From contig JAKPPT010000072.1 of NCBI GenBank assembly GCA_029547205.1, positions 372,001 to 436,000 of the forward strand: a DNA stretch of 64,000 nt, given 5' to 3'. Under the pieces are notes generated by a model that saw only the letters and a list, made by a program, of their open reading frames with translations, was not told where the DNA came from and did not search any database. The position numbers were made by a program, and so were the translations under genes. Origin of the DNA: Spirochaetota bacterium. Its GTDB lineage: Bacteria; Spirochaetota; Spirochaetia; Treponematales; UBA12059. Positions 1 to 64,000 of this stretch are shown here, one piece after another (within the stretch, counting starts at the first letter, position 1; every line of letters starts with the position of its first letter).

Positions 1-1640
1 TTTGCATTAGTATACTCTTCAATCGTTGTAAAGGGGTCAGGAACTCGTAATGGATCATCATATGCAAAAATTGGACCAATTGAGTCCTGTAATGTCGTCA
101 GTGATTCATGTTTAAACATCAATTGTATAGTTCCGGACCAGCGGCGGTTAAACAACCAGCTTTCTGTAAAACCAAAACTCAGATCCTGTGAATCTTTAGA
201 AATATCCGCATTGATACTTAACGTTTGTCCATTGCCAAGGAAATTTTTGTCATTCCACTTGATAACTCCTGTTGGGAGGCTCCCAGAACCAATATTTTCC
301 AGCGTTACACCAAACTGAATTTCTGCTGTACTCTGTTCCTCAACAGTAAACACAAGATCCATTAAAAGATCTTCGCTGCCTGGTTTAAGTTCGGGTGTTA
401 CCGAAGCAAAATACTGGAGGTTATACAGGTTTCTAAGACCATCGATAACTTTAGTTTTTGAAAATACATCGCCAGGTTCAAGGGGGATTTCGCGATAAAT
501 AACATGATCTTTTGTTTTATAGTTTCCTTGAATAATGATATGCTCAATATGTGCTCGCTCACGTTCTACAATAACAACTTCATAGGAAACTATACCCTGT
601 TCATCATCCCAGGTATCTCGAAGCTCAATCTGATTAAAAATATAACCATTTTCATAATATAAATCATCAATTCGTGCTTTCGATTCCATGAGTTTGCGGT
701 AATTGAGTACATCGCCCGGTTTTAATGACACTAAAGCTTCAAGCTGAGCTGTTGGGAACACATTGTTTCCTCTAAAGGTAATACCGCCAAACGTATAGCG
801 ATTGCCTTCACTAATCGTAAACGTAACAGTCAGATATTGAATATTTTTTTTCTCATCAAAGCGTACTTGTTTATCAATCGAGTCTACTTTTGCTTTCATG
901 TAACCACGGCTCTTATAGAAAAATTCTATAGCCAACTTATCCTGCTGAAGTTTTTGCTCATTAAAAACACCACTCTGGAAAAGATTTTTTTCTTTTAATG
1001 AAAGTTGTCCCTTTAGTACAGATGAAGATAGGACTGAATTACCTGTAAAGTTAATCTTTTCAAGTATCATCTGAGCAGTTTCAGTAATTTCGAACTGTAT
1101 TGTTACCTTGTTGTTTTTTGTAGTTATAGAATATGAAACAGAAACTGATGGATATCCCTTATCAAGATAAAATTTTTCGATAAGTGCGATATCATTAACA
1201 ACTTTGCTTTCCTTATATATAGCACCAACTTTTGAATTTAATACATCTAATAATTCATTGCTGCGAATTTTTTCATTGCCAGAAAATACAATTGCATCAA
1301 CTGAAGGTTTCTCTGTTACCTTAATGATAATTACTACGGAATCTTTTTTAGCAGATGCAGCTACAGCAGTCGGTTCTATGGTTTCAAAATAGTCGAGGTC
1401 ATACAATTTTGACAGTAATTCAAGCCAAACATCATCAGTAAACTTTTTCCCTTTAAAATTATCAATAATAAACTGAACGTCTTTAAGTTTAATGACCTGC
1501 AAACCTTCAAACCTGATATCTGCAATAGGCAAATTGTAATACCATTCCTGGGCTATTACAGCAGAACCAAATATACATACATACATAATAACTAAGAGAA
1601 CAATTATCTTTCTCTTAAACATTTGCTGAGATACGTGCAT
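1..1640 (-). CDS. bamA: Outer-membrane assembly factor BamA (Omp85), 3' part missing
   Basis: BamA inserts beta-barrel proteins into the outer membrane. Only the first 546 codons are present; the barrel continues past the left edge. Residues 1-30 form a signal peptide (basic MFKRK, a hydrophobic stretch, then AVIAQ). Five POTRA-like units follow, marked by recurring phrases such as IVFSGNEKIR, INFTGNSVL, ITFRGNNVF and IIIQGNYKT near residues 115, 195, 285 and 365, with a first unit near residue 40. Near residue 440 the sequence changes to the strand-rich barrel region (GVTLENIGSGSLPTG). The ATG has AAGGAG six bases upstream. It lies 104 bp downstream of tamB on the same strand, a pairing that fits joint outer-membrane biogenesis. 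The gap holds a short AT-rich inverted repeat (1712-1728) but no clear promoter. Confidence 0.93.
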   Translation of the reverse strand, partial: MHVSQQMFKRKIIVLLVIMYVCIFGSAVIAQEWYYNLPIADIRFEGLQVIKLKDVQFIIDNFKGKKFTDDVWLELLSKLYDLDYFETIEPTAVAASAKKDSVVIIIKVTEKPSVDAIVFSGNEKIRSNELLDVLNSKVGAIYKESKVVNDIALIEKFYLDKGYPSVSVSYSITTKNNKVTIQFEITETAQMILEKINFTGNSVLSSSVLKGQLSLKEKNLFQSGVFNEQKLQQDKLAIEFFYKSRGYMKAKVDSIDKQVRFDEKKNIQYLTVTFTISEGNRYTFGGITFRGNNVFPTAQLEALVSLKPGDVLNYRKLMESKARIDDLYYENGYIFNQIELRDTWDDEQGIVSYEVVIVERERAHIEHIIIQGNYKTKDHVIYREIPLEPGDVFSKTKVIDGLRNLYNLQYFASVTPELKPGSEDLLMDLVFTVEEQSTAEIQFGVTLENIGSGSLPTGVIKWNDKNFLGNGQTLSINADISKDSQDLSFGFTESWLFNRRWSGTIQLMFKHESLTTLQDSIGPIFAYDDPLRVPDPFTTIEEYTNA

Positions 1641-1744
1641 TAAGAACTCCTTGTTGTAGGTAACAGTATAACAAACATTAAAATTAAATAGTACTATACT
1701 GGTTACACAATATACAATTTTATTGTATTAATTCAATATGTGTA

Positions 1745-4700
1745 TTACTTTATTTCAATACGCCACATTATCCCCATTGATTGGTCGGTAATAAAGAGTG
1801 TATCTGGATTTTGAGGCTGAATCTGCCACCAGATGGTAAAGTAAGGGTTTACCCATTCCAAACTAAACGTGGTTACCAGTGTTAAATTCGCAATATTTGA
1901 AAAAGGATCCTGTACTACCTGAAGTGTACCCTGAACATACAGCTGATCGGTAAGGTATTTCCCGCCTACAATAGCAGTATTATCAAGATATTCCCCTAAT
2001 GTACCAGACGTTGCTGAAAGCCCACTGATATCTGCAATTACTTTTTGTAAAAGCTGTGACTGAAAATAAAACACATCCAGGCCTGTTATCGCAACAACTT
2101 GTGCCTCAATTTTTCCAGTTAGATCTAGTTGAGGTATTAAATCGCTATTTTCTACAAGCATCTGTCCTACAGAAAGAGAACCATTTTGAATTTGAAAAAG
2201 ATCCTGTCCGAGAGCTTTAGCAATTTCCAATTCAGAAAGTGGTGGAATTGACTCCAGCTTAAACAATAAATTATCAAGAGGAGAATTATTTGTAGAAAGT
2301 TTAACAAGAATTGTATCCTGATTGTAAACAGTACGTGACTCAGCTTCAAGTGTTACCAATGGACTAAATTTTCTATTGCTCTCATTAAATGTTATTGAAG
2401 CCTTTTTTAAATAGAAATTTCTTTTAATGTAAAGAACATTACCATTTCTTACATTGATTAGTCCCTTTATTGAATAATCTTCGGTAAAACCATCATATGC
2501 TATTTGTAATGCACTCTGTGGCGCTATCTGTCCCTGTATTATAGGAAATTGTTTATATGGGAAATAGACAGATACTCTCGTTCCAAATACAAACTGTAGC
2601 TGAACTATCAGTGAATTACTCGATGATGATGATGACGAACCCGAGGAAAAAACATCAGGTGTAATAATCACATCACCTTCAGTATAAGTAATCTGTCCGT
2701 TTATGAGCGTCTCAGTTTCATTAATCTGTACTGATAATGTTGGAATGACAAAACCCTGTATTTGCAAACCAGAAAACACAGTTTTCACAGATATAGGTTT
2801 ATTAGAAATACCTGCAATTGCAATAGTAAATGAATTGGGAATCCATGATTCTATATTTCCAGTTAATCTCAATACAATATCCCCGGTCCCTACATTAACA
2901 GCTGTTTGGTATAGCTCCATAGATTTTTCATTGACATATAAAGGCTCAACAATTGGACCAATTAGCTCTTCAGAGTAATCCGGAAGCAAAATTTTAAAAT
3001 CGTTTGGAATCAGTATGCCACTAATATCGGGATCTGCAATTGGTCCTGAAAATGAAAGATTTCCTGACGCTGTGCCAGATTCTACTTTTATTACTGGTAA
3101 TGCAAGAAAATCAAACAAATATGGTAAATCAATCTGTATATCATTCGCAAATGCATGCAACTGATTATCAGCAATTGTACCTTCGAGAGAAAAGGAAACA
3201 GGAATATTGCGAGATAATTTGAGAATTATTTTATTTTTATTGAGAATAGCAAAGTATGCTTCTTCATTTTTTCCTATGCTGACTATAAAATCATCATTAT
3301 TTATTGTAATAGCAAAAGGCCAGTTACTAAAATTGCCTTCGTTTATTGCAATTGTATCAAACATACCTTGAACTGCATACGATACTCCTGTGCTTTCTGG
3401 TTTACTGCCTGGCACATCACTTTTTTTTAAAACACTTTCGCCTGTTGCATTAAAATGTAGAGTAGCAACTGAATTTTTTTCGGTGCCTTCAAGCAAAAAA
3501 GATATTATACCTTTTGCCTGTGCCTGCATTGTTTTGATATTTAACGTAAGATCCGTATCGCTCATGCTGAGAGGACCTGTAAAGAATTGGATATCAGTGC
3601 AAGTAATATTTCCATTACTATAGGTGCATGATGCAGTTAAAAATGGTAATGTTTTTATTGTTTCTTTTTGATTTATTACAATAGCAGCATTTACGATAGG
3701 TGCATTGACAGTACCTTGAACATGTATATTTGATGATAGTCGTCCTAAATTTTCTGATAAACCGAGTCTTTCAAGCGATAGTTTTTCAATCCGTATTGTG
3801 CCATCTAAAAATTTTTCATTATTGTGTAAATCCACTACAATATTTTCATTTCTATCGCTTGAAAAATTTGCTATAACTGAAAATGTATTTACTAAATTTT
3901 CAAGATTCCATTTACATCGAATAGTTCCCCATAATGGACTATCCGATTGCATAACTTGAACGTTGGGGAGTATGCAGCCATCAGCTGCTATTTCTCCTGC
4001 AGTCGATACTTTTAACAGATTACTGTTTATATCAAGAAAATCGAATTGCATTTTCCAATTCTCAATGTCATTAAAAAATGCGCTCCCTTTACTGGAAATA
4101 TAATACATTTCTTTTTTTATATTCACAGGAAAATCTTTTAACTCATATGAACAAAAAATATAACTTCCATCCTGAACAAATTTTATTTTAAAATTATTAT
4201 TAACAGTAATGAAAATAGCCTGATTGTATATATCTCCTTCTAATGCATAGGAAACTGAATTTAAAGTAATATTTGAAAAAACTGAAATATCATGCAAACT
4301 ATTTATTTCCGCATCAATTCTACCTGTTAGAAATATATCCTTTGAATTAAAAACAATATTATTGACAGTCAAACCATTATTCTGATATAAAAAATTAAAT
4401 ACTAAAAATTCCTGGGATTTATTCTGCCAGGTAAGAATTGTGTTATATGATTGAGCGGATATTGTGTCCTTAGATTTTTGAAATGTTATTTTAGTAGTTA
4501 AAGCTATATTTGAACTAAAAGAAGATATTGAAGTGCCAAATAGTCTATCTACAATAACTGCTAATGGTGCAATAGAAAAATTGTAAGTATCCAGTGTTAT
4601 ATATAATGATTCAAAAGACCATGCCTGAGCTGTTCCCTGCAGATTGAGTGTATTATCTTTAGAGTTAGTTGTTCCACAGTTAATATAAAAATCTATTGTG

Positions 4701-6076
4701 TTGCCTGGTGAGTTAAAAACATCTATAGTTATATTATTGAGTATTCCACTATCTGTTTTTATTTCAGGAACATAAACAAAAAGTTTTGCAGCATCACCTG
4801 AAACGTACAATGATATATCTATATCATTTTTTGCCTGATCAGAAAGTAATGTATATATAGTTCCTTCATACTGCAATGTAATAAAATCAATCGTACCAGT
4901 AAAAGCAGCTTTAATAAGTGAATTATAGAACTCTGCATGTGAAATATCAAAATGCTCAAAGTTTCCAGATCCTTGTAGTATGAAATTTGTTGTTGATGAT
5001 TTCCATCCAAAAGGCAAACTACCCCTTAGATTAATCATTCCATGTGTTCCAACTTTTGTAAAATCAGAAATAAATTCCAAAGAACCGCTTACACTTGTTG
5101 GAAGATAATGCTTTAATTCTTTTGGTACCGTTAAAATTGATAGTACCTTAAAATTATTTAAATTTATTTTCCCAGAAACACTTGCAGTATTAAAATCATA
5201 TTGTAAATTACATTGTGAAACACCAGGAAGACCATTTATTGTGGCAACAAATTTTTCTAAATTATAAATAAATGTTATATCTATTTTACTTAAAGAAAAT
5301 TTTCCACCATTGACCGATAAACTTAATGATCCAGATAAGCTGTCACTTTGAGCAGAAATGGTAAGTTTCACAGGAAAAGTAATTGTTTGAAATTTAGATT
5401 TGTCTGGACCATTTTGCATAACATAATTTGCTACAGCAAAAATTTCAGTCTGTAAATTTGAATCATTATTAAACAATCGTAATACCGGAATAAAAATATG
5501 AGAATTATGTTTGCTTGCTAATATAATTTTTAAATTGGTTACCGTAAATTCAAAATTCGGAAGCAGATTAATAAAATCAAGTTTAACAGGATCAATTTTA
5601 AATCCTTGTGGCTCTATTGGTTTTTGACTAATAAGTTCTAATAATACATCCCCATCAATTTCAATGGAATCAGCATGTAAAGCAAAAAATAAATTTTGAA
5701 AATTGCCTGCCAGTAATTTTCGAATGGAATATTGAATACTGATTACCTCTGCATTGCCAATTTTCTGACCGTTTATTGTAAATGATATATTATTAATAGT
5801 AAGCTGTCCTAACGGGAATACATGTATCTTTCCAATTTCAAGTCTATAATTGTATAAGCCGATATTTCTAAAGATATTATCAAGTTCTTCAACAAAAATA
5901 TTTTTAACAATTCCATAAGACCAGGATGTTAAAGAAGTCATCAGTACCAGAATTGCTACAAAGAGAATAATTATTGAAATGAGAGCTGCTATTTGTTTTT
6001 TTTTCATTACTATTAGTACTATACCATAAGAAGTCTTATTTCTCCAGTATCTGTAATATGCCACAAAACTGTTCAA
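1745..6076 (-). CDS. tamB: TamB-like translocation/assembly protein (DUF490)
   Basis: This is a very long (about 1440 aa) inner-membrane-anchored protein of the TamB/AsmA-like family. These proteins span the periplasm and help outer-membrane assembly or lipid transport. An N-terminal anchor (KKKQIAALISIIILFVAILV) is followed by about 1000 residues of repetitive beta-rich sequence. The C-terminal 350 residues match the DUF490 style: INVRNGNVLYIKRNFYLKKA, then KALGQDLFQ and a strand-rich end. A seven-Ser run lies near residue 1150. The annotated start is TTG at 6076 with AAAGG 8 bases upstream. ATG at 6007, directly before the anchor, is an alternative but lacks a visible ribosome site. BamA follows downstream, and tmk diverges upstream across only 49 bp. 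Confidence 0.88.
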   Translation of the reverse strand: MNSFVAYYRYWRNKTSYGIVLIVMKKKQIAALISIIILFVAILVLMTSLTSWSYGIVKNIFVEELDNIFRNIGLYNYRLEIGKIHVFPLGQLTINNISFTINGQKIGNAEVISIQYSIRKLLAGNFQNLFFALHADSIEIDGDVLLELISQKPIEPQGFKIDPVKLDFINLLPNFEFTVTNLKIILASKHNSHIFIPVLRLFNNDSNLQTEIFAVANYVMQNGPDKSKFQTITFPVKLTISAQSDSLSGSLSLSVNGGKFSLSKIDITFIYNLEKFVATINGLPGVSQCNLQYDFNTASVSGKINLNNFKVLSILTVPKELKHYLPTSVSGSLEFISDFTKVGTHGMINLRGSLPFGWKSSTTNFILQGSGNFEHFDISHAEFYNSLIKAAFTGTIDFITLQYEGTIYTLLSDQAKNDIDISLYVSGDAAKLFVYVPEIKTDSGILNNITIDVFNSPGNTIDFYINCGTTNSKDNTLNLQGTAQAWSFESLYITLDTYNFSIAPLAVIVDRLFGTSISSFSSNIALTTKITFQKSKDTISAQSYNTILTWQNKSQEFLVFNFLYQNNGLTVNNIVFNSKDIFLTGRIDAEINSLHDISVFSNITLNSVSYALEGDIYNQAIFITVNNNFKIKFVQDGSYIFCSYELKDFPVNIKKEMYYISSKGSAFFNDIENWKMQFDFLDINSNLLKVSTAGEIAADGCILPNVQVMQSDSPLWGTIRCKWNLENLVNTFSVIANFSSDRNENIVVDLHNNEKFLDGTIRIEKLSLERLGLSENLGRLSSNIHVQGTVNAPIVNAAIVINQKETIKTLPFLTASCTYSNGNITCTDIQFFTGPLSMSDTDLTLNIKTMQAQAKGIISFLLEGTEKNSVATLHFNATGESVLKKSDVPGSKPESTGVSYAVQGMFDTIAINEGNFSNWPFAITINNDDFIVSIGKNEEAYFAILNKNKIILKLSRNIPVSFSLEGTIADNQLHAFANDIQIDLPYLFDFLALPVIKVESGTASGNLSFSGPIADPDISGILIPNDFKILLPDYSEELIGPIVEPLYVNEKSMELYQTAVNVGTGDIVLRLTGNIESWIPNSFTIAIAGISNKPISVKTVFSGLQIQGFVIPTLSVQINETETLINGQITYTEGDVIITPDVFSSGSSSSSSSNSLIVQLQFVFGTRVSVYFPYKQFPIIQGQIAPQSALQIAYDGFTEDYSIKGLINVRNGNVLYIKRNFYLKKASITFNESNRKFSPLVTLEAESRTVYNQDTILVKLSTNNSPLDNLLFKLESIPPLSELEIAKALGQDLFQIQNGSLSVGQMLVENSDLIPQLDLTGKIEAQVVAITGLDVFYFQSQLLQKVIADISGLSATSGTLGEYLDNTAIVGGKYLTDQLYVQGTLQVVQDPFSNIANLTLVTTFSLEWVNPYFTIWWQIQPQNPDTLFITDQSMGIMWRIEIK

Positions 6077-6090
6077 ACCGGTAACCTTTA

Positions 6091-6117
6091 TTGAATAAAC
6101 TCATTATTTTTTATAAA
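6091..6117 (+). promoter_or_regulatory. Probable tmk promoter
   Basis: TTGAAT (6091-6096) and TATAAA (6112-6117) are separated by a short 15-bp spacer. The -10 box ends 8 bases before the tmk ATG and no Shine-Dalgarno sequence is visible, so the transcript may be leaderless. The short spacer lowers certainty. Confidence 0.4.
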
Positions 6118-6125
6118 GTCTGCAT

Positions 6126-6764
6126 ATGATGCAGGAAGTTTTAAGAAATTTTATTGTATTTGAAGGCATTGATGGAACTGGCACAACAACACAGTTAAAC
6201 CGGCTCGAACAACATTGCAAACTAAAGCAAATACCTGCACAGTTTACCTGTGAACCTACAGGATCGGAAATTGGGAAAATCATACGATCAGTACTTAAAG
6301 GAACACTGCCATATCACGCAGAAACGTTAGCATACTTATTTGCTGCAGATAGAGCAGAACACCTTTTGGGTAAAGATGGTATTATTTCTACCTGTCAATC
6401 AGGAATACCGGTCGTTTCTGACCGCTACTTTTTTTCTTCGCTTGCCTATCAGGGCATAACATGCGGCGATGCTCTACCGCAAAGCCTCAACAATCGTTTT
6501 CCACTACCAGAACTGCTTATTTATTTTTCGCTTGAACCTACAACAGCTGATAAACGGATTGCAAACCGGGCATCACGAGAAATCTTCGAAACTCTATCTT
6601 TTCAAACCCAGGTTAAATCTAAATTTGAAACTATACTTTGCGACTATGAGAAATCCGATATGAAAATTGTTACTATCGACGCAACAAAATCACCAGACAG
6701 CATAGAACAGGAAATCTGGGAAGCCTGTATCGATATTTTCAATCGATGTATGCAAAACTATTGA
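6126..6764 (+). CDS. tmk: Thymidylate kinase
   Basis: Phosphorylates dTMP to dTDP for DNA synthesis, in the cytoplasm. The 212-aa length is normal. FIVFEGIDGTGTTTQ (residues 9-23) is the P-loop of the family, but the usual lysine (GxDGxGKxTQ) is Thr20 here. The nucleoside site VVSDRYFFSSLAYQG lies near residue 95 and the lid region RIANRASREIFE near residue 140. The start could be either of two adjacent ATG codons (6126 or 6129); neither has a ribosome site. The unknown exported protein at 6802 follows on the same strand. The missing lysine may be a lineage trait rather than loss of function, since the other motifs are intact. Confidence 0.93.
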   Translation: MMQEVLRNFIVFEGIDGTGTTTQLNRLEQHCKLKQIPAQFTCEPTGSEIGKIIRSVLKGTLPYHAETLAYLFAADRAEHLLGKDGIISTCQSGIPVVSDRYFFSSLAYQGITCGDALPQSLNNRFPLPELLIYFSLEPTTADKRIANRASREIFETLSFQTQVKSKFETILCDYEKSDMKIVTIDATKSPDSIEQEIWEACIDIFNRCMQNY

Positions 6765-6801
6765 TTTTTTTATTCCGCATTCCGAAGATAAAACGAGAAA
6801 C

Positions 6802-7401
6802 ATGAAACGATTCACTATAGTGCTCGTATTTTTATCATTAACACTTCTCATCTGCGATGCATTTCCAGTTTACTACAAAGAACAGTACTATAAACTCTTT
6901 CATATCCACTATATCCAATATCCAGATGATACTATAGAAAATATCTACTGGTTAGAAAAAGCTCGCAATGCTGATTTCTGTAACCCACTCTATGCACTTG
7001 CAAAAATACCCGATGAAAAACATTGGGAAAAATATCGGTATCTCTTTAATATGCACATTGAGCTTAAGCTCATAGAACAGCACATGTATCTTGGTTCAAA
7101 ATACGATAAACAGGTTGCATATTTTTACAATGCTCCATGGAAAAAAGAAAACCTAGAATCCCTGCAGATTGCTGAAACAGCCTACAGGGCAGCACTTGCT
7201 TACTGGAAAACAGCAGTTGAATGGTCGCAAAAAGCAGAAAAACTACGTTTTATTCATCTTCCAGAAATCCAGTACTGGGAGGATGAAAGCTATAGAATCA
7301 GTCAGGGTGAACTCAATTATGCCCGAATCATTGAACGTGAACTTGAACGGCTTCAAAAAGTACGTGCTGCTTTTATGGCAATGGACGAAAACTCCTACTA
7401 A
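6802..7401 (+). CDS. Exported protein of unknown function
   Basis: I do not recognise this 199-aa protein. Residues 1-20 look like a signal peptide (MKRFTIVLVFLSLTLLICDA). The mature part is rich in Tyr, Trp and charged residues and appears mostly helical. It contains alternating phrases such as AETAYRAALAYWKTAVEWSQ that resemble a TPR or other helical-hairpin repeat. Cys18 is followed by DAF, so a lipobox (LLIC) is possible but not clear. It sits 37 bp after tmk and before another exported protein, probably in the same transcript. The start is the only ATG before the hydrophobic segment; its ribosome site is weak. A periplasmic structural or binding role is a guess from its composition. Confidence 0.7.
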   Translation: MKRFTIVLVFLSLTLLICDAFPVYYKEQYYKLFHIHYIQYPDDTIENIYWLEKARNADFCNPLYALAKIPDEKHWEKYRYLFNMHIELKLIEQHMYLGSKYDKQVAYFYNAPWKKENLESLQIAETAYRAALAYWKTAVEWSQKAEKLRFIHLPEIQYWEDESYRISQGELNYARIIERELERLQKVRAAFMAMDENSY

Positions 7402-7488
7402 CAGACTCATAGAAATTGCGTAAAGTATCTTATGTTCTCCTGCATGCAAATATCATCCTATACAGGTAAAAAATAGCAGGAGGTTTTT

Positions 7489-8589
7489 ATGAAATTAAAA
7501 GTTACACATAATCTAGCAGTATTTCTTATTGTATGCAGTATCTCAGTTAGCGTAATTTCCTGTATACCTTCTGTCATTCCACCACCATTTAAGCCGGAAG
7601 ATATTACACCGCCGGTAGTTGTTTCATGGGCTATGAGTGATGAAACAACAATCACCATACAATTTAATGAACTGGTCTCCATTCAGGATCATGCAATAAC
7701 TATTAAACAGGAATTACAACCATCACAAAATCAGTCGGGAACAGTAATACTATGTGGCGATACCATACTGGATAATAATGGCACCACATTACATATTCAG
7801 TTACCCGCACCGCTTGAAGCTGGGAAACAGTACAACGTTTCGGGAACAGTCAAAGATGCATCTGGCAATTCTAGCTTATTTGTACTCCCGTTCTGGGGAT
7901 ACAATCCCGATATTCCTAAACTGCTTATTAGTGAACTAGTAACGCAGGGGTCATCAACTCATCCCGATGCGATTGAACTTTTCGCAGTTACTGGAGGAAA
8001 CTTAGCAGGCATTACTGTATATATTGGAACTCCCTCGCAGTATTCTTATAAATATAGTTTTCCTGCTTGTAAAATTACTCAGGGTGAATATGTCGTTTTG
8101 CACTTAAAACCTCAGGGCATCCCGGAAGAAATCGATGAGATTAGCAATGTTACTATTAGCGGAGGACTCGATGCTTCAGCAACTGGTAGAGATTTCTGGA
8201 GTAAAAATACTGACGGATCATTGCCTGGAACAAACGGGACAGTCACAATTTTTTCCAATCCGCTTGGATACTGTATCGATGCAGTGATTTATAGCGATCG
8301 AACCAGTGCATCAGATAGTAACTACAGAGGGTTTGGAACAGCAAACATGCTCATTCAGGTACAGGATATAGTTACCAATAATTGGTGGTCTATGCCTGAC
8401 GGTATTAAGCCAGAAGCAGCAGCATGTTCGGCAGGCACAACCAGCACACGAACACTGTGCAGATGGTCAAACCAATCTGATACCAACACTAACCAGGATT
8501 GGCATATTGTGCCAACCAAAGGAATTAGTCTCGGAGGACCCAATAGCGATGAGACATATGTGCCGTTATCAGTAACAAAAAAGAAATAG
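7489..8589 (+). CDS. Lipoprotein with Ig-like and lamin-tail-like domains
   Basis: This is a 366-aa exported lipoprotein. The signal sequence ends in a lipobox, SVISC, with Cys25 as the probable lipidated residue. Residues 37-130 (PPVVVSWAMSDETTITIQF, then SGTVKDASGNSS) resemble a bacterial Ig-like domain of the SbsA/Big_5 type. Residues 140-260 (LLISELVTQGSSTHPDAIEL, later GEYVVLHLKP) resemble a lamin-tail domain. The C-terminal 100 residues are rich in Ser, Thr and Asn and contain NWWSMPDG and NQDWH. A strong AGGAGG sits 6 bases before the ATG. A surface or periplasmic adhesin-like role is plausible but unproven. The domain calls rest on motif reading only. Confidence 0.8.
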   Translation: MKLKVTHNLAVFLIVCSISVSVISCIPSVIPPPFKPEDITPPVVVSWAMSDETTITIQFNELVSIQDHAITIKQELQPSQNQSGTVILCGDTILDNNGTTLHIQLPAPLEAGKQYNVSGTVKDASGNSSLFVLPFWGYNPDIPKLLISELVTQGSSTHPDAIELFAVTGGNLAGITVYIGTPSQYSYKYSFPACKITQGEYVVLHLKPQGIPEEIDEISNVTISGGLDASATGRDFWSKNTDGSLPGTNGTVTIFSNPLGYCIDAVIYSDRTSASDSNYRGFGTANMLIQVQDIVTNNWWSMPDGIKPEAAACSAGTTSTRTLCRWSNQSDTNTNQDWHIVPTKGISLGGPNSDETYVPLSVTKKK

Positions 8590-8603
8590 AAACCGATGAA
8601 AAA

Positions 8604-8635
8604 ACCAGCAGACTGTATGAAATACGTCTGCTGGT
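8604..8635 (-). terminator. Terminator between convergent genes
   Basis: A 10-bp perfect stem (ACCAGCAGAC with GTCTGCTGGT) has an inner GTAT/ATAC extension. Read on the minus strand it is followed by a TTTTTT run, so it should end trxA transcription. It may also act on the plus-strand lipoprotein gene, where the U-tract is weaker. Confidence 0.75.
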
Positions 8636-8666
8636 CGACTTATCGATTAGCTATTTTGCAAGTATG

Positions 8667-8993
8667 TTAAATGAGATCTTTAAACATTTCTTCGATTTGA
8701 TGTTTTGGTTGTGCACCTATTTTTTGCTTATGCATTTTGCCTTTTGAAAAAACCATCAGTGTCGGAATAGAAATAATACTATATCTGTTGGAAAGATCGG
8801 GTTCATTATCCACATTTACTTTGCAAAACTTTACACGCCCTGCATATTGCAGAGCAAGTTCATCGATTAGTGGAGCAATGCTTCTACATGGCATACACCA
8901 CTCAGCCCAGAAATCGACCAATACTGGAATATCAGACTTCTCAACTTCCTGTTCAAAATTAGCTTTGGTAAGCTGTATTACATTTGCATTCAT
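8667..8993 (-). CDS. trxA: Thioredoxin
   Basis: A 108-aa cytoplasmic dithiol-disulfide oxidoreductase. The whole protein is one thioredoxin fold: VLVDFWAEWCMPCRS holds the active-site cysteines (33 and 36), and SIPTLMVF carries the cis-proline (Pro77). The active site is CMPC instead of the common CGPC, a variant that can shift redox potential or partner choice. AGGAG lies before the ATG (AAACAGGAGTTTTTATG). No thioredoxin reductase is adjacent. The gene stands alone on the minus strand between two plus-strand blocks. Confidence 0.95.
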   Translation of the reverse strand: MNANVIQLTKANFEQEVEKSDIPVLVDFWAEWCMPCRSIAPLIDELALQYAGRVKFCKVNVDNEPDLSNRYSIISIPTLMVFSKGKMHKQKIGAQPKHQIEEMFKDLI

Positions 8994-9094
8994 AAAAACT
9001 CCTGTTTCAAGCTGGAAAGTACAAAAAAAATTATAGTTCCAATTATGTTAGTTGAAAAATAATACATCCAGGCACAGATGTCAATTATATTATA

Positions 9095-9123
9095 TTGCAG
9101 AAATGATAAAATCAGTTTATCAT
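9095..9123 (+). promoter_or_regulatory. Promoter of marC, probably leaderless
   Basis: TTGCAG (9095-9100), a 17-bp spacer and TATCAT (9118-9123). The -10 box ends 7 bases before the marC ATG, where transcription should begin, and there is no Shine-Dalgarno sequence. Confidence 0.55.
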
Positions 9124-9130
9124 TAAGCAA

Positions 9131-9757
9131 ATGTTGAAACAATTTTTTCAGATATTTGTAACATTACTGATTGTTATTGATCCAATTGGTATTGTTCCCC
9201 TCTTTATTTCTGCAACAGGGCAGTTACCATTAGAAAAGCGAAATAAAATCATCAAGCAGGCAATACAAATCGCAGCAGCTGTCATGATTGTTTTTATTGT
9301 CGCAGGCAGATTTTTGCTTTCACTCATGGGAATTACGGTAGGTGCTTTTTACCTTGCTGGCGGTGCAATGTTTTTTCTTATTGCTATAGACATGCTTTTT
9401 GGCCAGCCAAAACGTGCAAAAACATCAAATGAAGAAATGCTTGAAGACTATGCATCCATTGCTGTTTTTCCATTAGCAATACCGATGATTTCGGGTCCGG
9501 GAACTATCACAACGCTCATGATGTTCTCTGCAAATATTACTTCCTATCCGCTCTCCATCATTATGCTCGTTGGGGCAATTATCCCGATATTAGTGCTTGC
9601 TTATGTAGCTATGAAGAGTAGTGGTTTGATATTGAAAGTACTTGGCAAAACTGGTGTTTCGGTAATTGAACGAATAATGGGGTTGATACTCTCAGGGCTA
9701 GCAGTTCAATTTATACTGGAAGGTTTACACAAAACAGGAATTCTCATTTCACCTTAA
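9131..9757 (+). CDS. MarC family integral membrane protein
   Basis: A 208-aa polytopic inner-membrane protein of the MarC/UPF0056 family. It has about six hydrophobic segments, the family phrase IDPIGIVPLFIS near residue 17 and FPLAIPMISGPGTITTLMM near residue 115. Family members are widespread, and their substrate is not established despite the historic link of the name to multiple antibiotic resistance. The ATG has no ribosome site and lies 7 bases after a -10 box. The rhomboid gene follows 22 bp downstream. Confidence 0.88.
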   Translation: MLKQFFQIFVTLLIVIDPIGIVPLFISATGQLPLEKRNKIIKQAIQIAAAVMIVFIVAGRFLLSLMGITVGAFYLAGGAMFFLIAIDMLFGQPKRAKTSNEEMLEDYASIAVFPLAIPMISGPGTITTLMMFSANITSYPLSIIMLVGAIIPILVLAYVAMKSSGLILKVLGKTGVSVIERIMGLILSGLAVQFILEGLHKTGILISP

Positions 9758-9779
9758 ATTGTACAATCGGGAGAGCAAC

Positions 9780-10334
9780 ATGAAAGTTAAATACAATGCA
9801 CCTGTAGTGCTTACCTTTACCCTGACCTGTCTTATAATTGTGATACTATCGTTTTTTATCCCTGGTATTCAGGTACTATTCTCATGCCCAGGAAGAACTA
9901 CGTTCGATAGTAGCAGTATTCTCGATTATCTCCGGCTATTTTTACATATATTTGGCCATGCAGATCTCAATCATTTTTTAAGTAATTTTGCATTCATTCT
10001 CCTTTTAGGCCCCATTCTTGAAGCATCATACGGAAAAGGTTTGCTGATGCTCATGGGAATGACAACTGCTCTCGTAACGGGCATTCTCAATGTACTCCTT
10101 TTTAACACAGGCCTAATGGGGGCTAGCGGCATTGTCTTTATGATGATACTCCTAATATCGTTTACCAATATTTCCAAAGGAGAAATTCCTCTTACCTTTA
10201 TTCTCATTGTGGTAATATATCTGGGAAGAGAAATTGTGAATGCATTTCAAACCAATAGTGTGAGCGAATTTGCACACATTATTGGAGGTATTTGTGGCAG
10301 TATTTTTGGGTATCTCCGTCCAGCAAAATCATAA
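9780..10334 (+). CDS. Rhomboid-family intramembrane serine protease
   Basis: A 184-aa membrane protein with about six transmembrane helices. It has the rhomboid signatures: HFLSN (His65 to Asn69) in the second helix, GASG with the nucleophile Ser116, and FAHIIGG with the catalytic His166. These proteases cut substrates within the membrane; the substrate here is unknown. I place the start at ATG 9780, which follows GGGAGAGCAAC. An in-frame TTG at 9759 would add seven residues but lies inside this ribosome site. It is cotranscribed with marC and followed 18 bp later by the PIN-PhoH gene. Confidence 0.85.
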   Translation: MKVKYNAPVVLTFTLTCLIIVILSFFIPGIQVLFSCPGRTTFDSSSILDYLRLFLHIFGHADLNHFLSNFAFILLLGPILEASYGKGLLMLMGMTTALVTGILNVLLFNTGLMGASGIVFMMILLISFTNISKGEIPLTFILIVVIYLGREIVNAFQTNSVSEFAHIIGGICGSIFGYLRPAKS

Positions 10335-10352
10335 CCTGAGGAGTTACATGTT

Positions 10353-11660
10353 ATGTCAGATCATCAAGACCAGGTAAAAGTTTTTATTATTGACACCAAT
10401 GTTCTCATCCACTACCCCGAAGCAATTCTTTCGTTTAAAGATAATGAAATCGTTATTCCGCTCCAGGTACTGGAAGAACTTGATAATCTAAAAACTTACT
10501 CTGATCAACGTGGAAAAAGTGCACGAGATGCAATACGATTTCTCGATTCTGTCGCAAAAAAAGGCAGTCTGCACGATGGCATTAAATTGGATAATAACTC
10601 CATATTAAAGGTAAGCCTCATTCAGCCGGATAATCCACCAAATGGTTTTGATGCAAATCAACCTGATAACAAAATACTATTCTGTGCATATGAACTGCAG
10701 CGTCAGGGCAAAAGAGTTTTTTTCGTCTCCAAAGATATCAATGCACGTGTTAAAGCTCAAGCTCTCGGACTTAAAGCTGTCGATTATGAAAAACAAAAAG
10801 TAGATGTTGCTACACTCTATCAAGGTGTTATTGAACTCGATGCAACCAGCGAACAGGTCGCCTCACTGAAAGCAATGCCAGAAATACCATGGAATGATCA
10901 ACTTAAACCCAACCAATTTGTTATTTTTACCGATAAAAAAAATTCTGAAGAGTATTTAACTCGTTTTACTGATCACGGAAGTCTTTATGTAGTTCCTCCG
11001 ATAGAACAACCAATCTGTGGAATAGTTCCGCTCAATACAAGACAGCAAATTGCACTTGAACTCTTATTGGACGATTCAATAAAACTTGTAACGCTAGTAG
11101 GAAAAGCAGGAACCGGCAAAACGCTGGTAGCTATAGCAGCTGGCTTAAAAAAAATTCTTGAAGATAAAAAGTACTCGCGTATGCTCGTAACCCGTCCTGT
11201 CGTTTCTGTTGGTAAAGAAATCGGTTACTTACCCGGGGAAAAACAGGCAAAAATGTCTGCCTGGATGCAGCCAATTTTTGACAATCTTGACTTTATCCTG
11301 GGAGTATACAAACGGGATAAAATTAAGAACGTCGATCAGCTTGTTAAGGAAAAGGTTATAGAAATTGAAGCGCTCTCATTTATTCGGGGCCGATCGCTCC
11401 CAAATCAGTATATCATTATCGATGAAGCGCAAAATCTCACACCACATGAAATCAAAACTATTGTGTCACGTGCTGGTGAAAATACAAAAGTAGTCTTAAC
11501 CGGTGATCCGTATCAAATTGATAACATGTACCTCGATGCAAACTCAAATGGACTTTCTTACCTTGTCGAACACTTTAAGGGACAAAAGATTTACGGTCAT
11601 ATTACTTTAAGCAAAACAGAGCGGAGCGAGCTAGCTGAACTTGCGTCTTCTCTGCTCTAA
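10353..11660 (+). CDS. PhoH-family ATPase with N-terminal PIN domain
   Basis: A 435-aa two-domain protein. Residues 1-150 form a PIN nuclease-like domain (FIIDTNVLIHYPEAI, later DNKILFCAYEL and SKDINARVKA with conserved acidic residues). Residues 215-435 form a PhoH-type ATPase: Walker A VGKAGTGKTLVA near residue 249, Walker B QYIIIDEAQN near 355, and VVLTGDPYQID. PIN-PhoH proteins are reported RNA helicase/ribonucleases, and they resemble chromosomal toxins fused to an ATPase. GAGGAG lies 9 bases upstream of the ATG. It stands between the rhomboid gene and ackA with no obvious pathway link. Confidence 0.93.
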   Translation: MSDHQDQVKVFIIDTNVLIHYPEAILSFKDNEIVIPLQVLEELDNLKTYSDQRGKSARDAIRFLDSVAKKGSLHDGIKLDNNSILKVSLIQPDNPPNGFDANQPDNKILFCAYELQRQGKRVFFVSKDINARVKAQALGLKAVDYEKQKVDVATLYQGVIELDATSEQVASLKAMPEIPWNDQLKPNQFVIFTDKKNSEEYLTRFTDHGSLYVVPPIEQPICGIVPLNTRQQIALELLLDDSIKLVTLVGKAGTGKTLVAIAAGLKKILEDKKYSRMLVTRPVVSVGKEIGYLPGEKQAKMSAWMQPIFDNLDFILGVYKRDKIKNVDQLVKEKVIEIEALSFIRGRSLPNQYIIIDEAQNLTPHEIKTIVSRAGENTKVVLTGDPYQIDNMYLDANSNGLSYLVEHFKGQKIYGHITLSKTERSELAELASSLL

Positions 11661-11780
11661 ACACAATAACTTGCTGAATCCCCAGTACTCATGATACAGT
11701 GAGCATATTCGGAAGCTCTACTGTAAGCAGGAGCGTTACAAAACTATAAGGACTGCATGGTCCAAAAAGGAGTGCGTTTC

Positions 11781-13124
11781 ATGATTATTCTAACATTAAA
11801 CTGTGGTAGTTCATCAGTTAAATATCAAGTATATGATTGGGATAAGAAAGATGTACTTGCAACTGGCATTGTAGAACGTGTTACCCAGGGTGGCTCAATT
11901 ATCAACCACAAAGCACCTGGCGTTGGTGAGTTTACCATCGACCATGAGTGTCCTACCCATACAGTTGCCATTGAACTTATCTTAAAAACATTAATTGACA
12001 GTAAAATGGGCGTTTTAAAATCCATTAGCGACATCAACGTTGTAGGACATCGCATGGTTCATGGCGGTTCAAAATTTGCCCGTTCTGTACTTATTACAGA
12101 AGAATCGCTCGCTACATTTAAGGATCTTATTGACCTTGCACCGCTCCATAATCCTGCTAATATTACCGGCGTAGAAGCTGCAAAATCAGTACTTCCGAAC
12201 GTGCCACACTGTGCAATTATGGATACAGCATGGCATCAGACTATGCCAGCATCGAGCTATCTCTATGCACTTCCCTATAGCTGGTATGAAAATAATATGG
12301 TGAGGCGGTATGGATTCCATGGAACAAGCTTTTTATATACCGCAAAACGCGCTGCAGTATTATTAGGGAAAGACCCGTTTGAAACCAATGTCATAATTGC
12401 ACATATTGGGAATGGTTCATCAATTAATGCTGTCAAAAATGGCTGCTCCTATGACACATCCATGGGACTGACTCCGCTTGAAGGTCTTGTAATGGGAACT
12501 CGCTGTGGCGATATCGATCCGGGAATTATCTTCCACATGGCAAAAAAAGGCGGACTTTCCATCCAGGAAATTGAGAAAAAGCTCAACAAAGAATCGGGTG
12601 TACTCGGTATTACCCAGCACTGGGCAGACAGACGCGACATTGAAAACGCTGCTGATGAAGGAAATTCAATTGCTAAACTTGCTCAGGAAATTGAGGGATA
12701 TCGTATCAAAAAATATATCGGTGCTTACTACGCTGCACTTGGAAGAGTTGATGCCTTGGTCTTTACTGCTGGCGTTGGTGAGATGGGTCCCATTACCCGG
12801 CAGCTTGCTACATCAGGGCTCGAAGAACTCGGCATTATCATTGACCAGGATAAAAATGCTAAAGCAAAATGCAGGAATGCAGAGCTAGATATTTCAGCGC
12901 CAAACAGCAAAGTAAAGATATTTGTTATTCCCACAGACGAAGAGCTTGTAATGACCGAAGATTCATATGCTCTGCTCAATGGCACCTATAAACCACATAC
13001 CGAATATGTATACTCATTCCAAAAGCCTGATTATGTTAATAAGCAGCGAGCTCAAGCTTTTGAAAATGATCTCAAGAAAAAGCCCTACTTAGCTGAATTC
13101 GTAGCCCGGCCTCCTAAACGGTAA
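11781..13124 (+). CDS. ackA: Acetate kinase
   Basis: Converts acetyl phosphate and ADP to acetate and ATP, the energy-yielding last step of acetate fermentation. Family motifs are present: LTLNCGSSSVKY at the N-terminus, VVGHRMVHGG, HNPANITGV, IAHIGNGSSINAVKNG and FTAGVGEMGP. ATG 11781 is the best start, because AAAAAGGAG precedes it by 8 bases; an upstream in-frame ATG at 11757 lacks a site. The protein is 447 aa, about 45 residues longer than the usual 400. The extra sequence is a charged C-terminal tail after TDEELVMTEDSYALL. No phosphotransacetylase gene is in the window. Confidence 0.96.
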   Translation: MIILTLNCGSSSVKYQVYDWDKKDVLATGIVERVTQGGSIINHKAPGVGEFTIDHECPTHTVAIELILKTLIDSKMGVLKSISDINVVGHRMVHGGSKFARSVLITEESLATFKDLIDLAPLHNPANITGVEAAKSVLPNVPHCAIMDTAWHQTMPASSYLYALPYSWYENNMVRRYGFHGTSFLYTAKRAAVLLGKDPFETNVIIAHIGNGSSINAVKNGCSYDTSMGLTPLEGLVMGTRCGDIDPGIIFHMAKKGGLSIQEIEKKLNKESGVLGITQHWADRRDIENAADEGNSIAKLAQEIEGYRIKKYIGAYYAALGRVDALVFTAGVGEMGPITRQLATSGLEELGIIIDQDKNAKAKCRNAELDISAPNSKVKIFVIPTDEELVMTEDSYALLNGTYKPHTEYVYSFQKPDYVNKQRAQAFENDLKKKPYLAEFVARPPKR

Positions 13125-13141
13125 TCTATACCAGTAACAGC

Positions 13142-13168
13142 CAGTACAGCACAAAGTGTGCTGTACTG
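13142..13168 (+). promoter_or_regulatory. Perfect intercistronic hairpin between ackA and nif3
   Basis: CAGTACAGCACA pairs with TGTGCTGTACTG across a 3-base loop, 12 bp without mismatch. No U-tract follows (TAATCTTGGAG comes next), so it is not a classic terminator. It ends just before the ribosome site of the Nif3 gene. It could protect the ackA 3' end, be an RNA processing site, or bind a dimeric protein as DNA. Confidence 0.6.
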
Positions 13169-13187
13169 TAATCTTGGAGAAAATTTT

Positions 13188-13949
13188 ATGAATTGCTATG
13201 AATTTGCTGAATGGGCTGGATCGCTACTTGAAATTGCCCAGTTTACCGGTATCGATGATTCGGTCAATGGCTTACAGGTTGCGTGTTCCAGTAAACCAAT
13301 TAAAACGATAGCATTTGCTGTAGATGCCTGTGCTGATTCAATTGCACGAGCGGCTGAAATGAAAGCTGATATGCTCTTCGTTCATCATGGACTCCTGTGG
13401 GGTAATCCAGCTCCTATAACAGGAACGCTCTATGAACGTATTAGCATGCTGCTCAAACATGATATAGCCCTATTTGCATGTCACCTTCCTCTCGATGCCC
13501 ACAAAGAGTTTGGCAATAATGCAGTAATTGCAAAACGATTGAAACTCGAAACAATTGAGCCTTTTGGTGTGTATCATGGCAAACCAATAGGGTGGAAAGG
13601 ATTGCTGCCATCTCCTCTATCTGTTCAAGAGATACTCAGTATTCTGCTTCCTCAGGGTGATGCACCTCGTGCTATTTATCCATTTGGTAAAAGCAAAAAT
13701 ACACGGGTTGCAATTGTATCGGGTGGTGCGCCATTCGAATCATTGCAAGCAATCAATGAGCATATTGATGTATACATTACCGGAGAACCTTCTCACTCTG
13801 TCTACCATCTTGTTAAAGAAGCAGGCATGAATATGATTGCGGGAGGTCATTACCTCACAGAAATTCATGGTGTACAGGCTGTAGCACAACATGTTACAGA
13901 CACACTGGGTCTTTCGACCCATTTTATTGAACTTCCAACAGGTTTATAG
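13188..13949 (+). CDS. Nif3-like dinuclear metal center protein (YqfO/YbgI family)
   Basis: A 253-aa protein of the Nif3 family, often annotated as GTP cyclohydrolase 1 type 2. Its true substrate is unsettled. The conserved metal ligands are visible: LFVHHGLLW near residue 66, HLPLDAHKEFGNN near 101, and GGHYLTEIHGVQA near the C-terminus. ATG 13188 follows TTGGAGA; an in-frame GTG at 13158 lies inside the hairpin and is unlikely. The insert domain found in longer homologues is absent. lspA follows after 14 bp. Confidence 0.88.
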   Translation: MNCYEFAEWAGSLLEIAQFTGIDDSVNGLQVACSSKPIKTIAFAVDACADSIARAAEMKADMLFVHHGLLWGNPAPITGTLYERISMLLKHDIALFACHLPLDAHKEFGNNAVIAKRLKLETIEPFGVYHGKPIGWKGLLPSPLSVQEILSILLPQGDAPRAIYPFGKSKNTRVAIVSGGAPFESLQAINEHIDVYITGEPSHSVYHLVKEAGMNMIAGGHYLTEIHGVQAVAQHVTDTLGLSTHFIELPTGL

Positions 13950-13963
13950 ACTTAAGGATATAT

Positions 13964-14485
13964 ATGAGCACTTCACAATCAAAACAGTGGAAACCACTCC
14001 TTTTTACTGCAAGCATCGTTCTCATTGACCAGATAGTAAAACTGATAATTACTTCTCTGATAAAACTCAATACTATTGCAGTGTCCTGGCTGGGTGATTT
14101 TCTCTGGATTACCCATCAGCGTAACTCTGGTGGAGCTTTTAGTTTTGCTGACTCTGCTTCTCCTATTATAAGAATTTTGATTTTTATCTTGATTCCGCTG
14201 GCTGTACTGGCACTACTTGCCTGGTCAATACTGTTTTCAAAGGAGTATAAACCGCTCGAGCGATGGATGCTTGCAGGTATAATAGGCGGAGGACTTGGTA
14301 ATATCGTTGACAGAATTTTCCGACCACAGGGAGTTGTCGACTTTATCTCGATTAAATTTTATGGATTATTTGGATTTGAACGCTGGCCGACATTTAACAT
14401 TGCAGATTCGTGCATTGTTGTTTGTGGAATTATTCTCTGTTGCAGCTTAATTTTTTCTAATAAAAATAACCGTGAAACAGAATAA
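13964..14485 (+). CDS. lspA: Lipoprotein signal peptidase II
   Basis: A 173-aa inner-membrane aspartyl protease that removes signal peptides from diacylglyceryl-modified prolipoproteins. Four hydrophobic segments and the family blocks are present: RNSGGAFSFAD near residue 50, GGGLGNIVDRIFR with the first catalytic Asp, VVDFISIKF, and FNIADSCIVV with the second Asp near residue 146. AAGGATATAT precedes the ATG. The many lipoprotein genes in the window are its likely substrates. The last 14 bases overlap the following small membrane-protein gene, a sign of translational coupling. Confidence 0.96.
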   Translation: MSTSQSKQWKPLLFTASIVLIDQIVKLIITSLIKLNTIAVSWLGDFLWITHQRNSGGAFSFADSASPIIRILIFILIPLAVLALLAWSILFSKEYKPLERWMLAGIIGGGLGNIVDRIFRPQGVVDFISIKFYGLFGFERWPTFNIADSCIVVCGIILCCSLIFSNKNNRETE

Positions 14486-14750
14486 TTACAGTGGCAAACT
14501 ACGTTTATTTAAAAACATTTTACTACCAATTATATTTTTTTTCGCAGGGTGCATTGGAACTGGAATAATTTATTTTTTTATAATACTTTTATGGGGACTT
14601 ATAGCTGCACCCTGGATACGAATAGTCAATTCAAACATTACAAGCATGATACTGCTTTTGCTTTCTGGTTTTTTTACATGGACTGTACTCAAAAAGATTG
14701 TTGAGCATTTTCAGGGAAGAGATCAAGAAAGCCATGATCAGCATCAGTAA
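14472..14750 (+). CDS. Small two-helix membrane protein, unknown
   Basis: A 92-aa reading frame starting at GTG within the end of lspA. It has two clear membrane segments (ILLPIIFFFAGCIGTGIIYF and the one around SMILLLLSGFFTWTVL) and a charged tail ending HFQGRDQESHDQHQ. I do not recognise the family. The overlap with lspA suggests coupled translation. Its 3' end runs 62 bases into the convergent speE gene, which is unusually long for two real genes, so a spurious frame is possible. The hydrophobic pattern argues that it is real. Confidence 0.5.
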   Translation: MKQNNYSGKLRLFKNILLPIIFFFAGCIGTGIIYFFIILLWGLIAAPWIRIVNSNITSMILLLLSGFFTWTVLKKIVEHFQGRDQESHDQHQ

Positions 14751-15603
14751 TGATTTTTGTATTGCTTACAAGCAATGATTTAATCCATGGTTCACAAATA
14801 AATTTTGATTTATAACTATCTGGTGTAATAACCTTGAGCGGGCCTAGAGCCTCCAACTTTTTTGTAAGCACGCGTTCCTCTGGAATAATTATATTTTGAC
14901 CAGGTGAACATAAAGCAAACGACCAGAGTCCTCCATACATAGCAATTGTATGAAAACAGGGAACAACATCATTAAAAACAGTGGAGAGTGTTGCATGTAT
15001 GCTGGAAAAGGTCATTGGACGAAATTTAGGCGATTCTGAATGCATGATAAAAAGAGACTCAGCATTTCGGAGCTTTTCTTTTACTGCTGTAAAAAATTCT
15101 CTGGTGTAGAGCATAACGGAAGGTCCAAATGGATCTGTCATGTCCATGATTATCACATCGTATCGTTTTGTTGTACGTTCAATGTATGAGCGACCATCCC
15201 CAATGGTGAGCGAAAGTCTTGCATCTGCAAAAGAACCGCTTGCAATCTCAGGAAAATACTTTTGTGAAAATTGTATTACTTCGCCATCAAGCTCAACCAT
15301 ATCTATTGTTTTAACAGCTTGATATTTGCACACTTCACGCAGTATTCCACCATCGCCTCCGCCAATAATACATACATGTTCTGGATTCTGGTGCATAAGC
15401 AATGGTAAGTGTACCATTGGTTCATGGTAGTGATATTCATCTGACTCAATTACCTGTATACAGCCATCGAGAACCAGAATTTTCCCAAACTGATGCGATT
15501 CATAGAGCGCTATGGATTGATAGCGTGTCTGACCAGTATAGAGTATTTTCGCATACTCAAGAAAATATCCAGAGCCAGAACCATTCCATTCGTTATGCAA
15601 CAT
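14689..15603 (-). CDS. speE: Spermidine synthase
   Basis: Transfers an aminopropyl group from decarboxylated S-adenosylmethionine to putrescine. The protein is 304 aa. ESDEYHYHEPMVHLP, IIGGGDGGILREV and the catalytic stretch IIMDMTDPFGPS are the family hallmarks. ATG 15603 has GAGG 6 bases upstream; longer in-frame starts lie within the end of speD. The gene begins 8 bp after the speD stop, so both steps of spermidine synthesis form one operon. Its 3' end overlaps the small membrane-protein gene on the other strand. Confidence 0.96.
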   Translation of the reverse strand: MLHNEWNGSGSGYFLEYAKILYTGQTRYQSIALYESHQFGKILVLDGCIQVIESDEYHYHEPMVHLPLLMHQNPEHVCIIGGGDGGILREVCKYQAVKTIDMVELDGEVIQFSQKYFPEIASGSFADARLSLTIGDGRSYIERTTKRYDVIIMDMTDPFGPSVMLYTREFFTAVKEKLRNAESLFIMHSESPKFRPMTFSSIHATLSTVFNDVVPCFHTIAMYGGLWSFALCSPGQNIIIPEERVLTKKLEALGPLKVITPDSYKSKFICEPWIKSLLVSNTKIITDADHGFLDLFPENAQQSF

Positions 15604-15611
15604 ACACATCC

Positions 15612-16391
15612 TCAGATGTTGTGACACTCAAAAATTTCTTGCATTTCAACTTTAAGCATTTCCCTGATTTGCTTTCTTTCTTTAGGTGTCAACGAAGTAG
15701 TATCAGACCCAAAAAGGTAGTCGTCCATTACCAGGCGCTTTTTCATCATTTTTGTATGAAAAATATTTGCAGAAAGGATATTGATATCATACACAAGATA
15801 ATCATTTAAAATATCTTCATCAACATAATCCTGTATAGAAGTAATTTCATGATCGATGTAAATTTTTTTACCGCGTGTATCTCGTGTAAATCCTCGCACA
15901 CGGTAATCCATGAGCACAACATCGGAATCAAAGCTCTCGATTAAATAGTTAAGTGCTCTCAGCGGAGAAATCATTCCGCAGGTTGATACATCGATATCTA
16001 CACGGAACGTAGCAATGCCAGATTCTGTGTTATGCTCCGGATAGGTATGCGCAGTTATATGACTTTTATCAAGATGAGCAGTTACTGTTCCAACCTTTGG
16101 TTTTGAAGCACTGTGATCCCACTCATTTATCAAGGCTGTTACACTTGCACCACGAGGATCATAATCCTGTGTTGAAACATGTACGAGTTTTGCATTAATA
16201 ATACTGGTTACTTCTTTAATGATTTCATGGAGACGCTTTGAATTGTATTCCTCATCGATATATTCCAGATACTCAATTTGACTTTCCCGAGCTTTTGCAT
16301 AACAAATATCATAAATATTAAAGCTCAATGTCTTCGTGAGATTATTAAAGCCTTCCAGTTTTATTTTTTTACCATACACGCGCTGTAACAA
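15612..16391 (-). CDS. speD: S-adenosylmethionine decarboxylase proenzyme
   Basis: Supplies the aminopropyl donor for SpeE. The 259-aa length and sequence match the long bacterial (E. coli) class. The precursor cleaves itself to form a pyruvoyl group: DKSHITAHTYPE near residue 120 contains the Lys-Ser cleavage site with the Ser becoming pyruvoyl. RVDIDVSTCGMISPLRALNY carries the proton-donor Cys. The start is TTG at 16391, supported by AGGAGG 10 bases upstream and the lack of a nearby ATG. It is the first gene of a speD-speE operon. TATACT-like sequences upstream (near 16435) may be the -10 box, but no good -35 box is visible. Confidence 0.95.
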   Translation of the reverse strand: MLQRVYGKKIKLEGFNNLTKTLSFNIYDICYAKARESQIEYLEYIDEEYNSKRLHEIIKEVTSIINAKLVHVSTQDYDPRGASVTALINEWDHSASKPKVGTVTAHLDKSHITAHTYPEHNTESGIATFRVDIDVSTCGMISPLRALNYLIESFDSDVVLMDYRVRGFTRDTRGKKIYIDHEITSIQDYVDEDILNDYLVYDINILSANIFHTKMMKKRLVMDDYLFGSDTTSLTPKERKQIREMLKVEMQEIFECHNI

Positions 16392-16505
16392 TCTGCCCTA
16401 ACCTCCTTCATTTCTCAAAATTACAAGATTGTTAGTATAAGTATAGCATAATTTTCCCAAAACGCACTAACTTCTGCAAACAAATTTTCTGGTTTATTGT
16501 GTACG

Positions 16506-17882
16506 CTAAATATGTAAGATTGCTTTGGCTATGCTAAAGTACAAAAACAGACCCGTAATATCAACAACTGTTGTAATTGCAGGACTTGCAATGAGAGCAG
16601 GATCCAGTTTACAGGCTGCAGCAAGCAACGGTAAAATTGCACCAATAATGGTTGCTGAAATAACCTGAACTCCTAAAGCAACACTAATTGCAAATGCAAT
16701 GTTTTGAAGCGATATACCTTCTGGCAGTTCCAACCCGCTCGAACTTAGCATGACACGAGCAAAAGCAAGCAGTGCTAGAACACCACCTAACAGTAAAGCA
16801 ATTCTTAATTCTTTCCAAAGCACTTTACCAATGTGACCAGGTTTGATTTCTTTGAGAGCGAGGGCACGCACTACTACCGTAGCAGATTGACTTCCGGTAT
16901 TGCCGCCAGTATCAGCAAGCATAGGCATATAAAATGCCAAAATGACCAGATTGACCATAGCCGATTCAAAATGCTGAAGAATTGCGCCAGAAACAAGACC
17001 CACAGCTGCTAAAATAACAAGCCAGGGAACCCTGTGCAAAAACTGCTTCCATACCGGAATTTTGAGATACGCCATATCCTCATGTTTACCGGTAATAGCC
17101 ATAAAGCGTTCAAAATCTTCAGTTCGTTCCTGCTCAATTACATCGATAACATCATCATGTGTAATAATCCCAACGAGGCGATTATTTTCATCGACAACTG
17201 GCAATGTGACGAGGTCAAACTTTTTTACCATATAGACGACTTCTTCACGTGATGCAGTGGCTTTAATGGAAGTAATCTGTTCGGATTCAAGAAGATTGCT
17301 GAGTTTTTCATCAGGATCAGCAAGAATTATGTCTCCCAGTGATAGTAGCCCAACGAGATGCTTTTGATTATCAATAAGGAATATGGTATAGATTGATTCT
17401 TTTGTGGCACCTTCTTTGCGAATACGCTGAATTGCAGCTTGTGCCGTGATTGTGGATGGCACTGCAACAAACTCAGTCGTCATGATAGAACCTGCTGTAC
17501 CTTCCGGATAGGCAACGAGTCTTTCAATTGTTGCCCTATCCTCCAACTGGGGCAAAACCTGCTGCGAGGTCTCTTCTGGCAATATTTTGAACAAGTCTGC
17601 CTGATCATCTGGCGAAAGGTCATTGATAATCGAAACAAGTTCCTGGTTATCAAACAGAGAAGAGAGTTCTACCTGCACACTCCCTGGTAATTCACAGAAT
17701 ATATCTGCTCGCTTTGATTCATCAAACTGCAGGAGAATGGTTTTTATCTGTTCAACAGGAAAATTGTTAAGAATTTCAGCAGATTCTGTAGGATGTAATT
17801 CATCCAGAAAATTTACGACTTCTTTGATATTTCCTTCTTCAATGAGTTCTTTGATATCGGGAGCGACTAACTGATCGATCAT
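16506..17882 (-). CDS. mgtE: Magnesium transporter MgtE
   Basis: A 458-aa Mg2+ channel/transporter of the inner membrane. Residues 1-125 are the helical MgtE N domain. Residues 130-255 hold two CBS domains (SIMTTEFVAVPSTITAQAAI and ITSIKATASREEVV) that sense cytosolic Mg2+. Residues 280-458 are five membrane helices with TGGNTGSQSATVVVRALA and the pore Asp in SPAITTVVDITG. The ATG follows CGGAGG by 6 bases. The region upstream contains a leader ORF and alternative helices that can mask this ribosome site, suggesting translational control, perhaps by Mg2+. Confidence 0.96.
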   Translation of the reverse strand: MIDQLVAPDIKELIEEGNIKEVVNFLDELHPTESAEILNNFPVEQIKTILLQFDESKRADIFCELPGSVQVELSSLFDNQELVSIINDLSPDDQADLFKILPEETSQQVLPQLEDRATIERLVAYPEGTAGSIMTTEFVAVPSTITAQAAIQRIRKEGATKESIYTIFLIDNQKHLVGLLSLGDIILADPDEKLSNLLESEQITSIKATASREEVVYMVKKFDLVTLPVVDENNRLVGIITHDDVIDVIEQERTEDFERFMAITGKHEDMAYLKIPVWKQFLHRVPWLVILAAVGLVSGAILQHFESAMVNLVILAFYMPMLADTGGNTGSQSATVVVRALALKEIKPGHIGKVLWKELRIALLLGGVLALLAFARVMLSSSGLELPEGISLQNIAFAISVALGVQVISATIIGAILPLLAAACKLDPALIASPAITTVVDITGLFLYFSIAKAILHI

Positions 17883-17888
17883 AGTTTT

Positions 17889-17985
17889 CCTCCGTATAAG
17901 CTGACATAAAACATCTCACACGGAGTATACTGATATGCTGTATCGATTAAGACAGGTTATAGCATGCTCAGTGACACTCCGTATG
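17889..17985 (-). promoter_or_regulatory. Alternative-helix switch controlling the mgtE ribosome site
   Basis: Three short segments compete. Segment B (17917-17926, minus strand ACTCCGTGTG) can pair with segment C (17976-17985, CATACGGAGT) over 10 bp with one G-U pair. Shifted by one base, B can instead pair with segment A (17890-17899, TTATACGGAG) over 10 bp with two G-U pairs and a 16-base loop. A contains most of the mgtE Shine-Dalgarno sequence; C is inside the last third of the leader ORF (codons 30-33). The C-B helix has an inner extension: CTGA/TCAG, then ATGCT/AGCAT. So translation of the leader should decide whether the mgtE site is free. No M-box (ykoK) consensus is visible. Confidence 0.6.
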
Positions 17986-18073
17986 TATAAAGCGAGATCC
18001 GGCAACTATGTTCCGGAACATCTGCAGCGTCCGAGCATGTCTGTGTAGTAGTACAGTCTGCGGAATCGTGCAT
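17957..18073 (-). CDS. 38-codon leader ORF upstream of mgtE
   Basis: The peptide starts MHDSADCTTTQTCSDAADV and ends with YGVSLSML. AAAGGAGG lies 6 bases before the ATG, the strongest ribosome site in this region, and a consensus promoter lies 56 bases further up. The N-terminal half is acidic (five Asp/Glu within residues 3-21) and holds three Cys and one Pro. Acidic or Pro-rich leader peptides are known to destabilise ribosomes at low Mg2+ in enterobacterial mgtA and mgtC leaders; the parallel is inference. The end of the ORF encodes one arm of the switch. It could also be a short gene of its own, but its position argues for regulation. Confidence 0.6.
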   Translation of the reverse strand: MHDSADCTTTQTCSDAADVPEHSCRISLYTYGVSLSML

Positions 18074-18128
18074 TTGTTACCTCCTTTATAACTACGAAGT
18101 ATGCTCTTACTAACCCTGAGCAGTGAGC

Positions 18129-18157
18129 AGTATAAACTCATATCAAAATCATGTCAA
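18129..18157 (-). promoter_or_regulatory. Consensus promoter of the mgtE leader transcript
   Basis: On the minus strand TTGACA (18152-18157), a 17-bp spacer and TATACT (18129-18134). Transcription should begin near 18121, giving about 48 bases before the leader ATG and about 240 bases before mgtE. The first bases carry a tandem CTGCTCA repeat. Confidence 0.75.
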
Positions 18158-18191
18158 GAAAATGATAAATAATTTTAACACAATTTTATGC

Positions 18192-18221
18192 TTGTAAAGC
18201 TGGTAGCTCATATGCTAGTAT
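18192..18221 (+). promoter_or_regulatory. Probable rpe promoter
   Basis: TTGTAA (18192-18197), an 18-bp spacer and TAGTAT (18216-18221). The -10 box ends 9 bases before the rpe ATG, and the intervening bases are A/T only with no ribosome site, so the mRNA is probably leaderless. Confidence 0.5.
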
Positions 18222-18230
18222 TATTTTATT

Positions 18231-18890
18231 ATGAAAGAATTGATTATTGCTCCTTCTATACTGTCAGCAGATTTTTCTGATATTGCTACAGCAATTAAAG
18301 ATATTGAAATAAGCGGATGTCCATGGATACATCTCGATGTAATGGATGGTCACTTTGTTCCGAACCTCACCTTTGGCAGCAAAATGATTGACGATATTCG
18401 GAAAAGAACCAAACTGTTTCTTGATGCACATCTTATGGTTTCAAATCCAGAACAGTATGTACAGGAATTTAAAGATGCAGGAGCAAATGCCTTTACTTTT
18501 CACTATGAAGCACACATTCATCATTGCAGGCTCATTGACCGCATCCATGCAGCAGGGATGCTCGCTGGTATATCGATAGTCCCATCTACGCCTGTTCATA
18601 TCCTCGATGAACTCTTACCGCTGCTCGATATTATTTTGCTTATGTCGGTTAATCCTGGTTTTGGCGGTCAGCAGTTTATTCCAGCTACACTTAAAAAAGT
18701 AAAAACATTATCAGATCTAAAAAAACAAAATGGCTATCGGTATAAAATTGCTATTGATGGCGGTATCAATGCAGATACTATTCGAGCAGCCTGGGAAGCG
18801 GGGATTGATGTTGCTGTTATGGGTAGTGCTTTTTTCAATACTCCAGATAAAGCAAGCTTCATTAAAACTATCTATAGCTCTATTTCTTAG
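18231..18890 (+). CDS. rpe: Ribulose-phosphate 3-epimerase
   Basis: Interconverts ribulose 5-phosphate and xylulose 5-phosphate in the pentose phosphate pathway. The 219-aa TIM barrel is full length. Visible motifs are IAPSILSADFSD at the N-terminus, LDVMDGHFVPNLTFG, DAHLMVSNPEQY, LMSVNPGFGGQQF and AIDGGINADTI, which carry the metal ligands and catalytic Asp residues. It diverges from the mgtE leader and lies upstream of a TPR-protein operon. The ATG lacks a Shine-Dalgarno sequence. Confidence 0.96.
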   Translation: MKELIIAPSILSADFSDIATAIKDIEISGCPWIHLDVMDGHFVPNLTFGSKMIDDIRKRTKLFLDAHLMVSNPEQYVQEFKDAGANAFTFHYEAHIHHCRLIDRIHAAGMLAGISIVPSTPVHILDELLPLLDIILLMSVNPGFGGQQFIPATLKKVKTLSDLKKQNGYRYKIAIDGGINADTIRAAWEAGIDVAVMGSAFFNTPDKASFIKTIYSSIS

Positions 18891-19000
18891 ATTTACTCAC
18901 TTCCCCTATACAGTTTCCATTAGATAGTATAAAAGACTCCAGAATGCATACAATAAAGCCGATTATAAAAATACATTCTTTCTCAAATAGGATTTGGATT

Positions 19001-19990
19001 ATGAAACGTTTATGGTGCCTAACCTTATTATTAGTAGTTTCAACAGTTCTCATCAGCGGACAAGCATTTGCACAGACAGGCAATGCGCAAATTTTGCAAT
19101 TGAAAAATGCGATAGAACTTTTCAGTACCGGTAGATTTTCTGAGGCTGCTCTCCTTTTAAGTGATATTTACCTTGCAGCACAGGCAGTCGATATAAAGTC
19201 TGATGCGCTATACTGGTTAGGACTTACACAGATGGCTCTTGAAAAATATGATGAGGCATTAAAATATTTTGAACTGTATCTTTCGAACTATCCAGGCATG
19301 TACCGAATTCCCGAAGTTATTTATCAAATGGGACGTTGTGCATATTTTAAAAAAGATTATGAAAAAGCTATTCAATACCTAACCATGTATCTTACCCGTT
19401 ATCCAGAAGGCGAGTTTGCAGGAAATAGCATTTTCTGGTATGCAGAAACACTCTTTGATGCAGGTAAATACAAGGAAGCAGAAGCACTCTATAATGTGGT
19501 CATAACCAAGTATCCTTCCAGCACAAAAGCAGAAGCATCAAAGTATAAGCTTATCATTATCGGACTAAAATATCGAGAAGAAGAGCTCCTTAAATTGCTC
19601 AGGTGGAGCCATGAAGAAGCATTAAAAACAATCGATGAATTTCAGCGTCGTGAAAAAATGTATGAACAGGCAATTGCGGCATACCAGCGCCAGCTTACAG
19701 GTCAATTACCACAAACTTCCTCAACTTCACAAAGTGAGTTATTAGCAACTATTACTAATCTTAACAAGCAAATTGAGGATTTAACAAAACAGCTTGCTCT
19801 TAAAGACAATGAGCTCAAAACATTACAGGCACGTGCGCAGGCTCAATCGACATCGGTTACAGGTCAACCTGCTGCAACATCAGCCACGTATACAAATCTT
19901 GCAAAACTACTTGCACTTAAAGAACAGGTGTTATTGCTCATGGAATTTTATTTACAAAAAATGATAGAACTGCAAGGAGCAAAAAAATGA
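19001..19990 (+). CDS. Periplasmic TPR protein (BamD/CpoB-like)
   Basis: A 329-aa exported protein with a signal peptide (MKRLWCLTLLLVVSTVLISG, then QAFAQ). Residues 35-200 hold TPR-like repeats: ALYWLGLTQMALEKYDEALK, MGRCAYFKKDYEKAIQYL and YAETLFDAGKYKEAEALYNV. Residues 245-300 form a predicted coiled coil (LATITNLNKQIEDLTKQLAL). The spacing of the repeats resembles CpoB/YbgF or BamD. ATG 19001 follows AGGA and lies directly before the signal sequence. Its stop overlaps the next start by 4 bases (ATGA), so it is coupled to the following gene. Function unproven. Confidence 0.82.
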   Translation: MKRLWCLTLLLVVSTVLISGQAFAQTGNAQILQLKNAIELFSTGRFSEAALLLSDIYLAAQAVDIKSDALYWLGLTQMALEKYDEALKYFELYLSNYPGMYRIPEVIYQMGRCAYFKKDYEKAIQYLTMYLTRYPEGEFAGNSIFWYAETLFDAGKYKEAEALYNVVITKYPSSTKAEASKYKLIIIGLKYREEELLKLLRWSHEEALKTIDEFQRREKMYEQAIAAYQRQLTGQLPQTSSTSQSELLATITNLNKQIEDLTKQLALKDNELKTLQARAQAQSTSVTGQPAATSATYTNLAKLLALKEQVLLLMEFYLQKMIELQGAKK

Positions 19991-21042
19991 AAAAAGCTTT
20001 ACTTTTTCTATTTTTATTAATAGTTCTTTTTTCAAGCTATGCTCTTGATATCAAATCGGGATCTATTATGCTCTCCTTAAATGAGCGTTCAGGGATTCTG
20101 AAGCTCTATCATATTTCAGATGATGAAAAAACAAAAACATCGCTACTCTATGAACAGGACACGAGAACATCGTATGTTTTAATTGCAAGCGGCAATAGAT
20201 TGCTTAAACTGAATGACAACTTTTCATCAAAAGTTGAACAGACTGAAAACAGCATTAAAATTACCTATACTTCTGATATTGCTATTGTAGTTCTTGATAT
20301 AACACCTGTTAGTTCAGGTGGCTTTTCTTTTTTATATACAGTATTTAATACCACAAAACAGGACACAAGTATAGGTTGTAGAATACTGCTTGATTCCTAT
20401 CTTGGTGAAAAAGCAAGCAGTCATTTTTCATCAAATCTCAATGCACAAATACAAACCGAAACGCTTTTTTCTCAACCTAACCTACCACTCTGGATAGAGA
20501 GCAGCAATGAGAAAAAAATAGGCTTCAGGATTTTTCTTCCTACAACTAAAAACCTTCAGCCTGATGCAGTGCTGTTAGCCAATTGGAAGCGGATCAACGA
20601 TGCCGTCTGGCAGCCAGAATTCCAGCAAAACAGAAATTTTACACTCGCTCCTTACTCAATCAATGATAGCGCCGTTGCACTTTTCTGGAATGCTCAAACG
20701 GTTAAGCCATCTGAGAAAAGAACGTTTTCGTTTACAATATCAACAATTCAGGTAACAGCAGTAGAAACACCATCTATTTCAGAACCACTTTCAAGTGTTT
20801 CTGTTTCCTCTCCCGTTACAGTGCCATCTGTTACTGCTACTCCGTCAACTCCTTCATCACAGCTACCACAACTCACACAGGAACAACTCATGGAACTCTT
20901 AAAAAAAGATTATCAAACTGCCTTGACGATTCTTCAAATGATTAATACTCTATTAGCAAATAGCCAGTCGATAACAGAAGCAGACATAGCTAAAATTCAG
21001 GCAATGATTGATGAATTAACTAAAAAGAAAGGACAATATTAG
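19987..21042 (+). CDS. Exported protein of unknown function
   Basis: A 351-aa protein with a signal peptide (MKKALLFLFLLIVLFSSYAL). Residues 20-250 look beta-rich. Residues 260-300 form a Ser/Pro/Val/Thr-rich linker (SSVSVSSPVTVPSVTATPST). The last 55 residues are helical (EQLMELLKKDYQTALTILQM). The linker then helix layout suggests a periplasmic protein with a tethered C-terminal interaction segment, perhaps binding the coiled coil of the upstream TPR protein; that is inference. AAGGAG lies upstream (TGCAAGGAGCAAAAAAATG). It overlaps the upstream gene by 4 bases. I do not recognise the family. Confidence 0.72.
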   Translation: MKKALLFLFLLIVLFSSYALDIKSGSIMLSLNERSGILKLYHISDDEKTKTSLLYEQDTRTSYVLIASGNRLLKLNDNFSSKVEQTENSIKITYTSDIAIVVLDITPVSSGGFSFLYTVFNTTKQDTSIGCRILLDSYLGEKASSHFSSNLNAQIQTETLFSQPNLPLWIESSNEKKIGFRIFLPTTKNLQPDAVLLANWKRINDAVWQPEFQQNRNFTLAPYSINDSAVALFWNAQTVKPSEKRTFSFTISTIQVTAVETPSISEPLSSVSVSSPVTVPSVTATPSTPSSQLPQLTQEQLMELLKKDYQTALTILQMINTLLANSQSITEADIAKIQAMIDELTKKKGQY

Positions 21043-21045
21043 ACC

Positions 21046-22116
21046 GTGAATGCTGATATACTTGCTGATGCTGAGCGGCTTTTTAAGAACCATAAATGGC
21101 ACACTGTAATAGAAATTCTTGAACCAGTCACAGAAGTATATCATGAAAATAAGCGTTTTCAATATATTTTGGGCATTTCTTATCTATACTGCGGTGATAT
21201 TGGTAGTGCATACAGTGCACTCCGCAGGGCCCAATCTTTAGATTTTCGCGATAAAGATGTACTTTTAGCACTCGCTGCTGTGTATATAAAACGAGACAAC
21301 ACGGAAAAAGCAATTCAGCTCTATATAGACATTCTTGATCGCTATCCTAATTGTAAAATGGCAACAAGAAGTATGGAACGTTTACGTTCGATGATTAAGA
21401 GCAATAAAAATTTTTCCAGTGATCCAAAAATAATTTTTAAATTCCTGCCAATAAAAAAAAGAATACTCCCTCGTATTGGGACTGGTTTACTTATAGCTTT
21501 TATTGTGTTTTCTACAGTTTTCTTCTTTTACAATAAATTTAAAAAACCAAACACACGACCTGATATTGATGTAATCAATCTTACTGCAGAAGATCTTGAG
21601 CAGGCAACGACTGGTTCTACTCAGGCACTTTATATTTTAACCGAGCATGAAATTAAAACATCTTTTGAAAAAGCCAAACAATTATTTGCAAACTATCGTG
21701 ATGATAGAGCTATCCTTGAATTAAATAAAATATTACTTTCCAATGCATCGCCTGGTATTAAAGAAAAATGTGCGTTGCTAAAAAAACTTGCTCAACCTCC
21801 TTCGTTTTTAACAGTAAAAGACAGATTCACTTATAAAGAAATAATTAAAGAACCTCTGCTTTATGATAGCGTCTCAGTAATATGGAAAGGTGCAATAGCA
21901 AACGTACAGACCGGGAATGGTAAATGTTTTTTTAAACTACTCATTGGCTACCATGATGCTAAAATACTTGAAGGTATTATAGAAGTGCTTGTACCCTTCG
22001 AAACATTGCTTGTAGATGGCAATGGAGTTGAAGTTCTTGGTAAGATTAGATTTTCTTCACTTTCCGATCCTTCGACAATGTTTCTTGAAGCTGTTTCATT
22101 ACATATTCTACCATAA
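21046..22116 (+). CDS. Membrane-anchored TPR protein, unknown
   Basis: A 356-aa protein starting at GTG 21046, three bases after the previous stop. Residues 1-115 are cytoplasmic TPR-like repeats (YILGISYLYCGDIGSAYSAL, LLALAAVYIKRDNTEKAIQL). Residues 145-165 form one membrane helix (GTGLLIAFIVFSTVFFFYN). The remaining 190 residues lie outside, with another helical hairpin (ILELNKILLSNASPG) and a beta-rich end (VLGKIRFSSLSDPSTMF). It could bridge cytoplasm and periplasm for the two exported proteins encoded before it. The family is not recognised. The GTG has AGGA-like sequence only at a distance; reinitiation after the previous gene is likely. Confidence 0.72.
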   Translation: MNADILADAERLFKNHKWHTVIEILEPVTEVYHENKRFQYILGISYLYCGDIGSAYSALRRAQSLDFRDKDVLLALAAVYIKRDNTEKAIQLYIDILDRYPNCKMATRSMERLRSMIKSNKNFSSDPKIIFKFLPIKKRILPRIGTGLLIAFIVFSTVFFFYNKFKKPNTRPDIDVINLTAEDLEQATTGSTQALYILTEHEIKTSFEKAKQLFANYRDDRAILELNKILLSNASPGIKEKCALLKKLAQPPSFLTVKDRFTYKEIIKEPLLYDSVSVIWKGAIANVQTGNGKCFFKLLIGYHDAKILEGIIEVLVPFETLLVDGNGVEVLGKIRFSSLSDPSTMFLEAVSLHILP

Positions 22117-22200
22117 ATTTTAATTTTTAAATAATACTTTCACTATTAAAACAACTAAACTAAATGCAATAATGATATTGCTATACGTGTGTATATGAAA

Positions 22201-22226
22201 GCGAGGGTTGCTCAGGCAGCCCTCGC
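22201..22226. terminator. Bidirectional hairpin between convergent genes
   Basis: GCGAGGGTTGC pairs with GCAGCCCTCGC across TCAG (11 bp, one G-U pair). It separates the plus-strand TPR operon from minus-strand ppdK. U-tracts are short on both sides, so termination may be partial. Confidence 0.65.
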
Positions 22227-22251
22227 TTATTATGCATATGTCTCTTTATGC

Positions 22252-24912
22252 TTATTTTTTAGAGTTTCTAATTACAGCCTGTGCTCCAGCTAAGCGAGCG
22301 ACAGGAACACGGAATGGAGAACAGGAAACGTAATTGAGTCCGATTCTGAAACAGAAATCGATGGTTGCAGGATCACCACCCTGTTCACCGCAGATACCAA
22401 GTTTAAGGTCTTTTTTGGTTTTTCTTCCGTTCTCTGCAGCATGTCGCATGAGGAAGCCCACACCTTCTTCATCAATTGATTCGGTTGGGTTAAATGGCAA
22501 AATCTCCTGTTTGAGATATGCAGGAAGGAATGAGCCTGCATCATCACGGCTAAATGCATAGGTCATCTGGGTAAGGTCATTGGTTCCAAAGCTAAAGAAA
22601 TCTGCGTGTTCTGCAACTTTATCAGCGAGAATTGCTGCTCGGGGTACTTCAATCATGGTACCAATTGTAACCTTTATGTCTTTTGCTTCTGCTTTTGCAA
22701 GGTACTTATCAACAATAGCCTGTGTTGATGCGCGGAGGATAGCCAATTCCTTTGGATCACAGACTATCGGGATCATAATTTCAGGTTTAACAGGTATTTT
22801 TTTCTTTGCACATTCAACAGCAGCCTGCATAATTGCTTCTACCTGAGTTTCATAGATTTCCGGGTAAGTAATTGCAAGGCGGCACCCTCTATGTCCGAGC
22901 ATTGGGTTAAACTCATGCAGACGATCAAGCTTGGGCTGGAGATCTTTGGGTTTAATACCAATGAGTTTTGCAAGCTCTTCAATCTCCTGTTTTGTTTTGG
23001 GGACGAATTCATGGAGAGGCGGGTCAAGCAAACGAATAGTCACAGGATAGCCATTCATTGCTTTGAAGATTCCAACAAAATCTTTTTTCTGCAGTGGCAG
23101 AATCTTGCTCAGTGCTGCTTTTCGTTGTTCCACTGTATCCGCAGCAATCATTGCACGGAAATGAATGAGTTTTTCCTTATCAAAGAACATATGTTCGGTG
23201 CGGCACAGACCGATACCGCGTGCTCCAAATTCAAACGTGCGTTTTGCATCTTCTGGAGTATCTGCATTGGTTCGCACATCAAACCCTTTGAGATTATTTC
23301 TAACAGAAGCATCACGTATCTCATCACACCAGGAAAGGAAAATATCCATTTCTTTTGTAAATTTTGCGTCTACAAGCGGGAGGGCACCTGCATAAACGTT
23401 ACCAGTAGTACCATCGATTGTAATCCAGTCTCCCTCTTTGAGCTTTGTTTCTTTAATTGTTATTATTTTATTACCAACTAAAACTTCAGTTGCACCTGAT
23501 ACGCAGGGAGTTCCCATACCACGTGCTACTACTGCTGCATGACTTGTCATACCGCCAGTACTCGTTAGAATACCTTCTGAAACAACCATTCCACCAATAT
23601 CTTCGGGGCTGGTATCTTTTCTGACGAGTACTACTTTCTTTCCTTCTTTTACCCACTTTTCTGCATCCTGAGCGGTAAATACGATTTGTCCGCATGCTGC
23701 ACCAGGAGAAGCATTCAAACCTTTTGTGAGTACTTTTGCAGTTTTTATTGCCTTTGGATCGATCATTGGATGCAGAAGCTGATCGATATGCTCTGCCGTC
23801 ACGCGCATGATAGCTTCTTCTTTGCTAATGAGTTTTTCATTAACCATATCCACTGCTATTTTTACAGCTGCCTGACCGGTTCGTTTGCCATTACGAGTCT
23901 GGAGAATATAGAGAACACCCTGCTGAACAGTAAATTCCATATCCTGCATGTCGCGGAATGATTTTTCAAGGTGATTCTTTATTTTTACGAGTTGGTCATA
24001 TACTGCTTTGTTTTTCTTTGCAAGTGCGCTAATTTTTTCTGGTGTGCGGATACCTGCAACAACATCTTCACCCTGAGCGTTCATGAGGAACTCGCCATAA
24101 AATTCATTTGCACCTGATGAAGGATCGCGGCTAAAACAAACACCAGTTCCTGAATCATCTCCCCAGTTGCCAAATACCATTGACTGAACAGTCACTGCTG
24201 TTCCTTTAAGGTTCTTAATGTTATTGAGTTCACGGTATTTAATTGCACGTTCGTTCATCCATGATCCAAAAACAGCACCAATAGCGCCCCAGAGCTGATC
24301 TTTTGGATTCTGCGGGAAATCTTTTTTAGTATGTTTTTTTACAATTCCCTTATAGAGTTCAATAACTTTTTTAAGGTCATCAGCAGTTAATTCCGTATCA
24401 AGTGTAACCTTTTTAGATTTTTTAACCTGAGCTAGTGCATGCTCAAACTCATCATGGGGAACACCGAGCACAACATCGCCATACATCTGGATAAAACGGC
24501 GGTATGAGTCATATGCAAAGCGTGGATTGTTGGTCTTTTTGGCAAGACCTTCTACAGCCTTATCATTGAGACCGAGATTGAGAATTGTGTCCATCATACC
24601 AGGCATTGATACTGCTGCTCCTGAACGAACCGATACAAGGAGCGGATCTTCTGGATCACCAAGTCTTTTTTTCATTAAATCTTCAAGCCGCTTGAGTTGC
24701 TCATCTACTTCTTTTTCGAGTGATGCAGGATATTTGCGTTTGTTTTTATAAAACTCTTCACAAACATCTGTTGAAATTGTAAAGCCAGGAGGAACAGGTA
24801 TACCCATGTTGGTCATTGCTGCAAGATTTGCACCTTTACCTCCAAGGGTAGCTTTCATAGTCTCGTCACCCTCGGCCTTCCCATTTCCAAAAAAATAAAC
24901 ATACTTTGCCAT
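22252..24912 (-). CDS. ppdK: Pyruvate, phosphate dikinase
   Basis: Interconverts PEP, AMP and PPi with pyruvate, ATP and phosphate. In anaerobes it often works in glycolysis to save energy using PPi. The 886-aa protein has all parts. The N-terminal ATP-grasp region shows GGKGANLAAMTNMGIPVPPG and VSVRSGAAVSMPGMMDT. The swivelling phosphohistidine domain has GGMTSHAAVVARGMGTPC near residue 455. The C-terminal PEP barrel shows GLCRTEHMFF, GHRGCRLAI and SFGTNDLTQMTYAFSRDD. ACGGAGG precedes the ATG. A strong promoter lies 70 bp upstream. Confidence 0.97.
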   Translation of the reverse strand: MAKYVYFFGNGKAEGDETMKATLGGKGANLAAMTNMGIPVPPGFTISTDVCEEFYKNKRKYPASLEKEVDEQLKRLEDLMKKRLGDPEDPLLVSVRSGAAVSMPGMMDTILNLGLNDKAVEGLAKKTNNPRFAYDSYRRFIQMYGDVVLGVPHDEFEHALAQVKKSKKVTLDTELTADDLKKVIELYKGIVKKHTKKDFPQNPKDQLWGAIGAVFGSWMNERAIKYRELNNIKNLKGTAVTVQSMVFGNWGDDSGTGVCFSRDPSSGANEFYGEFLMNAQGEDVVAGIRTPEKISALAKKNKAVYDQLVKIKNHLEKSFRDMQDMEFTVQQGVLYILQTRNGKRTGQAAVKIAVDMVNEKLISKEEAIMRVTAEHIDQLLHPMIDPKAIKTAKVLTKGLNASPGAACGQIVFTAQDAEKWVKEGKKVVLVRKDTSPEDIGGMVVSEGILTSTGGMTSHAAVVARGMGTPCVSGATEVLVGNKIITIKETKLKEGDWITIDGTTGNVYAGALPLVDAKFTKEMDIFLSWCDEIRDASVRNNLKGFDVRTNADTPEDAKRTFEFGARGIGLCRTEHMFFDKEKLIHFRAMIAADTVEQRKAALSKILPLQKKDFVGIFKAMNGYPVTIRLLDPPLHEFVPKTKQEIEELAKLIGIKPKDLQPKLDRLHEFNPMLGHRGCRLAITYPEIYETQVEAIMQAAVECAKKKIPVKPEIMIPIVCDPKELAILRASTQAIVDKYLAKAEAKDIKVTIGTMIEVPRAAILADKVAEHADFFSFGTNDLTQMTYAFSRDDAGSFLPAYLKQEILPFNPTESIDEEGVGFLMRHAAENGRKTKKDLKLGICGEQGGDPATIDFCFRIGLNYVSCSPFRVPVARLAGAQAVIRNSKK

Positions 24913-24979
24913 TGAAATACATCCTCCGTGGGAAAATTATAGAAAAAAGCTTTCTTTCTTTCAAGAAAGGAATTAACTC

Positions 24980-25007
24980 ATTATATCATTATTGTATTTT
25001 ATATCAA
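24980..25007 (-). promoter_or_regulatory. ppdK promoter
   Basis: On the minus strand TTGATA (25002-25007), a 16-bp spacer and a perfect TATAAT (24980-24985). The leader to the ppdK ATG is about 60 bases and contains a small inverted repeat of CTTTCTT. Confidence 0.65.
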
Positions 25008-25095
25008 GTACATGAGCAGCAAGTGCGTGAGCACTGAAGGAAAATGGCCGCCGAAACTGAATGGATACTGTCGATGTACTATTCTGAGTAAGAGC

Positions 25096-25323
25096 TTACA
25101 GTGTCATTTTGTTTAATGCATCACGTAGTTTTACGAGTTCTTCCTGGGTGAGTGTGATGCCCTTCCCCATGCGTTTATGCTCAGGGTCCCACGGGCGGAT
25201 ATCATATTTTGCTTCCCTGTCGTTCCATTTAACCTTATTGAGTTCGGTTGTCCAACCGGATTTTGTCTCACTGAGCACTGCAAAATGTTCAACAATTTCA
25301 AATTTTATAGCATCTGCTTCCAT
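25096..25323 (-). CDS. PC4/YdbC-like single-stranded DNA-binding protein
   Basis: A 75-aa protein resembling the bacterial YdbC family, which has the fold of eukaryotic transcription coactivator PC4 and binds single-stranded DNA. The family pattern is visible: IKFEIVEHFAVLSETKSGWT, LNKVKWNDREAKYDIRPWD and KMGKGITLTQEEL-like (here RMGKGITLTQEEL) at the end. ATG 25323 follows GGAGG by 9 bases; an upstream in-frame start at 25344 would overrun this site. It lies alone between ppdK and asnS. Its cellular role is not known. Confidence 0.82.
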   Translation of the reverse strand: MEADAIKFEIVEHFAVLSETKSGWTTELNKVKWNDREAKYDIRPWDPEHKRMGKGITLTQEELVKLRDALNKMTL

Positions 25324-25459
25324 TGGTACTATCCTCCGTAACATTCATCGCATATGTGCATTATACCATGGTTCATGTATTATTGCATGCAAAACTTTAT
25401 CTTGATGATTATAAACAAAGAATGCTATGCTCAAACAAACAGTGAGAGGAGTACCGATT

Positions 25460-26833
25460 ATGGAAGATATTGTAGAAATCTTAAAACAAAAAACAGTTGG
25501 AAAAACACTAACTGTATGCGGCTGGGTTCGTACTAAACGAGAAACAAAAAATGCAATTTTTATAGAGCTCAATGATGGCACATGCATGAGCAACCTGCAA
25601 TGTGTGTTTAATACCAGTGATGCAGCTCAGCTTGAAGCAGCACTAACAGGTGCAGCAGTGGAAATAACCGGAACACTGGTTGAATCACCAGCACAGGGAC
25701 AGCCTGTAGAATTGCATGCTACATCCTGCAAAGTGCTGGGTCCAGCACCAGCTGATTCCTATCCATTACAGAAAAAAGCTCATTCGCTCGAATTTCTGCG
25801 TAGCATAGCCCATCTTCGGGCACGGACAAACACCTTTGGTGCAGTAGCTCGTGTACGCAATGCAATGGCTTACGCAGTACATACTTTTTTTCAGGATAGA
25901 GGCTTTAAGTACATTCATACACCCATCATCACTGCAAGCGATTGCGAAGGCGCTGGAGAAATGTTTCAGGTAACAACGCTTGATCTTGATAGAATCGCAA
26001 AATCCGGCCAGCCAGTTGATTACAGCAAAGATTTTTTTGGAAAGCCGGCATACCTTACGGTATCAGGCCAGCTTAACGTTGAGACATACTGCCTTGCATT
26101 AAAAAAAGTGTATACATTTGGGCCGACGTTCCGTGCAGAAAATTCCAATACAACTCGTCACCTTGCTGAATTCTGGATGATTGAGCCTGAAATAGCATTT
26201 GCAACACTCAAAGATGACATGGAGCTTGCAGAAGATTTTATCAAGTATCTCTTGCGATGGGCACTCGAAGAATGTGCAGAAGATTTGGCATTTTTTGACA
26301 AACGCATTCAACCTGGTCTCATTGATATGTTAACATCAGTTTATAATTCAAAATTTGCACACATCTCCTATACCGATGCTGTTAAAGAACTTGAAAAAAA
26401 TAAAGATGGCTTTGAGTTTAAACCTTACTGGGGCTGCGACCTTCAGACCGAACATGAACGGTATTTGACGGAAAAGGTTATCAATGGACCTGTAATTGTT
26501 ACCGATTATCCAAAAGAACTCAAAGCATTTTATATGAAACTAAATGATGACAACAAAACCGTAAGCGCTATGGATGTCCTCGTACCTCGTATTGGAGAAA
26601 TTATTGGTGGTTCAGAACGAGAATACCGCTACGATGTGCTGCTTGGAAGAATCCGTGAGCTAGGTCTTGATGAACAAGCTTACAGCTGGTATCTCGATCT
26701 CCGCAGGTTTGGTTCTGCTCCGCATGCTGGTTTTGGTCTTGGCTTTGAACGGCTCATGCGGTATGTTACGGGCATGGAAAACATTCGTGATGTAATTCCA
26801 TTCCCTCGCGCAGTCAAGCAGGCGGATTTTTAA
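25460..26833 (+). CDS. asnS: Asparagine-tRNA ligase
   Basis: Charges tRNA-Asn with asparagine. The 457-aa class IIb synthetase has an N-terminal OB-fold anticodon-binding domain (LTVCGWVRTKRETKNAIF) and a catalytic core with motif 2 (FRAENSNTTRHLAEFWMIEP) and motif 3 (GFGLGFERLMRYVTG). SGQLNVETYCLALKKVYTFG separates AsnRS from AspRS. ATG 25460 follows GAGAGGAG; the longer frame from 25427 lacks a site. Its presence suggests direct Asn charging rather than only the amidation route. Confidence 0.96.
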   Translation: MEDIVEILKQKTVGKTLTVCGWVRTKRETKNAIFIELNDGTCMSNLQCVFNTSDAAQLEAALTGAAVEITGTLVESPAQGQPVELHATSCKVLGPAPADSYPLQKKAHSLEFLRSIAHLRARTNTFGAVARVRNAMAYAVHTFFQDRGFKYIHTPIITASDCEGAGEMFQVTTLDLDRIAKSGQPVDYSKDFFGKPAYLTVSGQLNVETYCLALKKVYTFGPTFRAENSNTTRHLAEFWMIEPEIAFATLKDDMELAEDFIKYLLRWALEECAEDLAFFDKRIQPGLIDMLTSVYNSKFAHISYTDAVKELEKNKDGFEFKPYWGCDLQTEHERYLTEKVINGPVIVTDYPKELKAFYMKLNDDNKTVSAMDVLVPRIGEIIGGSEREYRYDVLLGRIRELGLDEQAYSWYLDLRRFGSAPHAGFGLGFERLMRYVTGMENIRDVIPFPRAVKQADF

Positions 26834-26848
26834 TTACTATTTCTCAAC

Positions 26849-28072
26849 ATGGACCATATAAAATTTATTCAACGCATGTTCTACTGTCTGGCGAGTATGA
26901 TTCTGTCATGCTCGCTCAGTTATGCGCAGAATCAGCAGACGGTCACGCATTCAATTCGCTCGTTTGCTCAGCTCCCTGCTCATATTGATGCAGAGTCATG
27001 GATACTGATTGATTTTCCTAATGGAGAAATCTTATATAAACACAATGAAACCAAATTGATTCCTCCTGCAAGTCTAACAAAATTAATGGTGCTGCATCTT
27101 GCATACAGAGCCCTTGAACAGGGCACAATTACCCGCGATACGCTCATAAAAATACTGCCCAGACATACAGCAAGAAATATCCCATTTGGCGCATCCCTTA
27201 TGTATCTTGAACCTGGTTACTCGATAAGTTTTTTTGACCTCATGAAAGGAGCAGCTATTTCATCCGGAAATGATGCTGCGTACCTCATAGCAGAAACACT
27301 TGCTGGTTCTGTTGAAAAGTTTGTCGTGCTCATGAACAAAGAAGCTGAAAGACTTGGCCTTACACATACGCACTTTATAGAACCTACAGGTTTATCAGAA
27401 AAAAACATATCTAATGCTATTGAGCTTGCTCAATTTTCCCTTTTCTATATTAAAGAACATCCCTATGCACTTCAGGAACTCAATAATCTGCCTTTTGCAA
27501 CTGCCGTGTTGTATGGGGCAAAAGATACAAAGTACTTAAACTTAAATTCTACTAATGATTTATTAACACGATACTCTGGCTGTGATGGACTTAAAACTGG
27601 TTATATCAGAGAATCGGGATATAATTTTATAACAACAGCAAAAAGAGGCGATACTCGTTTTATTCTAGTAACACTTGGAGGCAGAGAAGGAACATCTGGA
27701 AGAGCGCGTACAGCACAAACACTTCTCGATTGGGCATTTGAAAACTGGGAAACAATTATTTTCCCCAAAAAAATCTTAAATAAGGTTCGTGTCTGGTATG
27801 GCAAAAAATCATACATCGAACCAGTAATGAGCGTTTCTGAATACATCACTATACAAAAAATTTATAAACCAAAACTCACCTATAAAATTACGTATGAAGA
27901 AATCAATGCACCTATTGCTAAAGGACAACAAATTGGGAATATTTTTCTTATTGCTGACTCAAATATTATAAAAACTGTACCGCTTCTTGCTCCAGAGGAT
28001 ATTCCTCGGGGGAATATTCTTATACGCATTCGTGATTTTTTTCTTCAGTTGTTTTACCATCTTTTTAGCTAA
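26849..28072 (+). CDS. dacA: D-alanyl-D-alanine carboxypeptidase (PBP5/6 type, peptidase S11)
   Basis: Trims the terminal D-Ala from peptidoglycan stem peptides in the periplasm. The 407-aa protein has a signal peptide (MIL..LSYAQNQ), the active-site SLTK (PPASLTKLMV, near residue 76), SSGN near residue 140, and the KTG triad in CDGLKTGYIRES near residue 250. A PBP5 C-terminal beta domain follows, then an amphipathic tail (IRDFFLQLFYHLFS) that may anchor it to the membrane. The start could be ATG 26849 or ATG 26876; neither has a clear ribosome site. It converges on the MutY-like gene with only four bases between them. Confidence 0.92.
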   Translation: MDHIKFIQRMFYCLASMILSCSLSYAQNQQTVTHSIRSFAQLPAHIDAESWILIDFPNGEILYKHNETKLIPPASLTKLMVLHLAYRALEQGTITRDTLIKILPRHTARNIPFGASLMYLEPGYSISFFDLMKGAAISSGNDAAYLIAETLAGSVEKFVVLMNKEAERLGLTHTHFIEPTGLSEKNISNAIELAQFSLFYIKEHPYALQELNNLPFATAVLYGAKDTKYLNLNSTNDLLTRYSGCDGLKTGYIRESGYNFITTAKRGDTRFILVTLGGREGTSGRARTAQTLLDWAFENWETIIFPKKILNKVRVWYGKKSYIEPVMSVSEYITIQKIYKPKLTYKITYEEINAPIAKGQQIGNIFLIADSNIIKTVPLLAPEDIPRGNILIRIRDFFLQLFYHLFS

Positions 28073-28076
28073 TATG

Positions 28077-28946
28077 CTAAGCTAATTCCAGTGTACTACC
28101 ATTTCTCTTTATAATACCTTCTGCAACAAGACCATCAATGGCTTCTGTTACATTTTGAGGATCATAGAGCGACTCTAATGTATCATACGTAATACTTTTT
28201 GAACCACAAAGTGCTTTTACTATTGCTCCGCGCACTTCACGGACTGAACCTTTGAACGAAGACTGTTTGGTATATTTTTTTGCATATATTGAAAAATTTC
28301 CATATGTTTTTTTAATAAAAGCGCCATAGTCCATAAGCATATAGTAAAATGTGTGTATTGATTGCCCACTATTCTGTACTGCTTCTATCATTTTTTTTAA
28401 TATGGATTCAAGCACTAAATCATCAATACAGTTTTCTTCTAAAACAAAATCTGGGTTTTTTTGCAACCAATAAATAAGTACCGTTCTGATGTTAGTTTCT
28501 AAAAAAACATATGGTTCATTGTATGCAAATGCACAAATTGCTCCGCTTGTATACGTACCAATACCAGGCAGCTTCTGTAATTCTTTCCGGGAACGTGGAA
28601 CTATACCTTCATAACGTTCACAAATAATCCGGGCGCATTCCTGCAATCGAAGTGCCCTGCTATTGTATCCAAGTCCAGACCACAATGATAGTATTTCCTG
28701 TTTTGATGCTCGAGCACATGTATGTATGTCCGGCAAGTGCTCAAACCAGGAAAGATATTTTGATACCACGCGCTTCGTTTGTGTTTGCTGAAGCATCACT
28801 TCGGAAACTAATATTTCCCAGGGATCAGTTGTGTTTCGCCAGGGAAAATCACGATACAGACTCTTCGTATCTGAATAAATCTCCCGGAGCGCTTTATCAA
28901 CATCGAAATTAGATACAGAAAACTGCTCCACAGAAAAATGTTCCAA
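28077..28946 (-). CDS. HhH-GPD DNA glycosylase, MutY-like, without Fe-S cluster
   Basis: A 289-aa base-excision repair glycosylase of the MutY/Nth superfamily. SEVMLQQTQTKRV has the MutY Glu49 motif, SLWSGLGYNSRA and LPGIGTYTSGAI form the helix-hairpin-helix region, and VFLETNIRTV near residue 150 stands where MutY has LDGNVKRV. The C-X6-C-X2-C-X5-C iron-sulfur cluster motif that should follow MDYGAFIKK is absent, and so is the C-terminal NUDIX-like 8-oxoG recognition domain. A short winged-helix-like end replaces it. TTG 28946 is the start, with AGAGGA upstream. Adjacent Fe-S assembly genes make the missing cluster notable. Substrate uncertain. Confidence 0.78.
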   Translation of the reverse strand: MEHFSVEQFSVSNFDVDKALREIYSDTKSLYRDFPWRNTTDPWEILVSEVMLQQTQTKRVVSKYLSWFEHLPDIHTCARASKQEILSLWSGLGYNSRALRLQECARIICERYEGIVPRSRKELQKLPGIGTYTSGAICAFAYNEPYVFLETNIRTVLIYWLQKNPDFVLEENCIDDLVLESILKKMIEAVQNSGQSIHTFYYMLMDYGAFIKKTYGNFSIYAKKYTKQSSFKGSVREVRGAIVKALCGSKSITYDTLESLYDPQNVTEAIDGLVAEGIIKRNGSTLELA

Positions 28947-28981
28947 TTATCAATATTCCTCTAGCTACAATTTTTTTTGCG

Positions 28982-29587
28982 TTATGATTCTCCAAAGATA
29001 TGGACATAGGTATGCAAGAGCTCTTCAGCTTCTTTTCTGCATTTTCCGCATACAGTTCCTATCTTAGTATGCTCCTGGAGCTTTTCCCAATCATGCGCAC
29101 CCTGCTTGACCGCTTCTTCAATATCATGATCGGTGATATTAAGACAGGTACAGATAATCCGTGCTCCTAAATCTTTGTAAAGACCTTTGCGACCTGTTTT
29201 CTCAAGATAATTGTCTATTGCAACTCGCAGAGCCTTATCACCAAGGACAGAACAGTGAATTTTATTTTCCGGGAGCCCCCCTAATGCTTTGACAACATCA
29301 TCTGGTTTTATTTGATATGCATCACGAATGTGCATACCCTTGATCAATTCCGATAAAGCTGATGTACTTGCAATTGCGCTGGCACATCCATAGGTTTTCC
29401 ATCGAACATCTTGAATAATATCATCTTTTATTTTTAATAAAAATAACATTTCATCGCCGCATTTAACATTGCCGGTGATACCTTCACCATCAGCCTGGAA
29501 ATCTTCTCCGTCTTTGAGAACATTTTTGGGATTAAGAAAATGTTCCTTAACTTTATCGGTATATATCCAGCTTGAATTGGTTTCCAT
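28982..29587 (-). CDS. nifU: NifU-like Fe-S scaffold with BFD-like domain
   Basis: A scaffold on which Fe-S clusters are assembled. The 201-aa protein has an IscU-type domain (residues 10-135) with the three ligand cysteines in VKCGDEML, YGCASAIAS and IHCSVLG. A C-terminal BFD-like [2Fe-2S] domain (residues 145-195) shows CTC and VCGKCRKE. The C-terminal Nfu domain of classic NifU is missing. Its ATG shares one base with the nifS stop (TAATG), so translation is coupled. With NifS and the Rrf2 regulator it forms a compact Fe-S assembly operon. Confidence 0.93.
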   Translation of the reverse strand: METNSSWIYTDKVKEHFLNPKNVLKDGEDFQADGEGITGNVKCGDEMLFLLKIKDDIIQDVRWKTYGCASAIASTSALSELIKGMHIRDAYQIKPDDVVKALGGLPENKIHCSVLGDKALRVAIDNYLEKTGRKGLYKDLGARIICTCLNITDHDIEEAVKQGAHDWEKLQEHTKIGTVCGKCRKEAEELLHTYVHIFGES

Positions 29588-30789
29588 TACTTTACTCCTT
29601 GTAGTGTTTGTGCGATATCTTCTGCTTTTACTGTGGACATACTGCGCAGACGTTCTATAATTGGCGGAAGTTCATTGAGCACATAGTCGACATCATCTTC
29701 GGTGTTATACATGCCAAGACTAAAACGGATAGAGCCATGAGCAAGCTCTGGACCAAGACCTGTCGCCAGGAGAACATGGCTTGGATCGAGACTTCCTGAA
29801 GCACAAGCTGATCCAGTTGAAACCTCGATTCCCGCTAAATCTAGATAGAGCAAAATTGATTCTCCTTCTGCACCAGGAAATGATACATTGAGCGTATTCG
29901 GAAGCACATCAGTTCTGTGCCCATTTATGTGAATGAGCGGTACTTTTTGCTCTATACCATCTCGCAGTTTATTGCGCAGTGCAGACATTTTACTCTGATA
30001 TGTTTGTAAATTTTCTTTAGCAAGTCTTGCAGCTTCTCCAAACCCTAAAATACCCAGATTGTTATAGGTGCCAGCTCTATAACCGTATTCTTGATGGCCA
30101 CCGCGGATGAGTGGTTCGATTGGTGACCCTTTTTTAATGTAAAGAGCACCAATACCTTTGGGACCATATATTTTATGGCAGGATAGCGTTGCATAATCAA
30201 CACCTAAAGCTTTGACGTTAACCGGTATTTTACCAGCTGCCTGAGTTGCATCGGTATGTACGAGTGCTCCCTTTGCCTTTGCAAGCTCCACTACCCGTGC
30301 AATATCCTGAATGGTTCCAATTTCATTATTAGCTGTCATTACAGAAACAAGCAGCGTCGAATCATCTAAAACGGATTCCAATTCATTGAAATCGATTTTA
30401 CCGTAAGCATCCACGCTTAAAAAATGTACCGGGAAGCCTTCTGCCTCCAGCCACTTTGCAGCGTTGAGCACACAGGGATGCTCTATCGCTGTTGTTATAA
30501 TTTTATTTCTTTTATTATTTCTGCCAATATGGAACATTGTTGCAAAGACAGTATTATTTGACTCGGAACCTCCGCTTGTAAAAATAAGTGTATTTGTTGC
30601 CGAATCTTCACCAATGAGCATGCCTACTTTTGCACGAGCATCTTCAATTGCTGATCGCGCTTGACGTCCCAATTCATGCATGCTGGAGGCGTTTGCATAT
30701 GTATCGAGTTCGCGAACCATAAACTCCTTGACAAGCGGATGCAATGGCGTAGTCGCGTTATAGTCCATATAAACAATTCGGTTATTCAT
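29587..30789 (-). CDS. nifS: Cysteine desulfurase
   Basis: A PLP enzyme that releases sulfur from cysteine for Fe-S assembly. The 400-aa protein shows MDYNATTPLHP at the N-terminus, TSGGSESNNTV, HTDATQAAGKIPV, the PLP lysine in LSCHKIYGPKGIGALY near residue 205, and the catalytic Cys in STGSACASGSLDPSHVL near 325 within the long loop of the NifS/IscS class. ATG 30789 follows GGAGG by 6 bases, inside the end of the Rrf2 gene. It is the middle gene of the regulator-nifS-nifU operon and supplies sulfur to the scaffold. Confidence 0.95.
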   Translation of the reverse strand: MNNRIVYMDYNATTPLHPLVKEFMVRELDTYANASSMHELGRQARSAIEDARAKVGMLIGEDSATNTLIFTSGGSESNNTVFATMFHIGRNNKRNKIITTAIEHPCVLNAAKWLEAEGFPVHFLSVDAYGKIDFNELESVLDDSTLLVSVMTANNEIGTIQDIARVVELAKAKGALVHTDATQAAGKIPVNVKALGVDYATLSCHKIYGPKGIGALYIKKGSPIEPLIRGGHQEYGYRAGTYNNLGILGFGEAARLAKENLQTYQSKMSALRNKLRDGIEQKVPLIHINGHRTDVLPNTLNVSFPGAEGESILLYLDLAGIEVSTGSACASGSLDPSHVLLATGLGPELAHGSIRFSLGMYNTEDDVDYVLNELPPIIERLRSMSTVKAEDIAQTLQGVK

Positions 30790-31192
30790 GAGTATCCTCC
30801 AATAAATCCTGTATAGTACAGGAATCAAGATACGTTTCAATTGATTGTTTTAACCCCTGCCAGAACTTTCGTGGAATACAGGAACAGTCAAAACCACATA
30901 ATTTATTTTTTGTTAGACAGGAAACTGGTTCAATTGGTCCTTCAAAGAGTTCAATTAACGTAAGCATTTTAATTTGATCTGGAGATAAAGCCAGAGAATA
31001 GCCGCCATGCTTACCACGTTCACTGTCGAGTATTCCTTTGCATTTTAGTACAGATAAAATATTTTCGAGATACTTGACTGAAATCCCTTCGGCTTGAGCT
31101 ATTTCTGCCGTAGTACACAGCGTTTTACTATTTCGTGCAATATAGAGGAGTGCTCGAACCGCATACTGTGTTTTAGTAGATATCGTCAGCAT
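30782..31192 (-). CDS. Rrf2-family transcription regulator (IscR-like)
   Basis: A 136-aa winged-helix regulator. Residues 1-60 form the DNA-binding domain (ISTKTQYAVRALLYIA, then TTAEIAQAEGISVKYLENIL), followed by RGKHGGYSLA, the usual wing. Four cysteines lie in VSCLTKNKLCGFDCSC, spaced C-x6-C-x3-C-x-C, and could hold an Fe-S cluster, as in IscR. ATG 31192 has AGGA 7 bases upstream; GTG 31195 is an alternative. It is first in the operon and overlaps nifS by 8 bases, so it likely regulates its own operon according to cluster supply. Confidence 0.92.
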   Translation of the reverse strand: MLTISTKTQYAVRALLYIARNSKTLCTTAEIAQAEGISVKYLENILSVLKCKGILDSERGKHGGYSLALSPDQIKMLTLIELFEGPIEPVSCLTKNKLCGFDCSCIPRKFWQGLKQSIETYLDSCTIQDLLEDTHE

Positions 31193-31254
31193 CACTAATT
31201 CCTATAGGTTTAGTAGGAAAATACTATAAAATACAATTTTGGTCAATATCAAAC

Positions 31255-31283
31255 TTGCTCTCCTCTATGCGCCATGTTATAAC
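31255..31283 (+). promoter_or_regulatory. Promoter of the MscS-partner gene, probably leaderless
   Basis: TTGCTC (31255-31260), a 17-bp spacer and TATAAC (31278-31283). The -10 box ends 7 bases before ATG 31291 and no ribosome site is seen, which helps to choose that start over TTG 31255 or ATG 31267. Confidence 0.5.
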
Positions 31284-31290
31284 TAATAGT

Positions 31291-32124
31291 ATGCAAGAAC
31301 ATACAAAACTATCACTCTGGAATACTAAAACTATCAGCATACAAAAAAAATCGTATCAATTTGATTTTTCTTTTGCTCAACTTATTCTATCACTTGAATC
31401 CTACGAACATGACACAGTTAAGCTTGTATCAGATTTTTACCATACACTGCCGTCATTTCTTACAGAAATTTCAGAAACAATACTTAAGTCTTTTTCAGAA
31501 CAGCTTGCCAAACATCCTGAAAAGGCTCTGCATACAAAAAACATGCTTCTTGTTGATAAAATCAATTCATTGCATATTAAACCCTGCTATCCAGATAAAC
31601 CACTAGTTATACTTGTACCGGAAACACTTGAAGTATGTCCAGCTACCGAAATACAAGTATTTGTTCTTTCACTGGCAGATATCGGAATGTATCGGGACAC
31701 AACACTGATGCATACATGGAATACTCTGACTACTCCCAAAAAAACATTGTATGGTGATCCAACAACAGGCATCATTTCATATACCTATCGAGAAAACTTT
31801 ATTACCGATGAGACTAAAGCTTATACGCTTGCAGAGCGATATCCACTCTGTATCGTGCACCCAATTCATATTATCAACCGTACCGACAAAACAATGCAAA
31901 TTAAAGAAATATTAGTTAACTTTCCACAGCTTTCAATTTTTGACTACAGTGGGATACTCATGAGCGAAAGGATACGCTATGAATACAGCAGTAACCGTAT
32001 TCAGATTTCAACGGAACAGCATGGAAAACAAAGTGCAGCCTCACTTGTTCAGAAACCTGTTGTTGCAGAACTAAGCTTTGTATTGCAAGGGCTGCAATTT
32101 TTTAAAAATATGGTAGGATTTTAA
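31291..32124 (+). CDS. Unknown protein paired with MscS (possibly DUF432-like)
   Basis: A 277-aa soluble protein with no signal peptide or membrane segment. It is beta-rich in the middle (PLVILVPETLEVCPATEIQV) and has LYGDPTTGIISYTYRENF and HPIHIINRTDKTMQIKEILV. Its size and its position directly before an mscS gene recall DUF432 proteins, which I recollect as neighbours of mechanosensitive channels in archaea; this is a tentative match. The next start is 1 base after its stop, so the two are coupled. A role in gating or sensing for the channel is inference. Confidence 0.6.
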   Translation: MQEHTKLSLWNTKTISIQKKSYQFDFSFAQLILSLESYEHDTVKLVSDFYHTLPSFLTEISETILKSFSEQLAKHPEKALHTKNMLLVDKINSLHIKPCYPDKPLVILVPETLEVCPATEIQVFVLSLADIGMYRDTTLMHTWNTLTTPKKTLYGDPTTGIISYTYRENFITDETKAYTLAERYPLCIVHPIHIINRTDKTMQIKEILVNFPQLSIFDYSGILMSERIRYEYSSNRIQISTEQHGKQSAASLVQKPVVAELSFVLQGLQFFKNMVGF

Positions 32125-32125
32125 T

Positions 32126-33079
32126 ATGCGTTCTCTATTATTTTTTTTACTGCTTGCACTCTGTTGGCCTGTCTTTACACAAAATGTAGCAACTGCAGTG
32201 GACTCAATTCAGGAACAAGTTTCTGCAGCTCCGGCCGAAATAAAGCCTAATAATTTTTTTCATAACTTTGATAATGCGCTCATAATGAAAATTCTTTCTG
32301 TTGCTTATGTAATAATTGTCGGACTTATTCTAATACGTATTATCAATACAATTATCAAAAAAAGCTTAAAGAACAAAATGAATGAGCGAAGCAAAAATTT
32401 AATTGTGCGAATTATTCAATATTCAGGATTGGGTATAATTGTAATAAATGTTCTAAAAATTTTGAATATTGACTTAACACCGCTTCTCGGTGCTGCTGGA
32501 GTTGCAGGAATAGCGCTGGGCTTTGCTGCGCAAACATCTGTTTCTAACTTAATTAGCGGTCTTTTTTTGCTTTCAGAAAAACTCTTTGCTACTGGAGATT
32601 TAGTAACTATCAATGACATTACAGGAATTGTTTATTCAATCGACACACTTTCAATTAAGATACGCACATTTGATAATAAGCTTATCCGAATAGCAAACAC
32701 TAATGTAATCAGCTCCACGGTTACCAACATCACCCGTTTCCCTGTCCGGAGAATCAATCTTATTTTTACCGTGCCTCACCAGACTGATATACAAATGGTG
32801 AAATCGTTATTACTTTCGATTGCTGCATCACAGCCAACTGTACTCGAAAACCCGCCGCCCTTTTTTATGCTTAATGGTATAACCCGGGATGGCCTCGAAC
32901 TTTTTTTAGGTGTTTGGATGGATATCAATGACTGGGAACAAACCTATATGGGCATGTACTATGGGATACTTGAGCAATTTCCCAAAGCAGGTATCACATT
33001 TTCCAATTTTGAGGTTCATATTGACGGAATCACCACTAGTAAAATGCCAGGAAAAGCAGCACAGCGTAAGAAAAAGTAG
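32126..33079 (+). CDS. mscS: Small-conductance mechanosensitive channel (MscS family)
   Basis: A 317-aa inner-membrane channel that opens under membrane tension to release solutes. An N-terminal signal-like segment (MRSLLFFLLLALCWPVF) precedes two membrane helices. The pore helix follows: LLGAAGVAGIALGFAAQTSV near residue 125, rich in Gly and Ala as in MscS. The beta domain contains LFATGDLVTINDITGIVYSI. AGGATTTTAAT precedes the ATG. It is coupled to the upstream unknown gene. The lysine-rich tail (KAAQRKKK) is cytoplasmic. Confidence 0.93.
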   Translation: MRSLLFFLLLALCWPVFTQNVATAVDSIQEQVSAAPAEIKPNNFFHNFDNALIMKILSVAYVIIVGLILIRIINTIIKKSLKNKMNERSKNLIVRIIQYSGLGIIVINVLKILNIDLTPLLGAAGVAGIALGFAAQTSVSNLISGLFLLSEKLFATGDLVTINDITGIVYSIDTLSIKIRTFDNKLIRIANTNVISSTVTNITRFPVRRINLIFTVPHQTDIQMVKSLLLSIAASQPTVLENPPPFFMLNGITRDGLELFLGVWMDINDWEQTYMGMYYGILEQFPKAGITFSNFEVHIDGITTSKMPGKAAQRKKK

Positions 33080-33149
33080 CATGCCGGTTTTAAGGTATAA
33101 CAGGCTTACTGTATAAATTGTCACAATAACCAATTACATCCTTACACCC

Positions 33150-33179
33150 TTGTAATCTGTAATTACTTGCTGATATGAT
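33150..33179 (+). promoter_or_regulatory. Promoter of the alanine aminotransferase gene
   Basis: TTGTAA (33150-33155), an 18-bp spacer and TATGAT (33174-33179). The predicted leader is about 65 bases and ends in AAAAAAGGAG before the ATG. Confidence 0.5.
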
Positions 33180-33250
33180 AGAGAAAATAGTGATGGTACA
33201 CCTTAGTACGATCGCACTCTGCTATCGAACTTGAGAAAAAAGGAGTTACT

Positions 33251-34606
33251 ATGCCGCTCACGTTATCCAGCCTGAGCAAGGCTGTTATTGAAACAGAATA
33301 TGCAGTTCGTGGACCTATTGTCGCACGGGCTCAGGAACTAGAAAAACAGGGTAAGGAAATCATTTACTGTAACATTGGTAATCCGCAAGCGCTGGAACAA
33401 AAACCGCTCACGTATCTCCGGCAGGTACTTGCGCTCTGTGAATACCCAGAACTCATGGAACAAGCTAAAAATCTATTCCCGGAAGATACTATTGCAACCG
33501 CTCAAAATATTCTCAAAGGGACAAAGCATGGTCTCGGCGCGTATTCTGAAAGTAAAGGAGTACGATACATTCGCGAAGCCGTTGCTGAATTTATTCAAAA
33601 ACGAGATGGAATTCCTGCAGATCCCGATGCCATTTTCCTCACTGATGGTGCATCAAAAGGTGTACAGGCTGCACTCCGTATGCTCATTTCAGGACCACAA
33701 GACGGTATAATGGTACCAATACCGCAATATCCGCTCTACTCTGCAACAATCACACTTTATGAAGGGAAACAGGTAAACTATTATCTCGATGAACACAACA
33801 ACTGGAAGCTTTCGCGCCAGATGCTCGAAGAATCAATTGCCGAAGCACGCCGATTTGGGGTAACCGTTAAAGCTATCGTTGTTATCAATCCAGGAAATCC
33901 GAGCGGTGCTGTACTCGATGAAGAAAATATCAAAATGATTGTTCAGTTTGCTAAAGAGCATGATTTAACAATTCTTGCCGATGAGGTATATCAGGAAAAT
34001 GTCTATGCGCCCTCAATGAAGTTTGTATCATTTGCGCGTGTCATGGCTCAAATGAATGTTCATGATGTTGCACTCTTTAGTTTCCACTCAACGAGCAAAG
34101 GATTTTTAGGAGAATGCGGTCATAGAGGCGGCTATTTTGAAATTCGCAATATCGATCCAGAAGTTGCAGCACAGCTACTCAAACTGCAGAGCGTGAGTCT
34201 CTGCTCAAACCTTCCAGGCCAGGTTGCTGTCTACTGTATGGTTAAGCCACCGCTGCCAGGAAGTCCAAGTTATGCCCGCTACGAGCAGGAAAAACAGGCA
34301 ATACTCTCAGAACTTGGGAAACGTGCCAAAATCCTTGCTGATGGTCTCAATGCTATTCCCGGCATAGTATGTAACGAAGTAACCGGCGCTATGTATGCAT
34401 TTCCTCGCATAGAGTTACCGCCAGGAAAAACCGATACCGAATACTGTATGGCACTCCTTGAAGCAACAGGGATTTGTGTTGTACCGGGCTCGGGTTTTGG
34501 ACAGATACCGGGTACGGCACACTTTAGAACAACAATTTTACCTCCTACAAACAAAATCGAACTTGTCATACAGCGTATTGCTGAGTTTCATAAAAACTAT
34601 AAATAA
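33251..34606 (+). CDS. Alanine aminotransferase, eukaryote-like ALT type
   Basis: A 451-aa class I PLP aminotransferase that should interconvert alanine and pyruvate with glutamate and 2-oxoglutarate. The layout follows the ALT group known best from eukaryotes: IVARAQELEKQGKEIIYCNI and GNPQ near the N-terminus, GLGAYSESKGVRYIREAVA, LTDGASKGVQ, QYPLYSATITLYEG, INPGNPSGAVLDEENI, and the PLP lysine in SFHSTSKGFLGECGHRGGY near residue 290. AAAGGAG lies 6 bases upstream of the ATG. It has its own promoter and a perfect hairpin after it. Pyruvate-linked metabolism fits with ppdK and ackA. Confidence 0.9.
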   Translation: MPLTLSSLSKAVIETEYAVRGPIVARAQELEKQGKEIIYCNIGNPQALEQKPLTYLRQVLALCEYPELMEQAKNLFPEDTIATAQNILKGTKHGLGAYSESKGVRYIREAVAEFIQKRDGIPADPDAIFLTDGASKGVQAALRMLISGPQDGIMVPIPQYPLYSATITLYEGKQVNYYLDEHNNWKLSRQMLEESIAEARRFGVTVKAIVVINPGNPSGAVLDEENIKMIVQFAKEHDLTILADEVYQENVYAPSMKFVSFARVMAQMNVHDVALFSFHSTSKGFLGECGHRGGYFEIRNIDPEVAAQLLKLQSVSLCSNLPGQVAVYCMVKPPLPGSPSYARYEQEKQAILSELGKRAKILADGLNAIPGIVCNEVTGAMYAFPRIELPPGKTDTEYCMALLEATGICVVPGSGFGQIPGTAHFRTTILPPTNKIELVIQRIAEFHKNYK

Positions 34607-34620
34607 TAATAGAACAATGA

Positions 34621-34650
34621 GCATGCTGGCACTTCGATAAGCCAGCATGC
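34621..34650 (+). promoter_or_regulatory. Perfect 10-bp hairpin before the DUF362 gene
   Basis: GCATGCTGGC pairs with GCCAGCATGC across a 10-base loop. It ends directly at the GGAGGAAGG ribosome site of the next gene and has no U-tract on the plus strand. It may be an mRNA processing or stabilising element or a weak terminator. Confidence 0.55.
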
Positions 34651-34662
34651 GGAGGAAGGCCA

Positions 34663-35781
34663 ATGAGTACTGTATATTTTCTTTCTTCACGATCAAGGAA
34701 TCCTGGAACAAACTCACTTGCAAAACTAACAAAGCTTCTTGACACACTCATGCAGGAAAACCCGGCCCTCATTCAGCGGGGAGACCTAACAGCAATTAAG
34801 GTTCATTTCGGGGAACTCGGCAATGAGGGGTATATTTCGCCGGTTCTTGCAAAAAGCGCTGCGCTTGCCGTTCAAAAAGCAGGAGCACTTCCATTCTTTA
34901 CGGACACCAATACGCTCTATAAAGGCTCTCGGTCGAATGCTGTCGATCACCTTACGACTGCAAGTGCTCATGGATACCTCATGGAAGTATGCGGTGCTCC
35001 CGTCATTATTGCGGATGGCCTTAAAAGTAAAGATTGGCGAGAAGTACCGCTTTCAGAGTCCTGTAAACATTTTAAAACGGCAAAAATTGCTTCGGGCATT
35101 CTCGATGCTGATAGCATGGTGGTGCTTTCCCATGTAAAGGGACACGAAATGGCTGGGTTCGGAGGCGCAATAAAGAATCTTGCAATGGGTTGTGCTCCGT
35201 ACATAGGAAAGCGAGAACAACACTGTGTAACCTTCCATGTAAAAAGCGGAAAATGCATCAAATGCGGACGCTGCATTGGTGTCTGTCCTGTGAATGCTAT
35301 TTCATTCAACTCAGAGGACAAAGCGTACATCAATCCAGACCGCTGCATCGGTTGTGGCGAATGTATATCGTTTTGCCCCGTAAAAGCAATCAGTATGAAC
35401 TGGCAGGTCGGTCTCACCGAGTTCACCGAAAAAATGACCGAATATGCACTCGGTGCTCTTTCCGGGAAAACCGGGAGAGTACTCTTTATCAATATTGTAC
35501 GCGCAATTGTACCTGGCTGTGATTGTCTGCCCTGGAGCGATACACCAATCGTGCCCGATATCGGGTTTCTGGCATCAACTGACCCTGTTGCAATCGATCA
35601 AGCCGCATTTGATTTAATAAAAGGAGCTGAGAGTATTCCCGGCTCTGCACTCGATGGCAAAGCACAAAAGGGTCAAGATAAATTTACCGCCCTCTACCCC
35701 GAAAGCAAACCGGAACTGCAGCTTGAACACGGCGAGCAGATTGGTTTAGGATCACGAACGTACGAGCTTGTTACTCTCTAA
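34663..35781 (+). CDS. DUF362 protein with two [4Fe-4S] ferredoxin motifs
   Basis: A 372-aa cytoplasmic iron-sulfur protein. The DUF362 region flanks a ferredoxin insert: CIKCGRCIGVCPVNAI and CIGCGECISFCPVKAI near residues 200-245, each with CxxCxxCxxxCP spacing. VKVHFGELGNEGYI-like sequence (AIKVHFGELGNEGY) near residue 47 and SHVKGHEMAGFGGAIKNLAM near residue 150 are DUF362 hallmarks. Family members are common in anaerobes; an electron-transfer role is likely, but the partners are unknown. GGAGGAAGGCCA precedes the ATG. Confidence 0.88.
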   Translation: MSTVYFLSSRSRNPGTNSLAKLTKLLDTLMQENPALIQRGDLTAIKVHFGELGNEGYISPVLAKSAALAVQKAGALPFFTDTNTLYKGSRSNAVDHLTTASAHGYLMEVCGAPVIIADGLKSKDWREVPLSESCKHFKTAKIASGILDADSMVVLSHVKGHEMAGFGGAIKNLAMGCAPYIGKREQHCVTFHVKSGKCIKCGRCIGVCPVNAISFNSEDKAYINPDRCIGCGECISFCPVKAISMNWQVGLTEFTEKMTEYALGALSGKTGRVLFINIVRAIVPGCDCLPWSDTPIVPDIGFLASTDPVAIDQAAFDLIKGAESIPGSALDGKAQKGQDKFTALYPESKPELQLEHGEQIGLGSRTYELVTL

Positions 35782-35795
35782 TTACTCACTGTTTC

Positions 35796-35824
35796 GTGAC
35801 TTTTTGCGATTTGTACAGTATACT
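35796..35824 (+). promoter_or_regulatory. Probable promoter of the lipoprotein gene
   Basis: GTGACT (35796-35801, weak -35), a 17-bp spacer and TATACT (35819-35824). The -10 box ends 7 bases before GTG 35832; there is no ribosome site, so a leaderless GTG start is likely. Confidence 0.4.
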
Positions 35825-35831
35825 TTAGTAT

Positions 35832-36962
35832 GTGAGCTCTAAAGTATGGTTTTTCATAGCGAGCATTCTCATTCTCGCAGGTTGCAATTTCCCGCCAACG
35901 TTTAGTCCTGAATATAAAGACTCTACGATTAATTTTATTCAAGATCGTGCTATCGAAGTACCACCGCCTGCTACCGATGATGGATCAACTGTTTCGCTCG
36001 ACAGCCCGGCGCGTTGGGACTGGGCGTGGCGGGGACGAACGAGTTCCAGCTTTGAATACATGACCCTTACAGGAAGTGCAGAACCAGGACCTGACTCAGA
36101 GAGCGCTGTCTGGCTCCTAGAAATCGTAAACCTTTCAGACAATGCGGTCTCGACAGCAACAGCTGGATGGCAGGCAGTAGGTTCTAACGCAACAATTGCA
36201 TCTCTTTCTGGATCTCTACACGGCTCAGCCTTAAAGATCAACGCATCGGAGGATAGTCATATAAAAGCGCTGAATTCGCTTTATAAAGATATCGATGCTA
36301 CCCCACATAGCTACAAGATGTCACTCATGCTCCTCAATAGCAACTCGTTTCGATTTTATTCAGGATCCAGCTTTAACAAACTGGAAGTTCAAAATTTCTC
36401 CTGGCAATCTGACGATACCTATAACACTATTCCACTCATAATTACAAACATTGCCACGAGCTCTTCTAATTTTGCCGCTCTCTATACGAATGGAGCAGAT
36501 GTCTATATTGATGATGTTCACCTTATCAGAGCGGATATCGAACTAAACCGCTGGGCGCTCCGCCTTATTCTCAGACAAAACGATACGACACCAATACTGG
36601 TACCCGGTATGTATGAATTAACACTCTATGTGAAAAAACCTTCCGGTTACACCTTTCCATCAGAAGCAAGCTGTGGTGACAGTAATTTATATGCCAGCCA
36701 GTACATTAAACTGAGAATGGTACAGGTAACTGACAACTCAATTCTTGCAGAACATGTATTTGATCTCAGAATACTTTCTTCTGGATGGAATCAGCTAACG
36801 CTACGCTTTCCTCAAGGTAAAGCACTTAACTTTACCGAAGGTACTGATGAATCGATTCTTTCCATTGAAATCCTGCCTTTTTCAACCGCTGAACCATCTG
36901 CAGGCGCTGTTCTCATTGCAAAGCCAGAACTGCATTTTTATATCAATGGCTATACTAACTGA
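35832..36962 (+). CDS. Lipoprotein of unknown function
   Basis: A 376-aa protein starting at GTG. The signal peptide ends in a lipobox, LILAGC, with Cys18 as the likely lipid anchor. The mature part is beta-rich. Stretches around residues 95-235 (SAVWLLEIVNLSDNA, then YIDDVHLIRADIE) resemble carbohydrate-binding or jelly-roll sandwiches, and a second similar unit (WALRLILRQNDTTPILVPGM, later LILE-type strands) follows near 240-375. No enzyme motif is seen. The 3' end overlaps hydF by 13 bases in convergent orientation. A surface or periplasmic binding role is inference. Confidence 0.75.
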   Translation: MSSKVWFFIASILILAGCNFPPTFSPEYKDSTINFIQDRAIEVPPPATDDGSTVSLDSPARWDWAWRGRTSSSFEYMTLTGSAEPGPDSESAVWLLEIVNLSDNAVSTATAGWQAVGSNATIASLSGSLHGSALKINASEDSHIKALNSLYKDIDATPHSYKMSLMLLNSNSFRFYSGSSFNKLEVQNFSWQSDDTYNTIPLIITNIATSSSNFAALYTNGADVYIDDVHLIRADIELNRWALRLILRQNDTTPILVPGMYELTLYVKKPSGYTFPSEASCGDSNLYASQYIKLRMVQVTDNSILAEHVFDLRILSSGWNQLTLRFPQGKALNFTEGTDESILSIEILPFSTAEPSAGAVLIAKPELHFYINGYTN

Positions 36963-38248
36963 GCTGTGTTAATAAAATCATAACTGCTTTCTCTCAAGAT
37001 GCTATATTCCGGGAAAAGCTCTATAGCCCGAGGTATGAGGCCACTACCCCATGCCAGAGTAAGTCCAAAATTAACAACGGGTATGCCAGCTTCATGCAAA
37101 GCTGCAATTTGTGCCTTAAAGAGTGTTCGGGTTACCATACAGGAACCACAGATGACTGCAATATCAAAATGTTCGTTGGGTGGTTTATCACTGAGTGAGC
37201 GAATTGCGGTTACGGATACAGGAACACCCGTTTTTGCGTGAAGCATTGCAGGTATTTTAACCGTTGCTATATCTTCATGCGTTCGATTATGTGTGCATGC
37301 TTCGACTGCAAGCAGATTTATTGTATTTAATTTGTTTAACCTATCGAGCATCGCAATTCCATCTCTGAACCAGGCAAGCTCTCCTTTTTTACGGGCAAAG
37401 AGTATCGAAAAGGAAGTCAGCGCTTGATGGAGAGGCAAAACAGATGCTGTATATGAAAATGCCTGACTATCAGTAACAACGAGTTTTGGTTTTTGTATCA
37501 GGTTGGCATATGCTGCTCCTAATTGTGCAGGTTGTACCGTTATGACCGTGCAGTTTCTATCAAGAGCGTCTCGCAGCACCTCTGTTTCGGGCAAAATGAG
37601 CCTTCCTTTTGGTGCAGCACTATCAATTGGTGTCACGAGCATTATAGAGTCACCCTCATTGACAAGTCCTTCCAGGGGGGTGATTTCTTTTTCAATTGTA
37701 TCAGCAAGACTGGCAATTCCGCGTTTTAAGCTTTCAATTCCAGTGTTTTCTGTGTTTGAAACAAAGTACATGCCGCGTACTGCCCTATGCTTGTTTTGCG
37801 TATCTTGTGAGGCTGCAAGCTTTTTATATTCCTCTAACCATGTTACCTTTTCCTTGTTGCTTGGTGCTTCCGAAAAGGTAACTGCAACAATAATCGGTTT
37901 TTCACGCTGTTGCAATTTTTGCAATATAGTCTGTTCACAGTGCAGTGGTGCTCTATTTCCTGGAGTAACAAAAATAATTATATCTGCCTTTTGCAGAACA
38001 TCATTGGTTCTTGCTGTACGGAGCGATCCCAAGACGCTTGCATCATCAAGCCCGGCAGTATCGACAAGCACGACAGGTCCAAGCGCACTGAATTCCATTG
38101 ATTTTTCTACTGGATCGGTGGTGGTTCCAGGATGATCTGCAACTATTGATAGTGTTCTTCCGGCTATTGCATTGACAAGCGAGCTTTTTCCCGCATTACA
38201 AATACCAGTAAATACGATATGCAATCGTTCTCCTCGTGGGGTTCTCAT
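36950..38248 (-). CDS. hydF: [FeFe]-hydrogenase maturation GTPase HydF
   Basis: HydF carries the 2Fe precursor of the H-cluster and delivers it to the hydrogenase. The 432-aa protein has a GTPase domain (P-loop GICNAGKSSLVNAIAG near residue 15, switch DHPGTTTDPV, G3 VLVDTAGLDD) and a C-terminal Fe-S domain with CTH near residue 315 and CGSC near 362. The family pattern is CxH...HCxxC; here the residue before CGSC is Ile rather than His. Its start overlaps the hydE stop by 4 bases. It is last in the maturation operon. Confidence 0.94.
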   Translation of the reverse strand: MRTPRGERLHIVFTGICNAGKSSLVNAIAGRTLSIVADHPGTTTDPVEKSMEFSALGPVVLVDTAGLDDASVLGSLRTARTNDVLQKADIIIFVTPGNRAPLHCEQTILQKLQQREKPIIVAVTFSEAPSNKEKVTWLEEYKKLAASQDTQNKHRAVRGMYFVSNTENTGIESLKRGIASLADTIEKEITPLEGLVNEGDSIMLVTPIDSAAPKGRLILPETEVLRDALDRNCTVITVQPAQLGAAYANLIQKPKLVVTDSQAFSYTASVLPLHQALTSFSILFARKKGELAWFRDGIAMLDRLNKLNTINLLAVEACTHNRTHEDIATVKIPAMLHAKTGVPVSVTAIRSLSDKPPNEHFDIAVICGSCMVTRTLFKAQIAALHEAGIPVVNFGLTLAWGSGLIPRAIELFPEYSILRESSYDFINTAQLV

Positions 38249-39231
38249 ACTCTACCTCGTGAATTACCTCTTCTATAATCTAAATTTTTATTAACAGAAC
38301 GTATTCGAACGCTCAAACAGTTTATACACGAAAAACCATCCTCGCTTACACAAATTTTACCTGGATATAATTCATAGAGCTGCTTATATGCTTTAGTGCC
38401 GATATTGGGCATTACGACGTTAGCACCAGCAGAGAGCGCTAACTCTCTTCCGTTTTGCTCGATTGTTCCTGCAGCAGTTGTAGCAGGTATGTTTGCATAT
38501 GGAAAGAGCAACCTGCTTATTGCTACAGCTCTCAGTGTTGGTTCAAGTCCCTGGCAGCTTGCATGCTTAAGCGGTGTTTCGGGATGTGGAATAAAAGGAC
38601 CAATTCCAATCATATCGGGTTCAAGCGAAGCGAGCAGTTCGAGATTAGACGAAAGCGAATCACCAGGAAGCCCCGTCATAAAACCTGTCCCTGCTTCGTA
38701 CCCAATTTCCTTAAGGTGCATAAAGGCACGTATACGTTCGGAAAGCTCTGTACCTTTTAATGCCTCGTGCAGTGTTGCATCTGCAGTTTCAAAGCGCAAG
38801 AGGTATCGATTGACACCAGCTGCGAACAACGCTCGATACGTATCATACGAAAGCACACCAAAACTGAATGTTAATGCAAAATCACTCCCAAAACTATTTC
38901 GTATATCGTCTGCTAACGCGATGAGCTTTGAACCCTGGAACTCTGGATCAACGCCACCTTGAAGCACGAAACTCTTAATACCTCGATGAAGTCCCTGTTT
39001 AATTGTTTGTAATATTTCTTCATTACTCATGCGGTACCGCAAAAGCTTTGCATTATCTCTCCTAATACCGCAATAAGCACAATTCATAGTGCAGTAATTA
39101 GTGACCTCAAGTAACCCACGAATAAAGACAGCACTGCCATATACCTTTCTGCATGCAGTATCAGCACGTTCCATCAATTCATTGAGTGGCATATTGATAT
39201 AATCTTGAATTAAGGACCCTGAATTACTCAT
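38245..39231 (-). CDS. hydE: [FeFe]-hydrogenase maturation radical SAM protein HydE
   Basis: A radical SAM enzyme involved in making the dithiomethylamine bridge of the H-cluster. The 328-aa protein shows NYCTMNCAYCGIRRDN with the CxxxCxxC cluster near residue 47. LQGGVDPEFQG and GLPGDSLSSN follow, and near residue 310 there is an auxiliary cysteine set in ICVSEDGFSCINC. It overlaps hydG and hydF by 4 bases on either side, so the operon is tightly coupled. Confidence 0.94.
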   Translation of the reverse strand: MSNSGSLIQDYINMPLNELMERADTACRKVYGSAVFIRGLLEVTNYCTMNCAYCGIRRDNAKLLRYRMSNEEILQTIKQGLHRGIKSFVLQGGVDPEFQGSKLIALADDIRNSFGSDFALTFSFGVLSYDTYRALFAAGVNRYLLRFETADATLHEALKGTELSERIRAFMHLKEIGYEAGTGFMTGLPGDSLSSNLELLASLEPDMIGIGPFIPHPETPLKHASCQGLEPTLRAVAISRLLFPYANIPATTAAGTIEQNGRELALSAGANVVMPNIGTKAYKQLYELYPGKICVSEDGFSCINCLSVRIRSVNKNLDYRRGNSRGRV

Positions 39232-40697
39232 ACATACACATCCCGTTCGCCTGCTTTAATTTTTTGTATGCCTCTTTCGATTACACTGCTTATGGTACCG
39301 GGATACGTTGTAATGAGCTTAGCATAGAGTGCCTGCAATTCAGTTTTTTCATCGTTTGTTAAAAAATCTTCAATATATTCGCTGCAGGTAAAAAATGCAT
39401 TAGGCTCACAAAATTGCTGAATAAGACCTGGCTTGGCTAGATCCATGAAATCACTGCCTACCCTCCCTTTTCGGTAGCAACCGGTGCAGAATGATGGAAC
39501 GTACCCGTCTTTTGCCAATGCCAGCACTACTTCCTTAAGACTTCTGTGATCACCGAGCTGGAATTGCTCAGCGTTCACAGCGTTGTCAGGCTTTTCCGGA
39601 ACTGTATTTCCAGCACCTGGAGTAGTATGCTCACTCCTTTCGCCTGCATATGCGCCTGGATTTGTTCTCGATCCTGCTGATATCTGACTCACTCCGTAAT
39701 GAAATAATTCATTCCGTAACTGTTCCTGTTCACGCGTCGAAAGAATGATCCCGGTATAAGGAAGTGCAAGCCTGAGCACAGCAACAAGTTTTTTAAAATC
39801 TCTATCACTAACCGGTTGCGGTACATGTTCAGATACTGGCGCCCCGATGGCAGGCTCAATGCGCGGAATGCTGATTGTATGACAACCTGCACCAAACCGG
39901 CGTTCCAGATGCTTGGCGTGCTCTAGGAGGGCTAATACTTCAAATCGATAATCCGCAAGTCCAAACAGTGCTCCAAGCCCAACATCCTCAATGCCTGCTT
40001 CCATTGCTCTGTCCATAACAGAAAGCCGCCAATCATAATCTGCCTTTGGACCGGCTTTATGATACTTGCTGTAGACAAGCGGATCATAGGTTTCCTGGAA
40101 GCACGCATACGTTCCTATTTTTGCCTGTTTGAGCAGTGAAAATTCTTTAACACTCATAGGTGCCACCTCGACATTGATGCGCCGAATCGATTGGAGTTTG
40201 CCAGTAACAGGAGCTGGTTCCGTAACATTGTAGATACATGCAATGGCTTGTATGAGTGCATTAACCGAGCTTTTTGCATCTTCACCCTGAAGCAACAAAA
40301 TTCGTTTATGCCCTTCACGAAGTAAGGCACGAGTTTCTGCTTCGATTTCAGAAAGTGTCAAGCGCTTTCGTACGAGTTGTGTATTTGGTGCTCGAAATGC
40401 ACAGTAGAGGCAATCATTTGAACAAATATTTCCAATATAGAGCGGTGCAAATAAAACTATTCGCCGTCCATAGATTTTTTGTTTGACATATCCCGCAGTT
40501 TCTAAAAGCAGTGCAAGTTCAGCGTCATCATGAATTGTGAGCAGTTGAGCCGTTTCAGAGAGCGTTAAACCCTCAAGCTTTTTTGCTCTGTTTAGTATTG
40601 GTTCAATAGGCTCCCGATGTGCTTCTGCATCGGAAAGAATTGCATACAGCCTGTCCCGATTGATATCAGGTTTTTGTGTTGTGTGAAGTATCTCCAT
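39228..40697 (-). CDS. hydG: [FeFe]-hydrogenase maturation radical SAM protein HydG
   Basis: Cleaves tyrosine to give CO and cyanide for the H-cluster. The 489-aa protein has the radical SAM motif ICSNDCLYCAFR near residue 95 and the auxiliary cluster motif CTGC followed 22 residues later by Cys (in LIQQFC) near residue 405. The stretch SAGSRTNPGAYAG is followed by a roughly 20-residue hydrophilic insert before EQFQLGDHRSLKEVV. Three ATG codons stand in a row after AAGGAGG (40703, 40700, 40697); the last gives the best spacing. It overlaps the end of the regulator gene by 32 bases. Confidence 0.94.
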   Translation of the reverse strand: MEILHTTQKPDINRDRLYAILSDAEAHREPIEPILNRAKKLEGLTLSETAQLLTIHDDAELALLLETAGYVKQKIYGRRIVLFAPLYIGNICSNDCLYCAFRAPNTQLVRKRLTLSEIEAETRALLREGHKRILLLQGEDAKSSVNALIQAIACIYNVTEPAPVTGKLQSIRRINVEVAPMSVKEFSLLKQAKIGTYACFQETYDPLVYSKYHKAGPKADYDWRLSVMDRAMEAGIEDVGLGALFGLADYRFEVLALLEHAKHLERRFGAGCHTISIPRIEPAIGAPVSEHVPQPVSDRDFKKLVAVLRLALPYTGIILSTREQEQLRNELFHYGVSQISAGSRTNPGAYAGERSEHTTPGAGNTVPEKPDNAVNAEQFQLGDHRSLKEVVLALAKDGYVPSFCTGCYRKGRVGSDFMDLAKPGLIQQFCEPNAFFTCSEYIEDFLTNDEKTELQALYAKLITTYPGTISSVIERGIQKIKAGERDVYV

Positions 40698-40953
40698 CAT
40701 CATCCTCCTTATAAGACGTGAGGACGGACTTAACCTTTACTCCGGAGATTTTTCCAAGTTTTCCTGTCAGTGCTCCTATGGTATCAGTATCACCTTCGAC
40801 GACGATCGCAATGAGTGAGATATTTCGGTGACGCATGGGAAGCCCGAGTCGTGCATCAATACTGTCAGCATACTGTGACAGGACAGCATTCACTGTCTGA
40901 ACAGCGTCATTATGCAGTATGAGAATTGATACGAGACCTATCCGCTTTTCCAT
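40666..40953 (-). CDS. TM1266-like iron-only hydrogenase system regulator
   Basis: A 95-aa protein with an ACT-like fold related to TM1266, commonly found with hydE/F/G and named the iron-only hydrogenase system putative regulator. RIGLVSILILHNDAVQTVNA begins the domain and HRNISLIAIVVEGDTDTIGA continues it. The C-terminus is acidic (YKEDDDGDTSHNTKT). ATG 40953 follows AGAGGAG by 7 bases; an alternative ATG at 40977 would add eight residues. It is first in the operon with hydG, hydE and hydF, and its ligand is unknown. A short ORF overlaps its start. Confidence 0.85.
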   Translation of the reverse strand: MEKRIGLVSILILHNDAVQTVNAVLSQYADSIDARLGLPMRHRNISLIAIVVEGDTDTIGALTGKLGKISGVKVKSVLTSYKEDDDGDTSHNTKT

Positions 40954-40984
40954 CAGCAAGCTCCTCTGGATCAGCATGTGACAT
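40910..40984 (-). CDS. Possible 24-codon leader ORF of the hyd operon
   Basis: A short frame (MSHADPEELADGKADRSR, then INSHTA) with CAAGGAG 7 bases before its ATG. It reads through the ribosome site and start of the TM1266-like gene in another frame. Translation of it could block or couple initiation of the regulator. It may equally be a chance frame, with the AAGGAG serving the longer form of the regulator from 40977. Confidence 0.35.
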   Translation of the reverse strand: MSHADPEELADGKADRSRINSHTA

Positions 40985-41046
40985 GAAAATTCTCCTTGGG
41001 AAAGATATATCCGTCCCGCAGAATACTGTGCAACAATGCTGATGCA

Positions 41047-41076
41047 ATAATAGATAATTTTTTATCGAATTGTCAA
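41047..41076 (-). promoter_or_regulatory. Promoter of the hydrogenase maturation operon
   Basis: On the minus strand a perfect TTGACA (41071-41076), an 18-bp spacer and TATTAT (41047-41052). The leader to the regulator gene is about 85 bases. It begins right after the stop of the HEAT-repeat gene, so the hyd operon is a separate unit. Confidence 0.7.
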
Positions 41077-41080
41077 GTGC

Positions 41081-42430
41081 TCAGTGCAAATTTTCATAGA
41101 CTGATTGAGCCTTCTTTCTCACGGTCTCCACTGGATCAGTCTCTGACATCTTTTTTATTGTATCAAGTAAATCTTTTACCTTGTTACGTTCAAGCCATGC
41201 AAGCGCATTGAGCCTCGTGGTAAAATCCTTATCTTCAAGCAGCATTGCAATAAATGGTATAAAGTTAAGACTTGTGCTTGCAAAGATTTTTCGAGTTATT
41301 TCTGTAAAAAGCGTCCGTGTTTTATCGTTCATTGCTTTAATAAAGAATTCGAAAAATGGAGAATTTTTTTCAAGCTTGGTGCCAAAATTTTCAATATACA
41401 CACTAAATATCAAAGCTCTATAGACATCGGGTATTTTTTCATCGGTTATATTCTTTTTAAGTATTTCACTGCAAGCATCAGTACCAATTTTTCCCAATGC
41501 CACAAGAGCCTGCTCTTTGACTTTTTTTTCAGGGTCCTGTTTAAATTGATATTCCAGATAGGGAATTGCATCAGCTATTTTTAATTCGCCAGCAGCCTGA
41601 ACAGCGGCAAGTCTGGGAATGACATGCGAATCGCGCAGTGATTGCACAATATACTGATACACTTCCGGGCTCCCTATTTCACTAAAGGCTTTTACAGCAG
41701 ATCCCCGTACATTAGGATCTTTCTGATTCAATGCTTTTGCTAAAAGCTCTATTGCTTCAGGACTTTTGAGTTTACCAAGTCCAGCACAGACATACATGCG
41801 CTCAACTTTACCAGAATCTTCTCCTCGGTTGATAATTTTTTTATATAAATCGAGCGCTTCCGCTACCTGAAGTTCTCCCAGTGCAAGTAATATTTCCTGT
41901 TTTACTTCCTGGGTTGTTTCATCCTTTTCATAGAGATTCAAGAGTGTTTTTGCAAAGTTTTGCAGTTTAGCACTTCCAATGAGCTTGAGTGCAGGAACAA
42001 TGTAATCTTTTTCAGAATTGGAGAGAATAGTTTCAAGCAGTTCAGGTTTATTGAATTTTTTTAACTTTGTAAAATAGGTGAAAACAGCAAGAACCACTTC
42101 TTTTGTCTCGCTATCTCTATTAGAAAGAATCTGTTCTGCAATCAAAATAATCCGCTCATCGGGAGGGTCTTTGCTGGCAAAATATTTTATGATTGTTTCT
42201 TTAATTTTTTGATTTTTTGTTTCAAGTAATATTTTATAAATTTCTTCATCGTACTTATAATTTTTATCGCTGATAAGTTTATTGAGCGTTTCGTTAACTT
42301 TTTCATCAATTCCATACCGCAATGTACTTAAAATTAGATCATCAGCTGATTGGGCTACAACAGTAGAACCTATAAACACTATAGTAATGCTAAGAAAAAA
42401 ACACAGTACCCTATGAATTTTGCTACTCAT
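41081..42430 (-). CDS. Exported HEAT-repeat protein
   Basis: A 449-aa protein with a signal peptide (HRVLCFFLSITIVFIGSTVV, then AQSADD). At least seven HEAT-like helical repeats follow: ALGELQVAEALDLYKKIINR, AGLGKLKSPEAIELLAKALN, SAVKAFSEIGSPEVYQYIVQ and QALVALGKIGTDACSEILKK. Such proteins are scaffolds for protein binding; no partner can be read from the sequence. ATG 42430 follows GGAGAATATGG and overlaps the NlpC/P60 gene by 8 bases. It is the last gene of the long block from rimP. Confidence 0.85.
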   Translation of the reverse strand: MSSKIHRVLCFFLSITIVFIGSTVVAQSADDLILSTLRYGIDEKVNETLNKLISDKNYKYDEEIYKILLETKNQKIKETIIKYFASKDPPDERIILIAEQILSNRDSETKEVVLAVFTYFTKLKKFNKPELLETILSNSEKDYIVPALKLIGSAKLQNFAKTLLNLYEKDETTQEVKQEILLALGELQVAEALDLYKKIINRGEDSGKVERMYVCAGLGKLKSPEAIELLAKALNQKDPNVRGSAVKAFSEIGSPEVYQYIVQSLRDSHVIPRLAAVQAAGELKIADAIPYLEYQFKQDPEKKVKEQALVALGKIGTDACSEILKKNITDEKIPDVYRALIFSVYIENFGTKLEKNSPFFEFFIKAMNDKTRTLFTEITRKIFASTSLNFIPFIAMLLEDKDFTTRLNALAWLERNKVKDLLDTIKKMSETDPVETVRKKAQSVYENLH

Positions 42431-42929
42431 TCCATATTCTCCGCGCTGTATAAAAATAGCCTTTCCAGTATGATTCATCTAGTGATGAAATAATTACACC
42501 TGTCTTTGGTCCCTGTGATGCAGCATGAATAAAAAAATTATCACCAATATAAATTGCTACATGGAATATAACACCATGATCAGCAAATAGTAAAATATCA
42601 GCAGGGTGAAAGTCTTCCTGTATGGTTACCCCGTGCAGCATCCAATCTTTGCTGATTCGTGGTACATTTTCTAAAAATGGTTTATATACTGCATACAAAA
42701 AACCTGAGCAATCTATTCCAGCTTTAGTTGTTCCGCCATATACATATGGCGTGCCAAGATAATCCAGTGCCCCTGCAATAATTAGTATTTCAGGAAAACT
42801 CTGGACATATGACTCATCGGTATGGATTTTTGCTGTCTGCATACAGAATACACAGACTACTATGAAGAGTACAGTTTTACTCTTTATAGTTTGCAAGAAA
42901 TTCTTTTTTAAAAGCTGCGAACGTACCAT
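42423..42929 (-). CDS. NlpC/P60-family cell-wall hydrolase
   Basis: A 168-aa exported cysteine peptidase that should cut peptidoglycan stem peptides. The catalytic Cys lies in TKAGIDCSGFLYAVYK near residue 75 and the His in DHGVIFHVAIYIGDN near residue 120. The third polar residue is probably the His in FFIHAAS. A hydrophobic signal-like segment (TVLFIVVCVFCMQTA) occupies residues 19-33. ATG 42929 makes a long 53-base overlap with tgt; TTG 42896 would shorten it. Together with the adjacent HEAT protein it may act in the periplasm. Confidence 0.85.
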   Translation of the reverse strand: MVRSQLLKKNFLQTIKSKTVLFIVVCVFCMQTAKIHTDESYVQSFPEILIIAGALDYLGTPYVYGGTTKAGIDCSGFLYAVYKPFLENVPRISKDWMLHGVTIQEDFHPADILLFADHGVIFHVAIYIGDNFFIHAASQGPKTGVIISSLDESYWKGYFYTARRIWNE

Positions 42930-43998
42930 TACTTATAGTATATCGGATTTTTTTCATGAGTTCATGTAAAAAATAAAGATTGTGATAACTTGCCAATATT
43001 GAATAGAGGATTTCATTGCACTTGTAGAGGTGACGCAGGTAACTCCTTGAGTATTCCCGGCAAACCCTGCAGGTGCATGCTGTGTCAATTGGTGCAAAAT
43101 CCTCAACATACTGAGCCTGCTTAATAGAAATTGGACCATTCCAGGTAAAAAGTAGACCATTTCTTGCCGTACGAGTCGGAAACACACAGTCAAACATATC
43201 AACACCATTTTCTACTGCAGTGAGAATATAGAGCGGTGTGCCTATGCCCATTACATACCGTGGTTTTGATTCTGGAAGACCTTCTGTGGAAAAGGCTAAA
43301 AATTCTTCGAATACCGGAAATGGCTCTCCAACGGAAAGCCCTCCAATTGCTATGCCAGGTGTATCGAGGTTGCAAATAAATTCTTTGCTTTCAGTTCGTA
43401 ATGGTTTATAAAAGTTCCCCTGCATGATGGGGAATAAGTTGCCGCTCGAACGATCCTGATTTTGTTTCCAGTATGCAATAGAACGGTCCGCCCACTGCTT
43501 TGTAATATCGAGCGCTTTTTTTGCTTCTTTTTCCTTAATTCCATATGGCGTGCATACATCGAGCTGCATAAAAATATCGCTGCCTAATACCTGCTGAATA
43601 TGCACAACTTTTTCTGGCGTAAGTGTATGTCTGCTCCCATCAATATGAGATTGAAATACTACGCCTTCGTCTTTTATTTTTCTTAGCTTGGTAAGTGAAA
43701 AAACCTGGAATCCACCAGAATCAGTTAAAATATTTTGATCCCAATTTATAAATTTATGGAGACCCCCTGCCTTTTCTATGACATCGAGACCGGGACGTAA
43801 ATACAAATGATAGGTATTCGAAAGAATTATTCCAAAACCAATTTCTTTTAGGTTATCTTTTGTTACACCTTTTACTGTGCCATTTGTACCCACAGGCATA
43901 AACACAGGTGTTTCTACCGTTCCATGTGGCAGTTCGAGCAAGCCAGTTCTGGCACGGGTTATAGTATCATGATGTAAAATATTAAACTTAAGACTCAT
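42877..43998 (-). CDS. tgt: Queuine tRNA-guanine transglycosylase
   Basis: Exchanges guanine-34 in GUN anticodons for preQ1. The 373-aa TIM barrel shows ILSNTYHLYLRPG, LTDSGGFQVFSL, the nucleophile Asp in MFDCVFPTRTARNG near residue 260, and the zinc site CTCRVC with a later Cys and His. ATG 43998 follows GAGGAG by 10 bases. It sits between lptG and the NlpC gene. No queuosine biosynthesis genes are nearby. Confidence 0.95.
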   Translation of the reverse strand: MSLKFNILHHDTITRARTGLLELPHGTVETPVFMPVGTNGTVKGVTKDNLKEIGFGIILSNTYHLYLRPGLDVIEKAGGLHKFINWDQNILTDSGGFQVFSLTKLRKIKDEGVVFQSHIDGSRHTLTPEKVVHIQQVLGSDIFMQLDVCTPYGIKEKEAKKALDITKQWADRSIAYWKQNQDRSSGNLFPIMQGNFYKPLRTESKEFICNLDTPGIAIGGLSVGEPFPVFEEFLAFSTEGLPESKPRYVMGIGTPLYILTAVENGVDMFDCVFPTRTARNGLLFTWNGPISIKQAQYVEDFAPIDTACTCRVCREYSRSYLRHLYKCNEILYSILASYHNLYFLHELMKKIRYTISNGTFAAFKKEFLANYKE

Positions 43999-44023
43999 TA
44001 TCCGTAAACTCCTCGTGATAGTT

Positions 44024-45112
44024 TTATATTTTTCTAAATTTAAAAACGACAGCAAATATCAGTATAAACACTACAAGTGGGAGAAATGCACCCCAGACAG
44101 GGGGTATAAGCTCATTAATTGCCATAATCGAAAGCACCATCTGAAGCACATAGTAGACTACAGCTGCAAAAATGCTGATAAGCATGGTAAACAGCATAAT
44201 ATTTTTTTTAATGAGCCCCGATGAAACAATGGCTATCAATACAACGATAATCGGAATAAATGTATACGCAAAGCGCCGCAAGAGCTCAGTTTTTGCCTGA
44301 GCAGTTGGTGCATGTATTCCTTCTAAGAATTTAATGTAGTTTTGTAACTCTTTGATATTCATTGAATCAGGCTTGCCCGATCGCACATAAAATGAATCTG
44401 GCTGTTCGTTTAGTTCAGGATCGTCAAGCGATGCATAAAACATATCGGAAAAACCTGTTTTAGTTTTTTTAATTACCCGTGCACTCTTGAGTATCCATCG
44501 ATCAGTATTCCACTGCGCTGTCTGTGCTGTAATTTTTTCTAAAAAATTGCCTCTTGCATCAAGCTTGATTATAGTCAAATTGCTCAATGTATTTTTTGTT
44601 TTTTCAAACATTGCAGCAGACCATATGTATTCGCGATTTTTGCCTAATATCGTAATATCAAAAGAGGTTGCATCGGGTGACTGCTTTGCATATATAATTT
44701 CATTAGTGGTACTTTGTTTTTTTTCATAGGTAGGAATTACAACTGCATCTTCAAAAAAGAAAGAGCTTATCACGATCGCAAGTGTAAATATAATAATCGG
44801 AAGATTAAATTTCCAGACTGATATGCCAGATGCCATAACAACGATAAGCTCGTTATTTGCGAAGAAATTTCCCATGGTAAAAGAAACAGAATAGAGCAAT
44901 GCTATAGGGAGTGAATAAATGATACACTTTGGTAAATAGAGCAGAGCAATTTGCATAATTTTGCTAAATGGAACATTGTTTTGCAGGTATTTGAATAAAT
45001 TTGCAAAAATGTCAAACATCTGAATGAGCAGAATAAAAAAAATCATACTCGCAAAAAACATTTCTATAAACGATTTGAAATTATAACGGAACAATGTATA
45101 AGAATGCTTCAT
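44024..45112 (-). CDS. lptG: LptG-like YjgP/YjgQ permease
   Basis: A 362-aa inner-membrane protein of the LptF/LptG family, the membrane pair of the ABC exporter that moves lipopolysaccharide-type lipids. Six membrane helices are expected: three near the N-terminus (FASMIFFILLIQMFDIF, IIYSLPIALLYSVSF), a long periplasmic beta-jellyroll, and three at the C-terminus (FIPIIVVLIAIVSSGLI). ATG 45112 overlaps the lptF stop (ATGA) and follows AAGG. Which of the two genes is F and which is G cannot be decided with certainty. Confidence 0.85.
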   Translation of the reverse strand: MKHSYTLFRYNFKSFIEMFFASMIFFILLIQMFDIFANLFKYLQNNVPFSKIMQIALLYLPKCIIYSLPIALLYSVSFTMGNFFANNELIVVMASGISVWKFNLPIIIFTLAIVISSFFFEDAVVIPTYEKKQSTTNEIIYAKQSPDATSFDITILGKNREYIWSAAMFEKTKNTLSNLTIIKLDARGNFLEKITAQTAQWNTDRWILKSARVIKKTKTGFSDMFYASLDDPELNEQPDSFYVRSGKPDSMNIKELQNYIKFLEGIHAPTAQAKTELLRRFAYTFIPIIVVLIAIVSSGLIKKNIMLFTMLISIFAAVVYYVLQMVLSIMAINELIPPVWGAFLPLVVFILIFAVVFKFRKI

Positions 45113-46392
45113 TTTTTTAACCTTAACACCATGAGCAGTATTCCAGCACATACTGTAAGAATATTTGCAAACCAGATGCCCCAAAACGCTGATACAATTC
45201 CGCGTACTGCAAGAGACTGTCCACCAAGCAAAAGAAACCAGTTTGCTATCACAATGGCAAGACCAATGATAAAGTTTCTGCCAATTGAACTGCGATTGCT
45301 AAAAATTCCAAGCGGAAATGCAAGAAAAATAAAAAATATAGCAGAAAATGGTATTGCCAGTTTTTTATAGAGCTCAATACGATAGATTTCTATACCGCGA
45401 TCAAGTGTCTTATTTTTACTTAAGTCTCTTAAAATAGCAAGTTCCTGGTTTAACGTTAATGCTCTGTTATCCAGATTACTTATAAGAATATTTTGTGAAA
45501 AATATTTTGCAGAAAAATCAAAATAGCGTCTAAGATATTCCTGTTCACGCGATTGCATTAGTTTTTCTGTTTCCTGATTTTTCTTCTCAATTAGTTTTAA
45601 TAAGTTTGCCACTCCCATTTCGGCAGCACCAATCTGAGATGAGGAAGAAGTAAACTGAGTGAGCACAATATTATATTCCATGAGTTCTGCTTCTGTATAT
45701 TCAAAACGATCTGGATACTGCGGGTCGGTTTCCTGTACCATCACCTGTTCGAGTATGAGCATCAGCACATCACTGTTTTCTTCTGAGTTTACAATTCTTG
45801 CATTATGAGCAGTAATAACTCTGTTTTTTCCATCTTTAGTTCTGTCAATTACCGTAATGTCCTGGATAGTAGATTTATTCATACTGCCAGTGATTATGAC
45901 ACTATCCTTATATTTCTTTACCGAAAAGGGTTTTAATTCAAGAGCTGGAGTGCTCAAAATAAGATTTCTGTATACACGTTGATAGTTAAGCATACCAAGT
46001 GGTAGAAAATAGTCGTTCATGATAAATGAAACCCATGAGAATAAAAACCCAAGCACCAAAAACGGTAAAAATATTTTTCGTTTTGGAACCCCTGAAGCGC
46101 TCATGACGAGAATTTCTTTTTCCGACATTAACCGGCCCAATGCCATGAGTCCACCGACAAATGTTGCATACGGGAATGACATTGCTACAATTGAAGGGAG
46201 TGCAAATATGACAAGTTTAATAACATCAATTACAGGAGCCTTTTTGGAAAGGATATCCTGCGCCATATAAATAATCTGATTTATAAAGAATACAATAAAA
46301 AAAAACAGAAACAGTACTATAAAAAAAACCGCAAATTCACGCGCAACATACAGATACAAAGTGTAAGGAGTTTTTGAAGCATGTGATCGCAT
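45109..46392 (-). CDS. lptF: LptF-like YjgP/YjgQ permease
   Basis: The 427-aa partner of the following gene and the second half of the LptF/LptG pair. The N-terminal helices (FFIVLFLFFFIVFFINQII, FALPSIVAMSFPYATFVGGL) precede the family sequence LGRLMSEKEILVMSASGVP. A periplasmic region with a long helical insert around residues 230-290 follows, then the C-terminal helices (FSAIFFIFLAFPLGIFSNRS). The start and ribosome site are less clear than for its neighbour. It follows pnp after a hairpin. Confidence 0.87.
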   Translation of the reverse strand: MRSHASKTPYTLYLYVAREFAVFFIVLFLFFFIVFFINQIIYMAQDILSKKAPVIDVIKLVIFALPSIVAMSFPYATFVGGLMALGRLMSEKEILVMSASGVPKRKIFLPFLVLGFLFSWVSFIMNDYFLPLGMLNYQRVYRNLILSTPALELKPFSVKKYKDSVIITGSMNKSTIQDITVIDRTKDGKNRVITAHNARIVNSEENSDVLMLILEQVMVQETDPQYPDRFEYTEAELMEYNIVLTQFTSSSSQIGAAEMGVANLLKLIEKKNQETEKLMQSREQEYLRRYFDFSAKYFSQNILISNLDNRALTLNQELAILRDLSKNKTLDRGIEIYRIELYKKLAIPFSAIFFIFLAFPLGIFSNRSSIGRNFIIGLAIVIANWFLLLGGQSLAVRGIVSAFWGIWFANILTVCAGILLMVLRLKK

Positions 46393-46411
46393 GAAAAGCC
46401 ACCAGCAAATT

Positions 46412-46437
46412 ACTGCAGGCAGTAATCAGCCTGCAGT
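46412..46437 (-). promoter_or_regulatory. Hairpin between pnp and lptF
   Basis: ACTGCAGGC pairs with GCCTGCAGT across 8 bases, 9 bp perfect. No U-tract follows on the minus strand. It lies just after the pnp stop and could be a partial terminator or a 3'-end-protecting structure. Confidence 0.5.
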
Positions 46438-46442
46438 TTGTA

Positions 46443-48533
46443 TTATTTTTCCTGTGAATCCTGAGCATCAATGAGCGAAAGATTAAGCCGTCCCATCTTA
46501 TCAATTTCTAAGAGTTTTACTTTTATTTTCTGACCTTCCTGAACTACATCGGTTACTTTGGCAACACGCGTTCTGGAAAGTTTTGATATATGAACAAGAC
46601 CTTCTTTGCCGGGGAATATCTCAACAAATGCTCCAAAATCCATGATTCGCTTGACTGTGCCTTCATAGATTCTGCCAACTTCCGGATCGAGAATAATACC
46701 TAAAATTGCATCGCGAGCCTGTTCAGCCGATGCTTTATTATTGCCGTAAATAGTGGTCGTGCCATCATCATCAATGTTGATTTTTACATCAAACGTTTCA
46801 CAAAGGTTTTTTATATTTTTACCGCCCTGTCCAATTACCGCTCCAATCTTATCACTGTCCAGTTTCATGGTAATGATTTTAGGTGCATATTCAGACAGTT
46901 CTCGGGATGCTTTGCTGATGGTTTCGTTCATAATACTCAGAATATGCATTCTGCCTTTTTTTGCCTGCTCAAGAGCATGCTTCATAATTTCCGTTGAAAT
47001 ACCGGAAATTTTGATATCCATCTGGAAGCCGGTGATACCCTTTTCGGTTCCTGCTACTTTAAAATCCATGTCACCGAGATGATCCTCATCACCTAAAATG
47101 TCAGAAAGAATTGCATATCGATTCTCTTCGGAGATAAGTCCCATAGCGATGCCTGCGACAGGCCGCTTGATAGGAACTCCTGCGGCTATAAGCGAAAGGG
47201 TTCCGCCACAAACAGTCGCCATGGAAGAAGATCCATTTGATTCAAGGATTTCAGATACGACACGAATCGTATAAGGAAATTCATCTTTGGAAGGGACCAT
47301 TCGCTCGAGAGCTCTGCGAGCAAGGTGTCCATGACCAATCTCACGACGGCCAGTAGAAAGCCTGCCAACTTCTCCAACTGAGAAGGGTGGGAAATTGTAA
47401 TGCAAAATAAAGTTTTCCCTGCGGTCGCCTTCAATATCGTCATATATCTGTTCATCAAAGACACTGCCAAGCGTCGTTACAACCAATGCCTGTGTCTCAC
47501 CGCGGGTAAACAGGGCCGAACCATGGGTGCGGGGTAAAATATCAAGTTCGCAGGTAATTGGCCGAATTTCTTCAAGTCCGCGTCCATCGACACGCATCTT
47601 TCTGTCAAGAATACCCGACCGGAGTATCTGATACTGAAGTTCGTCCATGAGCTGGCTGAAGAGCTTTTTCTGCATATCATCAGTAAGCGCATCGGCAAAT
47701 TCTTCCTGTGTTTCCTGAATTGCTCGTTTAATTGCCTCGCCGCGTTCCTGTTTGATTTTTGTATAGAGCGCTTTCTCAAGCCGTGCCCGTGCTGCTCGTT
47801 CAATCTCCTCTTTGCGATTGAGCACTACGGTAGTTTCTACAAGCGGAAGTTTTGGCTTACCTGCTTCGTTCCGGAGTGCTTCGATAGTTTCACAGATCTT
47901 TCGAATCGGTTCACGAGCTGCATCAATAGCGCCAAGCATAACTTCTTCGCTGACTTCATTTGCGCCGCCTTCTACCATCGTTATGCTGTCTCTGGTGCCT
48001 GCTACGACAATTTCGAGCTCAGATTTTTCAATCTGTTCGTAGGTAGGATTGATGATATAGGAACCATCGAGATAGCACACACGAACACCTGCAATCGGTC
48101 CGTTAAACGGAATATCGCTTATATGTACAGCTGCACTTGCAGCGTTGATGGCAAGAATATCGGGAGGATTCACCTGATCGGTTGAAAGCACTGTGGGAAC
48201 AATCTGTATTTCCCTGCCAAATGCTTTTTCAAAGAGGGGTCGCATCGGCCTGTCTATGAGCCGTGAAACGAGGATTTCTCTGTCTTTAGGACGTGCTTCA
48301 CGTTTAATAAATCCGCCAGGTATTTTTCCTGCAGCGTAGTATTTTTCATTGTATTCTACTGTTACAGGGACAAAGTCGAGTCCCTCCATAGCTGTACTCG
48401 AACAGCACACTGTTGCTATTACTGCTGAACCAGCGCATTTTGCAAACACAGCACCATTTGCCTGCTTTGCCATGCGTCCAGTTTCAAAAGACATTTCTTC
48501 ACTGCCTATTGTAATTCTCTGGGTATGTACCAT
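46443..48533 (-). CDS. pnp: Polyribonucleotide nucleotidyltransferase
   Basis: A 3'-5' phosphorolytic exoribonuclease of the degradosome. The 696-aa protein has two RNase PH domains (residues 1-230 and 310-550; [40 protein letters not shown]-type block, [14 protein letters not shown]). A KH domain ([16 protein letters not shown] near 570) and an S1 domain ([18 protein letters not shown] near 630) follow. The arrangement after rpsO and an intrinsic hairpin is the classic rpsO-pnp order. Confidence 0.97.
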   Translation of the reverse strand: [696 protein letters not shown]

Positions 48534-48554
48534 TGTTTTGTATCTCCAATTACA

Positions 48555-48597
48555 TTAAAAAAGAATAAAAGAGCCCAGACAGTAATTGCCCGGGCTC
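48555..48597 (-). terminator. rpsO-pnp intercistronic terminator
   Basis: On the minus strand GAGCCCGG pairs with CTGGGCTC and is followed by TTTTATTCTTTTTT. It would end most rpsO transcripts and may be read through into pnp, or serve as an RNase III-like processing site as in E. coli. Confidence 0.85.
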
Positions 48598-48602
48598 GCT
48601 CG

Positions 48603-48872
48603 TTATTTCCGGATGTCAAGCTTTTGTATCAGCTCGCGATATTTTGCAAGATCGGTTCTCTGTAGATATTTAAGCAGACGTCTGCGCTGCCCAACCAATT
48701 TTAATAAACCACGGCGGGAATTTGTATCTTTTTTATTCTGCTTAAAGTGCTCGGTGAGCTGTTTGATTCTTTCTGTTAAAAGACCAATCTGTACTTCGGT
48801 GGCTCCGGTATTTTTTTCATTTCCACCCAAATCATTGATGATTGCTTGCTTTTTCTCTTTTGTTAAAGCCAT
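48603..48872 (-). CDS. rpsO: 30S ribosomal protein S15
   Basis: A primary 16S rRNA-binding protein of the small subunit platform. The 89-aa length is standard. [20 protein letters not shown] and the rRNA-binding stretch [18 protein letters not shown] are typical. AAGGAGTAGGAATA precedes the ATG. It is placed between ribF and pnp, the order seen across many bacteria. Confidence 0.98.
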
Positions 48873-48907
48873 TATTCCTACTCCTTCAAAGCTCTAGTAT
48901 ACTCTAA

Positions 48908-49681
48908 TTACGATATTAATTCAATAAAGCGGGGCTGTTCTGGCAGAACCGCGGATCTCCACGTAATCGTTCCATGCTCAAACGTACACACATCAGCATA
49001 GCGATACGCAGTACTGGTAAGCACTGCATTAAAGGTTCCCTGTTCTGGCATGACAATTGTATTGCTCAGAGCAGTTAATCGCTGATGCTCATACGAAAAG
49101 TTGAACATGCGGACATCCAGGGCGTAGGGGTGACCCAGCATTGCAACCGCATATTGTATATTTCCTTCTCTTATCGCTTTTCTAATTTTTGTTGAACTTA
49201 CAACCTCTCCGTTACTGATAACAGGTGGAATAATTTCTACATCAACAGTGAGCTCACGAGCAAGTCGTGCAACCTCTCGCGATGGTGTGTCGAGGTTATA
49301 GCCACAGGAAAAATCCCATCCAATTATTATTTTTGTAATACGGGCGGTTACCAGTGTCCGTACAAAAACTTCTCCGGGTATTGTACTAAAATTCTCTGAA
49401 AAGTCAATGATAACCGTGCTATCGATACCATGATTTTCAAAGTATGTGAGTTTTTGATCTAAGGTAGTAATGTCACCAGAAAAGGATTCCGGTCTCAGTA
49501 TCTTTTTAGGGTTTTCCCTAAAAGTAATAATCATTTTCTTGCGCGCTGTTTCCTGTACAAGTGCTTTGATCAGAGCCTGATGACCGATATGAATTCCATC
49601 AAACACACCAATAGCAGCTGCATACTGTTCATCATGATGCTTGCTTTGTGCCGTAAACTCATTCCAGTCGATAACTATCAT
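48908..49681 (-). CDS. ribF: RibF-like FAD synthetase domain protein, no flavokinase domain
   Basis: A 257-aa protein whose N-terminal 180 residues are the FMN adenylyltransferase domain: GVFDGIHIGHQALIK near residue 28, GWDFSCGYN and SSTKIRKAIREGNI near 165. Normal RibF is about 310 aa and carries a C-terminal riboflavin kinase domain with a PTAN motif. Here the last 75 residues show no PTAN motif (SNTIVMPEQGTFNAVLTS instead), so kinase activity is doubtful. It shares its start region with the truB stop (ATGA). FMN may be supplied by another enzyme or by import. Confidence 0.82.
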   Translation of the reverse strand: MIVIDWNEFTAQSKHHDEQYAAAIGVFDGIHIGHQALIKALVQETARKKMIITFRENPKKILRPESFSGDITTLDQKLTYFENHGIDSTVIIDFSENFSTIPGEVFVRTLVTARITKIIIGWDFSCGYNLDTPSREVARLARELTVDVEIIPPVISNGEVVSSTKIRKAIREGNIQYAVAMLGHPYALDVRMFNFSYEHQRLTALSNTIVMPEQGTFNAVLTSTAYRYADVCTFEHGTITWRSAVLPEQPRFIELIS

Positions 49682-50562
49682 GAAACACCTGCCATAACTT
49701 TTTCATAACTCCAGCGGTTATTTTTTTTACTGATAATTGCCAGGAGTTTCTCTTCTCTGGTAAATACTGCAATTGTTCCTTCTGCTATCACAGAAGCTAA
49801 CTCAGGAATTGTTGCAAGCGGTTTTCCGTTTCGTACTGCTTCTTGAGAACGAGCACCAAGAATCACCGGCATAAGTCCAAGCACCTGTACCGATTGAGGG
49901 GTTAATACCCGAATAGCAGCACCTGTTACTGTTTCCAGACTGCAGGTCTGAGTATAATCAAAAGCACCAACCGCAGTCCGCTCAAGCTCCTTCACATACG
50001 CGCAGGTACCGCAGTAACTGCCAATATCGCGAGCAAGTGATCGAATGTAGGTACCTTTTGAACAGTGGACCAGTATATCAACAAATGGGGGATCCCAGGC
50101 TTCCAGCGTAAGTGCATAAATAGTCACCGATCGAGCATCGATGGTAAAATGTTCCTCCTGCAGCGCCCGCTCGTATGCTCGTTTACCTCCTACATGCACA
50201 GCAGAATACTGTGGAGGCACCTGTTGTATTGTTCCCGTAAACTGTTCGAGCGCTGCAAGCACCTCATGTTTTTCTGGCACAGCACCAGTTTTTGTTACAG
50301 TGCCCTCGGGATCAAGCGTATCGGTTTCTTTTCCAAATTCGATGCGCGCTCTGTAGGATTTATCCTGTGCCATAAAATAGGGAGTTAGCCCTGTATAGGA
50401 ACCGCAGAGACATACGAGCACACCGCTTGCAAAAGCATCAAGCGTGCCGGCATGTCCTATTTTCCGTATCTCTGGAACAAGCTTTTGCAGCTGTTTTAAA
50501 ACTTTAAATGAAGTTAATCCAGCAGGTTTATTGAGAATGAGATATCCATTACTCTGATTCAT
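49678..50562 (-). CDS. truB: tRNA pseudouridine-55 synthase
   Basis: Makes pseudouridine 55 in the T loop of tRNAs. The 294-aa protein shows GYLILNKPAGLTSFK at the N-terminus, the catalytic Asp in HAGTLDAFASGVLVCL near residue 42, VPPQYSAVHVGGKRAYERAL and CSKGTYIRSLARDIG. ATG 50562 has GAGGATC immediately upstream and overlaps rbfA by 14 bases. A longer frame from 50613 is unlikely. Confidence 0.96.
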   Translation of the reverse strand: MNQSNGYLILNKPAGLTSFKVLKQLQKLVPEIRKIGHAGTLDAFASGVLVCLCGSYTGLTPYFMAQDKSYRARIEFGKETDTLDPEGTVTKTGAVPEKHEVLAALEQFTGTIQQVPPQYSAVHVGGKRAYERALQEEHFTIDARSVTIYALTLEAWDPPFVDILVHCSKGTYIRSLARDIGSYCGTCAYVKELERTAVGAFDYTQTCSLETVTGAAIRVLTPQSVQVLGLMPVILGARSQEAVRNGKPLATIPELASVIAEGTIAVFTREEKLLAIISKKNNRWSYEKVMAGVS

Positions 50563-50938
50563 GATCCTCAGTTTCAGATTGACCAGGAGGCTGATTATCA
50601 AGCAGTTTATCAATTGTATTTATAATTTCAACACTCTTACGTATGCCTTCATCTTTAATAAATGAAAGCTTTGGTGTATTTCGAGTGTGAATGTGCTGTG
50701 CAAGCTGTGCCTGAATAAAACCCGCAGCATGCTGCAACCCCTGCACGGTCTGTGTCAGCTCAGTATCAATATATGAAGATACAAATACACGGGCATGCGA
50801 ACCATCGCGTGCCAACTCTACTCGTGTAATTGAAACCGCTGTGTTAACACGAGGATCTTTAACCCGCCCTTCTAAAATCAGCCTAGCAATAATCTCTCGT
50901 ATCTGTTCTTCTACTTTTTGTAACCGTATTGCATCCAT
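50549..50938 (-). CDS. rbfA: 30S ribosome-binding factor A
   Basis: A 129-aa KH-like factor for late 30S maturation and cold adaptation. RLQKVEEQIREIIARLILEG starts the domain, followed by DPRVNTAVSITRVELARDGS and the helix after FVSSYI. A charged tail (PPGQSETEDHESE) follows. It starts 6 bp after infB and overlaps truB, the standard operon order. Confidence 0.95.
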   Translation of the reverse strand: MDAIRLQKVEEQIREIIARLILEGRVKDPRVNTAVSITRVELARDGSHARVFVSSYIDTELTQTVQGLQHAAGFIQAQLAQHIHTRNTPKLSFIKDEGIRKSVEIINTIDKLLDNQPPGQSETEDHESE

Positions 50939-50944
50939 AGTATA

Positions 50945-53515
50945 CTAACTTGAAAGTTTTCGCGAAATCTCCTGGATTTCGTAGACTTCCAGCATATCTC
51001 CTTCTTTGAGATCATTCCAGTTTTCAAGGCTGAGGCCGCATTCAAAACCAGCAGCAACTTCTTTTGCATCATCCTTAAAACGCTTGAGCGATGCAAGCTT
51101 ACCATCGTAGATAACGATGCCATCACGTATAAGCCGTACATTTGCAGTTCGCTTGATTATACCGGAAACCACATAACAACCACCTATAGTACCAACCTTT
51201 GGAACCTTGAAAATAGTGCGAATTTCAACCGTTCCAAGTTCAACTTCTTTCATTTCCGGAGCAAGCATACCTTCCATTGCAAGCTGGATTTCCTCAATTG
51301 CTTTATAGATTATGTTATATTTTCGTATCTCAACCTTTTCCTGATCCGCAAGTTCCTTTGCTTTAGGTGTTGGCCGAACATTAAACCCAATAATGATAGC
51401 ATTGGAAGCACTTGCAAGGTTAACATCAGTTTCATTGATAGCCCCTGCAGAAGCATGAATGACATTAAGCCGTATTTCATCGGTTGATAGCTTAACAAGC
51501 GCATTTTTGAGAGCTTCTACAGAACCGTGGACATCAGCCTTAATGATTACCTTAAGCTCTTTGACATTGCCTTCGCTAATGGTATCATAGAGATTATCGA
51601 GACTGATCTTTTTAAGAGCTCGAGTTTCTTCAAAACGTTTGAGTTCTTGCCGTTTTAGAGAATATGCGCGTGCAACTTTTTCGTTCTCAACAACTTCAAA
51701 GGGATCACCGGCATTAGGTATACCTTCAAAACCTATTACCTCAACCGGCATGGAAGGTGTTGCCTCTTCTATTTTTATGCCCTTATCATTAAAAATTGCT
51801 CGAACTCGTCCAGGATAGATGCCTGCTACAAACGAATCTCCAACACGGAGTGTTCCTTTTTCGATAATGAGCGTTGCAACTATGCCTCTTCCCTGATCAA
51901 TTCGCGATTCTACTACCTTTGCAACTGCCGGACATGAATAGTTTGCCTTTAACTCCATCACTTCTGCGGTGAGGAGCACGCCTTCCAGGAGTTCATCGAT
52001 ACCCTTTTTCTGAAGCGCAGATATCTCAAAATACATGGTCTGTCCGCCCCACTCTTCAGGAACGAGTCCATGATCAGAGAGCTGTGTTTTGATTCTGTCC
52101 GGGTTAGCTTCCGGGAGATCGATTTTGTTGATAGCAACAATGATGGGAACTTCTGCAGCTTTCGCATGGTCGAGAGCCTCGAGCGTCTGTGGCATCACAC
52201 CATCATCAGCTGCAACAACCAAAATAACAATATCAGTAATCTGTGAACCGCGTGCGCGCATTTCTGCAAATGCTGCATGTCCCGGCGTGTCTAGGAAGGT
52301 TATTTTGCCACGCGGGGTTTCAACCTGGTACGCACCAATATGCTGGGTAATTCCGCCGTATTCACCTGCTACAACATTTGTTTTTCTAATAGCATCGAGG
52401 AGCTTTGTTTTACCGTGGTCTACGTGCCCCATTACCGTAACAATTGGCGGCCTGGGTTTTAAATCCTCCGGCCTATCCGCAACTTTTTCGATGAGGGTTT
52501 CTTCGTAAAGTGAAATTATATGCACATCACAACCATATTCACTTGCAAGAATTGTTGCAGTTTCTGCATCAATTTGCTGATTAATGGTTGCCATGTATCC
52601 CATGGACATGAGCTTACCAATAAGCTCATTTGGTTTAAGATTCATTTTCCGTGCAAGATCAGCAACGGTAATTGCTTCCATGATTTCGATAGACTTGGGT
52701 ACAGGATTTGTTTTTTGCTCCTGTGCTTTCTTTTTAATTGCGAGAAGTTTTTCTTCTAGCTCTTCTTCTTTGCTGTAAATCTGCTTTTTAGGCTTTTGCT
52801 GGAAACGCTTGGCGAGCGGCTTCTTTTCTGGAACTGGAAGAGCCGGAGCTGGTGCAGGTTTTCGTGCACCCATTTTATCTTTATTAATAATAAAATGGCT
52901 CTTACTCTCTTTTCGCTGTCCCTGTTGAGTTCTACCCTCACCCTGAGACTGCGAAGCTGAGCCAGAACGTGAACCTTGAGGACGCTGACTTCCCTGATAC
53001 CGTGACGCCTGTCCCTGCGGACGACCTGATGATTCTGAACGTTCACCGGAACTGCGCGGGTAATTTCTGTTATCGCGGTTACCCATGCGCTGCGCTGGTT
53101 TTCCTCTGCCGCCAACCTGTCCAACTACACGCGGACTTCGAGGCTGCTGCGGCTCAGCAGAAGCAGCTTCGGAAGGTTTACCCTGCTTATCCGGAGTAAC
53201 AGGTTTTTCAGCTGTTTGCTGCACACCTGACTGTTCTTGAGCTTTTTCAGTTTGCTCTGTTTGCATAGCCCCAGCCATTGCCGGTGCTGCAGTTTCTTCC
53301 TCAGACTGTTTTGCTATTTCCTCTTGTTCTTTCGACTGTTCAGTATGCTTAGCAACAACTTTCTTTTTAGCTTCCGAAGCTGCACCGGCATGTGTTTTTT
53401 TCTTAACAACCACCACCCTTTTCTTTTCAGAAACAGGTTCAGTTTTATCTTCAGTCTGAACAGTTTTGCTCTGCTTTATAAGCTTTGCTTTTGCTGTATT
53501 TTCTTTCTCATCCAT
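50945..53515 (-). CDS. infB: Translation initiation factor IF-2
   Basis: A GTPase that places initiator tRNA on the ribosome. Of 856 residues, the first 240 are a low-complexity region rich in Glu, Gln, Lys, Ser and Arg with RGG-like patches ([20 protein letters not shown]). The domains follow: an IF2-N segment ([20 protein letters not shown]), then the G domain with [16 protein letters not shown] near residue 355, DTPGHAAF and NKID. The C-terminal fMet-tRNA-binding domain ends at [20 protein letters not shown]. It lies between nusA and rbfA. Confidence 0.97.
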
Positions 53516-53530
53516 ACGTTTCTATCACCT

Positions 53531-54964
53531 TTATTCTTCATCCGGAGTTTCATCGTCTTCATATTCAAAAGCCAGCTCTACTCCGCACTGAGGACAGTGT
53601 GTCATTTCAGGAGTAATCCTTGCATGACATTCAGGACATTCATACTCTTCTTCTTCGGAAACTTCTTCTTCTGAAATTTCTTCTTCTATAATTTCAACAT
53701 TTTCTTCGATAATTGCACGTACAGCATCAATCTGTTCCTGTTTTAGACCGGGAATTGCAAGCAGTTCCTCTTCATCCTTTTCAAGGAACTCTTCAATAAG
53801 CTCGATGCCATGCTCAGCAAGAAGCGCAACTGTATCCATATCAACATCAGGAAGTTCAGAAAGCTTAACAATTTCTTCTTCCTGTTCCTCAAACAAGTTC
53901 GATGCCATTTTACGTGCATGAGCACCAATATCAAGTTCTTTGAACTGCTCTTCTGTCTTAACATCGATCGTCCAGTCACAGAGCCTGTTTGCAAGGCGGA
54001 CATTGAGTCCCTGCTTGCCGATTGCTATAGAGAACTGCTCATCACTGACAACTGCGAGTGCCTGCCGTTTTGCTTCATCGAGCACATACACATCAAGCAC
54101 AGTGGCTGGAAGTAAAGCATTTTTAATAAACTTTTCTGGGTTTGGATCGTAGCGTAAAATATCGATTTTCTCGCCTTCAAGTTCCTTAATGATATTCTGA
54201 ATTCGAATACCCTTGAGTCCCACGCAGGCACCAACGGGATCGACATCCTCCCGACGTGAATAAACAGCGATTTTGGTTCGATAACCGGGCTCGCGAACAA
54301 TTTTGTACACTTCAACCGTTTTATCATATACTTCTGGCACCTCGAGTTCCAGTATTTTTTGTACAAACTCTGGATGCGTTCGCGAAAGTACGATTTGCGG
54401 ATTGGTCTTATTCACTTCAGCAATCAATGCTTTAATCCGGTCACCAGGCCGGTACACTTCCAGCGGTGACTGATACTTCTTGGGGAAATACCCTTCTGCT
54501 TTACCTAAATCAACGTAAATGTTGCCATTCTTCTCACGCTGATAGTATCCGATTACGATCTCACCCAGCTTTGCATGAAAATCGGCATAGAGTGCATCGC
54601 GGGTAATTTCCTTAAACGATTGCCGGGTGGTCTGCTTGGCAAGCATTACCGACTGTAAATCAAATTCTTTAAGATCGATAGGTATTTCAAGAATATCTCC
54701 AATTTCTGCCTCAGGAGCATACTCCCGTGCTTCATCAAGCTCAATTTCCAACACCGGATCTTCAGCTTCCTGCACGATTAGTTTTTTTGAAAAAACCTCA
54801 ACGCCGTCATAATTATCTTTAAACCGAATGATGATATTCTCTGCTGTTCCAAAACGTTTTTTATATGCTGCGGTAAGAGAATCTTTAATTGTCTGCAGTA
54901 CAAGTTCCTCTGAGATTCCCTTTTCCTGCATAATCTGGCGTATAGCCTCAGCCATTCCTGCCAT
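53531..54964 (-). CDS. nusA: Transcription factor NusA with C-terminal zinc ribbon
   Basis: Binds RNA polymerase and nascent RNA to control pausing, termination and antitermination. The 477-aa protein has an N-terminal RNAP-binding domain (MAEAIRQIMQEKGISEELVL), an S1 domain and two KH domains (DPVGACVGLKGIRIQNIIKE, SIAIGKQGLNVRLANRL). A short helix-hairpin-helix repeat (IPGLKQEQIDAVRAI) follows. The last 60 residues are unusual: an acidic run, then a zinc-ribbon-like CPECHARITPEMTHCPQCGV and another acidic tail. ATG 54964 has GGAGG 11 bases upstream. It overlaps rimP's stop region. The operon leader contains a terminator it may influence. Confidence 0.94.
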   Translation of the reverse strand: MAGMAEAIRQIMQEKGISEELVLQTIKDSLTAAYKKRFGTAENIIIRFKDNYDGVEVFSKKLIVQEAEDPVLEIELDEAREYAPEAEIGDILEIPIDLKEFDLQSVMLAKQTTRQSFKEITRDALYADFHAKLGEIVIGYYQREKNGNIYVDLGKAEGYFPKKYQSPLEVYRPGDRIKALIAEVNKTNPQIVLSRTHPEFVQKILELEVPEVYDKTVEVYKIVREPGYRTKIAVYSRREDVDPVGACVGLKGIRIQNIIKELEGEKIDILRYDPNPEKFIKNALLPATVLDVYVLDEAKRQALAVVSDEQFSIAIGKQGLNVRLANRLCDWTIDVKTEEQFKELDIGAHARKMASNLFEEQEEEIVKLSELPDVDMDTVALLAEHGIELIEEFLEKDEEELLAIPGLKQEQIDAVRAIIEENVEIIEEEISEEEVSEEEEYECPECHARITPEMTHCPQCGVELAFEYEDDETPDEE

Positions 54965-54965
54965 A

Positions 54966-55439
54966 TTAGTGTGTACCTCCTGCATTATGCTCACTGTAAT
55001 CGGAAAAAAGGCTTGCTCTGGCAATTACCTCGAAAGGAAGTGCTAATTCCTCATTCCCAGATTGTAGAAAAACCTGTGTGGTATCAGCTCCGAGCAGTGT
55101 ACCAATACTCACAAGCCCATTTTTTTGTATGACTTTTATAACCTTACCCTTGAATATACCATATTCCTCAGGTGATTTGAACACCCTGTCAAGTCCCGGT
55201 GAAGATACCTCGATAAAGAGGTGCTCATCATCACAATGAAACCAAGAAAGCAGTATTGGCTGCACAATCCAGTATACTTTTGAACAATCATCGGTACTGA
55301 TGCCCGAATCTTTGTATATGGTTATATAAGCACGAACCGATGATTTCTTTTGAAGAAATTTTGCCTCAACCAGTATAAAACCAGCTGTTTCTATTGAGGC
55401 CTGTAACGTTTTGTGCAACGGTTCAAAGCCCTGCTGCAT
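54966..55439 (-). CDS. rimP: Ribosome maturation factor RimP
   Basis: A 157-aa factor for 30S assembly. GFILVEAKFLQKKSSVRAYI and SGISTDDCSKVYWIVQP are followed by LFIEVSSPGLDRVFKSPEEY, the family signature. ATG 55439 follows GGGGAGATACC. It is the first gene of the long operon, and an intrinsic terminator-like hairpin sits 23 bases upstream. nusA begins within 2 bases of its stop. Confidence 0.93.
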   Translation of the reverse strand: MQQGFEPLHKTLQASIETAGFILVEAKFLQKKSSVRAYITIYKDSGISTDDCSKVYWIVQPILLSWFHCDDEHLFIEVSSPGLDRVFKSPEEYGIFKGKVIKVIQKNGLVSIGTLLGADTTQVFLQSGNEELALPFEVIARASLFSDYSEHNAGGTH

Positions 55440-55461
55440 GGTATCTCCCCACAATAGTCCT

Positions 55462-55511
55462 TAAAAAAAGAAGAGTCGCTCCTCACGACTCTTCTTACCT
55501 ATTAAAGAATC
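55462..55511 (-). terminator. Leader terminator of the rimP-nusA operon, with possible antiterminator
   Basis: On the minus strand AAGAAGAGTCG pairs with CGACTCTTCTT (55486-55496 with 55468-55478), an 11-bp stem with a 7-base loop and a run of seven T. It lies after the promoter and before rimP, so it can attenuate the operon. Earlier leader bases GATTCTTT (55504-55511) can pair with GAAGAGTC (55487-55494) over 8 bp with two G-U pairs, which would break the terminator stem. Confidence 0.7.
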
Positions 55512-55526
55512 TTAATGTCTGGTTAA

Positions 55527-55555
55527 TGTATACTATATTTAAAGCAAAACGTCAA
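55527..55555 (-). promoter_or_regulatory. Promoter of the rimP-nusA-infB operon
   Basis: On the minus strand TTGACG (55550-55555), a 17-bp spacer and TATACA (55527-55532). Transcription should begin near 55520, giving a leader of about 80 bases with the attenuator hairpin. Confidence 0.6.
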
Positions 55556-55599
55556 GTATAAAGAATCAGCACTGAAGACGTCCATCAGATATACAGTTA

Positions 55600-55630
55600 A
55601 TCAGCGATGCGAGACTGGCGTGATTCGAAC
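55600..55630 (-). other. Possible degenerate tRNA 3' fragment
   Basis: On the minus strand the stretch CTGGTTCGAATCACGCCAG contains the tRNA T-loop consensus GGTTCGAATC, and a CTCGCA end follows. The expected T-stem does not pair fully, and no D-arm or anticodon arm can be found upstream. It may be a remnant from an integration event next to vapBC, or chance. Confidence 0.25.
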
Positions 55631-55704
55631 CAGGAGCGTTGCGATTACGTATCAATTTTAACAAGAGGCATTGTCAGGTTAAAACGATTGCTGGCACTTT
55701 ACAA

Positions 55705-56100
55705 TTATATTGTTTCTATTCCTAGTTCTTTCGCAATGTCTTTCAGTATTTTATCCTGTGTTATTAGAATCGCACCATTCCGCCTGGCAATTGTCAGATA
55801 GAGAACATCATAGACAGAATAATCTATTCGAATACTCTCGATGAAAGATTCCTGATTATTCTCAGTAATATCAATGTATTCATCAATAAGATTAAGGCAG
55901 TACTGCAGCCTTTGGAGTGCAACATCTTTAGTTAAAAGCTTTGCTCTTACATACTTCCATAAAACATTGGCTACTTCTGCTTTATATAAATCTGATGTAA
56001 TAACTCTTGACGCTTGCTCTAATAAATCTTCATATTTCTGTAAATCATCTCTTCCTAACCCTATTTCAATTCCTGCACTAGCATCGAGAACTACCATCAT
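55705..56100 (-). CDS. vapC: VapC-type PIN toxin
   Basis: A 131-aa PIN-domain ribonuclease, the toxin of a type II toxin-antitoxin pair. The four acidic metal ligands are in VVLDASAG (near residue 6), YKAEVANVLWKY (near 41), YSVYDVLYLTIAR (near 96) and LITQDKILK (near 114). Its start overlaps the vapB stop by 4 bases. RNA target unknown. The module sits in a gene-poor patch between the nusA operon and murI, consistent with acquisition. Confidence 0.92.
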   Translation of the reverse strand: MMVVLDASAGIEIGLGRDDLQKYEDLLEQASRVITSDLYKAEVANVLWKYVRAKLLTKDVALQRLQYCLNLIDEYIDITENNQESFIESIRIDYSVYDVLYLTIARRNGAILITQDKILKDIAKELGIETI

Positions 56101-56342
56101 CTTTCACGATCCTCACGAATGAGAGCTGCTGGATCGGGAAATGCTTGTACATCTTTTATAGGATTGCTGTGAATCTCAGCGAGAATTCGTTTCCTGCGAG
56201 ATTGTCTGCTTTCTTTGTAGTTTAAGGCTCTCTTTAGCAAAACTATGGTTTCTTGTGCGATGCTACGATTTTCCTGCTCTGCAATATCTGCTAAAGTCTT
56301 ATATAAGTCTTCTGGCATATCTCTCACTTGAAGTAAAGGCAT
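56097..56342 (-). CDS. vapB: VapB/FitA-like antitoxin
   Basis: An 81-aa antitoxin with an N-terminal ribbon-helix-helix DNA-binding domain (LLQVRDMPEDLYKTLADIAE, then QENRSIAQETIVLL). A basic linker (YKESRQSRRKRILAE) and an acidic C-terminal tail (FPDPAALIREDRER) that would wrap the toxin follow. AGGAGG lies 6 bases before the ATG, and a perfect palindrome upstream is its probable operator. Expressed before and coupled with vapC. Confidence 0.9.
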   Translation of the reverse strand: MPLLQVRDMPEDLYKTLADIAEQENRSIAQETIVLLKRALNYKESRQSRRKRILAEIHSNPIKDVQAFPDPAALIREDRER

Positions 56343-56352
56343 ACGTTCCTCC

Positions 56353-56382
56353 TGTATGCAAATTTACTTCAATTTGCATACA
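56353..56382. promoter_or_regulatory. Palindromic operator upstream of vapB
   Basis: TGTATGCAAATT and AATTTGCATACA form a perfect 12-bp inverted repeat around TACTTC. It begins 10 bases upstream of the vapB ATG and overlaps its ribosome site on one side. Size and spacing suit two ribbon-helix-helix dimers, so autorepression by VapBC is likely. Confidence 0.7.
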
Positions 56383-56440
56383 AAATCAACGTATTTTCGT
56401 GACTAAAGGTGAATTGGCTCTAAATTAATTGCTATATGTT

Positions 56441-56638
56441 TTAGTATTCAATTATAACTTTTATTTTATCAATGAATTCGTCAATAATTTCTGATTTGAA
56501 TTTTTCAATATATTCAACATTCCTAATTTTTCAATCCAGACTCTTGTTTTGGTCACATAATACGCATCCTTGTATGTTTTTCCCTATCACTTTTACTTCA
56601 AAAGGATAACCGTCACAACGGTTCTCATATTTAGTCCC
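56441..56638 (-). pseudogene. Decayed ORF, unknown
   Basis: A frame of 66 codons that reads like protein but has no start codon and one in-frame TGA after residue 35. The first part includes RCDGYPFEVKVIGKNIQGCV with a second CxxC; the second part (EKFKSEIIDEFIDKIKVIIE) is helical. I cannot name a family. It is probably the 3' remnant of an inserted gene, in the same gap as vapBC. The rest of 56383-56784 shows only an AACCGT/ACGGTT palindrome at 56608-56623. Confidence 0.35.
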
Positions 56639-56784
56639 TTACCGTGAGGATACAGTATGTATATCACTCATCAAGTATACAATGCATAAAAATAGTAGTA
56701 TATAGTGTATTGTTGAGAAATATCCTTACCCAAAATTGTTGTGATACATTTGTGCACAAAATTCGTGACACTAGAATCACTTTA

Positions 56785-56813
56785 TTGATTTATTTCAGGT
56801 TTCGGATTACTAT
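56785..56813 (+). promoter_or_regulatory. Promoter of the Cys-rich protein gene, probably leaderless
   Basis: TTGATT (56785-56790), a 17-bp spacer and TACTAT (56808-56813). The -10 box ends 7 bases before ATG 56821 and there is no ribosome site. Confidence 0.5.
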
Positions 56814-56820
56814 AGCCACT

Positions 56821-57081
56821 ATGTGTTATTTTTGTTCAAATGCACTGCCTGAACATATTGGGTTTAGAGATGAATGCTCCTCATGCAGACGACCCTTACA
56901 CTGCTGCAAAAACTGCATGTTCTTTAAGCCAGGTGCATATCATGATTGCGCTGAGCCTCAGGCTGATTTCGTTCAGGATAAAGAAGGCATGAATTTTTGT
57001 GAATACTTTAAGCCGGGAACTACAACGGTAAAACCCAGTACCGATGATGCAAAAAAGAAGTTTAATGATTTGTTTTCATAA
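56821..57081 (+). CDS. Small Cys-rich, probably zinc-binding protein
   Basis: An 86-aa protein with ten cysteines in its first 63 residues, in CYFCSN, CSSCRRPLHCCKNC, HDCAEP and NFCEYF, consistent with one or two structural zinc sites. The C-terminus is charged (KPSTDDAKKKFNDLFS). I do not recognise the family. I place the start at ATG 56821; a frame running upstream to 56644 is low-complexity and has no site. It lies 21 bp before murI, probably in one transcript. Confidence 0.75.
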   Translation: MCYFCSNALPEHIGFRDECSSCRRPLHCCKNCMFFKPGAYHDCAEPQADFVQDKEGMNFCEYFKPGTTTVKPSTDDAKKKFNDLFS

Positions 57082-57102
57082 TAACACTATCCGCGGAAGA
57101 AA

Positions 57103-57999
57103 ATGGTAAAAGAGACACCTACTCAAAAAAGAGCACCTATTCTCTATTTTGATTCTGGTATTGGAGGCATTCCTTACGCGGTACATGCAATGAACGCTCT
57201 GCCGCAAGAAACGATTGTGTACCTTGCCGATCGTGCCGGATTCCCGTATGGAACTAAAAGCCCCGATGCTGTGAAACATGCTGTGTTTAGTGCGCTCGAT
57301 CGAGCAATCGAAAAGTTTAAACCCAAAGTAATTGTGATAGCATGCAATACAGCAACCGAAATTGCAATTCATGCGGTACGGGAGCGCTATCCTGCTATAC
57401 CCATCATCGGTACCGTGCCAGCAATTAAACCTGCTGCAGAACAAACACGTAAAGGACGAATCGCTGTAATTGCAACAAACCGTGCTGTCAATGAACCCTA
57501 TCTCGATACGCTCGTTGCACAGCATGCTGGTGGTTGTGCACTGCTCAAGCTTGGAGCAAGCCCGCTCGTGTCATGGATTGAAACCTCACTCCTCACAGCG
57601 AGCAATGAGGAAAAGATGCTCATGCTTGAACCGTATTTCAAACAAGTTCGGAGCTTTGATGCCGACATGCTCGTGCTTGGCTGCACGCATTTTCTGCACA
57701 TGTATAAAGAATTTATCAGTGCTGGGAAACCAGACATCACCATTATCGATTCTCAAAATGGCATCACAAAGAGACTTATGCATATTCTCGAAACCTACAA
57801 TTTGCATAGCGAAGCACCGCATGTTTTGAGCTCTTCGAGCGCTACGAATACGTCACAGGCTGATGAACTACGCGCAGCGTCAATCGAAGTTTCCACTAAT
57901 AAGCACACATTCTGGGTTACGGGCGCAGAACCTGTAGAAGACCGATACCGCCAGTTTGCGAGTATGTACGGATTTATCTATAAAGGTGTTCTTTCATGA
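57103..57999 (+). CDS. murI: Glutamate racemase
   Basis: Makes D-glutamate for peptidoglycan. The 298-aa protein has both catalytic cysteines, in VIACNTATEIAIHAV near residue 86 and LGCTHFLHM near 192. YFDSGIGGIPYAVHAMNALP and YLADRAGFPYGTKSP are the substrate-binding regions. GCGGAAGAAA precedes the ATG. Its stop overlaps rsgA by 4 bases. The Cys-rich gene lies upstream. Confidence 0.95.
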   Translation: MVKETPTQKRAPILYFDSGIGGIPYAVHAMNALPQETIVYLADRAGFPYGTKSPDAVKHAVFSALDRAIEKFKPKVIVIACNTATEIAIHAVRERYPAIPIIGTVPAIKPAAEQTRKGRIAVIATNRAVNEPYLDTLVAQHAGGCALLKLGASPLVSWIETSLLTASNEEKMLMLEPYFKQVRSFDADMLVLGCTHFLHMYKEFISAGKPDITIIDSQNGITKRLMHILETYNLHSEAPHVLSSSSATNTSQADELRAASIEVSTNKHTFWVTGAEPVEDRYRQFASMYGFIYKGVLS

Positions 58000-58961
58000 C
58001 CGGCACTGTACTCATCGGAGCTAACAACCGATTTCTTGTCAAAACCGAACAGGGCATTGTGAGCTGCACCTTCAAAGGAAAAAAACTTAAAACCGATGAA
58101 CAGGCTTACAACACGCTTGCTCCGGGAGATATCGTCGAACTTGTGCCCGTGGATAGCGAAACAGGACTCATAACAAAGCTGCTACCGCGCCGCTCGCTCT
58201 TCTGGCGCTATAACGAAAAGGGAAAAGCTAAACAGGCTATAGCAGCCAATATCGATGTAGTCATCTGCGTGAGCAGCACCGGCATGCCGCCATGGCGGCC
58301 TCGATTTATCGATAGAGTTTCCGTGCTCGCAGAGATGAACGAACTCCCGCTCCTTATCATTTTAAACAAGTGCGATCTTCCTGTAGCTCCCGAAATCCTT
58401 GAGCGGCTCACGCACTATGAGTCACTGGGGTTTGCTACGATGCAGACAAGTATTTATAACGAGGACAGCATCGAAAGGCTCAGACGCTACATTCAGGGAA
58501 AAACTGCTGCATGTATTGGCCAGTCGGGGGTCGGGAAATCGTCACTCATCAATGCACTAGAGCCGGGACTGGATTTTGAGATAGGAGATATCTGCGAAAA
58601 GTATGAGCGGGGCCGCCATACGACTGTTGCGGCTGTGTGTGCCCAGCTAGCGGATAGTACAACAGCTATTATTGACACACCTGGTATTCGCCGATTAGCC
58701 CTCCGTTACATTAATCCGCTTGAACTCTCCTGGTACTTTCCAGAAATGCACAAACTCTATGGTGCCTGCAAGCTCGGAGCACGCTGTACCCATCTCCATG
58801 AAAACGGCTGCGCAGTACGCGACGCACTTGCATCTGGCAGTATTCATCCCGATCGATACCAGAGCTACACAAGCATCTGGTATGAGCTTACCGCATCAAA
58901 AGAATATGCAAAGAAAACAGGAAAGCCGCAACACTATAGTAACTACGAAGACGATGAGTAA
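57996..58961 (+). CDS. rsgA: Ribosome small-subunit GTPase RsgA
   Basis: A circularly permuted GTPase that proofreads the 30S decoding centre. The 321-aa protein has an N-terminal OB-fold (residues 1-70), and then the motifs in permuted order: ILNKCDLP (G4) near residue 110, GQSGVGKSSLINAL (G1) near 173 and DTPGIRRLAL (G3) near 228. The zinc site CKLGARCTHLHENGC lies near 265. It is coupled to murI and followed 25 bp later by mutS2. Confidence 0.95.
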   Translation: MTGTVLIGANNRFLVKTEQGIVSCTFKGKKLKTDEQAYNTLAPGDIVELVPVDSETGLITKLLPRRSLFWRYNEKGKAKQAIAANIDVVICVSSTGMPPWRPRFIDRVSVLAEMNELPLLIILNKCDLPVAPEILERLTHYESLGFATMQTSIYNEDSIERLRRYIQGKTAACIGQSGVGKSSLINALEPGLDFEIGDICEKYERGRHTTVAAVCAQLADSTTAIIDTPGIRRLALRYINPLELSWYFPEMHKLYGACKLGARCTHLHENGCAVRDALASGSIHPDRYQSYTSIWYELTASKEYAKKTGKPQHYSNYEDDE

Positions 58962-58986
58962 TATTATTTTCACAACAGGATAACCC

Positions 58987-61338
58987 ATGATGCATCACCA
59001 CAGTCTGGAACTACTTGATTTTTTTAGAATACGAAACCATGTTCTCAGTTATATAAGAAGCCATGAAGGCACCGTGCTCCTGAATACAAGCGTTCCCTAC
59101 AATACTCACGAAGCAGTACTGGATGAGCAGGCATGCATACGCGCAATTGTTAACCAGTTTCATGCAAATAAATATCTCCCGCCAACCGAATGCCCTGATA
59201 TTAGCCTGGTGCTGCCTAAGCTTTCCAAAGAAGGCACTGTTCTCGAAACCGATGAACTCCTCGCACTTGGACTCTGGGCTCGCAGCTTTCAATGGTTTCT
59301 TACTTTTTTCTCTGAGATAGAAAATAAAAATATAACAGCATGCAATGAGCGCTCACCCGATTTAGCTTCTGTTACGCATACTGTTTTTCATATTTGCAAT
59401 GATGATGGCACGATTCGGGATCTTCCCGAGTTAAAACTATTCCGCATAAAAATACAACGATTACTGAACGAAATTGACAGGATAACAGCATCGATCTGTG
59501 CAGATCCTGACCTTAAAGGAATTTTACAGAACGATCTTCCTACTATGAGGGATGGCCGAACAGTACTCGCTGTAAAAAGTACCTATAAAAATAAGATTCC
59601 GGGTATCGTCCACGAAATTTCTGATACAGGGCAAACAACTTTTATTGAGCCTGAAATTCTCGTACAAAAAAATAATGAACTTGTAGAAGCAGAAGCAGAG
59701 TATGAGCGGGCACTGTTTGCAATTCTCAAAGAAGCTACAGCAGCAATACGAGCGCACTATGACGCAATTATTGCTGCACAGGCAATACTTGCACAGTATG
59801 ATGTCTGGCATGCCAAGGCGCACTACTCGTTTGTAAACAAAGGTGTTTTTATTGAATATTCAGAAAATACTATTGAACTCTATAACGCACGGCATCCACT
59901 TCTGGGTGCAAAAGCAGTTCCCGTTACGATCGCTCTGCCTGAAAACAAGCGTGAACTTATCATAACTGGACCCAATACAGGTGGAAAGACAGTTACACTC
60001 AAAACCATCGGACTTTTTGCACTTATGAACCAATTTGGGCTTGCACTTCCCGTCAGCGAAGGAAGCAAGCTTCCAATTTTTGAATCGGTGCTCGTTGATT
60101 TAGGCGATGAACAATCAATTGATGCATCACTCTCAACCTTCTCTGCTCATATTAAAACCATCGCAGAAATTACAGCGCACGCATCGGAGAACAGCCTCAT
60201 CCTCCTTGATGAGCTTGGCTCAGGGACAGACCCCGAAGAAGGTGGAGCGCTTGCAATGGCACTCCTCGACTATTTTCGAGAACGATCATGCACTGTGTTT
60301 GTAACAAGCCATTTGAGCATACTCAAACAGTATGCGTATGATCATGAAGAAACCATCAATGCATCGGTTGAATTTGATAAAGAAACATTAAGTCCAACAT
60401 ACAAACTCATTATCGGTTTTCCTGGCGAAAGCCATGCACTCACGATTGCAAGTCGATATGGCATGCCCCGTGCAATAATTGAAAAGGCACAATCCTATAC
60501 CTCTAAACACACTGCTGATGTTTCCAGCTTGCTGAGAGAGCTTCACAGCAAGTATCAGGAACTGGAAACACAGCAGTATATGCTCGAAAAAACCAGGCAG
60601 GAGCTTGTTGAAAAAGAGCGCAAGCTCGATCTTGAGTCCTTAAAACTAAAACAACGAGTGTATGAATTGAAAAACAGGGAAGGAACTGAATTGAAACGAT
60701 TTCTCGACGAGAGTAGAAAAACGCTGGAAAATCTTGTGCGAGCGATTCAGGAGGGAACTCTAACAAAAGAGAAGACAGTAGCGGTTAAACAATTTTTACA
60801 TAATCTTGAAGAAAAAACAAATACCGTAGAACAGGAACTGGAAGCAGAAAAATTTTATAACAATGAAGAATCTATACAGGAAATTGATCAGCCCCTTGAG
60901 CCAGGTATTGCAGTAAGATTGCGCTCATCACGCAGGGAAGGCGTTTTAGTGCGCAAAACCAAACATGCATCATGGATTGTAGCGGTTGATTCACTCAAAC
61001 TCACTGTACCAGAAGAAGACCTTATCCCCATAAAAAAACAAACCATGAAACCGATCACGAGCGTTGAAGCCACTATCCCTGGAAATGCACAATCGCTCCT
61101 CGAGCTTGATCTCCGCGGATACCGCCTCGCTGATGCTATTACCGCAGTCGAACAACAGATACAGAGAGCTCTGCTTGCTCACATCTCAAGCTTTTCGATT
61201 ATTCATGGCACCGGTGAAGGAATCCTGCAAAAAGGTATACACGAACTCCTTAAGACACAGCCATTAGTGGCTGATTACTACTTTGCCCGACCTGAAGAAG
61301 GTGGCTCAGGAAAAACCATTGTGGTGCTAAAGGGGTGA
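58987..61338 (+). CDS. mutS2: MutS2 family ATPase/endonuclease
   Basis: A 783-aa MutS-like protein. The family acts in suppression of recombination, and in some bacteria rescues collided ribosomes. It has a helical lever region (residues 1-300), the ATPase domain with TGPNTGGKTVTLKTIGLFAL near 327, LILLDELGSGTDPEEGGAL near 400 and TSHLS near 438, a long coiled coil (residues 510-630), a KOW-like segment and a C-terminal Smr endonuclease domain (LDLRGYRLADAITAVEQQI, HGTGEGIL). AGGATAACCC precedes the ATG. Confidence 0.95.
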   Translation: MMHHHSLELLDFFRIRNHVLSYIRSHEGTVLLNTSVPYNTHEAVLDEQACIRAIVNQFHANKYLPPTECPDISLVLPKLSKEGTVLETDELLALGLWARSFQWFLTFFSEIENKNITACNERSPDLASVTHTVFHICNDDGTIRDLPELKLFRIKIQRLLNEIDRITASICADPDLKGILQNDLPTMRDGRTVLAVKSTYKNKIPGIVHEISDTGQTTFIEPEILVQKNNELVEAEAEYERALFAILKEATAAIRAHYDAIIAAQAILAQYDVWHAKAHYSFVNKGVFIEYSENTIELYNARHPLLGAKAVPVTIALPENKRELIITGPNTGGKTVTLKTIGLFALMNQFGLALPVSEGSKLPIFESVLVDLGDEQSIDASLSTFSAHIKTIAEITAHASENSLILLDELGSGTDPEEGGALAMALLDYFRERSCTVFVTSHLSILKQYAYDHEETINASVEFDKETLSPTYKLIIGFPGESHALTIASRYGMPRAIIEKAQSYTSKHTADVSSLLRELHSKYQELETQQYMLEKTRQELVEKERKLDLESLKLKQRVYELKNREGTELKRFLDESRKTLENLVRAIQEGTLTKEKTVAVKQFLHNLEEKTNTVEQELEAEKFYNNEESIQEIDQPLEPGIAVRLRSSRREGVLVRKTKHASWIVAVDSLKLTVPEEDLIPIKKQTMKPITSVEATIPGNAQSLLELDLRGYRLADAITAVEQQIQRALLAHISSFSIIHGTGEGILQKGIHELLKTQPLVADYYFARPEEGGSGKTIVVLKG

Positions 61339-61365
61339 AACTATAGTTACACTAAGCACCTTTTC

Positions 61366-62274
61366 TTACTGACGTTTGTTTTTATGAAGCGCTGCTCTAA
61401 TTTTTTCCATAGATTCGGAATCCTTTTTAACATTTTCTATAGCCTCTAATACAAATGCCAAAAAGATTACAAAAAACAATGCAGCAAAATATGCAATAAC
61501 TCCCATTTTGCCTGCAGATTTTTTTGCAATGGGTCTAGTAATAAAAGCAATATCGCTTGCTCTCAGTACATTTTCTTTATGTTCCATGAAGTATAGAGCC
61601 GAAGTATATACAGGATATTTTGAAAGTAAGTTGTTTTGAATAATAGGTGAAGACGTTCCACGCGCACTTTCTTGTAATTTTGTATACTCTTCTATTTCTT
61701 TTTGTGCGATGGGTGATAATTTCTCTAAAACCTGGTCATTAAAATACTCTACTAAATATGTTAAAAACTGCTTGCTCTGCTCTTCTGTTAAATATCGAGT
61801 TTTTATTGTTATAACGTCATTTGATACACTCACAGTGTATGGTTTTTTATCATCAGCCAAATTAGTATCTGATAAATCCTTACCATCTAAGAACAAACGC
61901 TGTACAACAAAACGCATTTCTTCTATTGTTTCCGGTACCGTGATAGTACCTATCTTCTGAACATTGCAATTTTTAAGAGCTGATACTAATAGATTTATAT
62001 CTTTTGCATAGACATTTGCGATTAAATTTTGGATGTTTACTATACTATTTATTGGACCAATAAGAGGGTCAAAGTTTATTGTAATATATGATTCAATGGT
62101 AGTGTGAGCGCTGCTAGTATTGATTAGTTGATTATTGCTATACCAGAAGTACCCCATCACAACAATTGCAACCACCAATGGCACAATGAGTAAAATTTTC
62201 CAATGCTTTAGCAGTACAACCACAATATCAAGCAAAGAAATTTCATCTTCAGTGTGTTCAACGTTGTTTTCCAT
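61366..62274 (-). CDS. Wzz-family polysaccharide chain-length regulator
   Basis: A 302-aa inner-membrane protein that should set the length of a surface polysaccharide. An N-terminal cytoplasmic stretch (ENNVEHTEDEISLLDIVVVL) leads into TM1 (LIVPLVVAIVVMGYFWY). A periplasmic helical domain follows, and TM2 (MGVIAYFAALFFVIFLAFVL) is near the C-terminus with the Pro/Gly-rich lead-in ITRPIAKKSAGKMG. No tyrosine-kinase domain follows. ATG 62274 follows GGAG; the GTG at 62286 is less likely. It is near a phosphomannomutase and a ManC-like gene, suggesting a polysaccharide locus at the right edge. Confidence 0.85.
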   Translation of the reverse strand: MENNVEHTEDEISLLDIVVVLLKHWKILLIVPLVVAIVVMGYFWYSNNQLINTSSAHTTIESYITINFDPLIGPINSIVNIQNLIANVYAKDINLLVSALKNCNVQKIGTITVPETIEEMRFVVQRLFLDGKDLSDTNLADDKKPYTVSVSNDVITIKTRYLTEEQSKQFLTYLVEYFNDQVLEKLSPIAQKEIEEYTKLQESARGTSSPIIQNNLLSKYPVYTSALYFMEHKENVLRASDIAFITRPIAKKSAGKMGVIAYFAALFFVIFLAFVLEAIENVKKDSESMEKIRAALHKNKRQ

Positions 62275-62286
62275 AAATATATACAC

Positions 62287-62548
62287 TCCATTTTATATTG
62301 TATGAGTTACCAGTATTGCTATATGTATTAAAGAATAGCAATTTAGTTGCGTTATGTCTACCATAAGAGGTATTTTTTAGGATAGAAAATCAATTCAGAC
62401 GGGTCTAATAGCGCCTGCTATACAAAGACTACAATAACCTGTCAAACTATGGGATATTTTAAGTCTCGGGAAAAGCTCGGGACGCCGTTGTACGATGTTG
62501 CGCGTAACTTATCCATGAAAATTCTGATATCAGGTTCGAAAATTCAAA
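62287..62548. other. Intergenic region with a tandem 7-bp repeat
   Basis: No convincing gene is seen. CTCGGGAAAAGCTCGGGA, a direct repeat of CTCGGGA, lies near 62466, and the next 40 bases are GC-rich for this genome. On the minus strand a 25-codon frame (MDKLRATSYNGVPSFSRD, and so on) crosses this repeat. It may be a fragment of a repeated or mobile sequence. Confidence 0.3.
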
Positions 62549-63919
62549 TTATCCTATACCATTAATAATTTTTTCTAATTCTGATACTTTTTCTTTTACA
62601 AGGCGAGGATTTGAGCGCGTTTCAAGATTTAACCGTAAAAGTGGCTCGGTATTGGACTTTCGAATATTAAATCTCCAATCAGAAAACTCCATACTGATTC
62701 CATCGATTTCATTAAAAGAAATTGCTATATCCTTATACTGTTCTTTTATTGTGTTAATAATTTTATCAGCATTCTGTACCGTATAGTTTATCTCTCCGCT
62801 GCAAGGAAAGAGTGCTACTCGCTCTGCTATGAGTTGTGACAGCGATTTTCCTGAAACCGAAACAAGCTGCAGTATTAAGAGCCAGGGTATCATTCCGGAA
62901 TCACAATAGGCAAAATCTTTAAAATAATGGTGTGCTGACATCTCACCACCATACACAGCATCTTCCTGGCGCATTTTTTCTTTTATAAATGCATGCCCTG
63001 TTTTAGAAAGAACGGGAATACCTCCATGCTGTTTTACCAGTTCTATGGTATTCCACATAAGTCTTGGATCGTGAATAATTTTTGCACCCGGGAATTTTTG
63101 TAATAGTACCGATGCCAGAAGTCCAACGAGATAATACCCTTCGATAAATGCTCCTCTTTCATCATAAAAAAAACATCGATCGAAATCTCCGTCCCAGGCT
63201 ACTGCAAAATCAATAGTTTGTTGTTGTATTGCCTGTACCGTAAACGATCTATTTTCAGGAAGCAAAGGATTGGGAATACCAAACGGGAAATTGCCATCAG
63301 GATTTTCGAGTACAAAAACCGGATCTATTGGCAATTGCGCCACCAGTTTTTTTAACAAAGGTCCTGCACTACCATTTCCGCAATTAAATAAAATTCGCAA
63401 TGGTCTAATTTTCTCAACATCAACATACCTCAAAAGATATGCAACGTAATCATCTTTTACATTTTTTTCCTGAACAGTACCACGTTTTGTTTTGTGAAGA
63501 GAATTTTCCAGTATCTTCTTTTTTATAGCCTCTAATCCATTTTCATTGTTTACTGGAACAGAATGTGCACGTACCATTTTAAAGCCAGTATGACCAATGG
63601 GATTATGGCTTGCTGTAACCATAATGCCGCCATCGTACTGATAATAGAAAGTAGAAAAATATACTTCCTCTGTTCCACAGAGCCCTATATTGATAACATG
63701 AGCTCCACCATCCTGTAAACCATCAATTAATGAAGCATGAATTTTTGAGCTTTCAAATCGTGCGTCGTAACCAACAACTACTGTTTTTGGGTTAAATTCA
63801 TTTGCATATGCAAGCCCAATTGCGTACGCCAGTGTTTCATCAATATCCTCCGGATAAAAGCCTCGAATATCGTATGCTTTAAAACATGATGCGAGTTTTT
63901 CCGCTATACTTTTACTCAT
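62549..63919 (-). CDS. Phosphomannomutase/phosphoglucomutase
   Basis: Converts mannose 6-phosphate or glucose 6-phosphate to the 1-phosphate for nucleotide-sugar synthesis. The 456-aa protein has all four domains. The phosphoserine loop VTASHNPIGHTGFK is near residue 105, the metal loop AWDGDFDRCFFYDERG near 243, the sugar-binding GGEMSAHHYF near 326 and the phosphate-binding RKSNTEPLLRLNLE near 425. AFKAYDIRGFYPEDI-like sequence (CFKAYDIRGFYPEDI) opens the protein, as in AlgC/ManB. Its ATG overlaps the stop of the upstream ManC-like gene (ATGA), so mannose activation genes are coupled. Confidence 0.94.
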   Translation of the reverse strand: MSKSIAEKLASCFKAYDIRGFYPEDIDETLAYAIGLAYANEFNPKTVVVGYDARFESSKIHASLIDGLQDGGAHVINIGLCGTEEVYFSTFYYQYDGGIMVTASHNPIGHTGFKMVRAHSVPVNNENGLEAIKKKILENSLHKTKRGTVQEKNVKDDYVAYLLRYVDVEKIRPLRILFNCGNGSAGPLLKKLVAQLPIDPVFVLENPDGNFPFGIPNPLLPENRSFTVQAIQQQTIDFAVAWDGDFDRCFFYDERGAFIEGYYLVGLLASVLLQKFPGAKIIHDPRLMWNTIELVKQHGGIPVLSKTGHAFIKEKMRQEDAVYGGEMSAHHYFKDFAYCDSGMIPWLLILQLVSVSGKSLSQLIAERVALFPCSGEINYTVQNADKIINTIKEQYKDIAISFNEIDGISMEFSDWRFNIRKSNTEPLLRLNLETRSNPRLVKEKVSELEKIINGIG

Positions 63920-64000
63920 AGTGACTCCCGTTTATAGTCATCATCAATACGAACAATATCATCTTCTTCTGTATATTCCCCAACCTGAACTTCGATAAGC
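63916..64000 (-). CDS. Mannose-1-phosphate guanylyltransferase-like protein, C-terminal end only
   Basis: Only the last 28 codons are in the window: LIEVQVGEYTEEDDIVRIDD, then DYKRESL and stop. This matches the cupin-like C-terminus of ManC-type bifunctional mannose-1-phosphate guanylyltransferase/mannose-6-phosphate isomerase. Overlap with the phosphomannomutase gene supports a GDP-mannose role. The call rests on one short motif. Confidence 0.6.
   Translation of the reverse strand, partial: LIEVQVGEYTEEDDIVRIDDDYKRESL

Follow-up and report, generated by a model that had tools for sequence, protein, structure and literature searches.

A leader ORF upstream of mgtE as a candidate Mg2+-responsive translational attenuator in Spirochaetia

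The 5' leader of mgtE in the 64,000-nucleotide stretch of Spirochaetota DNA analysed here (contig JAKPPT010000072.1, positions 372,001 to 436,000; hereafter, the window) probably constitutes a translational attenuator that senses the fate of ribosomes on a short leader ORF and turns mgtE on at low Mg2+. The best reading is a Mg2+-responsive aborting or pausing leader with a translational output, which would work like Salmonella mgtQ and E. coli mgtL. At plentiful Mg2+, ribosomes would reach the leader stop codon and cover arm 2, an RNA arm formed by the ORF end; arm 3, the pivot, would then be free to pair with the mgtE Shine-Dalgarno (SD) region (arm 4), and mgtE would be off. At low Mg2+, ribosomes would pause or drop off on the leader start, rich in Asp, Ser, Gly and Pro; such an early-stopped ribosome would cover arm 1, arm 2 would pair with the pivot, and the mgtE SD would be released and mgtE translated. 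Computation shows the parts of the leader and how far they are conserved, predicts two folds that exclude each other, and ties the leader to Mg2+ transporters. We infer that ribosomes translate the leader, that they pause on it or drop off it, that low Mg2+ makes them do so, and that Mg2+ acts as the signal.

The mgtE locus and its competing RNA helices

The original prediction had described a consensus promoter, a leader ORF with its own SD and a pivot segment upstream of mgtE, and all of its coordinates were correct, give or take a few bases (Table 1). The spacer between the leader ORF and mgtE is 74 nt long in the window. Two genes lie downstream of mgtE on the same strand (14689-16391, -): speD (adenosylmethionine decarboxylase, TIGR03331) and speE (spermidine synthase). 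Polyamines are able to replace Mg2+, so co-regulation of speD and speE with mgtE is conceivable; the mgtE-speD-speE linkage was absent from the other fetched loci.

Table 1 Features of the mgtE leader region in the window.
Feature	Positions	Strand	Basis or remarks
Sigma-70 type promoter, TTGACA-17-TATACT	18129..18157	-	Consensus matches 11/12
Leader ORF SD, AAAGGAGG	18080..18087	-	Sequence
Leader ORF, 38 codons, MHDSADCTTTQTCSDAADVPEHSCRISLYTYGVSLSML	17957..18073	-	N-terminal half conserved at amino-acid level; C-terminal half holds RNA arm 2
Arm 1, inside leader ORF; predicted to pair with the ORF end if the ORF is untranslated	18026..18039	-	Minimum-energy fold; opening-cost dip with leading edge at codons 12-13
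Arm 2, leader ORF end; 12 bp with pivot	17974..17985	-	Folding and shuffles
Arm 3 (pivot)	17915..17939	-	17939-17917 pairs with arm 2 plus the bases that follow arm 2; 17925-17915 pairs with arm 4
Arm 4, mgtE SD region, CTTATACGGAG; 11 bp with pivot	17890..17900	-	Folding and shuffles
mgtE SD core, GGAGG	17889..17893	-	Sequence
mgtE, magnesium transporter	16506..17882	-	TIGR00400, 375.7 bits; MgtE_N, CBS and MgtE domains

Both helices proposed for the pivot, each put at 10 bp originally, were recovered in slightly longer form. The ORF-end arm (17985-17974) pairs with the pivot (17928-17917) within a longer hairpin of -29.3 kcal/mol (z = -4.4; equally stable dinucleotide shuffles, 0/200), and the pivot (17925-17915) pairs with the mgtE SD region (17900-17890) in a helix of -19.1 kcal/mol (z = -2.15; equally stable shuffles, 8/200). 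The minimum-energy fold revealed a third arm that the original prediction lacked (18039-18026); this arm can hold the ORF end, so that the modelled layout is 1:2 + 3:4 versus 2:3.

How much free energy it takes to open the mgtE SD was computed for different extents of ribosome coverage of the leader. In the window, the predicted cost was mostly 3-5 kcal/mol with the leading edge of the ribosome around codons 12-29, and 9.4-11.5 kcal/mol from about codon 32 on; the same step was found in relatives, for instance three of them (L019, from 4-5 to 12.9; L016, from about 3 to 9.6; L084, from 2.9 to about 12), the opening-cost profiles rising stepwise near the ORF end. Opening the window SD cost 4.7 kcal/mol with a ribosome paused early versus 11.3 after termination; the corresponding controls gave 10.1 for the shuffled ORF (p = 0.01) and 4.4 for the shuffled spacer (p = 0.01). 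Among 19 non-redundant leaders, the ORF end freed the mgtE SD beyond shuffled sequence (Fisher combined p = 6e-8 against the dinucleotide-shuffled ORF, 3e-8 against the codon-shuffled ORF) and the spacer masked it beyond shuffled spacers (combined p = 6e-11), values to be read with a pause position picked after inspecting the position profiles and with related leader sequences being non-independent. An earlier test of 58 leaders, in which the pause position was not used and the whole ORF was free, pointed in the same direction more weakly (mean SD opening: spacer only, 6.9; with the ORF, 5.2; shuffled ORF, 6.3; shuffled spacer, 4.3). The switch signal was also present in the leaders preceding corA (combined p = 5e-5 for the ORF, 2e-3 for the spacer) and mgtA (1e-4 and 2e-6, respectively).

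Hairpin 2:3 showed z values of about -2 to -4 in most leaders despite their unrelated sequences, suggesting that architecture is kept across the leaders and sequence is not. A MAFFT alignment of seven leaders misaligned the arms, so the recurrence of the arms was assessed by per-sequence folding and shuffles. In certain genera, little SD masking was predicted for the leaders (the SDSDGGGS type before mgtE, with 32-42 nt spacers, and the YPG type), so the output mechanism appears to be non-uniform.

The mutually exclusive helices that were proposed to mask or free the mgtE SD are thus supported by the predicted folds, the opening costs and the shuffles. The associated ribosome-position logic held in its main part, an early stop being predicted to open the SD and coverage of the ORF end to mask it, and was refined in one respect: the no-translation state is predicted to be partly OFF as well, so that the ON state would be favoured once a ribosome has initiated on the leader but halted early. 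It is unlikely that the output is transcriptional instead, leader translation exposing or hiding a Rho site or a terminator and SD masking being a side effect. The enterobacterial mgtL and corL do work through Rho (PMC11282234, PMC11552253) and some spirochaete leaders display no SD masking, but no intrinsic terminator was found between 17700 and 18400, and SD masking exceeded that of the shuffles in most core leaders.

Conservation and composition of the leader peptides

Homologues of mgtE were gathered from the order and the class of the window's genome and their upstream regions were read. About 75 mgtE genes of the class Spirochaetia (a tabulation that includes some genomes twice, reached via two collections) were preceded by a short ORF whose start is rich in Asp, Ser, Gly and Pro; such leaders were present in families f1, f3, f4 and f5 of the order and in several other families of the class. 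The nearest relative, a Spirochaetota MAG whose MgtE is 77% identical, encodes MHDSADRGATRASAETADVPAHSRRSPSRHDGAPLAAD at the same position; more distant leaders begin with MNDSDGPGSSQPPEPHLCV, MDQSDSSGSSSTVPLPAY, MGDGSSSGSYPG, VSLRKTSDTDSDPYGSKN, MDDPDGSTDYHIRQY and MSEPSRPNNSEDPFLC, and leaders with MNDSDGPGSSQPPEP and DTDSDPYGS are in the set. The pN/pS ratio between the window and this nearest relative (L003) was 0.31 for codons 2-24 and 1.20 for codons 25-38; the N-terminal ratios of the corA and mgtA leaders were 0.20 and 0.29, and after the N-terminal part the values were about 0.8-0.9; the C-terminal ratios, that of the window pair included, span 0.84-1.20. These ratios point to a peptide start under amino-acid constraint and an end free of it, as would be anticipated for an end whose role is that of RNA.

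The main ground on which the original prediction was open to refutation, a lack of conservation of the ORF and the helices in relatives, was examined and did not refute it: the ORF recurs before mgtE across the class with an amino-acid-constrained N-terminus, and the competing helices recur in the same places in unrelated sequences. No recognisable leader was found before some close mgtE genes (L007, L026-L028). In loci of other Spirochaetia, mgtE without a visible leader directly follows an ORF with an end resembling the MurB C-terminus (L145, L146, L154, L156, L157, L160, L161, L171, L177, L178), a resemblance judged from the sequence and not by a database match.

Neighbouring or one-apart acidic residues among the first 30 of a peptide, often accompanied by Pro, pause or dislodge ribosomes (PMC11282234). 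Peptide composition was compared using ORFs picked by SD strength and position alone, with reverse-strand ORFs as controls. Of 62 leaders, 57 had an acidic residue plus Pro among their first 20 residues, versus 6 of 23 controls (p = 5e-9); neighbouring or one-apart acidic residues were present in the same stretch in 39/62 versus 2/23. Asp (13.4% versus 1.4%), Ser (20% versus 8.7%) and Pro (10.6% versus 3.8%) were enriched in the leaders; Glu was not. The peptide of the window had been described as acidic near its start, and it is, modestly: it carries D3, D6, D15, D18, E21 and one Pro, with D3 and D6 two residues apart and D18-V-P-E21, the closest approach to the adjacent-or-one-apart rule, borderline. 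The signal is clearer in relatives (DSD, PPEP, SDPYG, EPEDPFPR). The window peptide also contains several Cys and His.

Over the first 20 codons of the leaders at 51 loci, 46% of serines were encoded by AGU, compared with 10% in the genes that follow, and synonymous change was low within the leader motif, suggesting that something acts at the nucleotide level as well. Neither the lack of Glu enrichment nor the enrichment of AGU is predicted by a simple acidic-residue model.

Association with Mg2+ transporters and the nature of the signal

We searched 294 genomes of the order for a DNA pattern (SD + ATG-NNN-GAY-TCN-GAN), ignoring the next gene; the pattern gave 83 matches versus 13 for its reverse. 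The matches included 55 short ORFs (10-60 aa), 46 of them followed by a gene for MgtE, CorA or MgtA (12, 21 and 13, respectively); two further short ORFs (L104 and L137) precede already mapped mgtE genes, one is cut off by the contig and six have no Mg2+ transporter gene following. Hence, 48 of the 54 testable short ORFs lie directly upstream of a Mg2+ transporter gene, versus none of the 25 long or open ORFs. Family membership was checked on examples: PF01544 and TIGR00383 for corA (the latter below cut-off), and TIGR01524 for mgtA (partial proteins). The mgtA leaders contain TEPEDPFPRPS or NSEDPLPRR; their cores (EPEDPFPRPS/SEDPLPRR; L184, L185, L211-L221) are like the E. coli MgtL core, by convergence or homology. 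No leader was found before the corA gene of the window's own genome.

MgtE, CorA and MgtA are unrelated and share only their Mg2+ cargo, so Mg2+ is the most economical signal for the leader and probably the one sensed, and the Mg2+ part of the original prediction gains independent support from the same leader standing before corA and mgtA genes. The same RNA switch might respond to the activity of a translation factor, EF-P or EttA, or to the supply of amino acids through charged tRNA-Pro or tRNA-Ser, and not to Mg2+ directly, a reading to which we give a low probability. It would fit the PPEP, PYPG and PLP motifs, the high Pro and Ser content, the AGU bias described above and the action of EttA and EF-P on mgtL-type leaders (PMC11282234, PMC6460261); it fits less well with the single Pro of the window leader, with the several leaders that have no Pro in their conserved part, and with Mg2+ transport being the sole common feature of the three regulated families.

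Two further readings fare worse than Mg2+ sensing through the ribosome. That the ORF product is a functional small protein acting on MgtE, with the RNA pairing incidental, is very improbable: the conserved N-terminus and the Cys and His of the window peptide would suit it, but the C-terminal half is unconstrained and its length varies, the same N-terminus occurs alongside three unrelated transporters, and the RNA shuffle statistics stand against it. The M-box riboswitch controls mgtE in other bacteria, but the reading we consider least probable is that an M-box or similar riboswitch senses Mg2+ directly here and that the ORF is there by chance. What is conserved is the amino-acid sequence, not an aptamer, and Rfam covariance model searches of the window and its relatives gave no gathering-score match and, at E up to 1, nothing of note, in agreement with the original claim that no M-box is present.

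In those searches, the window and 20 loci lacking an obvious leader gave no hit at gathering score to the M-box or any other Rfam family. The same was true of 10 leader-bearing loci, except for an unrelated glycine riboswitch; an aptamer of this family (RF00504, 51.7 bits) lies near the mgtE locus of L024 on the other strand (1031-1135, -). At E up to 1, the single match in the leader region was L19_leader, judged to be due to chance.

More speculatively, and with rather less confidence than we place in the attenuator itself, Spirochaetia may regulate all three classes of Mg2+ importer through a single, general leader-peptide system that senses Mg2+, in which the signature, Asp-Ser-Asp followed by Gly/Ser with AGU codons and then by Pro, would be a distinct nascent-chain abort or pause motif beyond the enterobacterial acidic motif, and which would fill the place of the M-box in other phyla.

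Comparison with known Mg2+-responsive leaders

The sensing of Mg2+ through the fragility of the translating ribosome was worked out in enterobacteria. In Salmonella mgtQ, the ribosome is destabilised by acidic codons, and formation of stem-loop 2:3 frees the mgtB ribosome site (PMC8092293); in MgtL, drop-off at low Mg2+ on an EPDP motif switches mgtA on (PMC11282234); and E. coli corL behaves similarly (PMC11552253). In leaders of the mgtL type, bL31 or EttA counteracts the drop-off.

The spirochaete leaders resemble mgtQ, located between mgtC and mgtB in Salmonella, in several respects: a short ORF with an SD before a Mg2+ transporter gene, early acidic codons, a choice between folds 1:2 + 3:4 and 2:3 in which the 3:4 pairing takes up the transporter SD (here by prediction and shuffles), and translational release of the transporter ribosome site (here predicted). 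They differ in that mgtQ comprises 8 codons inside an operon before mgtB, a P-type ATPase gene of enterobacteria, whereas the spirochaete leaders comprise about 20-50 codons and precede mgtE, corA or mgtA, the leader of the window having its own promoter. With mgtL, which precedes mgtA in E. coli and Salmonella (PMC11282234), they share an acidic or Pro-rich N-terminus and a downstream Mg2+ transporter gene, the EPEDPFPRPS or SEDPLPRR of the mgtA leaders resembling the MgtL core with its EPDP motif; unlike mgtL, which acts by Rho-dependent termination, their predicted output is SD masking, and they are enriched in Asp, not Glu, and rich in Ser and Gly. The corL leader before corA (PMC11552253) is likewise a uORF with two exclusive RNA folds, its relation to corA expression being inverse, but it is Rho-based and has few acidic or Pro residues. 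Like the control predicted here, the M-box (ykoK leader) makes mgtE respond to Mg2+ in other bacteria; it is aptamer-based, needs no leader ORF and was not found in this leader by the Rfam search.

The open-licence literature searched yielded no account of a leader peptide upstream of mgtE or in a spirochaete. If the leaders work as predicted, the principle would be far wider than enterobacteria, reaching a distant phylum and serving MgtE, CorA and MgtA alike with a translational output; dozens of natural variants of a destabilising peptide would be available for learning the sequence rule; and there would be a regulatory explanation for Mg2+ uptake where no M-box is found at these genes. What the spirochaete leaders appear to share with mgtQ and mgtL is a working principle; homology to the enterobacterial leaders is not claimed, the 8-aa mgtQ peptide being too short to compare. 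What sets the spirochaete leaders apart is their phylum, a different and broader set of transporters, a predicted translational output and a distinctive peptide signature.
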